DNA from: Candidatus Sulfopaludibacter sp. SbA3
Lineage (GTDB): Bacteria > Acidobacteriota > Vicinamibacteria > Vicinamibacterales > UBA2999
Direction of reading: 5' to 3'
Assembly (NCBI GenBank): GCA_945903265.1
Contig: CAMDNQ010000023.1
Coordinates: forward strand, 1-45,041
DNA length: 45,041 nucleotides
Part shown: one piece after another, positions 1 to 45,041 of the stretch
How positions within the stretch are numbered: the first letter of the stretch is position 1
Layout of the letters: the number at the start of each line of letters is the position of its first letter
Translations under genes and position numbers: made by a program
Notes under the pieces: model-generated
The model's database searches: none
Told to the model about the DNA's origin: nothing
The model's input: only the letters and a program-made list of their open reading frames with translations

Positions 1-1
1 G

Positions 2-100
2 GCACAGCAGCAGCGACCGGCGGCGCAATCCGCGCAGGCCGCCCCCGCGGCGCCGCAGGCTCCGGCCACCCAAGTGGCCCAGCCCGCCGGCTCACGGTAA
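2..100 (+). CDS. 3' end of an unidentified protein, Ala/Pro/Gln-rich tail (partial)
   Basis: An open frame enters from the left edge and stops at TAA 98-100. The visible 32 residues are almost only Ala, Gln, Pro and a few Ser/Thr, ending in PAGSR. This is a flexible low-complexity tail such as is found at the end of many secreted, ribosomal or RNA-binding proteins, so no function can be given. High GC alone can keep such a short frame open; it is supported by its position just before a hairpin and the next gene. Moderate to low confidence. Confidence 0.45.
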   Translation, partial: AQQQRPAAQSAQAAPAAPQAPATQVAQPAGSR

Positions 101-110
101 ATTCTGAAGA

Positions 111-141
111 GTGAATAGCGAATTCATCATTCGCTATTCAC
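111..141. repeat. Perfect 11-bp inverted repeat (hairpin)
   Basis: GTGAATAGCGA at 111-121 is exactly complementary to TCGCTATTCAC at 131-141, with a 9-base A/T-rich loop. It lies between the stop of the preceding frame (100) and the TTG start at 151. There is no T-run after it, so it is not a classical terminator. It could be a weak terminator, a leader hairpin of the methyltransferase gene or a remnant of a dispersed repeat. Confidence 0.6.
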
Positions 142-150
142 ACCCTGCCC

Positions 151-810
151 TTGGCTTTCTGGGATCTGTTTACCCGCCGCCGCAAGGAAGAACCGTCTGA
201 TGCCATCGACGGGCCGGGCCAGCCAACGAAGGCCCTCGACCGGTTCCTTGCGGGCTTGAACGGCCGTACCGCGCCGGTCCTCCTCGATCTCGGCCCTGTT
301 GTGGGCTCCAACGTCACCTTCTTCGGCCAGGAGATCGGTTGCAAGATCCTCGTAGAGGATCTGTCGAAGGACATCGACCGGCATGTCAACGACGGCAAGC
401 TCGAAGATCTCCCGCACTTCTTCGATACGCGCTTCCCGCAGGACTCCGAGACGATTGACGGCATTCTCTGCTGGGACATCTTCGACTACCTGGACAAACC
501 CGCCGCCGACCGGCTCGCCAGGCAGTTGAAGCGGGTCCTGCGTCCTGACGGCGTGCTCCTCGCGTTCTTCACGACGGCCGAGCCCCGCCCGAGTGCGCCG
601 CCCCCGACCTACACCAAGCACGTGGTCGTGGACCGTGGGCACCTGCAGCACAAGCCGTACACCGCGGCCCGCGCCAAGCAGCGGCCGGTGCTGAATCGCG
701 ATATTCAACGCCTCTTCGATCCGCTGCGGATCACTGACAACTTCCTTCTCAAGACCAACCTGCGCGAGGTGCTGTTTCGCAAGCCCCCCAAGCCGCAGGT
801 CGATGCCTAG
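151..810 (+). CDS. Degenerate class I SAM-dependent methyltransferase-like protein
   Basis: 219 residues from a TTG start; no ATG or GTG upstream fits. The fold looks like a Rossmann methyltransferase: motif I is LLDLGPVVGSNV (about residues 44-55), an acidic strand end follows (ILVEDLS), then ILCWDIFDYLDK (about 105-116) and the motif-V-like LKRVLRPDGVLLAFF. The usual GxGxG of motif I is replaced by GPVVGS, so SAM binding may be weakened or lost. The N-terminus is basic (RRRKEE) and the C-terminus ends in a Lys/Pro tail. It stops 5 bp before the SAM hydroxide adenosyltransferase gene, so the two are probably cotranscribed. The substrate cannot be told. The fold assignment is fairly sure, activity is not. 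Confidence 0.72.
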   Translation: MAFWDLFTRRRKEEPSDAIDGPGQPTKALDRFLAGLNGRTAPVLLDLGPVVGSNVTFFGQEIGCKILVEDLSKDIDRHVNDGKLEDLPHFFDTRFPQDSETIDGILCWDIFDYLDKPAADRLARQLKRVLRPDGVLLAFFTTAEPRPSAPPPTYTKHVVVDRGHLQHKPYTAARAKQRPVLNRDIQRLFDPLRITDNFLLKTNLREVLFRKPPKPQVDA

Positions 811-815
811 ACGCG

Positions 816-1640
816 TTGTCGCTTAGACCCGTTGTCGCGCTGCTGACCGACTTCGGCGTCAGGGACCATTACGCCGGCACGATGAAAGGAGTCGTGCTCG
901 GGCTGTGCCCGGACGCGACCCTCGTCGACATCTCCCACGACATCGATCCCCATGACATCCTCGCGGGCGCGCTGGAACTCGCGGCGTCCTACGCGTTTTT
1001 CCCTGCGGGCACGATTTTCCTTGTGGTCGTCGATCCTGGCGTCGGGTCGGCGCGGAGACCGCTGGCGGCCGAGGCCGGTGGCTACCGGTTTGTCGCGCCG
1101 GACAATGGCGTGCTGAGTCTTGTCTTCCGGGAAGCGGCGCCGAAGCGGGTCGTCGAGCTGACCGAGCGGGCATACGCGCGGCCGACCGTCAGCCGGACGT
1201 TCGAGGGCCGTGACACGTTTGCGCCGGCCGCGGCGTGGCTGGCGAAGGGGCTGGAGCTGAGTGCGCTCGGCCGCACGGTCACGACATGGACGACGCTCGA
1301 CGTTCCGGAACCGGTGGTCACGGAGTCACAGGTCGTCGCGGAGGTCCTGCGGGTCGACCGGTTCGGCAATCTGATCACGAATCTCGATCGCCGGACGTTC
1401 GAGCGATTTGTGAACAGGGGAGCGAACAGGGGCGCGGCCACGGGCATCGAGATTACTGCCGGAACGCAGGCGGTCGACCGTGTGGTGGGCACCTATGCGG
1501 AGTCCGATCCCGGATCGGTATGCGCGCTGTTTGGCAGCTCCGATCATCTGGAGGTCGCCGTGAACGGCGGCAGTGCCGCCGAGCGCCTGCAGCTCGCTCG
1601 CGGCGCGCGGGTGACTGTGGTACGTTTGCCCGGATGCTGA
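816..1640 (+). CDS. SAM hydroxide adenosyltransferase (DUF62 / SAM_HAT family)
   Basis: 274 residues. Family members cleave S-adenosylmethionine with water to adenosine and methionine, and are relatives of fluorinase and chlorinase. Family landmarks are [18 protein letters not shown] near the N-terminus, VDISHDI, the VVDPGVGS loop, APDNGVLS and the C-terminal [10 protein letters not shown] segment. No halogenase-specific insertion is evident, so hydrolysis is the expected reaction. The start is the TTG at 816, directly ahead of the conserved N-terminal strand; 5 bp separate it from the methyltransferase-like gene, which suggests a small SAM-related operon. Length is normal for the family. Confidence 0.9.
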
Positions 1641-1704
1641 GTGTCGATCTCGACGCAGATCGGCCGACGCGGTGCTCGCTGCCGGCCTGGGAGGGTAGAA
1701 CTCA

Positions 1705-2745
1705 ATGACCACGACGCGGAAGGTCGACCGGCGCAGCGACGCGGCGGCCCGCTCATCGACTGACGCCGATCTGTCGCTCGACTTCCTGCGTGTCGTGGAA
1801 CAGGCCGCTGTCGCCTGCGCCCAGACGATGGGGCAGGGGGACCGGCACAAGTCCGACAAGGTCGCCGTCGAGGCGATGCGCCACGAGCTCGACTCGGTCC
1901 CGATCGACGGCACGATCGTCATTGGCGAGGGCGAGCGCGACGAGGCGCCGATGCTCTATATCGGCGAGAAAGTCGGCATGGCGCACAAGTCGCCCAACGG
2001 CCGCGCCTATCCGCAGATCGACATCGCGGTGGATCCACTGGAGGGGACGAATCTCTGCGCGTTAGGGACGCCGAATGCCATCGCGGTGCTCGCCGCGTCC
2101 GAGCGCGGAGGACTCCTTCATGCGCCCGACCTGTACATGGAGAAGCTCGTCGTCGGCCCGAGCTCGAAGGACGTCGTCGATCTCGATGCGCCCATCCGGT
2201 TCAATCTGCGCGCGATCGCCCAGGCGCTCGGCCGCCGCGTGGAGGATCTGGTCATCATCGTCCTCGACCGCCCGCGCCACGAGAAGCTCATCGCCGAGAT
2301 CCGGGAGACAGGCGCGCGCATCCAGCTGATTGGCGACGGCGATCTGTCGGCAGGCATCGCGGCGGCTGTTGTCGGCAGCGGGGTGCACGCCGTGATGGGT
2401 ATTGGCGGCGCCCCCGAAGGTGTCCTCACGGCGGCGGCCATGCGCTGCCTCAACGGCGAAATCTTCGCGCGGCTCGTCATCAACAAGCCGGAAGACGAGG
2501 AGCGCTGCCGGACGATGGGGATCACCGACCCGAAGCGAATCTACCGGTCGAAGGACCTGGCGTCAGGCGAGAAGATCATCTTCGCGGCGACGGGCGTCAC
2601 GGACGGCGCCTTGATGAAGGGCGTCCGGTTCTTCGGCGAGGGCACCCGGACGACGTCGCTCGTGATGCAGACGCATCCGCATCAGATCCGGTTCATCGAC
2701 AGCATCCAGATCAATCCTTCGAAAGACGTCAAGATCCGTTTTTGA
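1705..2745 (+). CDS. glpX: Class II fructose-1,6-bisphosphatase (GlpX)
   Basis: 346 residues. GlpX dephosphorylates fructose 1,6-bisphosphate in gluconeogenesis, using divalent metal. Signature segments are the N-terminal [13 protein letters not shown], the metal-binding [15 protein letters not shown], the inositol-phosphatase-type DPLEGT, and the later GDGDLS and [14 protein letters not shown]. The start is ATG 1705, preceded by GGAGG at 1690-1694. Its stop overlaps the TTG start of the MFS gene (TTGA), which points to translational coupling. Some cyanobacterial and actinobacterial homologues also act on sedoheptulose bisphosphate; this cannot be decided from the sequence. Confidence 0.95.
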
Positions 2746-3962
2746 GCGGAGTCCATAACTGGAAGCGCAACCAGGCCGCAATCACCGCCGCGGCCTTCGT
2801 CGGTTTCACCGGCTTCACGCTGGTGATGCCGTTCCTGCCCCTTTACATTCGCGAACTCGGCGTCACTGACGTCGGCGAGATCGCGCTCTGGACCGGCCTC
2901 ACCCTGGGTGCGTCGCCGGCTCTTGCCGCGCTGACGGCGCCGCTCTGGGGCCGGGTGGGCGACCGGTTCGGCAACAAGCTCCTCGTCCAGCGGTCTCTGG
3001 TCAGCTTCATCCTGGCGATGACGGCGATGTCGTACGTCACCGAGCCATGGCATCTCTTTGCCCTGAGGGCGATCCAGGGATTCTTTGCCGGGTACGGGCC
3101 GCTGACGCTGGCCATGGCCGCGCAGTCGGCTCCGCGGGAGAAGATGGCCTTTGCCATCGGAACCGTCCAGACGGCGCAGCGGATGGGTCCGGCGATCGGC
3201 CCGATTATCGGCGGGATACTGGCGCCGATCTTCGGCCTCCGCCATTCATTCATCGTGGCCGCCGGGTTCTATTTCATCGCGCTGATCATGATCAGCGTCA
3301 TGTACAAGGAGCCGCCGCGTGCGTCGCGGGCGGTCACCGGGCGGGGAAAGACCCCCTTCGCGTCGATTCTCGCATTCGAGAACTTCCTCCTCGTGATGGT
3401 GGTGCTGTTCGGCCTGCAGCTGGTCGATCGCAGCTTCGGTCCGATCCTCCCGCTGCACCTCGACCAGATCGGCTATCCGGCGGACCGGGTGCCGGTTGTG
3501 GCTGGTTTTCTCTTCTCGATCCTGGCGCTCACGGCGGCGACCGGAAACCAGCTCTCCAGCCGGCTGCTGAAGCGCCATTCGCCCCGGGTCGTGATTGCGT
3601 GGGCGGTGCTGATTGCCGCTTCTGGCCTCGGGCTGTTTGCCGCATCCACGACGTTCTGGGTGATGGCGACCGCGGTGGGGATTGTGGGGCTCTGCATCGG
3701 CACGTCGGTGACGACGGCGTTCGCGGCGGGGGGAGCCGTCATCCCGCAGGATGTGCACGCCACGGCGTTCGGATTTCTGACGAGCGCGTCGCTGGCCGGC
3801 GTGGCGTTGAGCCCGATCCTGGCCGGACTGATCGCGGCCCGCAGCATCCGCGCGGTCTTCATTACGGGCGTCGTGCTGCTGGTGATCCTGGCGCTTGTCG
3901 TCAGGCGCGTAATGGTCGAGCGCAATCCACCCATCGAACCGACGCCGGCGGTCGAGGAATAG
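2742..3962 (+). CDS. Major facilitator superfamily transporter (DHA1/MdtG-like)
   Basis: 406 residues with about 12 hydrophobic segments. The N-terminus WKRN followed by a first helix ending in [11 protein letters not shown], and the loop 2-3 motif A ([10 protein letters not shown]), are typical of drug-proton antiporters of the DHA1 group (MdtG, TetA-like). The second half starts after the cytoplasmic loop with TGRGKTPF. The TTG start at 2742 overlaps the glpX stop codon by four bases and puts the first helix at the expected distance; no other start fits. The substrate is unknown: linkage to glpX does not establish a sugar substrate, because most relatives export hydrophobic compounds. Confidence 0.85.
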
Positions 3963-3979
3963 CGTTATCGTAGGAACAG

Positions 3980-5308
3980 GTGGCTGCATCCAAGACTGAG
4001 CGCGCGGCCCTTGTGGGCCTGATTACCGGCTCCGCGCGGCGAGTCGATGCCGAACACTCGCTCGAGGAGCTGGCCGGCCTCGCGGACGCGGCCGGCGCCG
4101 TGGTCGCGCTCCGCGTCCTGCAGGAGCGCCAGAGGCCTGATGCCGCGACATTCATCGGCAGCGGCAAGGCACTGTCCCTGGCTGCGTCCTGCGCCAGCGC
4201 CGACATCAACGTCGTCATCTTCGATAACGAGCTCACTCCGGCGCAGCTGCGCGAGCTCGAGGAGCGCCTGGAGCGCAAGGTCGTGGATCGCACCCAGCTG
4301 ATCCTCGATATCTTCGCGCGGCGCGCGCGGACGCGCGAAGGCAAGTGGCAGGTGGAACTGGCGCAGCTCAAGTACCTGCTGCCCCGACTCGTCGGCACCG
4401 GGACGATCCTTTCGCGACTGGGCGGCGGCATCGGCACCCGAGGCCCCGGCGAGACGAAACTCGAAACCGATCGGCGTCGCATCCGGACGAGGATTCAGTC
4501 GATCCAGCGCGAAATCGATCAGGTCCGTCAGCGGCGCGCGCAGCTGCGCGAGCGGCGGCAGAAACAGTCGGTGCCCACCGTGGCGCTCGTCGGCTACACG
4601 AACGCGGGAAAGACGACGCTCTTCAACCGCCTGACGAATGCCAAGGCGACCGCGTCGGATGCGTTGTTCGTCACGCTCGACCCGCTCGTCCGCCAGATTC
4701 ACCTCCCGGACCGTCGCGAACTCCTCCTGTCGGACACCGTTGGATTCATCGACCGCCTGCCGCACACCCTGGTCGCCGCGTTCCGAGCCACGCTCGAAGA
4801 GGTGGCCGAGGCCGACCTGGCGCTGCACGTCATCGATGCGTCGGCGCCGGAGCGTGAGCGGCAGGTGACGGCGGTGCGCCGTGTCCTCGAAGAGGTAGGG
4901 GCCGTGTCGGTGCCGGTGGTGGACGTGTATAACAAGATTGACGCGATTACGCCGGACGAGCGCCGGCGGATCGCCGCGGCCGATCCCGCGGCGGCCCTTA
5001 TTTCGGCGCGGACTGGTGCGGGAGTCGCCGAGCTGGTCCAGATGATCGCGTCCCGCGTCGCGCTCGACACGCGCCGCATTACGATAGCGTTTGATACGGG
5101 CAAGGAATTCGATCGTCAGCAGATTGCCCGGCTCTACCGGGTTGCCCGTGTCGTCAGTCACGTGGCGACCAACGGCCGGGTGGTGATCGAAGCCGATGTG
5201 CCGCGCCGGTATATCGCCCGCCTGACGACGCCGCTCGAAGGAACACTGGAAGAAACGCTTGAAGAGACGCTTGAAGACACACTGGAAGGAACGGATGCGA
5301 CGGAGTAA
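3980..5308 (+). CDS. hflX: Ribosome-associated GTPase HflX
   Basis: 442 residues. HflX binds the 50S E-site region and splits stalled ribosomes, especially after stress. The HflX N-terminal domain is recognisable (ATFIGSGKA, VIFDNELTPAQLRELEE, DRTQLILDIFARRARTREG), followed by the glycine-rich linker RLGGGIGTRGPGETKLETD and the GTPase domain with GYTNAGKTT (G1, about 205-213), DTVGFI (G3) and NKID (G4). The GTG start has AGGA at 3972-3975. The C-terminus is unusual: five four-residue units of the LEGT/LEET type encoded by a 12-bp tandem repeat (5234-5293). This acidic tail is not part of the HflX core. The gene overlaps the next lipoprotein gene by 14 bp. Confidence 0.95.
   Translation: MAASKTERAALVGLITGSARRVDAEHSLEELAGLADAAGAVVALRVLQERQRPDAATFIGSGKALSLAASCASADINVVIFDNELTPAQLRELEERLERKVVDRTQLILDIFARRARTREGKWQVELAQLKYLLPRLVGTGTILSRLGGGIGTRGPGETKLETDRRRIRTRIQSIQREIDQVRQRRAQLRERRQKQSVPTVALVGYTNAGKTTLFNRLTNAKATASDALFVTLDPLVRQIHLPDRRELLLSDTVGFIDRLPHTLVAAFRATLEEVAEADLALHVIDASAPERERQVTAVRRVLEEVGAVSVPVVDVYNKIDAITPDERRRIAAADPAAALISARTGAGVAELVQMIASRVALDTRRITIAFDTGKEFDRQQIARLYRVARVVSHVATNGRVVIEADVPRRYIARLTTPLEGTLEETLEETLEDTLEGTDATE
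5234..5293 (+). repeat. 12-bp tandem repeat, five units, coding the HflX tail
   Basis: Five degenerate 12-mers of the form ctnGAAgnnAcn lie end to end and read as LEGT, LEET, LEET, LEDT, LEGT. The last unit contains GGAAGGA (5284-5290), the only purine-rich ribosome-binding candidate for the ATG at 5295. The repeat therefore serves as coding sequence for hflX and as the translation signal of the next gene. Confidence 0.85.
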
Positions 5309-6653
5309 GGCCATAGCCGCCGGCCTCGGGCTGGCGCTCCTGGTGGGGTGCGCGACACGCACGGCGCCGCCGCTGCCGGCGTCGCTGGCGCATCCGGAGT
5401 TCATGTACCCGGTGGTAGCTGCCGGCGCTGGCAGCCCCGAAGAATCAGCGGCTATCGATCGCGGCTGGCGATATCTGCAGAACAACGACCTTGGCAACGC
5501 CCAGCGGGAATTCGCGGCGCTCTCCACGCAGGGCGCGGTCGCGGTTCCCGCCGGGACCGGCAGCGCCTACGTGGCTCTGGCCGGCGACGATTATGGCCAG
5601 GCGGTCAAGGCGTTCGACGGCGTCCTGGCGTTGTCACCGAAGTACGTGCCCGCGCTCGTCGGCCGCGGCCAGGCGCTGCTGCAGTTGAAGCGCGACGACG
5701 AGGCGCTCACGTCGTTCGAGGCGGCGCTTGCCCTTGACGCGGCGCTGGTGGATCTCCGGCAGCGTGTCGACGTCCTGCGCTTTGGTGCCCTGCAGGAGCT
5801 GATTGCCTCGGGACGGACGGCGTCCGCAGCCGGGCGCCTGGACGACGCCGCTGCGGCCTACGGCCGCGCCATCGCGGCCTCTCCCGACAGCGGCTTTCTC
5901 CATCGTGAGCTCGCGGGCGTCGAGCGGAAGCGCGGCAATGACGAGGCGGCGCTGCTTCACCTGCGCCGGGCCACCGAGATCGATCCCACCGACGCCGTCG
6001 CGCTCCTGCAGATCGCGGAGCTGTTCGAGGCCCGGCAGGATTTGGCCGAGGCTGAGGCTGCGTTGCGGCGGGCCGCGGCGATCGACCCATCACCCGACAT
6101 CGCGGCGCGTCTGGCGGCAGTCGCCGAGCGCGCGCGCGAGGCGCGGCTTCCGGCGGAATTCCGGGCGCTTGCCACGGCCGCGCAGCTCACCCGCGGGGAC
6201 CTTGCGGCGCTGCTGGGGGTCCGCCTCGAAGACGTCGTGCGGCAGGCGCCGCCCCGTGAAGCCGTCATCACGGATCTCCGGGGGCATTGGGCCGCGGCGT
6301 GGATTACACAGGTTGCCCGCGCCGGATTGATGGACCCGTTCGCCAACCATACCTTCCAGCCGCGGGAGCCCATCACGCGTGCTGAACTGGCCGCTGCCGT
6401 CAATCGTGTGATCGCGCTTCTCGCCCCGACCCGTCCGGCGCTGCGCGGCTTTCTCACCGATCGTCCCCGCATCGCGGACATGGCGGCGAGTCACCTCAGC
6501 TATCCGGCCGCGGCCGTCGCCGTGGCCTCGGGGATCATGCCGCTGCGCGGGGACGGCCGATTCGATGTTTCGCTTCGGGTGTCGGGCTCGGAAGCCGCCG
6601 ACGTGATCGCCAGGCTCCGCACGCTCGCTCTTCCGTCCGCGAACGCACGCTAG
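5295..6653 (+). CDS. TPR lipoprotein with C-terminal S-layer-homology-like domain
   Basis: 452 residues. ATG 5295 is preferred to an upstream TTG because it gives a clean lipoprotein signal peptide: MRRSK, a hydrophobic stretch, then the lipobox LLVGC with Cys19. Tetratricopeptide repeats follow (roughly 45-300), with typical phrases such as VPALVGRGQALLQLKRDDEALTSF split over two helices and AALLHLRRATEIDPTDAVAL. From about residue 324 there are two SLH-like units, ITDLRGHWAA with REPITRAELAAAVNRVI, then ADMAASHLSYPAAAVA. It should sit on the outer or inner membrane, bind a partner through the TPRs and possibly wall polymer through the SLH part. It overlaps hflX by 14 bp and ends 3 bp before pgsA. 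No specific function is recognised. Confidence 0.85.
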   Translation: MRRSKAIAAGLGLALLVGCATRTAPPLPASLAHPEFMYPVVAAGAGSPEESAAIDRGWRYLQNNDLGNAQREFAALSTQGAVAVPAGTGSAYVALAGDDYGQAVKAFDGVLALSPKYVPALVGRGQALLQLKRDDEALTSFEAALALDAALVDLRQRVDVLRFGALQELIASGRTASAAGRLDDAAAAYGRAIAASPDSGFLHRELAGVERKRGNDEAALLHLRRATEIDPTDAVALLQIAELFEARQDLAEAEAALRRAAAIDPSPDIAARLAAVAERAREARLPAEFRALATAAQLTRGDLAALLGVRLEDVVRQAPPREAVITDLRGHWAAAWITQVARAGLMDPFANHTFQPREPITRAELAAAVNRVIALLAPTRPALRGFLTDRPRIADMAASHLSYPAAAVAVASGIMPLRGDGRFDVSLRVSGSEAADVIARLRTLALPSANAR

Positions 6654-6656
6654 CAC

Positions 6657-7217
6657 GTGGGCAACCTCACCGTCGCCAACCAGCTCACGATCCTGCGGAT
6701 CATACTGGTCCCTGCCTTCGTGCTGCTGGTGGTCTACGGCTATCTGGGGTGGGCGCTCATCACCTTCATCGTCGCCGGCCTCACCGACGCGCTCGACGGG
6801 CTGATCGCGCGAAGCGCCGGGCAGCGCACCAGCCTCGGCGCCTGGCTCGATCCGATGGCGGACAAGCTCCTGCTGGTCACGACATTCATCGTGCTCACAC
6901 TGCCGGGCATCCCGCTCACGAACCACCTGCCGCTGTGGCTCACCGTCCTGGTCATCAGCCGCGACGTGGTGATTGTCGGCGTCGTCGCCATCATCAGCAT
7001 CGTCATGGGCCCGCGCCCGTTCAAGCCGTCCATCTGGGGAAAGAGCGCGACCGCCACGTTCATCGTCACGAGCGTCGTCGTGATGTATTACAACGTCCGG
7101 CAGGAATACAGCCTGCTGATCGATGTGTTTGTCTGGATGTCCCTGACACTGACCGTCGTGTCGGCCGTCGATTATTTCTTCAAGCTGCGGCGGTTGATCA
7201 ACGAGCCGCAGAGCTAG
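6657..7217 (+). CDS. pgsA: CDP-diacylglycerol--glycerol-3-phosphate 3-phosphatidyltransferase
   Basis: 186 residues, an integral membrane enzyme making phosphatidylglycerol phosphate from CDP-diacylglycerol and glycerol 3-phosphate. The CDP-alcohol phosphatidyltransferase motif DGx2ARx8Gx3Dx3D is present complete (DGLIAR then GAWLDPMADK). The N-terminus NLTVANQLTILRIILVP is typical of PgsA. GTG start, 3 bp after the lipoprotein stop. It is the last gene of the plus-strand run; a long inverted repeat follows. Another CDP-alcohol transferase is possible, but length and N-terminus favour PgsA. Confidence 0.9.
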   Translation: MGNLTVANQLTILRIILVPAFVLLVVYGYLGWALITFIVAGLTDALDGLIARSAGQRTSLGAWLDPMADKLLLVTTFIVLTLPGIPLTNHLPLWLTVLVISRDVVIVGVVAIISIVMGPRPFKPSIWGKSATATFIVTSVVVMYYNVRQEYSLLIDVFVWMSLTLTVVSAVDYFFKLRRLINEPQS

Positions 7218-7227
7218 ACGGAGATTG

Positions 7228-7405
7228 CGGAGGGAACGGATTTCACAGGAGCAACGAAGCACGGAGGACGAACGGAGGGGACAACGCCGATGAAGCCCGC
7301 CTTCGGCGGGCCGATCCATCCGCGCGCAGCGCTCATCGGCGTTGTCGCCATCTCCGTGCGTCTCCGTTTTTCCGTTTCTCCTGTAATTCTGTCCCGTTGC
7401 CTCCG
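7228..7405. repeat. Long imperfect inverted repeat in convergent intergenic region
   Basis: The 200-bp gap between pgsA and the minus-strand operon folds on itself. CGGAGGGAACGG (7228-7239) pairs with CCGTTGCCTCCG (7394-7405) with one mismatch, ACAGGAG (7245-7251) with CTCCTGT (7379-7385), and GACAACGCCGATGA (7280-7293) perfectly with TCATCGGCGTTGTC (7333-7346). A short GC hairpin sits in the centre. It probably acts as a two-way transcription terminator, or is a MITE-like or REP-like remnant. No coding sequence is seen in it. Confidence 0.7.
7295..7311. terminator. GC-rich hairpin at the centre of the inverted repeat
   Basis: GCCCGCC (7295-7301) pairs with GGCGGGC (7305-7311) around a TTC loop. 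It lies between two convergent transcription units (pgsA and the UDP-glucuronate decarboxylase). There is no adjacent T-run on the plus strand, and only the larger inverted repeat makes a terminator role likely. Tentative. Confidence 0.4.
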
Positions 7406-7417
7406 GCCCCTCCGAAG

Positions 7418-8347
7418 CTACGCAACCCTCTGCTTGAAATAGGCGATCGTCTTCAGGAGCCCCTCTTCCAGGTCGATGGTCGGCTCCCAGCCCAGAAGGG
7501 TGCGCGCGCGAGTGATGTCCGGGCGGCGCTGCTTCGGGTCGTCAACCGGCAGCGGCCTGTACACGATCGTGCTCGGTGAGCCGACCAGCCTGATGATCGT
7601 GCGCGCAATCTGCTCGATCGTGATCTCGTGGGGATTCCCGATGTTCACCGGGTCATTCGTATTCGAATCCAGCAGCCGCAGGATGCCGTCCACCAGGTCT
7701 GAGACGTAGCAGAAGCTGCGCGTCTGCGTCCCGTCGCCGAACACGGTGAGGTCTTCGTTCTGCAGCGCCTGCGACATGAACGCCGGTACGGCGCGGCCGT
7801 CGCGGAGCCGCATCCGGGGACCGTAGGTGTTGAAGATCCTGACGATCTTGGTGTCGAGGCCGTGGTACCGATGGTACGCGAGCGTGATCGCCTCGCCAAA
7901 CCGCTTGGCCTCGTCGTAGACGCCTCGCGGACCGATCGGGTTGACGTTGCCCCAGTACGTCTCTTTCTGCGGGTGCTCGAGTGGATCTCCGTAGACTTCC
8001 GACGTCGACGCCAGGACGAACCTGGCGCGCTTGGCCTTGGCGAGGCCCAGTGCGTTATGCGTGCCGAGCGACCCGACCTTGAGCGTCTGAATCGGCAGCT
8101 CGAGGTAATCGATGGGACTCGCCGGGCTGGCCCAGTGGAGCACCGCATCGACGGCACCCGATACGTCGATGTACTTCGTGACGTCGTGATGAATGAACTC
8201 GAAGTCGCGGGTGCGCAGGTGCGCGATGTTCGCGAGATCGCCGGTCAGCAGGTTGTCGATGCCGACGACTGCGTGCCCGCGGTCGAGGAGCGTTTCGGTG
8301 AGATGCGATCCAATGAACCCGGCTGCGCCCGTTACGACGACTCTCAA
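7418..8347 (-). CDS. UDP-glucuronate decarboxylase (UDP-xylose synthase), extended SDR
   Basis: 309 residues. The family oxidises and decarboxylates UDP-glucuronate to UDP-xylose with bound NAD. Motifs: [10 protein letters not shown] at the N-terminus (residues 6-15), [17 protein letters not shown] and the catalytic YDEAK (Tyr144, Lys148). The phrases [11 protein letters not shown] and [11 protein letters not shown] are characteristic of the decarboxylase subgroup rather than of 4,6-dehydratases. The TTG start (8347) overlaps the stop codon of the sugar transferase gene (TTGA). It is the last gene of the polysaccharide operon; its substrate would come from Ugd, encoded on the opposite strand at 16502. 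Confidence 0.88.
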
Positions 8348-9786
8348 ATGGCCGCGTCCCGCTGGAAGACGCCGCGCACGAGGGTCAGCCACATGATCTT
8401 GATGTCGAGGGTCACCGACCAGTTCTCGATGTAATACAGGTCGTACTCGATTCGTTTCTCGAGCGACGTGTTGCCGCGCCAGCCGTTCACCTGCGCCCAG
8501 CCGGTGATGCCGGCCTTGACCTTGTGGCGCAGCATGTACTGCGGAATGCGGTGCTTGAACTGCTCGACGAAGTACGGCCGCTCGGGACGCGGTCCGACGA
8601 TCGACATGTCGCCCCGCAGCACGTTCCAGAACTGGGGGAGCTCGTCGAGGTCCAGGCGGCGGAGCCAGTGGCCGAGTCTCGTCACGCGCGGATCGTTGTC
8701 GCGCGCCCAGATCGGCCCGGTCACGTCTTCGGCGCCATCTTCCATCGATCGAAACTTGTAGACGGTAAACGCCTTGCCGTCCAGACCCATGCGTTCCTGC
8801 CGGTAGAAAATCGGGCCGTTCGACGTGATTCTGATGAGGGTGGCGATCAGCGCGAGTGGCAGCGCCAGGACGATCAGCGCCGCCCCTGAGAAGATGACGT
8901 CGAGCGATCGCTTCACCCAGGCGTTGAAGCCCTGGAGCGGCACGTCGTTGACGTTGATAACCGGCAGCCCATCGAGGTCTTCCAGACGGGCGCGGAGCGC
9001 GATGAACTGCAGCAGGTCGGGCACGACCTTGACGTCGATGCATTCGCGGCTGGTGATCTCGATGAGGTCGAGGAGCTTGGCGTGTTCCTCGAGTGACAGG
9101 GCGACATAGAGGTGATCGACCCGCTCACGCTGCGCGATCTCGCCGACTTCCGCCAGGGTGCCCAGCAGCGGCAGTCCGCGGTATCCGATGTGGTCGCCGC
9201 CCGCGCGGTCATCGACGAAGCCGACGACCTGGTAGCCAAGCTCGCGGTGCTGGAGCATGCGGTCGGCGACAAGGCGGCCCAGGTCGCCCGCGCCGGCAAT
9301 CAGAATCCGCTTGAGGCCGATCCCCGCCCGCCACCGGCGCTCGAGCAGCTCCCGCACGCCTTCACGGGAGGCATAGGTGAAGAGCACGTTGATCACGAGG
9401 AACAGGCCCCAGACGAGCTGCGACACCTCGTACGCGCCGCGCGCCTTTTCTTCCTCGGTTGCGAGATAGGCGCCCACGTACAGGGTGGCGATCACGCCAA
9501 GGACGACGGCCAGGATCGTTCCGATGAGGACCGCGAAGAAGTCGTCCACGCGCGACCGGCCGCGCCGCAGCCGATAGACGCCCTGGAGCTGGAAGGCGAG
9601 GGGTGTCAGCAGCGCGATAAAGGGCAGCACGTTGAGGTATTGCTCGAAGGGCGGATAGCCCTGTGTCACGGGAATGAGGCCGCTCTCGAACCGGACGGCG
9701 TACGCCAGCACGAACGCCCAGAGGGCGAGCACCGCGTCGGTGCCGATGTAGAAGGCGACGAGGAGCCGGTTGTACCGCTTTACCAT
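8344..9786 (-). CDS. Polyprenyl-phosphate sugar-1-phosphate transferase (exopolysaccharide priming enzyme)
   Basis: 480 residues, WbaP/WcaJ type. It moves a hexose-1-phosphate (usually glucose or galactose) from UDP-sugar to undecaprenyl phosphate and so starts a repeat unit. The N-terminal half has four to five membrane segments, a Rossmann-like CoA_binding domain with [12 protein letters not shown] follows (about 165-176), then a last membrane segment and the catalytic domain with [28 protein letters not shown], the region [30 protein letters not shown] and [15 protein letters not shown]. Complete length and all hallmark motifs are present. It overlaps the upstream glycosyltransferase by 7 bp and the decarboxylase by 4 bp. 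The sugar specificity is not readable. Confidence 0.93.
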
Positions 9787-10892
9787 CGGGTTCCCACGGG
9801 TGCCGCCACCGATTCGGCGATCACCCCGCGCATGGCGCTCACGTGGCGCTCCTGCGCGAACTGCTCCGCGTGCGCCCGCAGGCGCGCGCGGTCGAATGTG
9901 ATTCGGGCCACGCGTTCGAGCGCCGCGGCAAGCGACGCCGCGTCGGGGTCTCCGAAGAGCACGCCCGTCTCATTATCGACGACAGTCTCCAGCGCGCCGC
10001 CACGCGCCAGCGCCACCACCGGCCGGCCGCAGGCCTGCGCTTCCACCGGCACGATGCCGAAATCTTCTTCGCCGGGCATGATGACCGCCAGCGCCTGACG
10101 GTACTCGTCGCGGACCGCCTCGTCGCTCAGGTGGCCGAGGAACGCCACGTCCGGACCCGCACGGCGCTCAAGCGCCGCGCGCTCCGGCCCGTCGCCGACG
10201 ATGCGAAGAGGGATGCCGAGGCGCGCGCACGCGTCGATCGCGATGTCGACCCGCTTGTAGGGCACCAGCGCCGACACGATCAGCATGTGGGAGCCAGGGG
10301 CGACATCGGATGGGTGAAAGAAGTGTGTGTCAACCGGGGGATAGACGACTGTCGCCACGCGTCTATAGTATCGGCGGATTCGCTCCGCGACGTGCGCGGA
10401 GTTCGCCACGAACCGGTGCACGCGCGACGCGGTGGCCGCATCCCACCGCGCCAGGCGCGACATCACCGGACGGTAGAGCAGCCGGCTCGCCAGCACGCCC
10501 TTCCGGGCCGGCCCGAAGTACGCATCGAACTGATCCCACGCGTAGCGCATCGGCGAGTGGCAGTAGCAGATGTGGCGCGCGTGCGCCGGCGCGAGCACCG
10601 CCTTCGCGGCACAGTGGCTCGAGCTGATTACCAGATCGTACGGCGTGAGATCGAAGCGCTCGACGGCGAGAGGGAAGAGCGGCAGATACTGCCGGTAGCG
10701 CCGCACCCCCATCGGGAGCTGCTGGATGAACGAGGTCGTGATCCGGTGACGCTCGATCGCGGGCGAGACGGCGCCGCGCCGGTGCACGAGCGTGAAGAGA
10801 TCGGCGTCCGGATAGAGCCCGCACAGCGCCTCGAGCACCCGCTCGCCGCCGCGCATGCCGGTGAGCCAATCGTGGACAAGAGCGGTTCGCAT
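9780..10892 (-). CDS. GT4-family glycosyltransferase (WbaZ-like)
   Basis: 370 residues, cytoplasmic GT-B enzyme. The ATG at 10892 is chosen because it begins MRTALVHDWLTGMRGGERVLE, the standard N-terminus of WbaZ-like transferases; the frame is open further upstream only by chance. The C-terminal donor domain shows the E-x7-E motif EEDFGIVPVE followed by AQACGRPVVAL, and LIVSALVPYKRVDIAID marks the domain joint. It starts 7 bp after the preceding GT4 gene and overlaps the priming transferase by 7 bp, so it likely adds a sugar to the lipid-linked unit. Relatives are often mannosyltransferases; donor and acceptor are unknown. Confidence 0.9.
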   Translation of the reverse strand: MRTALVHDWLTGMRGGERVLEALCGLYPDADLFTLVHRRGAVSPAIERHRITTSFIQQLPMGVRRYRQYLPLFPLAVERFDLTPYDLVISSSHCAAKAVLAPAHARHICYCHSPMRYAWDQFDAYFGPARKGVLASRLLYRPVMSRLARWDAATASRVHRFVANSAHVAERIRRYYRRVATVVYPPVDTHFFHPSDVAPGSHMLIVSALVPYKRVDIAIDACARLGIPLRIVGDGPERAALERRAGPDVAFLGHLSDEAVRDEYRQALAVIMPGEEDFGIVPVEAQACGRPVVALARGGALETVVDNETGVLFGDPDAASLAAALERVARITFDRARLRAHAEQFAQERHVSAMRGVIAESVAAPVGTRW

Positions 10893-10899
10893 GCGGGAG

Positions 10900-12015
10900 C
10901 TACGACGCCCCGGCGACCTCCTGATAGACGCCGCGGGTTCGGGCCACGGATTGCTCCCACGAGAACTCCCGCGCGCGGGCCATGCCCTTCTCACGCAGCT
11001 CCTGGCTCAGCGACGGATTGGTCAGCACCTTCTGCATGCCGCCGACAATCGACTCGACGTCATACGGATCGACCAGCACCGCGGCGTCGCCGGCCACTTC
11101 GGGCATCGACGAGAGGTTGGAGGTCACGACAGGCGTTCCGCACGCCATCGCCTCGAGCGGCGGCAGGCCAAACCCTTCGTACAGCGACGGGAAGACGAAG
11201 ACGGCCGCCAGCCGGTAGAGCACCGCAAGAGTGTCGTCGGGTAGATAGCCGAGGAACCGCACATGTTTGTGGAGTTTGTGCGTGTGCACGGCGCGCCGGA
11301 GCGCCGGCAGCTTCGAGATTTCGTCGCCGATGATGAGCAGCTTCAGGTCTTCGAACCCCCGCTGGCGCAGCAGGTCGTACGCCTCGATGAGGCGGACCAG
11401 GTTCTTGTGGGGCTTGATGTTGCCCACGTAGAGGACGAAGCCGTGATCCAGCTGGTACCGCTCGCGGACGCGCGCGATGTCCGCGTCGGCCGGCACGCGC
11501 CGGAACCGTTCGTCGATCGCGTTATATGCCACGACGATCTTTTCCGGCCGCACGTTGAAGAAGTGCATGATGTCGCGCTTCGAGGCTTCCGACACCGTGA
11601 GAATCCTGTCGGAGCGATGCACCGCCATCCACATCGACGCGCGCGCGTAAGCGTGGGCCGCGCGGTTGGGAAGGTACTGCGGGAACATCAGATGGATGCA
11701 GTCGTGGATCGTGACGACCGATGGGCACGTGACGGCCGGCGGCAGCACGTAGTGGGGCGCGTGAAAGACGTCGGGGCGTTCACGCCGGAGCACCCACGGC
11801 ACATGAAACTGCTCTCGGACCGAGTAGTTGGGCGACGGTTCCAGGACGGTCCGGAAATTGGGGCCGAACTGCGCGGCGACCCCGAGGTCGGGTTCGTGGC
11901 ACAGGAGCACGTACTCGCTCTCCTGATCCAGCCGTGCCAGGTGACGAAGAAGGTTCCGTGTGTAGGTGCCGATGCCGAAATCGTGAAGCTTTCGGGCGTC
12001 GATCGCGACCCGCAT
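10900..12015 (-). CDS. GT4-family glycosyltransferase
   Basis: 371 residues. It begins [21 protein letters not shown], with the glycine-rich acceptor-domain loop of GT4 enzymes. Further motifs are [44 protein letters not shown], and the E-x7-E motif EGFGLPPLE followed by [12 protein letters not shown] soluble or peripheral GT-B enzyme acting on the cytoplasmic face. Only 21 bp separate it from the protease gene upstream. It shares N-terminal architecture with the two GT4 enzymes at 14279 and 15324, suggesting paralogy by duplication. Specificity is unknown. Confidence 0.92.
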
Positions 12016-12036
12016 TAACCAATGATACTCAGCGGG

Positions 12037-13437
12037 TTACCTGTCCCAGCCGTGCCACTCGAGCCGGCGCTGGCGCCGCAGATCCCGCATGACGCCCGGA
12101 TACACGCCCTGCCGCCGCGCCGCTTCTCCTGCACGCATCATCCCCGCGTGGATCGCATCGGCGTTCGTACGCACGACGCGCAGCCATTCCTCGCAGTTGT
12201 ACGCCCCCGAGGGCGCCAGCGTGATGCCGTTCGGCTCGAACGCGACAAACCACGGACGGTCGGCCGTGCGCGCAACCGGGCGGATGCAGCTGGGGCCGTA
12301 GCGGGTCCAGTAGTCGTCCAGTTCGTCGGCCGCCTGCGCGACCGATTGGAGCGCCGCGTCGTACGCCTGCGTGCCCTGGTCGCGCAGGTCGCCGGCGGTC
12401 GAGGGCGGGCCCCCCATCATGCGGTTGAGTCCCTGCAGCGGCGTGGCCGTCGTCGGTGCTGTCGTTGGTGAGGCCGCCCCGTTCAATAACTGCACGGCGT
12501 GGGTAATCGCCACCGCGAACGCCACACCCTGGCCGCCGCGCTCCGCGACGCGCATCGTATTGATGCCGATGACGACGCCGCTGCGATCGACGAGGGGGCC
12601 GCCACTGTTGCCGGGATTGATCGCCGCATCGGTCTGGATCAGGGTGATGCCGCCCGTGCTCCGCACCGCGCTGACGATCCCGCGCGTGACCGTGTTGGAC
12701 AGCACGCCGAAGGCCGAGCCGATCGCGACAACCTCCTCGCCGACACGCACGTCATCCATGGACCCGAGCCGCAGGATCGCCTGCTGCGGGTTCGGGCGGT
12801 CCACCTGAAGAATCGCGAGATCGGTGCCGGGCGAGACCGTCGCGACGCGTGCGGTGTACCGCGCGCCGCCTGCCTGAAGCTGCACGGACGACTGGCCCTC
12901 GACAACGTGCGCGTTGGTGATGACCAGATTCGATCGGACGAAGAAGCCGGTTCCGCGCGACTGCCCGGCCTGAATCGAGGCGACCGCGGGAAGGCTGACG
13001 GCCACCGTATCCTCGAGCGATGGCAGCGGCGCGCCCGGAGGGGGAGAGGTGGGCGTGAATGTATCGTTCGTCGCGGATATCCCGGCGGGTGTGGCGGCAG
13101 CCGGTTCAACCGACCGGGCTGCATCAGGAGACGGCTCGACCGCATCGCGCCCGGTGGTGACGCCGGCTGACGCGGCCTCCTCGCGGCTGGCCGGGCCGAA
13201 CTGAAACCAGAGCGCGGCCGCGAGCGCGACGCCGAGGCAGATCCCCAGCAGCAGGCGCAGCGGACCCTGGCCCGCAGGCGGATCGAGCGGGGCGCGATCC
13301 ACGGCGAACGGGGCGTGTCCCGCGCCGAGCGGGACGTCGACCGGTCGCGCAGACCCGCAACGGCAGGTGTCCACGCGGCGCGGCACCTGTCGTCCGCACG
13401 ACGTGCAGGTCCAGACGAAGGAGTCAGATAACGACAT
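12037..13437 (-). CDS. Membrane-anchored trypsin-like (S1C/HtrA-type) protease with N-terminal zinc ribbon
   Basis: 466 residues. Domains in order: a short cytoplasmic zinc ribbon with Cys11, Cys14, Cys25 and Cys27; one membrane helix at about 61-80; a Pro/Ala/Thr-rich linker; a trypsin-like domain (about 140-320) with the full catalytic triad, His177 in ITNAHVVE, Asp206 in GTDLAIL and Ser278 in GNSGGPL. There is no PDZ domain. Instead, after a Thr/Pro linker, about 120 residues of unknown type carry Cys384 and Cys415, which could form a disulfide, and a WHGWDR end. The protease part should be periplasmic. The ATG overlaps the stop of the upstream GT2 gene (TGATG), and a GT4 gene follows 21 bp downstream, so it is truly inside the polysaccharide operon. 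Its target is unknown; control or processing of the export machinery is a guess. Confidence 0.88.
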   Translation of the reverse strand: MSLSDSFVWTCTSCGRQVPRRVDTCRCGSARPVDVPLGAGHAPFAVDRAPLDPPAGQGPLRLLLGICLGVALAAALWFQFGPASREEAASAGVTTGRDAVEPSPDAARSVEPAAATPAGISATNDTFTPTSPPPGAPLPSLEDTVAVSLPAVASIQAGQSRGTGFFVRSNLVITNAHVVEGQSSVQLQAGGARYTARVATVSPGTDLAILQVDRPNPQQAILRLGSMDDVRVGEEVVAIGSAFGVLSNTVTRGIVSAVRSTGGITLIQTDAAINPGNSGGPLVDRSGVVIGINTMRVAERGGQGVAFAVAITHAVQLLNGAASPTTAPTTATPLQGLNRMMGGPPSTAGDLRDQGTQAYDAALQSVAQAADELDDYWTRYGPSCIRPVARTADRPWFVAFEPNGITLAPSGAYNCEEWLRVVRTNADAIHAGMMRAGEAARRQGVYPGVMRDLRRQRRLEWHGWDR

Positions 13438-14279
13438 CAGGGGCGTTCAGGGAGATTACCCGAAGTATCGGGCAAGAGGCGCCGTAACTTCAGGTAACGA
13501 CGGAGGATAGGCGCCCACGCCGGTCTGTGCTTTTCGTAGAACGCGACCTGGCTGGCCCGGTATGCGGCGGCCGTCGCCAGCGGCGCCGTGGCGCCCGACT
13601 TTCCGCGAAAATGAATCACCTGGGCGCCCGGAACGAACAGGACCTTCCGGCCGCGGGCGCGGATAGCGGCGCACAGGTCCACATCCTCCGCATACATGAA
13701 ATACCGCTCGTCGAAGAGGCCGGCCGCCTCGGCATCCGCCCGCCATACCAGCAAGCAGGCGCCGCTGACCCAGTCAACCTCGCGCGGGATGCTGGTCAGA
13801 CGCTGCACACGGGCAGCGACGATGGGCCACCCTCGGTCGTTTCCGCGCACCAGCAGCTTCTGCCGGAGCTCCGCCAGCGGGCCGATCATCGAGCCGAACG
13901 ACAGTTCCGGGCGTCCCGAGCCGTCAACGAGCCTGGGTCCCGCGGCTGCCGCGTCCGGCCGCGCGACCAGCGCCGCCACCAGCCGGTCGATAGCTCCGGG
14001 TTGGATTTCCGTGTCGGGATTCAGAAAGAGGACGAGCTCGCCCGTGGTCTGGCGGACGCCGATGTTGTTGGCGCGCGCGAATCCGACATTGGAGCCGACG
14101 CCGATGACAGGGACGGAGGGCCAGCGATCGCGAACGGCGGCGGCTGTGCCGTCCGTCGAATGGTTGTCCACGACGACGATCTCGCGGGTGGCGGATCCGC
14201 CGTGCCGCCGGATCGAGTCCAGGCAGCGATCGATATCGCTTCGCGAGTTGTAGGTGACGATCACGATCGAGATCCGCAT
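13437..14279 (-). CDS. GT2-family glycosyltransferase (rhamnosyltransferase-like)
   Basis: 280 residues, GT-A fold. The ATG at 14279 begins MRISIVIVTYNSRSDIDRCL, the classic GT2 start; more upstream codons are not needed. Motifs: VVVDNHSTDGT, NVGFARANNIG, the metal-binding region FLNPDTE, and EVDWVSGACLLVWRADAE plus DERYFMYAEDVDLCAAIRARG, as in WbbL-type rhamnosyltransferases. No membrane helix is evident. Start and stop overlap the neighbours on both sides through TGATG junctions, so it is translationally coupled to the GT4 gene upstream and the protease gene downstream. Donor sugar inferred only by family resemblance. Confidence 0.92.
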   Translation of the reverse strand: MRISIVIVTYNSRSDIDRCLDSIRRHGGSATREIVVVDNHSTDGTAAAVRDRWPSVPVIGVGSNVGFARANNIGVRQTTGELVLFLNPDTEIQPGAIDRLVAALVARPDAAAAGPRLVDGSGRPELSFGSMIGPLAELRQKLLVRGNDRGWPIVAARVQRLTSIPREVDWVSGACLLVWRADAEAAGLFDERYFMYAEDVDLCAAIRARGRKVLFVPGAQVIHFRGKSGATAPLATAAAYRASQVAFYEKHRPAWAPILRRYLKLRRLLPDTSGNLPERP

Positions 14280-15322
14280 CAGCGCGCGGCTCGCACGAGA
14301 GTACTGAGGACCGACGCCGCGCATGCCTTCCATGAGTACCGCGGAAGCAGGGCGGCGGCGGCAGCGAGGATCCGGGTCCGCTCGGCGTCATCGTGGAGCA
14401 GGCGGGTGAGCCCCGCTTCGACGACCGCCGCGTCTGGCGCGCTCAGGTAGAGCGCGGCCTCCCCGTACACTTCGCGCGCAATTGGCGTGTCGAGCACGGC
14501 AATCGGCACTCCGGCCGCCAGCGCCTCGAGCGGTGTAAACCCGAATCCTTCGTACTCGGAGAGAAAGACGAACGCCCGCGCCCGCGCGTAGAGGGCCGCC
14601 AGTTCCGCGTCCGGCACGTACGAGCGCAGCGCGATCCGGCTGCCGATGCCAGACGCCGCGGCCAGGGCTTCGAAGTCGACGCGCGGATTCGTGCGATTGT
14701 CCCCGACGATCTCGAGCCGCACGTCAGGGCGCTGCCGGGCGAGCCGGCTGAACCCTTCGATGAGCGCTGGAACATGCCGCCGCGTGAAGAGCGACCCGAC
14801 GAACAGGACCACGTTGTCCCGGGTGACCGGCGTGTGCGCCGGCGCCACCGGATTGATGCCGGGGTAGATCACTTCGATGCGGGCGGGATCGACACGGAGA
14901 TGGCGCGTGATCTCGCGCCGGGAGAACTCCGAGCTGGTCATCACGGTCGCGGCCCGCCGGGCGCTCATGCCGGTCAGGAGCCGGCGCCGCACACCCTCGC
15001 GCGTCCCGAACCATTCGGGATGCGCCGCGAATGAGACGTCGTAGATCGCGACAACCAGCGGGACGGCGGAGACGACCGGGCCGGAATAGGCAGGGGCAAA
15101 CAGTACATCCGCGCCTGCGGCCCGGACGAGCCGGGGCAGCGTGAACTGCTCCCACAGGGTGCCGCTTTGGGCGATACTGCACGGCCTGGCGGGGCTGAAG
15201 CGGACGAACTCGTGTGCGCGCGCCTCGGGCAGCGTCTCCCAGGCCTCGAGGATGCCGGCCAGGACGCGGCCAACGCCAGTGGGCTGTCCCTGAAGCTCAC
15301 GCGCATCGATCGCGATCCGCAT
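14279..15322 (-). CDS. GT4-family glycosyltransferase
   Basis: 347 residues. ATG 15322 begins MRIAIDARELQGQPTGVGRV, aligning with the other GT4 enzymes of the operon; the open frame further upstream is not coding. Motifs: VAIYDVSFAAHPEWF, VMTSSEFSRREI, VIYPGINPV, VVLFVGSLFTRRHVPALIEGF and the E-x7-E motif EGFGFTPLE followed by ALAAGVPIAVLD. The start lies 1 bp after the stop of the upstream GT4 gene, and the stop overlaps the GT2 start. Soluble or peripheral enzyme for polysaccharide repeat assembly; donor unknown. Confidence 0.92.
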   Translation of the reverse strand: MRIAIDARELQGQPTGVGRVLAGILEAWETLPEARAHEFVRFSPARPCSIAQSGTLWEQFTLPRLVRAAGADVLFAPAYSGPVVSAVPLVVAIYDVSFAAHPEWFGTREGVRRRLLTGMSARRAATVMTSSEFSRREITRHLRVDPARIEVIYPGINPVAPAHTPVTRDNVVLFVGSLFTRRHVPALIEGFSRLARQRPDVRLEIVGDNRTNPRVDFEALAAASGIGSRIALRSYVPDAELAALYARARAFVFLSEYEGFGFTPLEALAAGVPIAVLDTPIAREVYGEAALYLSAPDAAVVEAGLTRLLHDDAERTRILAAAAALLPRYSWKACAASVLSTLVRAAR

Positions 15323-15323
15323 G

Positions 15324-16436
15324 CTAGCGTGCGGCCCGCCGTGCAATGGCATCGGTATACGCGCGATGCAGTGTTGCCGCGGCGCGGGTCCAGGTAAACG
15401 TCGCCGCGCGCGCCAGACCTGCCGACGCCGCTCGCGCCGCCGCCGCGTCGTCGGTCGCCACCGTATCGATTGCGCAGGCCAGTGCCTCACGATCCGTGGG
15501 GTCGACGAGCCAGCCGGCATCGCCCACGACTTCCGGCAGCGAGCCGCGGTTGGCCGCGATGACCGGCACGCCCGCCGACATCGCCTCCAGCGCCGGAAAC
15601 CCGAACCCCTCATCGAGCGACGGCATGACCACCGCCCGCGCGCCGGCATAGAGGCGCTCCCGCTGATCGTCCGCCACATATCCGAGGTGCCGCACGTGTC
15701 CCGATAGCGGAGATCGCTGGATACGCTGGAGCCAGGGATCGGCGGCCGGCGTCGCCTTGCCGGCGAGCAGCAGCTCGGGAACGGGACGCCTCCGGCCGAT
15801 CAGCAGCTCGTACGCATCGAGCAGCGCGCCGACGTTCTTTCGCGGCTCGAGCGTGCCGACAAACAGCACGTAGCCGCCCGGCGCCGCACTCGCTGCGGAA
15901 CGGGGTGTCCATGCCGGCGCACCAGGAGGGCAGAGGTAGATGCGATCCAGCGGAACGGAAAGCTCCGCGTGGATGATGCTCCGCCCGTGCTCGGTTGACG
16001 TCACGATGGCGTGCGCGCGTTTCGCGTGGTCAACCGCCAGGTCCGCGTAGTCGCGTCGAATCTCTGCGCGCGTCGAGTCCCGATGCGTCAGGAAGAAGAG
16101 ATCGTGAATGGTGATCACCTGCGCGGCGCGCCGGGCCGGAATCAGCAGCGGATGCGGCGCATGGACGACGTCGGCCTCGCCCGCCAGGGCCTCGATGGGC
16201 GGCCAGCCGGCGCGGTGCCACAGGAGATTCAAGAGTCCCACCGGGACTCGGCGATCCACCACGCGCGCGCCGAGCGTTGCCGCAAGCTCCGGATCGGGCC
16301 GGTCCTTCCATGAGCTCGTAAAGACAGTTGTCTCTCCGGGGTACGCGGCGCAGTAGGCCTGGATGAGCCGATGGACGTACTCGCCAACGCCGGTGCGCTC
16401 GCGGAGCGCGGGCCGGTAATCGACGAGGATTTTCAT
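15324..16436 (-). CDS. GT4-family glycosyltransferase, first gene of the polysaccharide operon
   Basis: 370 residues. It begins MKILVDYRPALRERTGVGEY and shows ITIHDLFFLTHRD, IVTSTEHGRSII, YVLFVGTLEPRKNVGALLDAY, VVMPSLDEGFGF with the E-x7-E motif EGFGFPALE, and GSLPEVVGDAGWLVDP, all hallmarks of mannosyltransferase-like GT4 enzymes. It is the promoter-proximal gene of the minus-strand operon, divergent from ugd across 65 bp that hold a palindrome (16443-16455). Closest in design to the genes at 14279 and 10900. Specificity unknown. Confidence 0.92.
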   Translation of the reverse strand: MKILVDYRPALRERTGVGEYVHRLIQAYCAAYPGETTVFTSSWKDRPDPELAATLGARVVDRRVPVGLLNLLWHRAGWPPIEALAGEADVVHAPHPLLIPARRAAQVITIHDLFFLTHRDSTRAEIRRDYADLAVDHAKRAHAIVTSTEHGRSIIHAELSVPLDRIYLCPPGAPAWTPRSAASAAPGGYVLFVGTLEPRKNVGALLDAYELLIGRRRPVPELLLAGKATPAADPWLQRIQRSPLSGHVRHLGYVADDQRERLYAGARAVVMPSLDEGFGFPALEAMSAGVPVIAANRGSLPEVVGDAGWLVDPTDREALACAIDTVATDDAAAARAASAGLARAATFTWTRAAATLHRAYTDAIARRAAR

Positions 16437-16442
16437 CTGAAC

Positions 16443-16455
16443 GGCTATGATAGCC
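16443..16455. promoter_or_regulatory. 13-bp palindrome in the divergent ugd / polysaccharide-operon promoter region
   Basis: GGCTAT-G-ATAGCC is perfectly symmetric. It lies 6 bp upstream of the minus-strand GT4 start codon and 46 bp upstream of the ugd ATG. Read on the plus strand it contains TATGAT, on the minus strand TATCAT, both near the sigma70 -10 consensus. No convincing -35 box was found at the proper spacing. It may be an operator or a symmetric -10 element. Tentative. Confidence 0.35.
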
Positions 16456-16501
16456 TCTGCGGTTTTTGAGGCGAACGGGTGACGAAAGTGTCTGTGAACG
16501 G

Positions 16502-17812
16502 ATGAAGATCGCGGTTATCGGGACGGGCTATGTCGGCCTTGTTGCCGGCGCCTGTCTCGCTGAAAGCGGCAACGACGTCGTCTGCGTCGATACGGACCAG
16601 TCGAAGGTCCGCACGCTTCGTCGCGGGAAGATGCCCTTCTACGAGCCGGGGCTCGAAGAGCTCGTTCGGCGGAATCGCCAGGAAGGCCGGCTGGCGTTCA
16701 CCGCCACACTTCCGAAAGCGGTCCGTGATGCCGCGATCATCTTTATCGCCGTCGGGACGCCGCCCGGTGAAGACGGGTCGGCGGACCTGCAGCAGGTGCT
16801 CGGCGTGGCGCGTGACGTGGCGCGCGCGATGAACGGCTACAAGGTCATCGTCGCCAAGAGCACCGTGCCCGTGGGCACCAGCGAGAAGATTCGCGCCGCC
16901 GTGCGCGGCGAGACGACGCACCCGTTCAGCGTGGTGAACAATCCCGAGTTCCTGAAGCAGGGCGCCGCGGTCGAGGACTTCATGAAACCCGATCGCGTGG
17001 TGATTGGTGCGGAAGACCCGCGCGCGGAAGAGATCATGCGCGAACTGTACAGTCCGTTCACGCGTACCGGCGCGCCGATCATGGTGATGGACTGCGCGAG
17101 CGCGGAGCTGTCCAAGTACGCCGCGAATGCGATGCTCGCCACTCGTATCTCGTTCATGAACGAGATCGCGAATCTCTGCGAGGTGGTTGGCGCCGACGTG
17201 GACCAGATCCGCCGCGCCATCGGGTCTGACAAGCGCATCGGGACGTCCTTTCTGTTTCCGGGCATCGGATACGGCGGCAGCTGCTTCCCGAAGGACGTCC
17301 AGGCCCTCGTCCACACCGCCGGGCAGAAGAAATACGACTTCAAGATCCTCCGCGCCGTCGAAGCCGTCAACGCGCAGCAGAAGACGCGCCTCATCGGCAA
17401 GATCCGCGCGCACTTTGGCGTGAAGGGTGGCAGCCTGAAGGGCAAGACCGTCGCCGTCTGGGGGCTCGCCTTCAAGCCGCGCACCGACGATATGCGGGAG
17501 GCTCCGTCCGTCCCGCTCATCGAGGCGCTGCTCAACGGCGGCGCCCGCGTGCAGGCGTACGATCCCGAAGCGATACCTGTGGCGAAATCAATCTTCGGAT
17601 CGCGCATCACGTTCGCGTCCGGCAACTACGACGCCCTGAAGGGCGCGGATTGCCTGGCGGTGGTCACCGAGTGGAACGAATTCCGGCGTCCCGACTTCGC
17701 CAGGATGCGATCCCTGATGGCGGCGCCGGTCGTGTTCGACGGCCGCAACATCTACGAGCCCGTGCAGATGCGGCAGAACGGATTCACGTATTACTCCATC
17801 GGGCGCGAGTGA
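16502..17812 (+). CDS. ugd: UDP-glucose 6-dehydrogenase
   Basis: 436 residues. It oxidises UDP-glucose twice with NAD to UDP-glucuronate. ATG 16502 begins MKIAVIGTGYVGLVAGACLA, the family N-terminus; the frame upstream is chance. The NAD loop GTGYVG, the segment VAKSTVPVGTS, the catalytic Cys261 in YGGSCFPKD and the C-terminal AVWGLAFKPRTDDMREAPS are all present. Length is normal. It opens a plus-strand run with galE 16 bp downstream. Its product is the substrate of the decarboxylase encoded at 7418 on the other strand and is itself a common acidic polysaccharide donor. Confidence 0.96.
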   Translation: MKIAVIGTGYVGLVAGACLAESGNDVVCVDTDQSKVRTLRRGKMPFYEPGLEELVRRNRQEGRLAFTATLPKAVRDAAIIFIAVGTPPGEDGSADLQQVLGVARDVARAMNGYKVIVAKSTVPVGTSEKIRAAVRGETTHPFSVVNNPEFLKQGAAVEDFMKPDRVVIGAEDPRAEEIMRELYSPFTRTGAPIMVMDCASAELSKYAANAMLATRISFMNEIANLCEVVGADVDQIRRAIGSDKRIGTSFLFPGIGYGGSCFPKDVQALVHTAGQKKYDFKILRAVEAVNAQQKTRLIGKIRAHFGVKGGSLKGKTVAVWGLAFKPRTDDMREAPSVPLIEALLNGGARVQAYDPEAIPVAKSIFGSRITFASGNYDALKGADCLAVVTEWNEFRRPDFARMRSLMAAPVVFDGRNIYEPVQMRQNGFTYYSIGRE

Positions 17813-17828
17813 CGGGCCACTTTCCGCG

Positions 17829-18845
17829 ATGACGGCGCCGCGCACCGTAATGATCACCGGCGGAGCCGGTTACATCGGGAGCCATACGGCCAAGGTGCTC
17901 CGCCGCGCCGGGTACCGCACCGTTATCTTCGACAATCTGTCCGCGGGTCACCGCGAAGCGTGTCTCGGGGCGCCCTTCATCGAAGGGGACATCCGCGACA
18001 CCGCGTCGGTTCGCCGCGCGCTCCGCGACAGCGGGGCCACCGCGGTGGTGCACTTTGCCGCGTGGCTCGTCGTGCCCGACTCGATCACGGATCCGGCCGG
18101 GTACTACCGGAATAACGTGCTCGGCTCGCTGGCGACTCTTGAAGCGATGGCGGCGGAAGGATGCCAGCACGTCGTGTTCTCCTCGACCTGCGCGGTGTAC
18201 GGCGAACCCGTGAGCGTTCCGCTGGAGGAAGATCACCCCACGGCGCCCATCAGCCCCTACGGACAGACGAAGCTCGCGGTGGAGCAGGCGCTGCCCCATT
18301 TCGAGCGCGCGTACGGACTCCGTTCGATCCGCCTGCGGTACTTCAACGCCGCTGGCGCCGATCCCGAAGGGGAGCTCGGGGAGGACCACACTCCGGAAAT
18401 CCATGCGATTCCGCGAGCGTTCGACGCCGCGTCGGGAGGATCCCCGTTCGAGATCTTCGGTGAGGACTATCCGACGCCCGATGGCACGTGCCTTCGTGAT
18501 TACATCCATGTGATGGACCTGGCCGACGCCCATCTGCGCGCGCTGCAGCGGCTCGAGCAGGGAGGCGCGTCGGCGACCTACAACGTCGGAACCGAGCGGC
18601 CCTCGTCGGTCCGCGACGTGCTGGCGGCGGTGGAGCGCGTGACCGGGCGCACCGTGTCGCGACGATCGTCGCCGCGCCGTCCCGGCGATCCGGCGACGCT
18701 CTATGCGTCCGCGGCCCGGATCCGCGCCGAGCTGGGGTGGGTGGCGTCCCGGCCGGCCCTCGAGACGATCGTGGCGGATGCGTGGCGGTGGCACTCGACT
18801 CACCCGCGCGGATTCGCGGGAACGGCTCGAACGGAGCCTGCCTGA
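17829..18845 (+). CDS. galE: UDP-glucose 4-epimerase
   Basis: 338 residues, extended short-chain dehydrogenase/reductase interconverting UDP-glucose and UDP-galactose with bound NAD. Motifs: ITGGAGYIGSH, VVHFAAW, SSTCAVYGEP, the catalytic YGQTK (Tyr144, Lys148), LRYFNAAGADP and TCLRDYIHVMDLADAH, which favour GalE over related epimerases. N-acetylated substrates cannot be excluded. The stop TGA overlaps the ATG of the following GT2 gene by one base. Together with ugd it supplies nucleotide sugars for the divergent operon. Confidence 0.93.
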   Translation: MTAPRTVMITGGAGYIGSHTAKVLRRAGYRTVIFDNLSAGHREACLGAPFIEGDIRDTASVRRALRDSGATAVVHFAAWLVVPDSITDPAGYYRNNVLGSLATLEAMAAEGCQHVVFSSTCAVYGEPVSVPLEEDHPTAPISPYGQTKLAVEQALPHFERAYGLRSIRLRYFNAAGADPEGELGEDHTPEIHAIPRAFDAASGGSPFEIFGEDYPTPDGTCLRDYIHVMDLADAHLRALQRLEQGGASATYNVGTERPSSVRDVLAAVERVTGRTVSRRSSPRRPGDPATLYASAARIRAELGWVASRPALETIVADAWRWHSTHPRGFAGTARTEPA

Positions 18846-19555
18846 TGTCGAAGGTGCGGGGCGTCCTGGACGATCCGCTGCTGTCGGTGGTGATGCCGGT
18901 CTACAACGAGGCCGCCACGATTCACGAAATCATCCGCCGCGTTCTCGCGGTCCCCGTGCGTACGCAGCTGATTGTCGTCGACGACGCGTCGACGGATGGC
19001 ACGCGGGACCTCCTGGTGCACCTGCAGGAGCAGCTGGGGTTCACGTTGCTGCTCCAGCCGCGCAATCGGGGCAAGGGTGCCGCGCTGCGGCGCGGGTTCG
19101 AGGCTGTGAGTGGCGATCTCGTCGTGATCCAGGACGCGGACCTGGAATACTCGCCCGAGGAACTGCCCATGCTGATCGAGCTGATCTGCCAGGGCCGGGC
19201 GGACGTGGTGTACGGATCGCGGTTCCTCGGCCGCCACAGGGTCTTCCTGTTCTCGCACTATGTCGGGAATCGGATGCTGACGCTCCTGACCAACATCCTG
19301 TACAACACGATGTTGAGCGACATGGAGACCTGCTACAAGGTCATGCGCACCGACGTCCTGCGGTCGATGACCCTCCGCTCGAACGGCTTCGGCATCGAGC
19401 CCGAGCTGACGGCGAAGATCTTCAAGCGCCACTATCGCGTCTACGAGGTGCCGATTACCTACGACGGACGCGGATACGACGAAGGCAAGAAGATCGGATG
19501 GCGCGACGGTGTCGTCGCGCTCTGGGTGCTCCTGCGGTACCGGTTCAGCGAGTGA
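18845..19555 (+). CDS. GT2-family glycosyltransferase, dolichyl-phosphate mannose synthase-like
   Basis: 236 residues, without the C-terminal membrane helices found in some relatives. The start ATG 18845 overlaps the galE stop; the frame further upstream is shadow. Motifs: LSVVMPVYNEAATI, VDDASTDGT, the metal-binding QDADLEYSPEEL, VYGSRFLG and METCYKVMR, then the EGKKIGW-type end (DEGKKIGWRDG). Family members charge polyprenyl phosphate with a sugar, or add sugars to membrane glycolipids. Its stop overlaps the GTG of the ABC exporter gene (GTGA), so the two are translationally coupled. Confidence 0.9.
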   Translation: MSKVRGVLDDPLLSVVMPVYNEAATIHEIIRRVLAVPVRTQLIVVDDASTDGTRDLLVHLQEQLGFTLLLQPRNRGKGAALRRGFEAVSGDLVVIQDADLEYSPEELPMLIELICQGRADVVYGSRFLGRHRVFLFSHYVGNRMLTLLTNILYNTMLSDMETCYKVMRTDVLRSMTLRSNGFGIEPELTAKIFKRHYRVYEVPITYDGRGYDEGKKIGWRDGVVALWVLLRYRFSE

Positions 19556-21294
19556 AGGTCTTCCTCCGCCTTCTCGAGTATGCGCGGCCGCACCGCGGAC
19601 GCCTCCTGTGGGCACTGGCGGCCATGGTGCTGTACGGCGCCGCCTCTGCCGGCCTCGCCGCATTAATTCAACCGATCTTCGACGAGGTGCTGCCGAACCG
19701 CGAGAACCTCGGGATGATCGCGGCCGCGATCCTCGCGATCTACCTGGCCAAGGGCGTCGGCGCGTACCTCTCCGGCTATCTGATGACGGATGTGGGTCAG
19801 CGCGTCGTCCGCGACCTGCGGAACGTCCTCTTCCGTCACATCCTCGGGCAGTCGGCGGCGTTCTTCTCGGTGCAGACGACCGGCCGTCTGATGTCGCGGA
19901 TCACCAACGACGTGGCGCAGGTGCAGCGCGCGGTGTCCGAGACGATCGGCGACCTGACGAGGGAATCGCTGGCGCTCGTGGGATTCGCCGGGCTCCTCTT
20001 CTATTACGATGCGCGGCTCGCGCTGGTCTGCCTGACGGGCGCGCCGCTGGTCGTCTATCCGCTCGTCCGCCTCGGACAGCGGGTGCGCCGGACCGCGCGC
20101 CACAGCCAGGAAGCGCTCGAGCAGATGTCGCACGTCAGCGCCGAGGCCATCACGGGCCACCGCATCGTCAAGGCGTTCGGCGCCGAAGCCCGGGAGCTGT
20201 CGAAGTTCAGGCAGGCCTCGGATTACTTCTACCGCACGAGCATGAAGGTCACGAGCGCCCTGTCGCTGATGCCGCCGCTCATGGAATTCATCGGCGGTCT
20301 CGCATTCGTCGGCGCGCTCTTTTACGGGTCGCAGGAGATCGGGGCCGGACGGCTGACGCCCGGCGAGTTCACCGCGTTCGTGGCGGCGCTGTTCATGATG
20401 TACGCCCCCGCGAAGAAATTGAGCCGCGTCAATGCCGATCTCCAGCAGGCGATGGCGGCCGCGGAGCGCATCTTCGAAATTCTCGATTCACATAACGAAG
20501 TCGGGGAGCGGCCCGGCGCCGTGGCGCTGCCGCCGTTCGCGCGGCGCATTGACTTTCGCGACGTGCGCTTCGCCTATGGCACCAGCGAAGCGGGGGCGAC
20601 CCTCGACGGCGTCACCTTCAGCGTGGGCGCAGGGCAGATGCTGGCGATCGTCGGCCGCAGCGGCGCAGGCAAGACGACGCTGGTCAACCTCATTCCGCGG
20701 TTCTACGACGTCACGGGTGGCACCATTCTGGTCGATGGCCATGACGTCCAGGATGTCACGCTGGCGTCGATCAGATCGCAGATCGGCATGGTCACACAGG
20801 AGACCGTGCTCTTCGACGACAGCATCGCGGCCAATATCGCGTACGGCCGGCCGGATGCCGGCCGCGACGCCATCGAAGCGGCGGCCCGCGCCGCGCACGC
20901 CGACGAATTCATTGCGCGGCTCGACCACGGGTACGACACGATGATCGGCGAGCGGGGACAGCGCCTCTCGGGCGGCCAGCGACAGCGGATTGCCATTGCC
21001 AGGGCGATTCTGCGGGACTCGCCGATCCTGATCCTGGACGAGGCGACGTCCGCACTCGATACCGAGGCCGAGATGCTCGTGCAGGACGCGCTCTCGAACC
21101 TGATGCGCGACCGGACCTGCTTCGTGATCGCGCACCGCCTCTCGACGGTACGGCGCGCCGACGCGATTGTGGTGCTCGAACGGGGCCGCATTGTCGAGTC
21201 GGGGACTCACGACGAGCTCATGGCGCGAGGCGGCCCGTATGCGAAACTGTACGACCTGCAGCTGCAGGAAGAGCCAAATGAAGTGGAGATCTGA
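19552..21294 (+). CDS. msbA: MsbA-like ABC exporter (half transporter, TMD-NBD)
   Basis: 580 residues from GTG 19552, which overlaps the upstream stop; the frame before it is chance. The membrane domain covers about 1-320, with the coupling-region phrases SAAFFSVQTTGRLMSRITND. The nucleotide-binding domain has Walker A GRSGAGKTT (about 368-376), signature LSGGQRQRIAIARA (from 472), Walker B ILILDE (about 492-497) and the H-loop VIAHRLSTV. It is a homodimeric exporter of the lipid A/lipid flippase group; export of a glycolipid made by the adjacent enzymes is possible. MsbA proper versus another lipid exporter cannot be separated by sequence alone. Confidence 0.87.
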   Translation: MKVFLRLLEYARPHRGRLLWALAAMVLYGAASAGLAALIQPIFDEVLPNRENLGMIAAAILAIYLAKGVGAYLSGYLMTDVGQRVVRDLRNVLFRHILGQSAAFFSVQTTGRLMSRITNDVAQVQRAVSETIGDLTRESLALVGFAGLLFYYDARLALVCLTGAPLVVYPLVRLGQRVRRTARHSQEALEQMSHVSAEAITGHRIVKAFGAEARELSKFRQASDYFYRTSMKVTSALSLMPPLMEFIGGLAFVGALFYGSQEIGAGRLTPGEFTAFVAALFMMYAPAKKLSRVNADLQQAMAAAERIFEILDSHNEVGERPGAVALPPFARRIDFRDVRFAYGTSEAGATLDGVTFSVGAGQMLAIVGRSGAGKTTLVNLIPRFYDVTGGTILVDGHDVQDVTLASIRSQIGMVTQETVLFDDSIAANIAYGRPDAGRDAIEAAARAAHADEFIARLDHGYDTMIGERGQRLSGGQRQRIAIARAILRDSPILILDEATSALDTEAEMLVQDALSNLMRDRTCFVIAHRLSTVRRADAIVVLERGRIVESGTHDELMARGGPYAKLYDLQLQEEPNEVEI

Positions 21295-21319
21295 CGATTG
21301 ACGATTGAAGATTGTCGAT
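21292..21319 (+). repeat. Heptamer tandem repeat spanning the msbA stop to the yicC start
   Basis: Four 7-mers run end to end: TGACGAT, TGACGAT, TGAAGAT, TGTCGAT. The first three bases are the stop codon of the exporter gene, and the ATG of yicC (21318-21320) begins in the last unit. Because 7 is not a multiple of 3, the three TGA-led units give a stop in every frame. There is no Shine-Dalgarno sequence within it apart from GAAG (21307-21310). Confidence 0.85.
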
Positions 21320-22211
21320 GATCAAGTCCATGACCGGCTTCGCGTCGCTGACCCACGAGGACGACCGCGCCACGATCGGGGTCACCGTCCGGGCGGTCAA
21401 CCACCGCTTTCTGGATCTGCAGCTCCGCATCCCGTCGTCTCTGGCTGACCTCGAGACGCGCGTGCGCGCGATCCTGCAGAAACGGCTCGCACGGGGCCGG
21501 GTGGAGCTCGCCATCACGGTGCAGCTGCGCACGGCCGCGGCGCCGACGGTCGAACTGAATGCCGACTTCGCGAACGCCCTGACCGCCGCGCTCGATCAGG
21601 CGCGCGAGAGGGGACTGATCGCGGGTCCGCTCACACCGGGAGACCTGCTGCGACTGCCGCAGGCCATTACGATTCGCGACCGTCCGCAGGAGGCCGACCC
21701 CGCCGTGGAAGCGCAGCTCGGCACGAGTGTCGAGGCGGCGGTGGAGCAGGCGCTGGCGGATCTGGACGCGATGCGCATGCGGGAGGGGAGCCACCTGCAG
21801 GCCGACCTCGACGGACGCCGCCAGATGCTCGCCACACTGATCGGCGGGCTGGCCGCGGCCGCCGACGAGGGCCGGTCGTCGCTCGAGGCGCGGCTGCAGG
21901 AGCGCATCCGCGAAATCAGCTTCGAGCTGCCGGTCGATCAGGGGATGATTGCACAGGAGATCGTCCGGACGGCGGCCCGCTCGGACATCGCCGAGGAAGT
22001 CACGCGTTTCCGGGCGCACCTGGCCCACTGGGAAGCGCTGCAGGCGTCGGACGAACCCTGCGGCCGGAAGCTGGACTTCCTGATCCAGGAGATGAACCGC
22101 GAGATCAACACGGTCGGCTCGAAGGCCGACGGGCTGAATGTGTCTGAGCTGATCATCAACGCGAAGGCGGAGCTCGAACGAATGCGCGAGCAGATCCAGA
22201 ATGTCGAGTAA
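21318..22211 (+). CDS. yicC: YicC-family endoribonuclease
   Basis: 297 residues. YicC proteins are endoribonucleases, implicated in small-RNA turnover in E. coli, and are usually encoded next to gmk as here. The ATG at 21318 gives MIKSMTGFASL, the hallmark N-terminus; an in-frame TTG six bases upstream is less likely. Other family segments: VRAVNHRFLDLQLRIP, RGRVELAITV, and the C-terminal DUF1732 part with DEPCGRKLDFLIQEMNREINT and GSKADGLNVSELI, where the acidic and His/Asn residues are highly conserved. It overlaps gmk by 11 bp. Confidence 0.94.
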   Translation: MIKSMTGFASLTHEDDRATIGVTVRAVNHRFLDLQLRIPSSLADLETRVRAILQKRLARGRVELAITVQLRTAAAPTVELNADFANALTAALDQARERGLIAGPLTPGDLLRLPQAITIRDRPQEADPAVEAQLGTSVEAAVEQALADLDAMRMREGSHLQADLDGRRQMLATLIGGLAAAADEGRSSLEARLQERIREISFELPVDQGMIAQEIVRTAARSDIAEEVTRFRAHLAHWEALQASDEPCGRKLDFLIQEMNREINTVGSKADGLNVSELIINAKAELERMREQIQNVE

Positions 22212-22860
22212 AGCGGCTCAGGGACGCGGGCTGCTCTTCATCGTCTCGGCGCCGTCCGGCACCGGCAAGACGACGCTCGTCGAGCGGCTTGTGCATCTCG
22301 TGCCCAATCTGCGCATGTCGCGTTCGTATACCTCACGGCCGGCCCGCACGGGCGAGTCGGATGGCGTCGACTATAATTTTGTCAGCCGGGCCAAGTTCGC
22401 CGCGATGGTCGAGGCGACCGAGTTTCTCGAGTGGGCCGATGTCTTCGGCCACTGCTACGGCACGGCCGCGACCGACACCGAAGCGCTGCTGGCCGCGGGC
22501 CAGGACGTCGTGCTCGTGATCGACGTCCAGGGCGCCAGGCAGGTGCGCACCCGGGGCATCGAGACCGTCGGCATCTTCGTGCTCCCCCCGTCGGCGGCCG
22601 TCCTCGAACAGCGGCTGCGGGGGCGCAGCAAGGATTCCGAAGAGCAGATCGTGCACCGGCTCGAGATCGCCTGCCGCGAAGTCGCAGAGTTCGCGCAGTA
22701 CGAATACGTCGTCGTCAATGACGAGGTCGAGGCGGCGGTCGAACGGCTCCAGGGAATCGTCATGGCGGAGCGGGCGAAAGTGAAGCTGATGCGCCGCGAC
22801 GCCGAAAAGATCATTGAGACCTTTAAACATGGAAAAGCCACCCAAAGAAAACCGGTTTGA
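22201..22860 (+). CDS. gmk: Guanylate kinase
   Basis: 219 residues. It phosphorylates GMP to GDP with ATP. P-loop APSGTGKTT (residues 17-25), GMP-binding SRSYTSRPARTGESDGVDYNFV, and the lid region LEWADVFGHCYGT and VIDVQGARQV are all intact. ATG 22201 lies inside the 3' end of yicC. The C-terminal 32 bp overlap the start of rpoZ in another frame. The yicC-gmk-rpoZ-coaBC order is widely conserved in bacteria. Confidence 0.96.
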   Translation: MSSKAAQGRGLLFIVSAPSGTGKTTLVERLVHLVPNLRMSRSYTSRPARTGESDGVDYNFVSRAKFAAMVEATEFLEWADVFGHCYGTAATDTEALLAAGQDVVLVIDVQGARQVRTRGIETVGIFVLPPSAAVLEQRLRGRSKDSEEQIVHRLEIACREVAEFAQYEYVVVNDEVEAAVERLQGIVMAERAKVKLMRRDAEKIIETFKHGKATQRKPV

Positions 22861-22993
22861 GTTTGTCGTCCTGGCCGGGCAGCGTGCCCGTCAGCTGCTG
22901 GCGGGGTCGGTCCCTCGCGAACAGGGCGACAAGAAGATCACGATTGCGCAGAAGGAAATCCTCACGCGGAAGGTCGAGAAGCTCGAGGAGTAG
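22829..22993 (+). CDS. rpoZ: RNA polymerase omega subunit
   Basis: 54 residues, starting at ATG 22829 inside the end of gmk and ending at TAG 22991-22993, directly before the coaBC GTG. The diagnostic omega segment is RFEFVVLAGQRARQLLAG (residues 9-26), followed by a basic/acidic end (KKITIAQKEI, RKVEKLEE). Omega chaperones the beta-prime subunit and helps ppGpp binding in some bacteria. The protein is shorter than the roughly 70-90 residues of many omegas. Position between gmk and coaBC confirms the identity. Confidence 0.9.
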   Translation: MEKPPKENRFEFVVLAGQRARQLLAGSVPREQGDKKITIAQKEILTRKVEKLEE

Positions 22994-24265
22994 GTGGCGT
23001 TCATTGCTGTAGGCGTCACCGGCGGAATCGGCGCGTACAAGGCGGTCGAAGTCTGTCGCGGCCTGCAGAAGCAGGGGCACGACGTCGTCGCCGTGATGAC
23101 GCGCGCCGCGACGCGGTTTGTCGGGCCGGTGACGTTCGAGGCGATTACGCGCCGCCCGGTGATCACGTCCCAGTGGAAGCCGGGCATGAACGCCGACATC
23201 GAGCACATCGCCATAGCCGACGGTATTGCGCTGCTGGTGGTGGCCCCGTGTACGGCCAACGTACTCGGCAAGTTCGCCAACGGCATCGCCGACGATTTCC
23301 TGAGCTCCCTCTACCTGGCGACGCGCGCTCCCGTGCTGATTGCGCCGGCGATGAATTCGAACATGCTCGCGCATCCGGCGGTGCAGCGGAACGTCGAGAC
23401 GCTGCAGGCGCGCGGCGTGCAGTTCGTCGAGCCCGGCGAGGGCTACCTTGCCTGCGGCTGGATCGGCAGAGGACGGCTCGCCGAGCCGGCGGACGTGGTC
23501 GCGGCAGCGGTCCGGATGCTAGGGACTGACGCCGGGATTAACGCCGCGTCTGACGCCGGGGCAGTCGACTCCGGGCAAGGGTCTGTCCTGCGCGGCCGCC
23601 GCGTGCTTGTGACCGCCGGTCCAACGCTCGAAGACATCGATCCGGTTCGCTTTCTGGGCAACCGCTCGAGCGGGCGGATGGGATTTGCCATCGCAGCCGA
23701 GGCCACGCGCCGAGGTGCGAAGGTCACGCTGATTGCCGGTCCTACGCGCGTAGAGCCGCCGGTCGTTGACGAGGTCGTTCGCGTCCGGAGCGCACGCGAC
23801 ATGCACGCCGCCGTCCTCCAGTCGGCCATTCGAGCCGACGTCGTGGTGATGGCCGCTGCCGTCGCCGACTACACGCCAGCGGCGCCCGCCGGGGAAAAGG
23901 TCGCGAAGACCGACGGCCCCCTGACGCTGCGGCTCGAACGGACGCCCGACATCCTCGCGGATCTCGGAAAGATGACGTCCAGGGCCACCGGCGTCCCGCT
24001 GCTCGTCGGCTTTGCCGCGGAGACGGGCAACGCCACCGCGAAGGCCCGCGAGAAACGGACGCGCAAGGGCATCGACCTGATCGTCGCCAACGACGTCTCG
24101 CGCGCGGATGCCGGGTTCGATGTGCCGACCAACGCCGTGACGATCATCGGCTCCGATGAGGAGCAGGACGTGCCGGTCCAGTCCAAAGAGCGCGTCGCCG
24201 CAGCCATCCTCGACCGCGTCGAGCGGCTGATTCGCAGCCGCGCCGCCACTCCCGCCCGCGCGTAA
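22994..24265 (+). CDS. coaBC: Bifunctional phosphopantothenoylcysteine decarboxylase/synthetase
   Basis: 423 residues, two coenzyme A biosynthesis steps. The N-terminal flavoprotein decarboxylase has GVTGGIGAYKAVEVCRGL, the conserved His in DIEHIAIAD, VVAPCTANVLGKFANGIADD, PAMNSNMLAHPA and the catalytic Cys in GYLACGWIGRGRL. The C-terminal CTP-dependent ligase has VTAGPTLEDIDPVRFLGNRSSGRMG, AAAVADYTP and the K-x-x-K loop in KVAKTDG. The linker (about 177-195) is rich in Gly/Ala/Asp and is encoded by a partly repeated sequence with TGACGCCGGG twice. The GTG start abuts the rpoZ stop. Next gene begins with no gap. Confidence 0.95.
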   Translation: MAFIAVGVTGGIGAYKAVEVCRGLQKQGHDVVAVMTRAATRFVGPVTFEAITRRPVITSQWKPGMNADIEHIAIADGIALLVVAPCTANVLGKFANGIADDFLSSLYLATRAPVLIAPAMNSNMLAHPAVQRNVETLQARGVQFVEPGEGYLACGWIGRGRLAEPADVVAAAVRMLGTDAGINAASDAGAVDSGQGSVLRGRRVLVTAGPTLEDIDPVRFLGNRSSGRMGFAIAAEATRRGAKVTLIAGPTRVEPPVVDEVVRVRSARDMHAAVLQSAIRADVVVMAAAVADYTPAAPAGEKVAKTDGPLTLRLERTPDILADLGKMTSRATGVPLLVGFAAETGNATAKAREKRTRKGIDLIVANDVSRADAGFDVPTNAVTIIGSDEEQDVPVQSKERVAAAILDRVERLIRSRAATPARA

Positions 24266-25024
24266 ATGTCACACGAGCAGCTGAAAGCACACCTGGAGTT
24301 CTTCGGCGAACTCGGGGTTGAAGGCGTCCGAGCGGAGCCGCATTGGCGAGGGCGCCAGGAGCCCGAGCGAGCCGAACCGGCTGAACCCGTTGCACCTGCT
24401 GAACCAGAACCGACGCCGAAGGTTCAGGGCGTTCAAGAGGTTCACACGGTTCAGATCTTCGCGTCCCCAGGTGCTGCGCTGTCGGCCATACGCGACGATC
24501 TTGGCGATTGCACCCGCTGCAAGCTGGTGGGCCTGGGACGACAGCAGATCGTGTTTGGCGTCGGCAATCCGAACGCCGATCTGATGTTTGTCGGCGAGGC
24601 GCCGGGCGCGGACGAAGACATCAAGGGCGAGCCGTTTGTCGGGCGCGCCGGGCAATTGCTGACGAAGATCATCGAGGCGATCGACATGCGCCGCGAGGAC
24701 GTCTACATCGCCAACCTGATCAAGTGCCGCCCGCCCCAGAACCGCAATCCCGAGCCGGACGAAGTGGAGCAGTGCGAGCCGTTCCTTCTCCGCCAGATCG
24801 ACATGATCAAGCCGAAGGTCATCGTGGCGCTCGGCAAGTTCGCGGCGCAGGCGCTCCTGCGCACCACGGAGCCGATCACCAAGATCCGCGGCCGCGAGTT
24901 CACGTACCGCGATGCGATCCTGATTCCGACGTATCACCCGGCGTACCTGCTGCGCACCCCCTCGGCCAAGCGGGACGTCTGGGAGGACATGAAGCGAGTC
25001 CGAGCGATCCTCACGGGCGAGTAG
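24266..25024 (+). CDS. Family 4 uracil-DNA glycosylase (iron-sulfur type)
   Basis: 252 residues. It removes uracil from DNA. Four Cys for the 4Fe-4S cluster are visible: Cys82 and Cys85 (DCTRC), Cys154 (IKCRPP) and Cys170 (EQCEPF). Active-site motifs GEAPGADED (110-118) and PTYHPAYLL are those of thermophile-type family 4 enzymes. The first 65 residues are an Arg/Glu/Pro linker containing a [12 protein letters not shown] run from a 9-bp tandem repeat; this is outside the catalytic core. ATG follows the coaBC stop immediately, and TAG overlaps the GTG of priA by one base. Confidence 0.93.
24419..24454 (+). repeat. 9-bp tandem repeat in the UDG linker
   Basis: Four degenerate 9-mers with a shared gttca core (aaggttcag, ggcgttcaa, gaggttcac, acggttcag) code for KVQ, GVQ, EVH and TVQ. 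They lie in the non-conserved N-terminal extension of the glycosylase, so the reading frame tolerates expansion in steps of three residues. Confidence 0.75.
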
Positions 25025-27234
25025 TGCGCCTCGTGTCCGTCGCGGTCCCGGTCCCGTACCTCGACGCGCTGACGTACAGCGTCCCCGATTCCATCCCGAC
25101 CCTTCCTGTGATTGGCGCGCGCGTGCGCGTGCCGATCGGAACACGCACGGTTGTCGGATGCGTGATCGGGCACGACGCCACGCTTGATGCCGCCACGACG
25201 CCGCGCGACCTCGTCGAGGTGCTGGACGAGGCGCCGTTCCTTCCGCCCGACGTCGTCGCCCTGTGCCGCTGGGTCGCGGAGTACTACATGGCCGGTGTCG
25301 GCGACGCCATCATGGTGGCGATGCCGCCGGGGTCCAAGCGCGCGTCTGCCTACAAGACGCAGCGCGTCATCTCGATTACCGCGCACGGCCTCTCGGCGCT
25401 GGAGGAAGCGACGAGGAAACAGCGGGAGGTGCTGGAGATCCTCGCCACGGCGCCGGCCGGCTTACCTGCCTCTGACCTCCGGGATCGCGGCGTGAGTGCC
25501 GACGTCATCCGCCGGCTGATGACCAATGGCCTCGCCGTGGCGCGATCGGCGCCGGACGAACGCGACCCGTTTGAACGGTCGGCGCTCCAGGGCGTCGTCC
25601 GCGATGCGACCCGGGACCTCACGGGGGAGCAGAGCGCAGCGCTCGCGATCCTCGGCGAGCTCGCCGACACGCGTGCGTTTCATGTCGCGCTGCTCCACGG
25701 CGTGACGGGGAGCGGCAAGACCGAGGTCTACCTGCGCCTGGCCGACCGCATCTGCGCCCAGGGCCGTCAGGTCCTGCTGATGGTTCCAGAAATTGCGCTG
25801 ACCCCTTCGGTCGCGGCCCTCTTTCGCTCGGCGTTTGGCGGCCGTGTCGCCATCCAGCACAGCGCGCTCTCGGACGGCGAGCGCCACGACCAGTGGCAGC
25901 GCATCCGGAGCGGCGACATCCAGGTGGTCGTCGGAACGCGATCGGCGGTGTTCGCGCCGCTGGCGAGTCCAGGGTTGATCATCGTGGACGAGGAGCACGA
26001 CGGCTCATACAAGCAGGACGAGTCGCCGAGGTATCACGGCCGCGACGTCGCCATCGTGCGGGCCCAGGCGGCTGGTGCGCTCGTCGTGCTCGGCACGGCA
26101 ACGCCCTCCATGGAGACGTATCAGAACGCCGCGACCGGCAAGTACACCAGCGTCAGCCTCGAGCGGCGCGTCCTCGATCGCCCCCTCGCCTCGGTTCGCC
26201 TGGTGAACATGCGCGACGAATACGCGGTGGACGGCCCCGACGTCGTCATCAGCCGTCAGCTGACGGACGCGATCGACGATCGCCTGAACCGCCGTGAGCA
26301 GGTGCTCGTCCTGCTGAACCGGCGGGGATATGCGACCGCGGTGTTCTGCCGCCAGTGCGGCGACACGTTCGAGTGCCCGAACTGCAGCGTGTCGCTGACG
26401 GTGCACCGTGCGAGGGCGGGATGGCGAGCCCGTTGTCACTATTGCAACTATGCGATGCAGGTGCCGAAGACCTGCCGCAAGTGCGCGGCACCGTATCTCG
26501 AACATGCCGGCTTCGGCACCGAGCGGATCGAGCAGCATCTGAAGGAGCGCTTCCCGGAGGCTCGCATCGGGCGGGTCGATCGCGATTCGGTGCGCCGGAA
26601 GGGCGAGCTCACAAGACTCCTCACGCAGTTCGGCGCAGGCGAGCTCGACATCCTCGTCGGCACGCAGATGATTGCGAAGGGACACGATTTCCCGCGGGTG
26701 ACCCTCGTCGGCGTCGTGTCAGCCGATGTCGGCCTTGGGCTCGCCGACTTTCGAGCGTCCGAACGCACGTTCCAGCTGCTGACCCAGGTGGCGGGACGTG
26801 CGGGGCGGGGCGAGCAGGCCGGCGAGGCGATCGTTCAGACGCTGTACCCGGAGCACTACAGCATCCAGGTGGCGTGCCGGCAGGACTACCGCGCCTTCTT
26901 CGAGCGCGAGCTCGAGTATCGGCGTGCGATGCGATATCCCCCCATGGTCGCCCTCATCAACACGCTCGTGCGTGGGCGGACGTTTGACGAAGCGATGGAC
27001 ACGGCGGCGGCGATGGTCCGCCATCTCGAGCCTGCCGCCAGCCGCGTGCCCTTTGTGATCCTGGGTCCTGCTCCCGCGCCGCTCGGGCGGCTGCGAGGCG
27101 AGCATCGCGTGCAGTTCTTCTTGAAGGGGACGCGCCGCGCCCAGATGCGCGAGGCCATGAAAGCTGTCCTGGCCGTAATGCCGGACGTGCGGCGGCGCGT
27201 GACGGTCGATATCGACCCGCTGAACGTGCTCTAA
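25024..27234 (+). CDS. priA: Primosomal replication restart helicase PriA
   Basis: 736 residues. PriA loads the replisome at repaired forks. The N-terminal DNA-binding domain starts [21 protein letters not shown]; the helicase has Walker A GVTGSGKTE (226-234), DEEHDGSYKQ (from 322) and GTATPS. The zinc module spans Cys442 to Cys487 with four CxxC pairs. QMIAKGHDFPRVTLV and QVAGRAGRGEQ are the later helicase motifs. GTG 25024 overlaps the UDG stop; the long frame before it is not coding. It is the last gene of the plus-strand run and is followed by the triple-hairpin element. Confidence 0.95.
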   Translation: MRLVSVAVPVPYLDALTYSVPDSIPTLPVIGARVRVPIGTRTVVGCVIGHDATLDAATTPRDLVEVLDEAPFLPPDVVALCRWVAEYYMAGVGDAIMVAMPPGSKRASAYKTQRVISITAHGLSALEEATRKQREVLEILATAPAGLPASDLRDRGVSADVIRRLMTNGLAVARSAPDERDPFERSALQGVVRDATRDLTGEQSAALAILGELADTRAFHVALLHGVTGSGKTEVYLRLADRICAQGRQVLLMVPEIALTPSVAALFRSAFGGRVAIQHSALSDGERHDQWQRIRSGDIQVVVGTRSAVFAPLASPGLIIVDEEHDGSYKQDESPRYHGRDVAIVRAQAAGALVVLGTATPSMETYQNAATGKYTSVSLERRVLDRPLASVRLVNMRDEYAVDGPDVVISRQLTDAIDDRLNRREQVLVLLNRRGYATAVFCRQCGDTFECPNCSVSLTVHRARAGWRARCHYCNYAMQVPKTCRKCAAPYLEHAGFGTERIEQHLKERFPEARIGRVDRDSVRRKGELTRLLTQFGAGELDILVGTQMIAKGHDFPRVTLVGVVSADVGLGLADFRASERTFQLLTQVAGRAGRGEQAGEAIVQTLYPEHYSIQVACRQDYRAFFERELEYRRAMRYPPMVALINTLVRGRTFDEAMDTAAAMVRHLEPAASRVPFVILGPAPAPLGRLRGEHRVQFFLKGTRRAQMREAMKAVLAVMPDVRRRVTVDIDPLNVL

Positions 27235-27236
27235 CC

Positions 27237-27292
27237 GCGCACGCTAAAGCGTGCGCTCTACGTGGATGTAGAGCGCAGGCTTCAGCCTGCGC
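27237..27292. repeat. REP-like element of three chained hairpins
   Basis: Three perfect hairpins share arms. GCGCACGCT (27237-27245) pairs with AGCGTGCGC (27248-27256); GCGCTCTAC (27253-27261) with GTAGAGCGC (27268-27276); GCGCAGGCT (27273-27281) with AGCCTGCGC (27284-27292). Neighbouring stems overlap by four bases, so only some can form at once. It sits between convergent priA and the M50 protease gene. Dispersed palindromes with the cores GCTAAAGC and GCTTCAGC are reminiscent of REP units. A two-way terminator role is also possible. Confidence 0.75.
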
Positions 27293-27293
27293 G

Positions 27294-28271
27294 TTACGGT
27301 GAAGAAACGAGATCGAGCGGTTCGATGGGCGCCGGTGTGAAGCAGAGCACGAACATCAGCACCGCGAAGAGCGCGAGCAGCTTGCGTCCGCGATCCAGCG
27401 GGACATGCTCGTCAAACGTCTTCGGGTGCCGGGGCCCGAACGCCACGAGCATGACGACGGTGAGGACGGTCCAGACCAGCCAGGACGTGGAAACGAACGT
27501 CAGGCCGATCAGCGCGACGACGGTCGCAAGCGTGACCAGGGTGCTCTTGCGGCCAAGCACGGCATAGGAGATGTGGCCGCCATCGAGCTGCCCGATTGGA
27601 AAGAGATTGAGCGCGGTGGCGAGCAGGCCGAACCAGGCGGCAAATGCCATCGGGTGCATGTTGATCGAGTAACCCTCCGGCGGAGTTCCCCAGAACAACC
27701 ACGCGACGCCTTTGAAGAGCAGCGGCTCGCCCAACTCGACGAAGCCGCTTGTGTCCGGAGGGAGTGGTGTCAGCCGCGAGAGACTCATGCCGACGAGCAG
27801 CACCGGTACGGCCACGACGAACCCCGCGATCGGGCCGGCGATGCCGATATCGAACAGCTCGCGCTTGGTGGGAATCATCTGGCGGATGCGGATGAAGGCG
27901 CCGAGCGTCCCCGTCAGTGGCAGCGGCGCTGGCAGGAAGTAGGGCAGCGAGGCGTCCACCCGGTAATACCGGCATGCGTAGTAGTGCCCGAACTCGTGAG
28001 CGCCCAGGATGGCCAGAATCGACGCGCTGTACCAGAGGCCGTTCAGAAAAAGGCGGACCCCCGAGAGGTCCAGCCGCTGGTTCCCGAAATCCATATAAAA
28101 GCTGGCGAAGTGGTCCGCGCCCACTAGAGTGGTGGTGAGGACCGTCAGGGCGAACAGAAGGATGTGGCGCCATGACCGCTTGCGCGGCGGTTCGGCCGGC
28201 ACGGTCGAAATGTAGGTCAGGTCGTCCGAAACGGGTCCGGACCGGAAGGTTTCTGGCGGAGGTGAGCCCAT
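27294..28271 (-). CDS. Site-2 protease family (M50) membrane metalloprotease
   Basis: 325 residues with about seven hydrophobic segments. The zinc motif HEFGH (His92, Glu93, His96) lies at the end of a membrane helix, and the third ligand is in NLFPIGQLDGGH (Asp230), as in M50B enzymes. No PDZ domain is inserted. A polar N-terminus of about 35 residues precedes the first helix. Such proteases cut membrane proteins within the bilayer, for instance anti-sigma factors; the target here is unknown. It follows the HU gene with a 9-bp gap and would be transcribed from the same promoter. Confidence 0.9.
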   Translation of the reverse strand: MGSPPPETFRSGPVSDDLTYISTVPAEPPRKRSWRHILLFALTVLTTTLVGADHFASFYMDFGNQRLDLSGVRLFLNGLWYSASILAILGAHEFGHYYACRYYRVDASLPYFLPAPLPLTGTLGAFIRIRQMIPTKRELFDIGIAGPIAGFVVAVPVLLVGMSLSRLTPLPPDTSGFVELGEPLLFKGVAWLFWGTPPEGYSINMHPMAFAAWFGLLATALNLFPIGQLDGGHISYAVLGRKSTLVTLATVVALIGLTFVSTSWLVWTVLTVVMLVAFGPRHPKTFDEHVPLDRGRKLLALFAVLMFVLCFTPAPIEPLDLVSSP

Positions 28272-28280
28272 GTCGGGCCG

Positions 28281-28550
28281 TTAACCGATATTCTGGAGCT
28301 CTTTACCCGGCTTGAACCGGATCGTCCGCCCCGGAGGGATGCGGACTTCCTTGCCGGTGCGGGGGTTGCGGCCGATGCCGCGCTTTCGGGGTTTTACCTG
28401 AAAAACACCGAAGCCGCGAAGCTCGATTCGGTCCCCGCGCTGCATGGAGAGTCGCATCGCGTCGAAAACCGCATCAACCGCCAGCTCAGCCTTCACCTTG
28501 GTGATGTCGGCGATTTTCGAGACCTCGTTGACGATGTCGACCTTGATCAT
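28281..28550 (-). CDS. HU/IHF-family DNA-binding protein
   Basis: 89 residues, the usual length. It bends and compacts DNA as a dimer. The motif GRNPRTGKEVRIPPGRTIRF forms the beta-arm with the conserved Pro that intercalates into DNA; ELRGFGVF precedes it. The ATG has AAGGA (in TGAAGGAATTC) about 10 bases upstream. It has its own strong sigma70 promoter (28588-28616) and is followed by the M50 protease gene. HU rather than IHF is likely for a homodimer, but sequence alone does not settle it. Confidence 0.95.
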   Translation of the reverse strand: MIKVDIVNEVSKIADITKVKAELAVDAVFDAMRLSMQRGDRIELRGFGVFQVKPRKRGIGRNPRTGKEVRIPPGRTIRFKPGKELQNIG

Positions 28551-28587
28551 GCCTGGGGAATTCCTTCAGGGGACAATTGACGTAACT

Positions 28588-28616
28588 ACTATAGAAAGAA
28601 CCACTTACGCTGTCAA
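28588..28616 (-). promoter_or_regulatory. Sigma70 promoter of the HU gene
   Basis: On the minus strand TTGACA (28616-28611) and TATAGT (28593-28588) are separated by exactly 17 bases. This is a perfect -35 and a 5/6 -10. The transcript would start near 28580, giving a leader of about 30 bases that contains the AAGGA site. The -35 box directly touches the der start codon (28617) on the other strand. Confidence 0.85.
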
Positions 28617-29984
28617 ATGAGTCGACATAACCCTCCTTCCGTCGTCCTGATCGGCCGTCCCAACGTCGGAAAATCGACGCTCTTCAACAGGCTGACCGGC
28701 CGCCGCCGGGCGATCGTCGCCCCGATTGCCGGGACGACCCGCGACGTCATAACTCATCCGGCGGAATGGCAGGGGCGGCACTTCGAAGTCGTCGATACCG
28801 GTGGGATGTTTGGCGCGAGCAAGGACCCGCTCCACGAGCTGGTGCTCGAACGGGGCCGCCGCGCTGTCGAGCAGGCCGACCTCCTGGTCCTGCTGGTAGA
28901 TGGGCGCGAAGGCCTGACGCCGGGCGACCGTGAAATCTCGAAGGTGCTGCGCGCCGCGAACAAGCCGGTCATCGTGGCGGTCAACAAATCCGACGACAAG
29001 CGGGCCGTGCAGGGCGCGATGGAGTTCTACCAGCTTGGCTTCGAGCCTATCCTCTCGATCTCCGCTGAGCATGGCGAGGGCACCGGCGATCTCCTCGACG
29101 CCATCGTCGAGACGCTGGGAATCGAACGGCAAGCAGACGATGTCGTCACCGAGGATCCGGGCGGCGAGCGCCGTGTGGCGGGGGAGCTGCGGGTCGTGAT
29201 CGTCGGGCGTCCGAACGCGGGCAAGTCCTCGCTCGTCAATCGTTTGCTGAAGGAAGAGCGGATGATCGTCAGCGAGATCCCTGGCACGACCAGGGACGCC
29301 GTGGATGTGGAGCTGACCTGGCACAAGCGCAAGTTCCGGATTGTGGACACGGCGGGGATGCGGCGCGCGGGCAAAGTGTCGGGCGGCGGCCAGATTGAGT
29401 CGGTCAGCGTGCTGCTGACGCGCCGCGCCATCGAGTCGGCTGACGTGACCGTGCTGATGATTGACTCGAACGTCGGCGTCACCGATCAGGATGGCAGTAT
29501 CGCCGGCGCCGCGGACAAGGCGGGGTCGAGCATCATCATCGCGGCGAACAAGTGGGACCTGATGAAGGACCGCGGCCATGACTTTTCGAAGGTCTTCGAC
29601 GACGCGACGCGCCGGCAGCTCAGGTTTCTCGATTACGCGCCGATCCTGCACCTGTCGGCCCTGACCGGCGAGCGGACGCCGAAGCTGCTCGAGATGATCG
29701 ATCGGGTCGCCGTGGCGCGGATGATGCGCGTCAAGACGCCGGAGCTGAACAAGTTCATCGCGCGGGTCACGGCCGCTCATCCGCCGCCCAGCCCCGGGCG
29801 GACGGAAGTGCGGATCCTGTATGCGGCGCAGACCGGCGTCGGGCCGCCCACCTTCGTCCTGTTCACGAACGTGGCGACGGAGCTCCATTTCTCCTATGAG
29901 CGATTCCTCATCAATCAGCTGCGGGAGACGTTCGGATTCCTGGGGACGCCGATCCGCCTCCACGTCCGGAAACGGAAGCGCTGA
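28617..29984 (+). CDS. der: Ribosome assembly GTPase Der (EngA)
   Basis: 455 residues with two tandem GTPase domains and a C-terminal KH-like domain, needed for 50S assembly. First domain: GRPNVGKS (from residue 13), DTGG, NKSD. Second: GRPNAGKS (from residue 197), DTAGMRRAG, NKWD. The C-terminus ends in LRETFGFLGTPIRLHVRKRKR, the usual basic end. ATG 28617 lies only 67 bp from the divergent HU start codon. MerR-type gene follows after 17 bp. Confidence 0.96.
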   Translation: MSRHNPPSVVLIGRPNVGKSTLFNRLTGRRRAIVAPIAGTTRDVITHPAEWQGRHFEVVDTGGMFGASKDPLHELVLERGRRAVEQADLLVLLVDGREGLTPGDREISKVLRAANKPVIVAVNKSDDKRAVQGAMEFYQLGFEPILSISAEHGEGTGDLLDAIVETLGIERQADDVVTEDPGGERRVAGELRVVIVGRPNAGKSSLVNRLLKEERMIVSEIPGTTRDAVDVELTWHKRKFRIVDTAGMRRAGKVSGGGQIESVSVLLTRRAIESADVTVLMIDSNVGVTDQDGSIAGAADKAGSSIIIAANKWDLMKDRGHDFSKVFDDATRRQLRFLDYAPILHLSALTGERTPKLLEMIDRVAVARMMRVKTPELNKFIARVTAAHPPPSPGRTEVRILYAAQTGVGPPTFVLFTNVATELHFSYERFLINQLRETFGFLGTPIRLHVRKRKR

Positions 29985-30001
29985 CTGCTATACTTCCTGC
30001 G

Positions 30002-30559
30002 GTGACCCCAAAGGTGTACAAAGCCTCGGAGGTCTGCGAGGCGACGGGCGTGCAGTCGTACGTGCTGCGGTCGTGGGAGAAGGAATTTCCCGGGATCGGC
30101 GTCCAGAAGTCTCCCGACTCGGCGCGGCTGTATCGGCAGTCGGATGTCGACCAGGTGCTGCGGATCAAGCAGCTGGTCTTCGGTGAAGGCCTGACGCTCT
30201 CGGGCGCGCGGCGCCGGATGGAAGGCGACGCCCCCAGATCCGCGGACGTCACCGAGGCCGAGATCGCCGAAGTGATGGAAACGCTCGGCGACGACGTCAG
30301 GACGCGCATCGACATCGTCCGGCAGGGTTTGCGGTCGATTCTCGATGTCCTGTCGAAGCGCGCGGGCGCCGCGGCGGTGGCGCAGCTGCCGCGCAATAGT
30401 TCTTCAGGCGGTTCTTCAAACGGGTCGGCGAAGTCCTCGAGTGCCTCACGCACAAAGCGGGCGGTGAAGACACGGCCGGCGCCGAAGCGCGAGGCACAAG
30501 CGAAGAGAGGCACTGCACGAAAGCCGGTTGCGCGTAAAGCGAAACGGGCACGCACGTAG
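30002..30559 (+). CDS. MerR-family regulator with Lys/Arg/Ala-rich tail
   Basis: 185 residues. The N-terminal MerR winged helix is clear: VYKASEVCEATGVQSYVLRSWEKEF with SARLYRQSDVDQVLRIKQL (about 5-60). A helical linker follows (about 80-120), then a Ser/Gly stretch encoded by a short repeat (GTTCTTCAGGCG, GTTCTTCAAACG at 30399-30422) and a strongly basic tail of about 50 residues with many Lys, Arg, Ala and Pro, similar in composition to histone H1 tails. GTG start, 17 bp after der. No effector-binding domain is visible. Target genes are unknown; tRNA-Pro begins 10 bp after the stop. Confidence 0.88.
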   Translation: MTPKVYKASEVCEATGVQSYVLRSWEKEFPGIGVQKSPDSARLYRQSDVDQVLRIKQLVFGEGLTLSGARRRMEGDAPRSADVTEAEIAEVMETLGDDVRTRIDIVRQGLRSILDVLSKRAGAAAVAQLPRNSSSGGSSNGSAKSSSASRTKRAVKTRPAPKREAQAKRGTARKPVARKAKRART

Positions 30560-30569
30560 TTCTAAGTTT

Positions 30570-30646
30570 CGGGATGTGGCGCAGCCTGGTAGCGCACCTG
30601 ACTGGGGGTCAGGGGGTCGCAGGTTCGAATCCTGTCATCCCGACCA
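30570..30646 (+). tRNA. tRNA-Pro (anticodon GGG)
   Basis: 77 nt cloverleaf. Acceptor stem CGGGATG pairs with CATCCCG (30636-30642), the discriminator A and encoded CCA follow (30643-30646). Anticodon stem CCTGA/TCAGG encloses loop CTGGGGG with GGG at positions 34-36. The T loop is GTTCGAAT. It reads CCC and CCU codons. Confidence 0.97.
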
Positions 30647-30652
30647 CATTTC

Positions 30653-30687
30653 ACGGGCCTGATCGGTTCGCCGGTCAGGCCCGTTTT
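30653..30687 (+). terminator. Intrinsic terminator after tRNA-Pro(GGG)
   Basis: ACGGGCCTGA (30653-30662) pairs with TCAGGCCCGT (30675-30684); a T-G wobble and CGG/CCG extend the stem to a TTCG tetraloop at 30667-30670. The uninterrupted stem is 14 bp, and the T-run is TTTT (30684-30687). It should end the tRNA transcript and perhaps the der-merR one. Confidence 0.88.
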
Positions 30688-30744
30688 GCTTGGCGGTCAC
30701 TCGTATCACTTACAATTGGGCCTTCTTTATTCCCGAGGTCCAAT

Positions 30745-32070
30745 ATGCGACACGACAGCCGGCGAATCGTTCTCGCGGCGCTAATCCTCGTCTGCTCAGC
30801 CCCGGCATTTGCGGCCACCCTGGTCGTCGATCAGGATGGGCAGGGGAGTGCCACGAACTGCTCGGCAGCTTCGGTGGCGTTCACGTCGATTACGGCAGCC
30901 ATCACCGCCGCTGCTGCCGGCGACATCATCGTCGTGTGCCCGGGCGCCGGGCCCTATAACGAGCAGCTGTCGATCTCCAAAGCGCTGACCATCCGCGGGG
31001 CCACCAACACGAATGTGATTGTGCGCCCGAGCCCGATGATGGCGAATTCGTCGAGCGCGTACAGCGGCAGTCCCATCGCGGCGGCCATTGTGGTGGCGGA
31101 TACGACCGCGACCCTCACAAATCTCGTCGTCGACGGTACGGACGCCGCGATCGGCGGTGCGTCGTGCAGCGGGCCGAACATGATCGGAATCTTTTTCCGT
31201 AACGCGTCGGGCACCGTCTCGAATTCGACCGTGCGCAACATGAAGCTTGAACCGGGGCTGGAAGGATGCCAGTACGGCCTCGGGATCTTCGCGCAGAGCG
31301 GTGGTGGCGGCACGTCCACCGTGACCGTCGACGGCGTCAACGTGCACACCTACCAGAAGAACGGCATCGTCGGGAACGAGGTCGGGACGACGATCGACGT
31401 CGTGAACTCGCTGGTGACCGGGGAGCCGTCGGCGAATGTCAGCGTGCAGAACGGCGTCCAGATCGGGTTCGGGGCCACCGGGTCGATCAGCAGTACGCGG
31501 ATCGTCGACATGGTCTATATGCCATGCGCCTTTCCGTATACACCCGGAAGCGGCTGCGACACTGGATCGTCGCTCGGCATCCTCGTGTTCGACGCGGATG
31601 TCGATGTGATTGTTCAGGACAACGTGATTACGAACACCCAGGGCGGCATTTTCATCGGAGGCGGCATTATCGCGAACGGTAGCAACAGGACCGACATCTC
31701 CAGAAACGTCATCTCCGACACCAAGGTGTTCCAGGGCATCATCATCATTGGAGACGATCACACTGTCAGCGGCAACAACATCACGCACACCGACGACGTG
31801 GCGATCTTCGTGAGCGGGAATGTCAATCGCGTGAACACCAACCGTATCCATGACGCGCCCGCGGGTGTGTGGGTGTATAGCGGCACCGATAACGTCGTCA
31901 ACGTGACCGGGCCACGGACGAACCTGTTCTTCAACGTCGAGACCACGACGATTCTGCCGACATCACTGCTGTCTACGGCACGCTCGTCGCCTGCCAAGGG
32001 ATCGTCATCTACCAAGGAAAGCGGCAAGGCGCGCGGCCGCGCCCCACACGTCAAGGCCGAGCGGTACTAG
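30745..32070 (+). CDS. Secreted parallel beta-helix (pectate-lyase-like fold) protein
   Basis: 441 residues. ATG 30745 has GAGG nine bases upstream and gives a Sec signal peptide (MRHDSRR, hydrophobic core, AFA cleavage after residue 23). The mature part starts with a DUF1565-like segment (TSITAAITAAAAGDIIVVCPG) and continues with many short beta-strand turns of the type VTVDGVNVHTYQKNGIVGN, IVQDNVITNTQGGIFIGG and VSGNNITHTDDVAIFV, the periodic pattern of right-handed beta-helices. The final 40 residues are Ser/Lys/Arg-rich (SSPAKGSSSTKESGKARGR). It could bind or cut polysaccharide, but no catalytic residues can be assigned. Its stop lies 6 bp from that of convergent tctA. Confidence 0.85.
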   Translation: MRHDSRRIVLAALILVCSAPAFAATLVVDQDGQGSATNCSAASVAFTSITAAITAAAAGDIIVVCPGAGPYNEQLSISKALTIRGATNTNVIVRPSPMMANSSSAYSGSPIAAAIVVADTTATLTNLVVDGTDAAIGGASCSGPNMIGIFFRNASGTVSNSTVRNMKLEPGLEGCQYGLGIFAQSGGGGTSTVTVDGVNVHTYQKNGIVGNEVGTTIDVVNSLVTGEPSANVSVQNGVQIGFGATGSISSTRIVDMVYMPCAFPYTPGSGCDTGSSLGILVFDADVDVIVQDNVITNTQGGIFIGGGIIANGSNRTDISRNVISDTKVFQGIIIIGDDHTVSGNNITHTDDVAIFVSGNVNRVNTNRIHDAPAGVWVYSGTDNVVNVTGPRTNLFFNVETTTILPTSLLSTARSSPAKGSSSTKESGKARGRAPHVKAERY

Positions 32071-32076
32071 ACCGCG

Positions 32077-33579
32077 CTACAGGGATGGCGGCAGGGCGCG
32101 GAAGGCGGCGACGCGTTTCATGGCGATCGGGATAAGTATCACCCCGAGCGTCAGCAGGAAGAACCCGAGCGCGATGGGGGATTCCCAGAAGATCGACAGG
32201 TTTCCCTCAGAAACGATCAGCGTCCGGCGGACGCCTCGCTCGAGCAGCGGACCAAGAACGAGCCCCAGGACCAGCGGCACCGGCGAATAGTCGAGCTTCA
32301 GCATCACGAAGCCGATCGCCCCGGCAATCAGCGCGATCGTGACGTCGCTCATCGCGTAGTGGATCGAGTACACGCCGAGGAGCACCAGGCCAATCACAAT
32401 CGGATAGAGAAACGCCGTCGAAATGAACACGATGCCGGCGAGCACCGGAATGAGCAGCGTCGTCAGCACGACGAGCATCATGTTGCCAATCCAGAAGCTG
32501 CCGAAGACCGTCCAGACGAAGTCGGGATTCGTCGCAAAGAGCAGCGGCCCTGGCTGGAGCCCCACCATCAGGAGGCCGCCCAGCAGCACGGCGGTCGTGC
32601 CTGACCCCGGGATACCAAGGGCAAAGAGGGGGATCATCGCCGCGTACGAGGCGCTGTTGTTCGCCGCTTCAGGCGCGGCCACCCCCTTGATCGACCCGCG
32701 GCCGAATTCGTCCGGGTTCTTCGAATACTTCTTCGCCGTCGCGTACGCGAGCATCGTCGACGCGGTCGACCCCACGCCGGGAACGACACCAACGAAGAAC
32801 GAGACGAGCGAGCTCCAGACCAGGACCGCCTTGCACTCGACCAGATCGCGCAGATTGGGCAGGAGCGACCGGAAACTGTAGCGCTCCAGTTTCCCCGTCG
32901 TCTCCTGGCCGAGGCTCACGAAGATCTCCGACAGGCCGTACAGACCGACCGCGATCACCGTGAACTCGATCCCCTCGAACAGCGCGACGAACCCGAAGGT
33001 GTAACGGGTCGGCCCCGCAATCGGATCCAGGCCGATCATCCCGACCCACATCCCGAGGAAGAGCGCAGTGAATCCCTTGATGATGTTGCGGCCGCCGAGC
33101 ACCGTGACGAGCGAGAGGGCGAAGCACATGAGCGCCGTCATCTCGGTCGGCCCGAACGCCAGCGCCGCCTGCGCGACGGGAACCGACAGCAGTGCGAGCA
33201 GGACGATGCCGATGACGCCGCCGATGAAGGAGGCGTAGACGCTCATGCCGAGCGCGCGGCCCGCCTCTCCGCGCTTGGCCATGGCATGTCCGTCGATCAC
33301 GGTCATGACCGACGGCGCATCTCCGGGGATCCCGAGCAGGATCGAGGTTACGGCGCCGCCGAACATCGCACCGTAGTAGATCCCGGCCAGTCCCGCAATC
33401 GCCGCCGCCCCTCCGAATCCGACGGCGACAGGGAGCATGATCGCGGTGCCTGCCGCAGGCCCGATCCCCGGCAGCACGCCGACGACAAGGCCGACCAGGA
33501 CACCGATCAGCGTTGCCAGCAGCAGCTCGGGCGTCGTCGCCCGGACAATGCCCTCGCCAAGCAGGATCAGCGGTTCCAT
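32077..33579 (-). CDS. tctA: Tripartite tricarboxylate transporter, large membrane subunit TctA
   Basis: 500 residues, about 12 membrane segments; the main permease of a TTT system. Family marks are VGVLPGIGPAAGTAIMLP, YYGAMFGGAVTSILLGIPGDAPS, VGVVPGVGSTAS and GVAAPEAANNSASYAAMIP. The ATG at 33579 shares a base with the tctB stop (TGATG), and the frame upstream is not coding. Length is typical for TctA. Substrates of the family include citrate and other di- and tricarboxylates; this one is not known. Confidence 0.95.
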   Translation of the reverse strand: MEPLILLGEGIVRATTPELLLATLIGVLVGLVVGVLPGIGPAAGTAIMLPVAVGFGGAAAIAGLAGIYYGAMFGGAVTSILLGIPGDAPSVMTVIDGHAMAKRGEAGRALGMSVYASFIGGVIGIVLLALLSVPVAQAALAFGPTEMTALMCFALSLVTVLGGRNIIKGFTALFLGMWVGMIGLDPIAGPTRYTFGFVALFEGIEFTVIAVGLYGLSEIFVSLGQETTGKLERYSFRSLLPNLRDLVECKAVLVWSSLVSFFVGVVPGVGSTASTMLAYATAKKYSKNPDEFGRGSIKGVAAPEAANNSASYAAMIPLFALGIPGSGTTAVLLGGLLMVGLQPGPLLFATNPDFVWTVFGSFWIGNMMLVVLTTLLIPVLAGIVFISTAFLYPIVIGLVLLGVYSIHYAMSDVTIALIAGAIGFVMLKLDYSPVPLVLGLVLGPLLERGVRRTLIVSEGNLSIFWESPIALGFFLLTLGVILIPIAMKRVAAFRALPPSL

Positions 33580-34046
33580 CAGAATCCCAGCGGCCCTTCG
33601 ACCAGCGGCACCTGCAGATAGACCGCGAACAGGTAATGGCACGCGACCGGAAACACCAGCGCGATGGCGGCGATCGTGGCGGCGAAACGAAGCGTCCACC
33701 GCGGGCGGAGGACGAACGCAATGACGGGGATCAGCAGTGCGGTGCCGGTGAGCATCCCGATAAACGGCGTCAGCAGGATGAACACCGTGATTGCCGCGAA
33801 GATGGACAGCGCCTTGTAGAGACCGGTAGCGTCGAATGTGGCGTCGAGCTTCTCGGCGCCGGTGACACTCCGGATGATGTTGATTGCGCTGAGAATTGTC
33901 AGGCCAAGCCCGATCCACAGGGGGAAGAAGCCTGGCCCCGGCGTCGTACCCCGCATGTACCCGTACTCGAGCGCGTTCCAGACGATGTACAGCCCGAGCA
34001 GGAGGAGGATGCCGGCGAACAGCCGGTCGACAGCTGTGGTAGTCAA
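33579..34046 (-). CDS. tctB: Tripartite tricarboxylate transporter, small membrane subunit TctB
   Basis: 155 residues with four membrane segments, the usual layout of TctB: a first helix followed by the region GTTPGPGFFPLWIGLGLTIL, and a close pair of helices near the end. The TTG at 34046 is taken as start (MTTTAVDRLFAG), 10 bp after the tctC stop; CTG 34052 is the alternative. The upstream part of the open frame lies inside tctC and is not likely coding. Helps TctA in transport. Confidence 0.85.
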   Translation of the reverse strand: MTTTAVDRLFAGILLLLGLYIVWNALEYGYMRGTTPGPGFFPLWIGLGLTILSAINIIRSVTGAEKLDATFDATGLYKALSIFAAITVFILLTPFIGMLTGTALLIPVIAFVLRPRWTLRFAATIAAIALVFPVACHYLFAVYLQVPLVEGPLGF

Positions 34047-34056
34047 ACGCAGGTCG

Positions 34057-35022
34057 TCAACGTTTGATGAGACCGAGCTCCGACATGATCTCCGTGTAGA
34101 GCGTGTTCGTCGACTCGAGGACTTTGCCGAACTCGACCGAACCAAGGAACCGGGGCTCATCGCGGAAGCGATCGAGGTATTCGCGCTTCCACTCGGGGCT
34201 TTCCGCGACGCGCCGGAGCGCGCTCTCCCAGAACGTGAGCGCCTCCTGCGGCATGTCAGGCGGCATCACGACGCCGCGCAGCTGCACGTGCTCGATCGGA
34301 TACCCGAGCTCCTTGAATGAGGGAACGGCGGGGAGCGACAGCAGCCGCCCCGCGGTGCTGACCGCCAGCGGCCGCAGCGTGCCCGCCTCGATCTGCGGGA
34401 GGATCTCGCCCGGATTCCCCAGCATGAAGTCGATGTGGCCGCCGAGCGCCGCGGTCATGACTTCGCCCTCGCCGTCGAACGGCACGGTGTCGATGGTGAT
34501 GCCGCTCGCATTCTGCAGCATCCGCGCGAGCAGCACGGGGTCCGAGACCACACCCACCGTGCCGGTCGTGAGCCGGCGAACCTTCTTCACGTCGTCGAAC
34601 GTCTTGTATGGAGACGCCTCGCGGACCGCCATGATGTACGGGGACATCGCGATGGCCGCGACCGGCGTGAAATTCCGGAAGTTGAACTCAGACGCGCCGA
34701 GCAGGGGAGTCGTGAAGAAGCTGACGCTGACGGTGGCCAGCGTGTACGGGTTGCCCTTCTGCTTCGCGACGTAGGTGTAGCCGATCGCGCCGCTGCTGCC
34801 GGGCCGGTTCTCGACGAGCAGGCTCACCGGCAGGATCTTCAGCTCCCGAATGACGTTGGCGATCGTCCGGCTCAGGACGTCGCTGCCGCCGCCGGCGCCG
34901 AACGGCACGATCATCGTGACGTCCTTCAGCGGGTATGCGCCCGATTCCTCCGTCGCGTTGCCGCCGCCGCAGGCGGAGGCCGTCAGCGCGAGGAGGAGCA
35001 CCAGCGTTTTACTTGCGCGCAT
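34057..35022 (-). CDS. tctC: Tripartite tricarboxylate transporter substrate-binding lipoprotein TctC (Bug family)
   Basis: 321 residues. The signal peptide ends in the lipobox TASAC with Cys18, so it is a membrane-tethered periplasmic receptor. Bug-family motifs: VTMIVPFGAGGGSDVLSR, ENRPGSSGAIGYTYVA, SPYKTFDDVKK and GHIDFMLGNPGEILPQIEAG. Bug proteins bind carboxylates through ordered waters; ligand unpredictable. The ATG overlaps the 3' end of the enolase-superfamily gene by 14 bp, which ties the transporter to that enzyme. Confidence 0.92.
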   Translation of the reverse strand: MRASKTLVLLLALTASACGGGNATEESGAYPLKDVTMIVPFGAGGGSDVLSRTIANVIRELKILPVSLLVENRPGSSGAIGYTYVAKQKGNPYTLATVSVSFFTTPLLGASEFNFRNFTPVAAIAMSPYIMAVREASPYKTFDDVKKVRRLTTGTVGVVSDPVLLARMLQNASGITIDTVPFDGEGEVMTAALGGHIDFMLGNPGEILPQIEAGTLRPLAVSTAGRLLSLPAVPSFKELGYPIEHVQLRGVVMPPDMPQEALTFWESALRRVAESPEWKREYLDRFRDEPRFLGSVEFGKVLESTNTLYTEIMSELGLIKR

Positions 35023-36178
35023 CTATCGTCTCCCGCAGAAGGTACCCATGGCTGTCGCGACCTTCGAGGAGGTTCTGCCTCGGATCGGTGATGCGCGACG
35101 CCGCAAGATTCTCGTAATTCGGTGTGAAGCCCAGCCCCGGACCGCCCGGAATCGTCAGCTTGCCGTCTACGGGATCCGGCGTGCCGTTGAAGAAATGCTT
35201 GCCGGTCATCCACATGCCGTAGTGGAACTCCACTGGTCCGCCATTCATCAGGCCGCACAAGTGGTGCATGTTGAAGATCGGCCAGCCGCCGCCGTTGGCC
35301 ATCGGCAGGTTGAACGCCTGCGCCATGTGGCCCACCTTGACCGTCTCCGTGATCCCGCCGTGATAGAGCACGTTCGGCTGGATGACGTCGACCGCGTGGT
35401 GCACGATGAGCTCGCGGGAACGCCACCGGTGGCCTTCCATCTGGCCCGCGGCGACCGGGATGCCGGTGACCTGGCGGAAGTCGGCCAGCGCGCGGGCGTC
35501 GTTCTGCTGGATCGGCTCTTCGAACCACATCACGTTGCAGTCTTCGATGCCGCGCGCGAGCAGGCGGGCGTCGTGCGGGTTGAACCAGCAGTTGGAGTCG
35601 ATCATCAGGTCGATGTCTGGCCCAATCGCTTCCCGCGCGGCCTTCACGCGGCGGATGTCGTCCCGCCACGTCCGCGTCGGCTCGCCGCCGACCACCATCT
35701 TGAGCATGCGATGGCCGTCCTTGACGAACTTCTGGCCGTATTCAGCCAGCTGCTTCTCGTCAAAGAACGGATAGCCAAAGGTGGCGTAGGTGGGGGCCCA
35801 GTTGCGGAAGCCGCCGAGCAGCTCGTGGATGGAACGCTGCTCCTTCTTGCCGCGGATATCCCAGAGCGCGATGTCGATGGCGGAAAGCGCGTTGGAAATG
35901 ACGCCCGTGTACGTCCGGCTGTTCAACTTGCGCCAGACGTGCGAGTGAATCTCCTCGGTGTAGAGCACGTCTCGTCCCTTGAGCGCCGGCGCGAGGTGAT
36001 GCTCGATACACGCGATGACCGCCCAGGGCAGGATGGAGCCCGTAATCCCGAATCCTTTGAGCCCCTCATCCGTCTCCACTTCGACAAAGACGAACATCCG
36101 GCTCTCAATCGACGCGCCGATGCCGGGCAGGTCGATCTCGTGCTTGTGCAGGCTCGCGGTGATATTCCCGATCTTCAT
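35009..36178 (-). CDS. Enolase-superfamily dehydratase/racemase (mandelate racemase group)
   Basis: 389 residues. The N-terminal capping domain has MFVFVEVETDEGLKGFG, and the barrel follows. Likely metal ligands are Asp in LMIDSNCWF, Glu in WFEEP and Glu in AGQMEG, where the more common IA-GE is altered to GQ-x-E. A Lys in MLKMVVGG and the residues NVLYHGG and NMHHL are candidate catalytic groups. The family abstracts a proton next to a carboxylate and usually dehydrates sugar acids. It leads an operon with tctCBA, overlapping tctC by 14 bp, so the transported compound is probably its substrate or a precursor. Exact reaction unknown. Confidence 0.88.
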   Translation of the reverse strand: MKIGNITASLHKHEIDLPGIGASIESRMFVFVEVETDEGLKGFGITGSILPWAVIACIEHHLAPALKGRDVLYTEEIHSHVWRKLNSRTYTGVISNALSAIDIALWDIRGKKEQRSIHELLGGFRNWAPTYATFGYPFFDEKQLAEYGQKFVKDGHRMLKMVVGGEPTRTWRDDIRRVKAAREAIGPDIDLMIDSNCWFNPHDARLLARGIEDCNVMWFEEPIQQNDARALADFRQVTGIPVAAGQMEGHRWRSRELIVHHAVDVIQPNVLYHGGITETVKVGHMAQAFNLPMANGGGWPIFNMHHLCGLMNGGPVEFHYGMWMTGKHFFNGTPDPVDGKLTIPGGPGLGFTPNYENLAASRITDPRQNLLEGRDSHGYLLRETIDARK

Positions 36179-36232
36179 ATGCCGGACGATTTTATTCGCA
36201 ATCGGATATCATTTGCGGCCGAGGGAGCTTCA

Positions 36233-37249
36233 ATGCTGAAGAAAGTACTGGCCGGAGTCATCGTCGTCGCTGTCGCAGTCGTCGCACTCGAGGCACAACA
36301 GGGCGGCGCACCCGCCGGCCGGGGCGCCAACCCGCAATTCCCGACGCCCGAAAAGTTTGCGGCATCGAAGCAGGCGCAGCAGCACATCGCCAATGCCATG
36401 AAGATCGCGGGCAGCGATCTGCAGGCGGAGGCCAAGGCCTTTTGCACGCCCACCGGGCCGCAGCGCGTGGCGCTGGCGCGGCAGGCGCAGGGACTGCCGG
36501 CGCTCGAGGATCGGCCGCTCGAACCGATCAAGATGTTCGAGAACCTCTACTACATCGGGTTCAGCGACGTCGGGATGTGGGTTATTCCGACGAGCGACGG
36601 CATCATCCTGTTCGACGCGCTGAACTCGGGGGACGAGGGACGCGACATGATCGCAGGCGGTCTGAAGAAGCTCGGCATGAACCCGGCCCAGATCAAGTAC
36701 CTGATTGTCGGCCACGGTCACAACGATCACACCGGCGGCGGGGCATACCTGCAGTCGACCTATAAGCCGCGCGTGATCATGGGCGGGCCCGACTGGGATA
36801 CGCACATCAAGGGCGCCCGGGCTGACCGGCCGTCGATGACGCGCGACATGGTGGCGACTGACGGCCAGAAGGTGACGGTCGGCGATACCACGGTGACGGT
36901 CATCCTGACGCCGGGCCACACGCCGGGCACGATCGGCATGCTTGTTCCTGTGAAACACCAGGGCCGCACGCATACCGTGATGATCCTGAGCGGCACCCAG
37001 ATGCCGACGCGCCAGTCGCTGGCGTCGTTCGAGCACGTGTACAACGATTTTGCGAAGAAGCAGAATGCCGAAGCGGCGCTGGGCGCCCACCCGGACATTC
37101 TGATGAACAAGCTGACGGCGATGGAGCAGATGACGAAGGCGTATCCGACGGGCGCCCATCCGCTTCTGATGGGTCCCCAGAAGTTCGCGCGCTATCTCGA
37201 CATCATGCTCGAGTGTGGCCGGGCGCGCCTGTCAGCGCTGGAGTCGTAA
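36233..37249 (+). CDS. Exported metallo-beta-lactamase-fold hydrolase, subclass B3-like
   Basis: 338 residues. ATG 36233 is preceded by GAGGGAG (36221-36227). The signal peptide ends about residue 21 (ALEA|QQGG), followed by a Gly/Ala/Gln stretch. Metal residues match the B3 pattern: His161, His163, Asp165, His166 (HGHNDH), His229 in TPGHTPG, and His286 in GAHPD. Members include true B3 carbapenemases and many periplasmic hydrolases of other use, so antibiotic resistance is not established. It is divergent from the enolase-superfamily gene and overlaps the next gene by 37 bp. Confidence 0.87.
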   Translation: MLKKVLAGVIVVAVAVVALEAQQGGAPAGRGANPQFPTPEKFAASKQAQQHIANAMKIAGSDLQAEAKAFCTPTGPQRVALARQAQGLPALEDRPLEPIKMFENLYYIGFSDVGMWVIPTSDGIILFDALNSGDEGRDMIAGGLKKLGMNPAQIKYLIVGHGHNDHTGGGAYLQSTYKPRVIMGGPDWDTHIKGARADRPSMTRDMVATDGQKVTVGDTTVTVILTPGHTPGTIGMLVPVKHQGRTHTVMILSGTQMPTRQSLASFEHVYNDFAKKQNAEAALGAHPDILMNKLTAMEQMTKAYPTGAHPLLMGPQKFARYLDIMLECGRARLSALES

Positions 37250-38334
37250 TCACGACGGGCTTCCGCAGGGCGGCGCTGGCGGCTACGCTGCCGGTGCTGG
37301 CCCTCGCCGGAGCCCTTGCGCCGCTCCCGCCCCTGGCGGTCGAACAGTGGTTTTCGACCGCAGCCTATCCCGCGCTTCAGCACGTCATCACGCCGCTCTC
37401 GAACAGTCTCCCGATTGCGATATTTGACATTCTGTGCGTCGCCGCGACGATGGTCGTCGTGGTTGTCCTCGTTCGTGGCGTCCGAAGGGCGAGGCGCGAT
37501 CGCAGCGTGCGCCCGATCGCACGCGCGCTCGGGGTCCTGCTCATAGGAGTTGCCGGCGCCTACATCTGGTTCCTGCTTTTCTGGGGACTCAACTATCGCC
37601 GGGTACCGATGACGGAACGCCTCCGGATGGATGGAGCCGGCCCGGCGCCCGCAGCCGTTCTGCAGCTTGGGCGCGACGCGGCAGGTCAACTCAACGCGCT
37701 TCACGACGAGGCCCATGCCATCGGATGGCACGAGCAGCCCATCGACGATGGAATGCTGCGACGGGGATTCGAGGAGATTCAGCGCGCGCTGAGCGACGCA
37801 CCGCCGGCCGTTCCCGGGCGCCTGAAGCCGACAATCCTCGGACCGTATTTCCGGTGGACGAGCGTGGACGGCATGGTGAACCCGTTCGGCCTGGAAGTCC
37901 TGGCGAATCCGGATCTCCTGCCGTTCGAACGGCCGTTTGTCGCGGCCCACGAATGGGCGCACCTGGCGGGGTACGCGGACGAATCGGAGGCGAGCTTTGT
38001 CGGCTTTCTGTCGTGCCTCCGCGGCGGTCCGGCGGCGCGATACAGCGCGTGGCTGTTGATGTACTGGCAGGTAATGGCGGAACTGACGCAGGAGGAGCGC
38101 GCCACTGTGGCCGCGACCCTCGCGCCGGGGCCACGGGCCGATCTCGAGGCGATCGTGGCGCGGCTCCGGCGAGGGGAGTGGCCCCTGCTCCGCAACGCCG
38201 GCTGGCAGGTGTACGACCAGTACCTGAAGGCCAACCGCGTCGAGGAGGGGGTTCGCAGCTACGGGCTGGTCGTTACGCTCCTGCTGCGCGCGAGATTCGA
38301 CCCGAGGTGGATGCCGGTACGGCGCGACCCCTAA
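37213..38334 (+). CDS. DUF3810-type membrane protein with HEXXH zinc-protease motif
   Basis: 373 residues from GTG 37213. Three membrane segments (about 20-40, 65-88, 105-125) are followed by a soluble domain with HEWAH (His246, Glu247, His250), then GYADESEASF, where a Glu further on could be the third zinc ligand. FRWTSVDGMVNPFGLEV is another conserved-looking part. It resembles gluzincin-like membrane metalloproteases; activity is inferred. The start inside the lactamase-fold gene is uncertain, because only GTG 37213 is available upstream of the first helix. The stop lies 1 bp from that of the convergent baeRF gene. Confidence 0.8.
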   Translation: MWPGAPVSAGVVITTGFRRAALAATLPVLALAGALAPLPPLAVEQWFSTAAYPALQHVITPLSNSLPIAIFDILCVAATMVVVVVLVRGVRRARRDRSVRPIARALGVLLIGVAGAYIWFLLFWGLNYRRVPMTERLRMDGAGPAPAAVLQLGRDAAGQLNALHDEAHAIGWHEQPIDDGMLRRGFEEIQRALSDAPPAVPGRLKPTILGPYFRWTSVDGMVNPFGLEVLANPDLLPFERPFVAAHEWAHLAGYADESEASFVGFLSCLRGGPAARYSAWLLMYWQVMAELTQEERATVAATLAPGPRADLEAIVARLRRGEWPLLRNAGWQVYDQYLKANRVEEGVRSYGLVVTLLLRARFDPRWMPVRRDP

Positions 38335-38335
38335 G

Positions 38336-39418
38336 TCAAATCCTGAAGCGCAACAGGGCTCCCACGCCGCCGACGTCCGCCAGCAGGTTGGAGTCCTCAA
38401 TGAATCGGATGCGGGCGCTGTTCTGCTGCGCGAGCGCCACGAGCTGACCCGAGAACTGTTCTGGATCCTTGGAGCGCAGGTCTTCAGCACGCGCGGTCAG
38501 GAGCAGCTCCTCGACCTGCTGTTTCGTGAGTGCGTCAATGGTCGCCTCGGGGCCTGCAACGCCGAGGCCCCGTGCTCCGCACTCGTCGTGCATCGTCTGG
38601 ACGCGCTCGGCGTCGGTCACGCCGTCGTGCTGCCGCAGGGCGTCCATGGTCTCCGCGAGGACTTCGTGTTCCGGCGCCTTGATATCGAGTGAGACGGTGT
38701 CGATGACCTTTGCGGCGAGATGCTTGGGGAGCTGTTCCATGAGCGCTGGCCGCGACACCTCGTCGCACGCCAGCACGAGCCTGTCGATGCCTTCCTCGCG
38801 CATGACACGCTCCAGCACCGTCACCACTTCCTTCATGTGATGCAGGTGCACGTTCTCCGTGTGCCGCTGATACCGCTTCTGCGACCATCCACCCCCGGCG
38901 CCGCCACGCGTTTTCTCATTGGTGACCCGCTTGCGTGATTCGACACGTCCAAGACTGAAGACGAACAGTCGGGCGGAGTTGGTATCGAAGACGAGAGCCG
39001 CGTACCTCGGGTATTGATCGTTCAATCGGGCGAGCGGGTACAGGTGCGGCTCGGGTCCCACGAACAGGGCATGCTCTCCGACCGGCGCGTCGAGCTGGAC
39101 CGTCTCGAACAGCCCATCCGAGCCGGAGCTCGCGAAGACCGCCAGACCGGCCACCGATGCCGGCACCTCGGTTTCCACGTACGCGCGAATGCGCTCCGCA
39201 ACCGCCTCGAAGCTCTTGCGCGCGTCGCCGTCAAGCGACGCCGTCCGTTCGGCGACGACCTTGCGCAGAAAGGCGAGAGCCTGAGTGTCGCGGCCATGTT
39301 GATCCGCGCTGAGGTCGAGGTAAAGGCTTAAGACAGGAGAGTCGGACGGTTCGAGCGAGGAGAGTCGGTCGAGCTGTTCCCGCAGGGGGGTCTGGAGGGC
39401 GGTTGTCGTTTTGGGCAT
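38336..39418 (-). CDS. Bacterial eRF1-like protein (Vms1/ANKZF1, baeRF group)
   Basis: 360 residues. ATG 39418 is chosen over a TTG two codons upstream. The layout is that of archaeo-eukaryotic release factor domains: an N-terminal domain (VLSLYLDLSAD), a middle RNase H-like part with AALVFDTNSARLFVFSLG, the glycine loop GGGWSQKRYQRH (about 175-186) equivalent to the GGQ region, and an L7Ae-like C-terminal part ending GGVGALLRF. Eukaryotic Vms1/ANKZF1 releases peptides from stalled 60S subunits by cleaving tRNA. A ribosome-rescue or peptidyl-tRNA role is therefore likely but unproved in this protein. Confidence 0.85.
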   Translation of the reverse strand: MPKTTTALQTPLREQLDRLSSLEPSDSPVLSLYLDLSADQHGRDTQALAFLRKVVAERTASLDGDARKSFEAVAERIRAYVETEVPASVAGLAVFASSGSDGLFETVQLDAPVGEHALFVGPEPHLYPLARLNDQYPRYAALVFDTNSARLFVFSLGRVESRKRVTNEKTRGGAGGGWSQKRYQRHTENVHLHHMKEVVTVLERVMREEGIDRLVLACDEVSRPALMEQLPKHLAAKVIDTVSLDIKAPEHEVLAETMDALRQHDGVTDAERVQTMHDECGARGLGVAGPEATIDALTKQQVEELLLTARAEDLRSKDPEQFSGQLVALAQQNSARIRFIEDSNLLADVGGVGALLRFRI

Positions 39419-39456
39419 GCACAATCTGTCGCAAGCCGTATGCCCATCAGGGGTTA

Positions 39457-39491
39457 GGGATCAGCGATCAGGGATCAGGGATCAGGAATCG
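39457..39491 (-). repeat. Heptamer tandem repeat across the stop codon of sua5
   Basis: Read on the minus strand: CGATTCC, TGATCCC, TGATCCC, TGATCGC, TGATCCC, with a decayed sixth unit TAACCCC (39456-39450). The first units encode the last residues (IPDP) and the stop TGA (39477-39475) is the start of the third unit. As in the array before yicC, the unit begins with TGA, so stops fall in all frames. Confidence 0.85.
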
Positions 39492-40515
39492 CCACGCGTT
39501 CCGTGGCGGCGCGCGTCAGCCGGTCCGCCACCGCCTGCCACAGGCCCTGGGTGTGCGCCACCTGCTGCGCGAGGATGAGATCAAGGTTCGCCGCATCCAG
39601 TTCGCGGATCGCCGCGTAGAGGCGCCGGGCGACGGCGTCGGCATCCTGCTCGGACCCGAGATCGACGACAGGAACAGAGAGCGGCCCCAGCGCTGCGATT
39701 TGCTCCCGCGTCGCAAGCAGCCCTACTGTGAGGCCGTCGGCGGTTGCCTGGTGGATCCGTCTCACGATTGCCAGCCGCGTCGCGTCAGGCGTGCCGCTGT
39801 AGAGCGCCATCGGCGTCCGTGGTGAGTAGTGCTGGGAGAGCAGGCCCGGTGATCGCGCGGCTTCACCGCTCGCGACCGACGCCCCGAATATCTCCAGGTG
39901 CGGCAGCAGGGCGCGGAGACGCTCGACGGATACGCCCCCCGGGCGAAGGACTCGCGGCGGCGTCGACGTCAGATCGAGGACCGTGGACTCAACCCCAACC
40001 GATGTAGGTCCGCCGTCGATCACCATGTCGATCCGGCCGCGAAGGTCCTCGAGTACGTGTGCTGCCGTCGTCGGACTTGGTCTCGAGAAAAGATTGGCAC
40101 TTGGCGCAGCGATCGGAATCCCCGCCGCTTCGAGGAGTGCACGTGCGACCGGATGCGCCGGGACGCGGACGGCAACCGTCTCGAGTCCGGCCGTCACTTC
40201 ACGAGGAACCGCACCGTGCCGCGGCAGGACCATCGTCAGCGGCCCTGGCCAGAACGCATTGGCGAGTGCGCTCGCCACGGGGGGCATGCCTGTCGTGAGC
40301 ACGGCCGCCTGATCGAGGTTGCTGACGTGCACGATCAACGGGTCGTGTGCCGGGCGGCCCTTTGCCGCAAACAGCCGATGCACGGCTGTGACGTCCATCG
40401 CGTGCACGCCCAGCCCGTACACGGTTTCCGTGGGGAACGCGACAAGGCCGCCCTGGCGAAGGCAGGCGGCAGCCCGGACGATCGAGGCCGGATCGGTTCC
40501 AAGGACGACGGTCAT
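39475..40515 (-). CDS. sua5: L-threonylcarbamoyladenylate synthase (Sua5 type)
   Basis: 346 residues. It makes threonylcarbamoyl-AMP for the t6A37 modification of tRNAs. The YrdC domain has LVAFPTETVYGLG, AAKGRPAHDPLIVHV and APSANLFSRPSPT; the C-terminal Sua5 domain follows a linker after LRPGGVSVERL, with PGLLSQHYSPRTP. Presence of this second domain marks Sua5 rather than the short TsaC. ATG 40515 is chosen; ATG 40524 is three codons upstream and possible. The last codons are within a heptamer repeat. Confidence 0.93.
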   Translation of the reverse strand: MTVVLGTDPASIVRAAACLRQGGLVAFPTETVYGLGVHAMDVTAVHRLFAAKGRPAHDPLIVHVSNLDQAAVLTTGMPPVASALANAFWPGPLTMVLPRHGAVPREVTAGLETVAVRVPAHPVARALLEAAGIPIAAPSANLFSRPSPTTAAHVLEDLRGRIDMVIDGGPTSVGVESTVLDLTSTPPRVLRPGGVSVERLRALLPHLEIFGASVASGEAARSPGLLSQHYSPRTPMALYSGTPDATRLAIVRRIHQATADGLTVGLLATREQIAALGPLSVPVVDLGSEQDADAVARRLYAAIRELDAANLDLILAQQVAHTQGLWQAVADRLTRAATERVAIPDP

Positions 40516-40558
40516 TCCACACATCGTACGTGGGTCCGAAAAACGGAATTGTCCGGCC

Positions 40559-40577
40559 GTGTGCCGTAATCGCACAC
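40559..40577. promoter_or_regulatory. Inverted repeat in the sua5 / receiver-HTH divergent region
   Basis: GTGTGC (40559-40564) and GCACAC (40572-40577) are perfectly complementary around seven bases. It lies 43 bp from the sua5 start and 78 bp upstream of the regulator ATG at 40656. This is an operator-like dyad; the Fis-type protein encoded downstream is a candidate ligand. The rest of the 140-bp gap shows no gene. Confidence 0.35.
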
Positions 40578-40655
40578 CGTGCGCCTTGGAGCTCCTGCAA
40601 ATGCTCAGAAACATTGGGAATATGGGGTGGTCGCACACTTGCTCCGGGCGGCCCC

Positions 40656-41096
40656 ATGGCCAGCAATCCCCGGCTGTTCGTCATCGACGACGACCGCGCC
40701 GTGCTCTCGCTTGTGGGGACGACAGTCACCTGCCTCGACGTGCTTCAGGCGCTTCGAAACCTGAGCCCGCAGTGTGAGGCGGTTCTGATGACGGGTTACA
40801 AGGACCTCGAGACGGCGGTTGACGCCGTGAAACAGAGCCTGCCGGCAGGGACCGAGGCGCTGCGGGTGCCGTCACCCGGCGCGAGCCCCTCTCAGCCGGC
40901 GCCGCTGGTCGATGTCGCCCGCGAGCATATCGTCCGGACGCTGGAAATGGTGGAGGGCAACAAGGCGGTCGCCGCCCGTCTGCTTGGCGTCAGCCGCCGC
41001 GCGCTGTATCGCCAGCTCGAACGCCACGGCCTGCACCGGCGCATTCCTGCGCGCCGCGGGGCTGGCGCGGTCCATCAGCTGCACCCCGCACGGTAA
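40656..41096 (+). CDS. Fis-type HTH regulator with internally deleted receiver domain
   Basis: 146 residues. The N-terminus MASNPRLFVIDDDRAVLSLV is the first strand of a receiver, with the acidic Asp11-13. It then passes, after only about a dozen residues, into ALRNLSPQCEAVLMTGYKD, the fourth strand and following helix of a receiver with Thr46. The segment carrying the phosphorylated Asp and its loop, and the later Lys-Pro, are missing. A Ser/Pro linker leads to a Fis-type HTH (about 88-127: REHIVRTLEMVEGNKAVAARLLGVSRRALYRQLERHGLH). The layout recalls NtrC-type regulators without the AAA domain. It cannot be phosphorylated normally. It overlaps the HD-GYP gene by one base (TAATG). Confidence 0.8.
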   Translation: MASNPRLFVIDDDRAVLSLVGTTVTCLDVLQALRNLSPQCEAVLMTGYKDLETAVDAVKQSLPAGTEALRVPSPGASPSQPAPLVDVAREHIVRTLEMVEGNKAVAARLLGVSRRALYRQLERHGLHRRIPARRGAGAVHQLHPAR

Positions 41097-42103
41097 TGGA
41101 GGGAGCGCCTCCAAAGAGCCGGCCGACCCGGGTGCTGGTGGCTGACGATACCGACAGCATCCGCGCCCTGTTCGAGAAGCTGCTCGCGAGCGACGGCTAC
41201 CAGGTCACGAGCGTCGTGGATGGGTTGCAGGCGCTCGAAGCCGCGCACAGCATCCGCCCGGACGTCGTTCTGCTCGATGTCGGCATGCCGGGACTCGACG
41301 GCATCGAAGTGTGCCGTCGGCTGAAAAGCGATCCGACCATGCGTCTGACCCCGGTCGTCCTGGTGACGGGACTGTCGGACCTCGCCGACCGCATTCGCGG
41401 AATCGAAGCGGGTGCCGACGACTTCCTGACCAAGCCCGTCCATCCGCACGAGCTGCGCGCCCGCGTGGCGTCGCTGTCGCGGATGAAGCACCTGACGGAC
41501 GCGCTTGATTCGGCGGAGAGCGCGTTCATGGCGCTGGCGCTGACCATCGAGGCGCGCGACCCGACGACGAGGGGCCACTGCGAGCGTCTGGCGAAGTGGG
41601 CCGTGCAGCTGGGACGCGCGCTGGGCCTTGCCGCCGACGATCTCGATGCGCTCCACCGCGGTGGATATCTGCACGACGTCGGCAAGATTGGTGTCCCCGA
41701 CGCCGTGCTCCTGAAACCAGGACCGCTGACCGCACAGGAATTCGAGCAGATGAAGCGGCATACGGAGATCGGAGACACGCTGTGCGCTCCGCTGCAATCG
41801 TTGCGCGACGTCCGGCCGATCGTCCTGTCGCACCACGAGAAGCTGGATGGCAGCGGCTATCCGCAGGGACTGCGCGGAGACGCTGTTCCGGTGCTCGCGC
41901 AGATTGTCGGAGTCGTCGACGTGTACGACGCCTTGACGTCGGATCGGCCGTACCGGCTCGCGCTGGAGCCTGAAACGGCGGCGCGCCATCTTGTGGAAGA
42001 CGTGGAGCGGGGGCGGTTTTCGAAGCTGCACGTCGAGGCGTTCCTCGACAGCCTGCGGCTAACCTCCGCGGGTGTGCATCTCGAGGTGCGGGTCCCGTCG
42101 TAG
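41096..42103 (+). CDS. Response regulator with HD-GYP domain (probable c-di-GMP phosphodiesterase)
   Basis: 335 residues. The receiver (10-130) is complete: DD at 17-18, phospho-accepting Asp61 in LLDVGMPGLDG, Thr91 and Lys113 in LTKP. The HD-GYP domain follows, with HD at 193-194 (HDVGKIGVP), HHEKLDGSGYPQG (from 246) and VVDVYDALTSDRPYR. These motifs match active enzymes that break cyclic di-GMP, linking the gene to biofilm or motility control. No cognate histidine kinase is in the window. It is coupled to the degenerate regulator upstream, and its last 45 bp overlap the convergent moaA gene. Confidence 0.93.
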   Translation: MEGAPPKSRPTRVLVADDTDSIRALFEKLLASDGYQVTSVVDGLQALEAAHSIRPDVVLLDVGMPGLDGIEVCRRLKSDPTMRLTPVVLVTGLSDLADRIRGIEAGADDFLTKPVHPHELRARVASLSRMKHLTDALDSAESAFMALALTIEARDPTTRGHCERLAKWAVQLGRALGLAADDLDALHRGGYLHDVGKIGVPDAVLLKPGPLTAQEFEQMKRHTEIGDTLCAPLQSLRDVRPIVLSHHEKLDGSGYPQGLRGDAVPVLAQIVGVVDVYDALTSDRPYRLALEPETAARHLVEDVERGRFSKLHVEAFLDSLRLTSAGVHLEVRVPS

Positions 42104-43102
42104 CGTATCGATCGGGATCAGCGGCGCGCGGTCGCGCATGGCGAGCCGGTCCTCGGCGCCTCGATCCCGCCGGTTCACCCAGATCCCGCGAATCAATTCA
42201 ACGAGCTCGGTCCTCGACGCACCGTCCCGCAGCGCGCGGCGCAGGTCGACTCCGCCCGCCGCGTACAGGCACAGATACCAGATGCCGTCCGCTGTGAGCC
42301 GGCTGCGGTCGCAATCTGCGCAGAACGGCGCCGTCGTGGACGCGATGATGCCGAAGATCGTTCCATCCGGCAGCCGATAGCGGTCCGCCGGCGCGGACGA
42401 ATGTTCGTCGACGGCCACGGCCGACCCGTAGTGCGTCGCGATCCGCGCCAGCATCTCGTCGCGCGGGACGACCTTGTCCATCGACCAGTGCGTGGCGCCG
42501 CCCACGTCCATGTACTCGATGAACCGCACTTCCGCTCCGTACCGCCGGCCGAACTCCAGGAGCGCCACAAGCTCGTCGTCGTTGGTACCGCGGATGACCA
42601 CGGTATCGATCTTCAAGCCCGGGAAGTGGGGCGCGGCCGCGGCGATCCCGTCCAGCACGCGGGGCAGATCGTTCGAGCGCGTGAGGTCGCGAAAACGGTC
42701 CGCCTGCAGCGTGTCCAGACTGACCGTCAGCCGGTGGAGGCCCGCCGCCTTGAGCGCCGGCGCCGCATCCGCCAGCAGCACGCCATTCGTGGTCAGTGCG
42801 AGGTCGCGAATCGCGGGGCGTGCCGCGAGCCCTTTCACGAGGATGGGCAGATCGCGGCGAAGGAGCGGCTCGCCGCCGGTCAGGCGGACCTTGTCCACGC
42901 CCAGATCGGTGAAGACATCCACGAGCCGCTCGATTTCCTCGAAATGGAGGATGTCCTCGCGCGGCAGCCAGACGTAGTCCTGTTCCGGCATGCAGTAGCT
43001 GCAGCGCAGGTTGCACCGGTCCGTCACGGAGAGACGGAGATTGCGCAGGGGCCGTTCGAACTGGTCCAGGACCACCGTGGTTATTGTAGGGGAACGCTCC
43101 AT
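42059..43102 (-). CDS. moaA: GTP 3',8-cyclase MoaA (molybdenum cofactor biosynthesis)
   Basis: 347 residues. A radical SAM enzyme starting molybdopterin synthesis from GTP. The SAM cluster is CNLRCSYC (Cys30, Cys34, Cys37), the second cluster has Cys261, Cys264 and Cys278, and the protein ends in the conserved C-terminal Gly-Gly. Other motifs: VRLTGGEPLLRRDL and LTVSLDTL. ATG 43102 overlaps the end of amrS by 22 bp; a frame further upstream is shadow. The 3' end, including the Gly-Gly codons, overlaps the HD-GYP gene antisense. Other moa genes are not in the window. Confidence 0.95.
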   Translation of the reverse strand: MERSPTITTVVLDQFERPLRNLRLSVTDRCNLRCSYCMPEQDYVWLPREDILHFEEIERLVDVFTDLGVDKVRLTGGEPLLRRDLPILVKGLAARPAIRDLALTTNGVLLADAAPALKAAGLHRLTVSLDTLQADRFRDLTRSNDLPRVLDGIAAAAPHFPGLKIDTVVIRGTNDDELVALLEFGRRYGAEVRFIEYMDVGGATHWSMDKVVPRDEMLARIATHYGSAVAVDEHSSAPADRYRLPDGTIFGIIASTTAPFCADCDRSRLTADGIWYLCLYAAGGVDLRRALRDGASRTELVELIRGIWVNRRDRGAEDRLAMRDRAPLIPIDTLRRDPHLEMHTRGG

Positions 43103-44157
43103 CGGCCGGGGATCACGGCGGCGCACGCCGGGCAGGCGCCGAAGGGCGTGAGCCGATACTGCTGAATCTGGTAGCCGTAGCGGGTGATCAGGCGCTCGCC
43201 GCACTGATGACAGTTCGTGTGCTCGAGATCCCCGACGCGCCCGGGCTGGTTACCGGCATAGACATAGCGGAGGCCCGCGGTCCGGGCAAGCGACGCCGCG
43301 TGCGTCAGCATCGCCGCCGTCGTATTTGGCGCATCGGTCATGCGGTAGTCCTGGTGAAACGCCGTGACGTGCCATGGGATGTCCACAGAGACGCCCGCGA
43401 TGAACTCCGTCAGCCCCCGCAGTTCCGTCTCACTGTCGTTGAATCCAGGAACGAGCAGCGTCACGACTTCCACCCAGACGCCGCTGCGATGTAGCCAGGC
43501 GATGGTGTCGAGGATCGGCTGCAGCCGCCCGCCAAGCTCGCGGTAGCGGCGATCGTCGAAGCTCTTGAGATCGACTTTGTACAGATCGATGTGCGGCCGG
43601 AGGTATTCGAGGACGCGCGTGGTGCCGTTGCCGTTGGAGACAAAACCGGTCACCAGACCCTGAGCGCGGGCCTCCTTGAAAATCGCGACGGCCCATTCCG
43701 CGGTAATCAGCGGCTCGTTGTAGGTGGAGACGACGATCCGGGCGCCCTGACGCAGCGCATCATGGACGAGCGATGCGGGCGTCGTATCGCGCGGCGCCGC
43801 GACGGCCTCCGGATCGCGCAACGCCTGGGATGTCACCCAGTTCTGGCAGTAGCTGCAGTGGAGATCGCAGCCCAGCATTCCGAAGCTGTAGGCGAGTGCC
43901 CCGGGATACGCGTGAAAGAACGGTTTCTTTTCAACCGGGTCGCACTGGACGCCGCCCACGTAGCCCCACGGGACGTGAAGCCGTCCGCCGTCGTTGTAGC
44001 GCACTTTGCACACGCCGCGGGCGCCGTCGGGAATGGGGCACTCGTGCCCGCACGCGTAGCACCGGAGCCGCCCGCCGCTGATGGATTCGACCAGCTCAGG
44101 AGCCGCGTCACGCGTACGAACCGCGAGGACCTCTTCCAGCGTGGGCACGTCGCTCAT
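43081..44157 (-). CDS. amrS: AmmeMemoRadiSam system radical SAM enzyme AmrS
   Basis: 358 residues. The radical SAM cluster is CDLHCSYC (Cys97, Cys101, Cys104), preceded by an N-terminal Cys set (Cys33, 36, 40, 50) and GYVGGVQCDPVEKKPFFHAYPG, the mark of this family. The C-terminus has a second Cys cluster (Cys316, 319, 342, 345) that looks like a zinc ribbon. AmrS normally occurs with Memo and AMMECR1 proteins; neither partner is present here. The biochemical role of this system is poorly known. The enzyme gene is coupled to moaA by a 22-bp overlap. Pyruvate formate-lyase activase-like annotation is an older alternative. Confidence 0.93.
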   Translation of the reverse strand: MSDVPTLEEVLAVRTRDAAPELVESISGGRLRCYACGHECPIPDGARGVCKVRYNDGGRLHVPWGYVGGVQCDPVEKKPFFHAYPGALAYSFGMLGCDLHCSYCQNWVTSQALRDPEAVAAPRDTTPASLVHDALRQGARIVVSTYNEPLITAEWAVAIFKEARAQGLVTGFVSNGNGTTRVLEYLRPHIDLYKVDLKSFDDRRYRELGGRLQPILDTIAWLHRSGVWVEVVTLLVPGFNDSETELRGLTEFIAGVSVDIPWHVTAFHQDYRMTDAPNTTAAMLTHAASLARTAGLRYVYAGNQPGRVGDLEHTNCHQCGERLITRYGYQIQQYRLTPFGACPACAAVIPGRWSVPLQ

Positions 44158-44181
44158 CGTACGATACGATCAGAAGTTCCA

Positions 44182-44943
44182 ATGCCTCGAATACTCGTCA
44201 CCAATGACGACGGCGTTCAGTCCGAAGGAATCCACGCGCTCGCGCAGGCTCTCGCATCGCTGGGCGACGTCACCATCGTCGCCCCGACGCAGGAGGCCAG
44301 TGCGATCGGCCATGCGCTGACGCTTCGCCGGCCGCTGCGCCTCGAGACGAGCGGCGCCAATGTGTTCGCGGTGGACGGCACGCCCACCGACTGCGTGAAC
44401 GTCGCGATTGCGCACGTCCTCAGCGGCAAGCCCGACCTGATCGTGTCCGGGATCAACAAGGGGTGGAACCTGGGCGACGACGTGACCTACTCGGGAACGG
44501 TCTCGGGCGCGCTCGAGGGCGCGCTGCTGGGCATTCCGAGCATCGCGGTTTCCACCGAGAATCACCTGAGGAAGTACGAGTTCGAGTTCGGCCCGTCGGC
44601 CGAGGCCGCGCGCACGATCGCCGAAGCGGTGCTGGAGCAGGGGATGCCGCGATTTACGCTCCTGAACATCAACGTGCCGTTCGGTCCGAACAAAGGCTTC
44701 CGCGCGACGGTTCAGGCCCGGCGGAACCACATTACGGTCGTTGATAAACGCATCGATCCCCGGAACAGTGCGTATTTCTGGATTGAGGAAGGCGAGAACA
44801 ACTGGGAGCCGCACGACCGGTCGGACTACCAGGCGGTGCGCGATGGCTACATTTCCATTACCCCGCTGCAGCCCGACATGACGGCCCACGATGCGATGAA
44901 ATACGTCGAGGAGTTGCAGGTCACGACGCCGACCCGCCGGTGA
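44182..44943 (+). CDS. surE: 5'/3'-nucleotidase SurE
   Basis: 253 residues. A metal-dependent nucleoside monophosphate phosphatase, often linked to stationary-phase survival. N-terminal RILVTNDDGVQSEGIHAL provides the metal Asp pair, SGINKGWNLGDDVTYSGTVSGA is the second signature, and IAVSTENH and LLNINVPF follow. ATG 44182 starts 24 bp from the divergent amrS start; the upstream frame is not coding. Only tRNA-Pro(CGG) follows. Confidence 0.94.
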   Translation: MPRILVTNDDGVQSEGIHALAQALASLGDVTIVAPTQEASAIGHALTLRRPLRLETSGANVFAVDGTPTDCVNVAIAHVLSGKPDLIVSGINKGWNLGDDVTYSGTVSGALEGALLGIPSIAVSTENHLRKYEFEFGPSAEAARTIAEAVLEQGMPRFTLLNINVPFGPNKGFRATVQARRNHITVVDKRIDPRNSAYFWIEEGENNWEPHDRSDYQAVRDGYISITPLQPDMTAHDAMKYVEELQVTTPTRR

Positions 44944-44964
44944 TCTGATAAGCTCTTAGTTTGT

Positions 44965-45041
<77 letters not shown>

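Follow-up and report, generated by a model that had tools for sequence, protein, structure and literature searches.

RegA, PrrA and ActR combine a receiver-like N-terminus with a Fis-type helix-turn-helix (HTH) and have no AAA+ domain. In plants, microProteins are small proteins derived from larger transcription factors; they keep binding and not effector function, and act as antagonists. Deletions near the receiver pocket have been noted among aspartate-less receivers, and up to 2015 ChxR and HP1043 were the only ones for which the loss of a piece of secondary structure there had been reported, according to an account that also places Acidobacteria second in the average number of aspartate-less receivers per genome (PMC4395418). 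Constitutively active or dimeric pseudo-receivers are treated in a 2025 review (PMC12632262). NtrC proteins lacking GAFTGA have been reported at sigma70 promoters, and the NtrC of Caulobacter is described as repressing some genes, including its own operon (PMC10274813). NtrC DNA-binding domains have been described as the evolutionary ancestors of Fis (PMC11407668). In a literature sample that was thin in subscription journals, no title was found that described a natural NtrC-type protein lacking both the phospho-Asp segment and the AAA+ domain.

The gene analysed here encodes a protein that lacks both. It lies in a 45,041-nucleotide stretch of DNA, hereafter the window, and its features are collected in Table 1. 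A reading made from the letters of the window alone (the sequence-only reading) had described the product as a receiver-Fis regulator in which the acidic triad and Thr46 are kept, the segment with the phospho-Asp and the Lys-Pro are absent, the DNA-binding HTH is intact and the gene is coupled by TAATG to a complete HD-GYP response regulator. All of these features were recovered. The D11-D12-D13 triad and T46 are present, and HTH_8 scores 37.6 bits (Pfam cut-off, 22), which identifies a Fis-type HTH. The TAA stop of the regulator overlaps the ATG of the HD-GYP gene in the window and in no other regulator locus that was read. The HD-GYP protein keeps DD, D, T, K-P, HD and GYP, and the same holds for all 12 HD-GYP orthologues compared; by family, it is a c-di-GMP phosphodiesterase. 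The receiver-Fis label describes what is left of the protein, a receiver remnant and a Fis HTH, and not its origin, which is a receiver-AAA+-Fis protein of the NtrC type whose AAA+ domain was lost too.

Table 1. Features of the short regulator locus and of the related gene pair (window positions unless another locus is named).
Feature	Position	Strand	Evidence
TTG 11 bp before the palindrome	40549..40551	+	TT invariant in 7/7 short loci, TTG at the exact offset in 6/7
Palindrome TGTGCCGTAATCGCACA, candidate enhancer/operator (UAS)	40560..40576	+	TGTGC-N7-GCACA in 7/7 short loci
Sigma54-like promoter TGGTCGCACACTTGC (GG-N10-GC)	40628..40642	+	Pattern scan; 69 bp below palindrome start
Short NtrC-derived regulator, 146 aa	40656..41096	+	ORF and translation, homologue comparison
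Receiver remnant, residues 5-60, predicted strand-helix-helix-strand-helix	40668..40835	+	Alignment, codon counts, structure model
Deletion junction 1, after T22; 37 residues with phospho-Asp absent	40721..40722	+	Alignment with long forms
Cys26 codon	40731..40733	+	C in 7/7 short forms, G in 19/19 long forms
Deletion junction 2, after K59; Lys-Pro segment, receiver remainder and AAA+ domain absent	40832..40833	+	Alignment with long forms
Fis-type HTH, residues 83-128	40902..41039	+	Pfam HTH_8 37.6 bits; fold match to 4l5e
Receiver-HD-GYP protein	41096..42103	+	Start overlaps regulator stop (TAATG)
AAA+-Fis/protease pair	L139 85-3017 (G000:C2 ~215.4-218.4 kb); L165, L184, L162, L181, L185, L186, L187		

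A receiver-AAA+-Fis protein, here called the long form, occupies the same locus in four genomes (G019, G020, G022 and G028). The G022 contig begins inside the gene, and this long form is absent from the upstream and receiver comparisons. The complete local long forms carry GETGTGKE and GAFTGA; those of G028 and G020 exceed the Pfam cut-offs for Response_reg, Sigma54_activat and HTH_8, and the Response_reg scores of two local long forms are 104.7 and 99.2 bits. Seven short forms were aligned with 19 of the 24 long proteins (L002, L036, L041, L042 and L087 were left out). The alignment shows two gaps, the other residues being collinear. The first gap spans 37 columns between T22 and T23 and includes the phospho-Asp column, which holds D in 19/19 long rows and a gap in 7/7 short rows. 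The second extends from K59 to the HTH linker and takes away the Lys-Pro segment, the remaining part of the receiver and the AAA+ domain. The Lys-Pro columns hold K and P in all 19 long rows and gaps in all seven short rows; thus, of the phosphorylation residues Asp, Thr and Lys, only the Thr is kept in the short forms. The AAA+ domain with GAFTGA, present in the local long forms, is absent in all seven. By general receiver topology, the removed elements are presumably most of helix 1, strands 2, 3 and 5, and helices 2 and 5. T22 is common to the short forms and the three local long forms only, the other 16 long rows having R. Given this shared residue and the collinear alignment, the local NtrC-type gene is the ancestor of the short form. 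Judged by these comparisons, it is the product of two in-frame internal deletions in the local receiver-AAA+-Fis gene, by which the phosphorylation chemistry and the sigma54 motor were removed. The HTH is little changed with respect to the local long forms.

An origin from a RegA-like receiver-Fis protein was rejected, as the nearest relatives are AAA+ proteins of the same locus. A relocated intact long copy was also sought in the short-form genomes; none was found at 84%, the identity between local long forms, and the best matches reached 53-63%. A full-length paralogue (G000:C27:16802-18190 and equivalents), 58-63% identical to the long form, occurs in six of the seven short-form genomes, and the G036 match is partial (53%). 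In the two long-form genomes searched, the next-best match to the long form reaches 45-47% only.

The short form was identified in 7 of the 43 genomes of the family, which represent seven genera (G000, the window genome, G017, G018, G026, G033, G034 and G036). The six other short forms match the window protein from residue 3 or 4 to residues 133-144 with 59-66% identity, contain no internal stops and feature the same two junctions. The orthologue alignment that the sequence-only reading had proposed thus revealed a conserved short form. A profile built from the seven proteins, with up to 24 candidates per genome scored, retrieved the same seven among the 162 genomes of the order (239-262 bits) and none in the 119 genomes outside the family; the next score under the same scheme, 119.7 bits, comes from the HTH portion of a long form.

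The gene order at the locus is Sua5-(YgjP-MsrB-MsrA, in many)-regulator-HD-GYP-MoaA-SurE, and the regulator slot is filled by a short form (seven genomes), by a long form (four) or by none. For instance, G015 keeps the HD-GYP gene without a regulator (L118 4921-5841), and both genes are missing from the locus in G016, G023, G029, G030 and G037. In several relatives, YgjP, MsrB and MsrA genes separate Sua5 from the regulator; the window has none of them at this place (40516-40655). In the 10 loci read, the Sua5-regulator gap is either empty or occupied by YgjP-like, MsrB and MsrA genes, joined in G020 by an amidohydrolase-like ORF; no histidine kinase was recognised there by eye. In the HD-GYP tree, the seven short-linked rows form one side of a branch (support 93/96). 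An IQ-TREE analysis of neighbouring genes, for which 17 of 24 rows were used, also placed the seven short loci on one side and the four long loci on the other with a support of only 19/37, and a FastTree placement of the long G028 beside the short G017 (0.984) was not retained by IQ-TREE. Neighbour genes neither confirm nor reject a single grouping of short-form loci. A single origin of the short form, followed by losses of the regulator/HD-GYP pair, is the simplest reading.

Response_reg (PF00072) leaves a sub-threshold trace in the window protein (14.8 bits against a cut-off of 30.2, residues 27-60), and it was the comparison with the local long forms in the alignment that revealed the receiver identity of the remnant. 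In being a receiver homologue without the phospho-Asp, the short form agrees with pseudo-receivers. D11, D12, D13, T46, Cys40 and Cys26 are invariant in all seven short forms. A structure model obtained with long forms in the alignment features a strand-helix-helix-strand-helix fold plus the HTH (mean pLDDT 75.8; remnant blocks, 65-82); since this model leans on full-length receivers, confidence in the remnant is moderate. The model obtained from the seven short forms alone is poor (mean pLDDT 57.3; remnant blocks, 41-56). In Foldseek searches, no PDB structure matched at E <= 0.001, and among the 50 matches listed most are Fis-type HTHs. The modelled HTH matches the DNA-binding domain of NtrC1 (4l5e; rmsd 0.7 over 43 columns, E 0.024), and an NtrX receiver is also found among these 50 matches (58 columns, rmsd 3.8, E 0.34).

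Codon comparisons (Nei-Gojobori, 21 pairs of the seven short genes) gave pN and pS values of 0.20 and 0.63 for the receiver remnant, 0.11 and 0.50 for the HTH, 0.52 and 0.56 for the linker, and 0.50 and 0.63 for the tail, counts that are indicative, because branches are common to several pairs and synonymous sites approach saturation. The remnant and the linker of one gene differ plainly. The counts indicate that the remnant and the HTH are under purifying selection, and that the linker and the tail are not.

A 17-bp palindrome, TGTGC-N7-GCACA, is located upstream of the regulator in each short locus, and the three long loci with readable upstream DNA have no full palindrome within 350 bp. The arms are 100% identical in all seven loci, and the 40-bp flanks show mean pairwise identities of 0.35 and 0.32. 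When the 400-bp stretch of each short locus was shuffled by dinucleotides, the palindrome arose in 0-4 of 2000 shuffles. A scan of the 162 genomes with TGTGCCRTNNTCGCACA yielded 11 matches, six of which are the operators of six short genomes, and the reversed control yielded 0; the palindrome of G036 differs from TGTGCCRTNNTCGCACA in the middle. Bare arms are not rare: 12 raw matches (6 places) were found in the window genome against 8 in the reversed control. When the arms are extended by one base, with both strands taken and full palindromes therefore counted twice, 31 raw matches are obtained in the six other short genomes (control, 5) and 15 in seven genomes that lack the short form (control, 11). 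Partial palindromes are found in the long loci. Compared with shuffles of the zone 130-160 bp above the promoter, the best of these match 8 of 10 bases in G020 (spacing 146, CGTGCCACGTACGCACG; equalled by 24/1000 shuffles), 8 of 10 in G019 (spacing 135; 41/1000) and 7 of 10 in G028 (spacing 147; 185/1000). Because such matches are near chance, ancestral use of the site by the parent protein is only suggested. TGTGCCATNTTCGCACA is also found near genes, judged by eye, in G131 and G073 (L152, L153), genomes from other families within the order. A different palindrome, TGTGCC-N5-GGCACA, recurs in G022:C423:3571, G026:C4:154, G030:C235:50173, G033:C2:77712 and G034:C23:167.

The sigma54-like site of the window lies 28 bp before the ATG. 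The spacing between the palindrome and the GG is 145, 147, 148, 148, 150 and 151 in six short loci and 69 in the window. TGG-N8-TTGC occurs at most 200 bp from the start in 8 of the 10 loci (seven short, one long), and the other two long loci feature near forms. Shuffled sequences gave a mean of 0.24, and 0/2000 reached 8; this figure overstates the case for a promoter, since the pattern was chosen after the sequences had been inspected and the loci share ancestry. A putative promoter layout is better argued from the spacing, which stays constant although the DNA is otherwise dissimilar. A stricter sigma54 pattern found nothing in any of the 10 loci, and the looser scan additionally produced one match above the palindrome in G000 and one in G034. 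The window genome contains rpoN, and no sigma70 promoter or terminator was found at the window operon by consensus scan. Palindrome and downstream sigma54-like promoter together form a candidate NtrC-type layout.

In eight genomes (G000, G018, G026, G028, G030, G033, G034 and G036), TGTGC-N7-GCACA also stands in the gap that separates a receiver-less AAA+-Fis gene from an S8 protease gene; six of these genomes, all except G028 and G030, carry the short form. The G000 copies contain the Pfam domains Sigma54_activat and HTH_8 without a receiver, and the neighbour contains Peptidase_S8. A sigma54-like promoter, CGGCA-N6-TTGCC, lies 117-140 bp beyond the palindrome, before the protease gene. Scored against the sigma54 consensus, this promoter reaches 9/12 bases in three of the eight genomes, and the regulator-operon promoters reach at most 8/12 among the sites listed. 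The receiver-less AAA+-Fis protein is likely a sigma54 activator, and the S8 protease gene its likely target. Consequently, at least six of the seven short-form genomes encode a motor-bearing protein whose apparent site is identical.

These observations lead us to propose, tentatively and with a probability of roughly 0.45, that the short form is a conserved, cut-down NtrC-type regulator that occupies the enhancer of its own operon without firing sigma54, i.e., a microprotein-like autoregulator of the HD-GYP operon. Among the options of the sequence-only reading, a phosphorylation-independent DNA-binding protein is the one that finds support. The Fis HTH would still bind the palindrome as a dimer, the receiver remnant possibly serving dimerisation or stability. 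Lacking the AAA+ motor, the protein could presumably not open a sigma54 promoter and may restrict how far a motor-bearing activator can reach this site. As the candidate for that activator we consider the receiver-less AAA+-Fis protein: its S8 protease neighbour has this very palindrome and, at a comparable distance, a sigma54-like promoter. Such competition might set the level of the operon and of the HD-GYP protein, and hence c-di-GMP. Points against this proposal are the lack of the full palindrome in the long loci, the commonness of the bare arms, the choice of the sigma54 pattern after inspection, the moderate confidence in the modelled remnant and the spacing in the window, which is 69 and not about 148; the palindrome could also serve the AAA+-Fis protein alone.

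The last point grows into a separate, doubtful reading, whereby the palindrome belongs to the receiver-less AAA+-Fis protein and the operon came under the control of that protein when the local regulator was deprived of its motor, the short protein acting elsewhere or as a protein partner. Acquisition of the site along with a change of activator would account for its presence at 7/7 short and 0/3 long regulator operons, and the palindrome stands at the AAA+-Fis neighbour gene also in G028, which has a long form at the locus, and in G030, which has no regulator. In contrast, the partial matches of the long loci, near chance as they are, occur at similar offsets (146, 147 and 135) and hint at an older reading of the site by the local regulator; moreover, the HTH of the short form has changed little from that of the local long forms. 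Alternatively, the short protein may be an architectural helper that binds the palindrome and bends or primes the DNA for another activator with a positive net effect, like Fis. A Fis-type HTH without a motor and a palindrome about 148 bp above a sigma54-like promoter in six loci would suit this role, and Fis is described as working with LuxO and sigma54 at Qrr promoters (PMC11407668). However, the activator itself seems to use this kind of site at the protease genes, so that a bound short protein would compete with it, and we consider a helper unlikely.

The other options had been raised by the sequence-only reading. Docking of the remnant on the neighbouring HD-GYP receiver, or shielding of it, is suggested by the adjoining genes in all seven short-form genomes and by the complete HD-GYP receiver, but the same HD-GYP protein is found beside a full-length NtrC in four genomes and without a regulator in G015, which weakens the case for a dedicated partner and makes it very improbable. 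The absence of the regulator in G015, and of the pair from the locus in G016, G023, G029, G030 and G037, shows that the pair is dispensable, as a gene in decay would be. Nevertheless, the same two junctions recur in genomes of seven genera without internal stops, the remnant and the HTH are under purifying selection, and the upstream sites are conserved, so the short form represents neither decay nor an assembly deletion, save for a very slight residual chance. Full receivers do exist in relatives, as a decaying gene would lead one to expect, but further damage was not seen. An extension of the autoregulator proposal, which we regard as improbable, holds that the remnant is a new small module made from a half-cut receiver fold and signalling without phosphorylation, through the thiol of the newly fixed Cys26 or obligate dimerisation. 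The protein would then be a bacterial counterpart of microProteins, an activator cut to an antagonist at its own enhancer, with the operon handed to another sigma54 activator.

If the autoregulator proposal is true, the locus shows how a signalling activator became a passive DNA-binding protein by two deletions and was then kept, a step of the kind proposed for the origin of Fis from NtrC. One locus offers a multi-genus series of long, short and absent regulators in which the candidate enhancer and the sigma54-like promoter are still readable, and the short protein may link c-di-GMP turnover by HD-GYP to a regulator without phosphorylation.

Like ChxR, HP1043, RitR and FrzS, the short form is receiver-derived, has no phospho-Asp and is probably phosphorylation-independent. 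Unlike these proteins, it has lost whole strands and helices rather than undergone substitutions, scores far below the Response_reg cut-off and has a Fis-type output. It resembles NtrC proteins without GAFTGA, such as those of Caulobacter and Rhodobacter and VspR, in being of the NtrC type and presumably making no sigma54 contact; these proteins keep receiver and AAA+ domains, whereas the short form lacks the AAA+ domain and most of the receiver. The combination of a receiver-like N-terminus and a Fis HTH without an AAA+ domain is shared with RegA, PrrA and ActR, but the short form has no phosphoacceptor, is derived locally from an AAA+ protein, and in the window scores 42.6 bits with their NCBIfam model, the cut-off of which is 250. 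As in Fis, a Fis-type HTH occurs without an AAA+ domain; unlike Fis, the short form keeps a receiver remnant, has one operon-linked candidate site and, in the window, scores 15.8 bits with the Fis NCBIfam model against a cut-off of 99. In contrast to plant microProteins, it is bacterial, and at the locus it stands in place of its full-length parent and not beside it.
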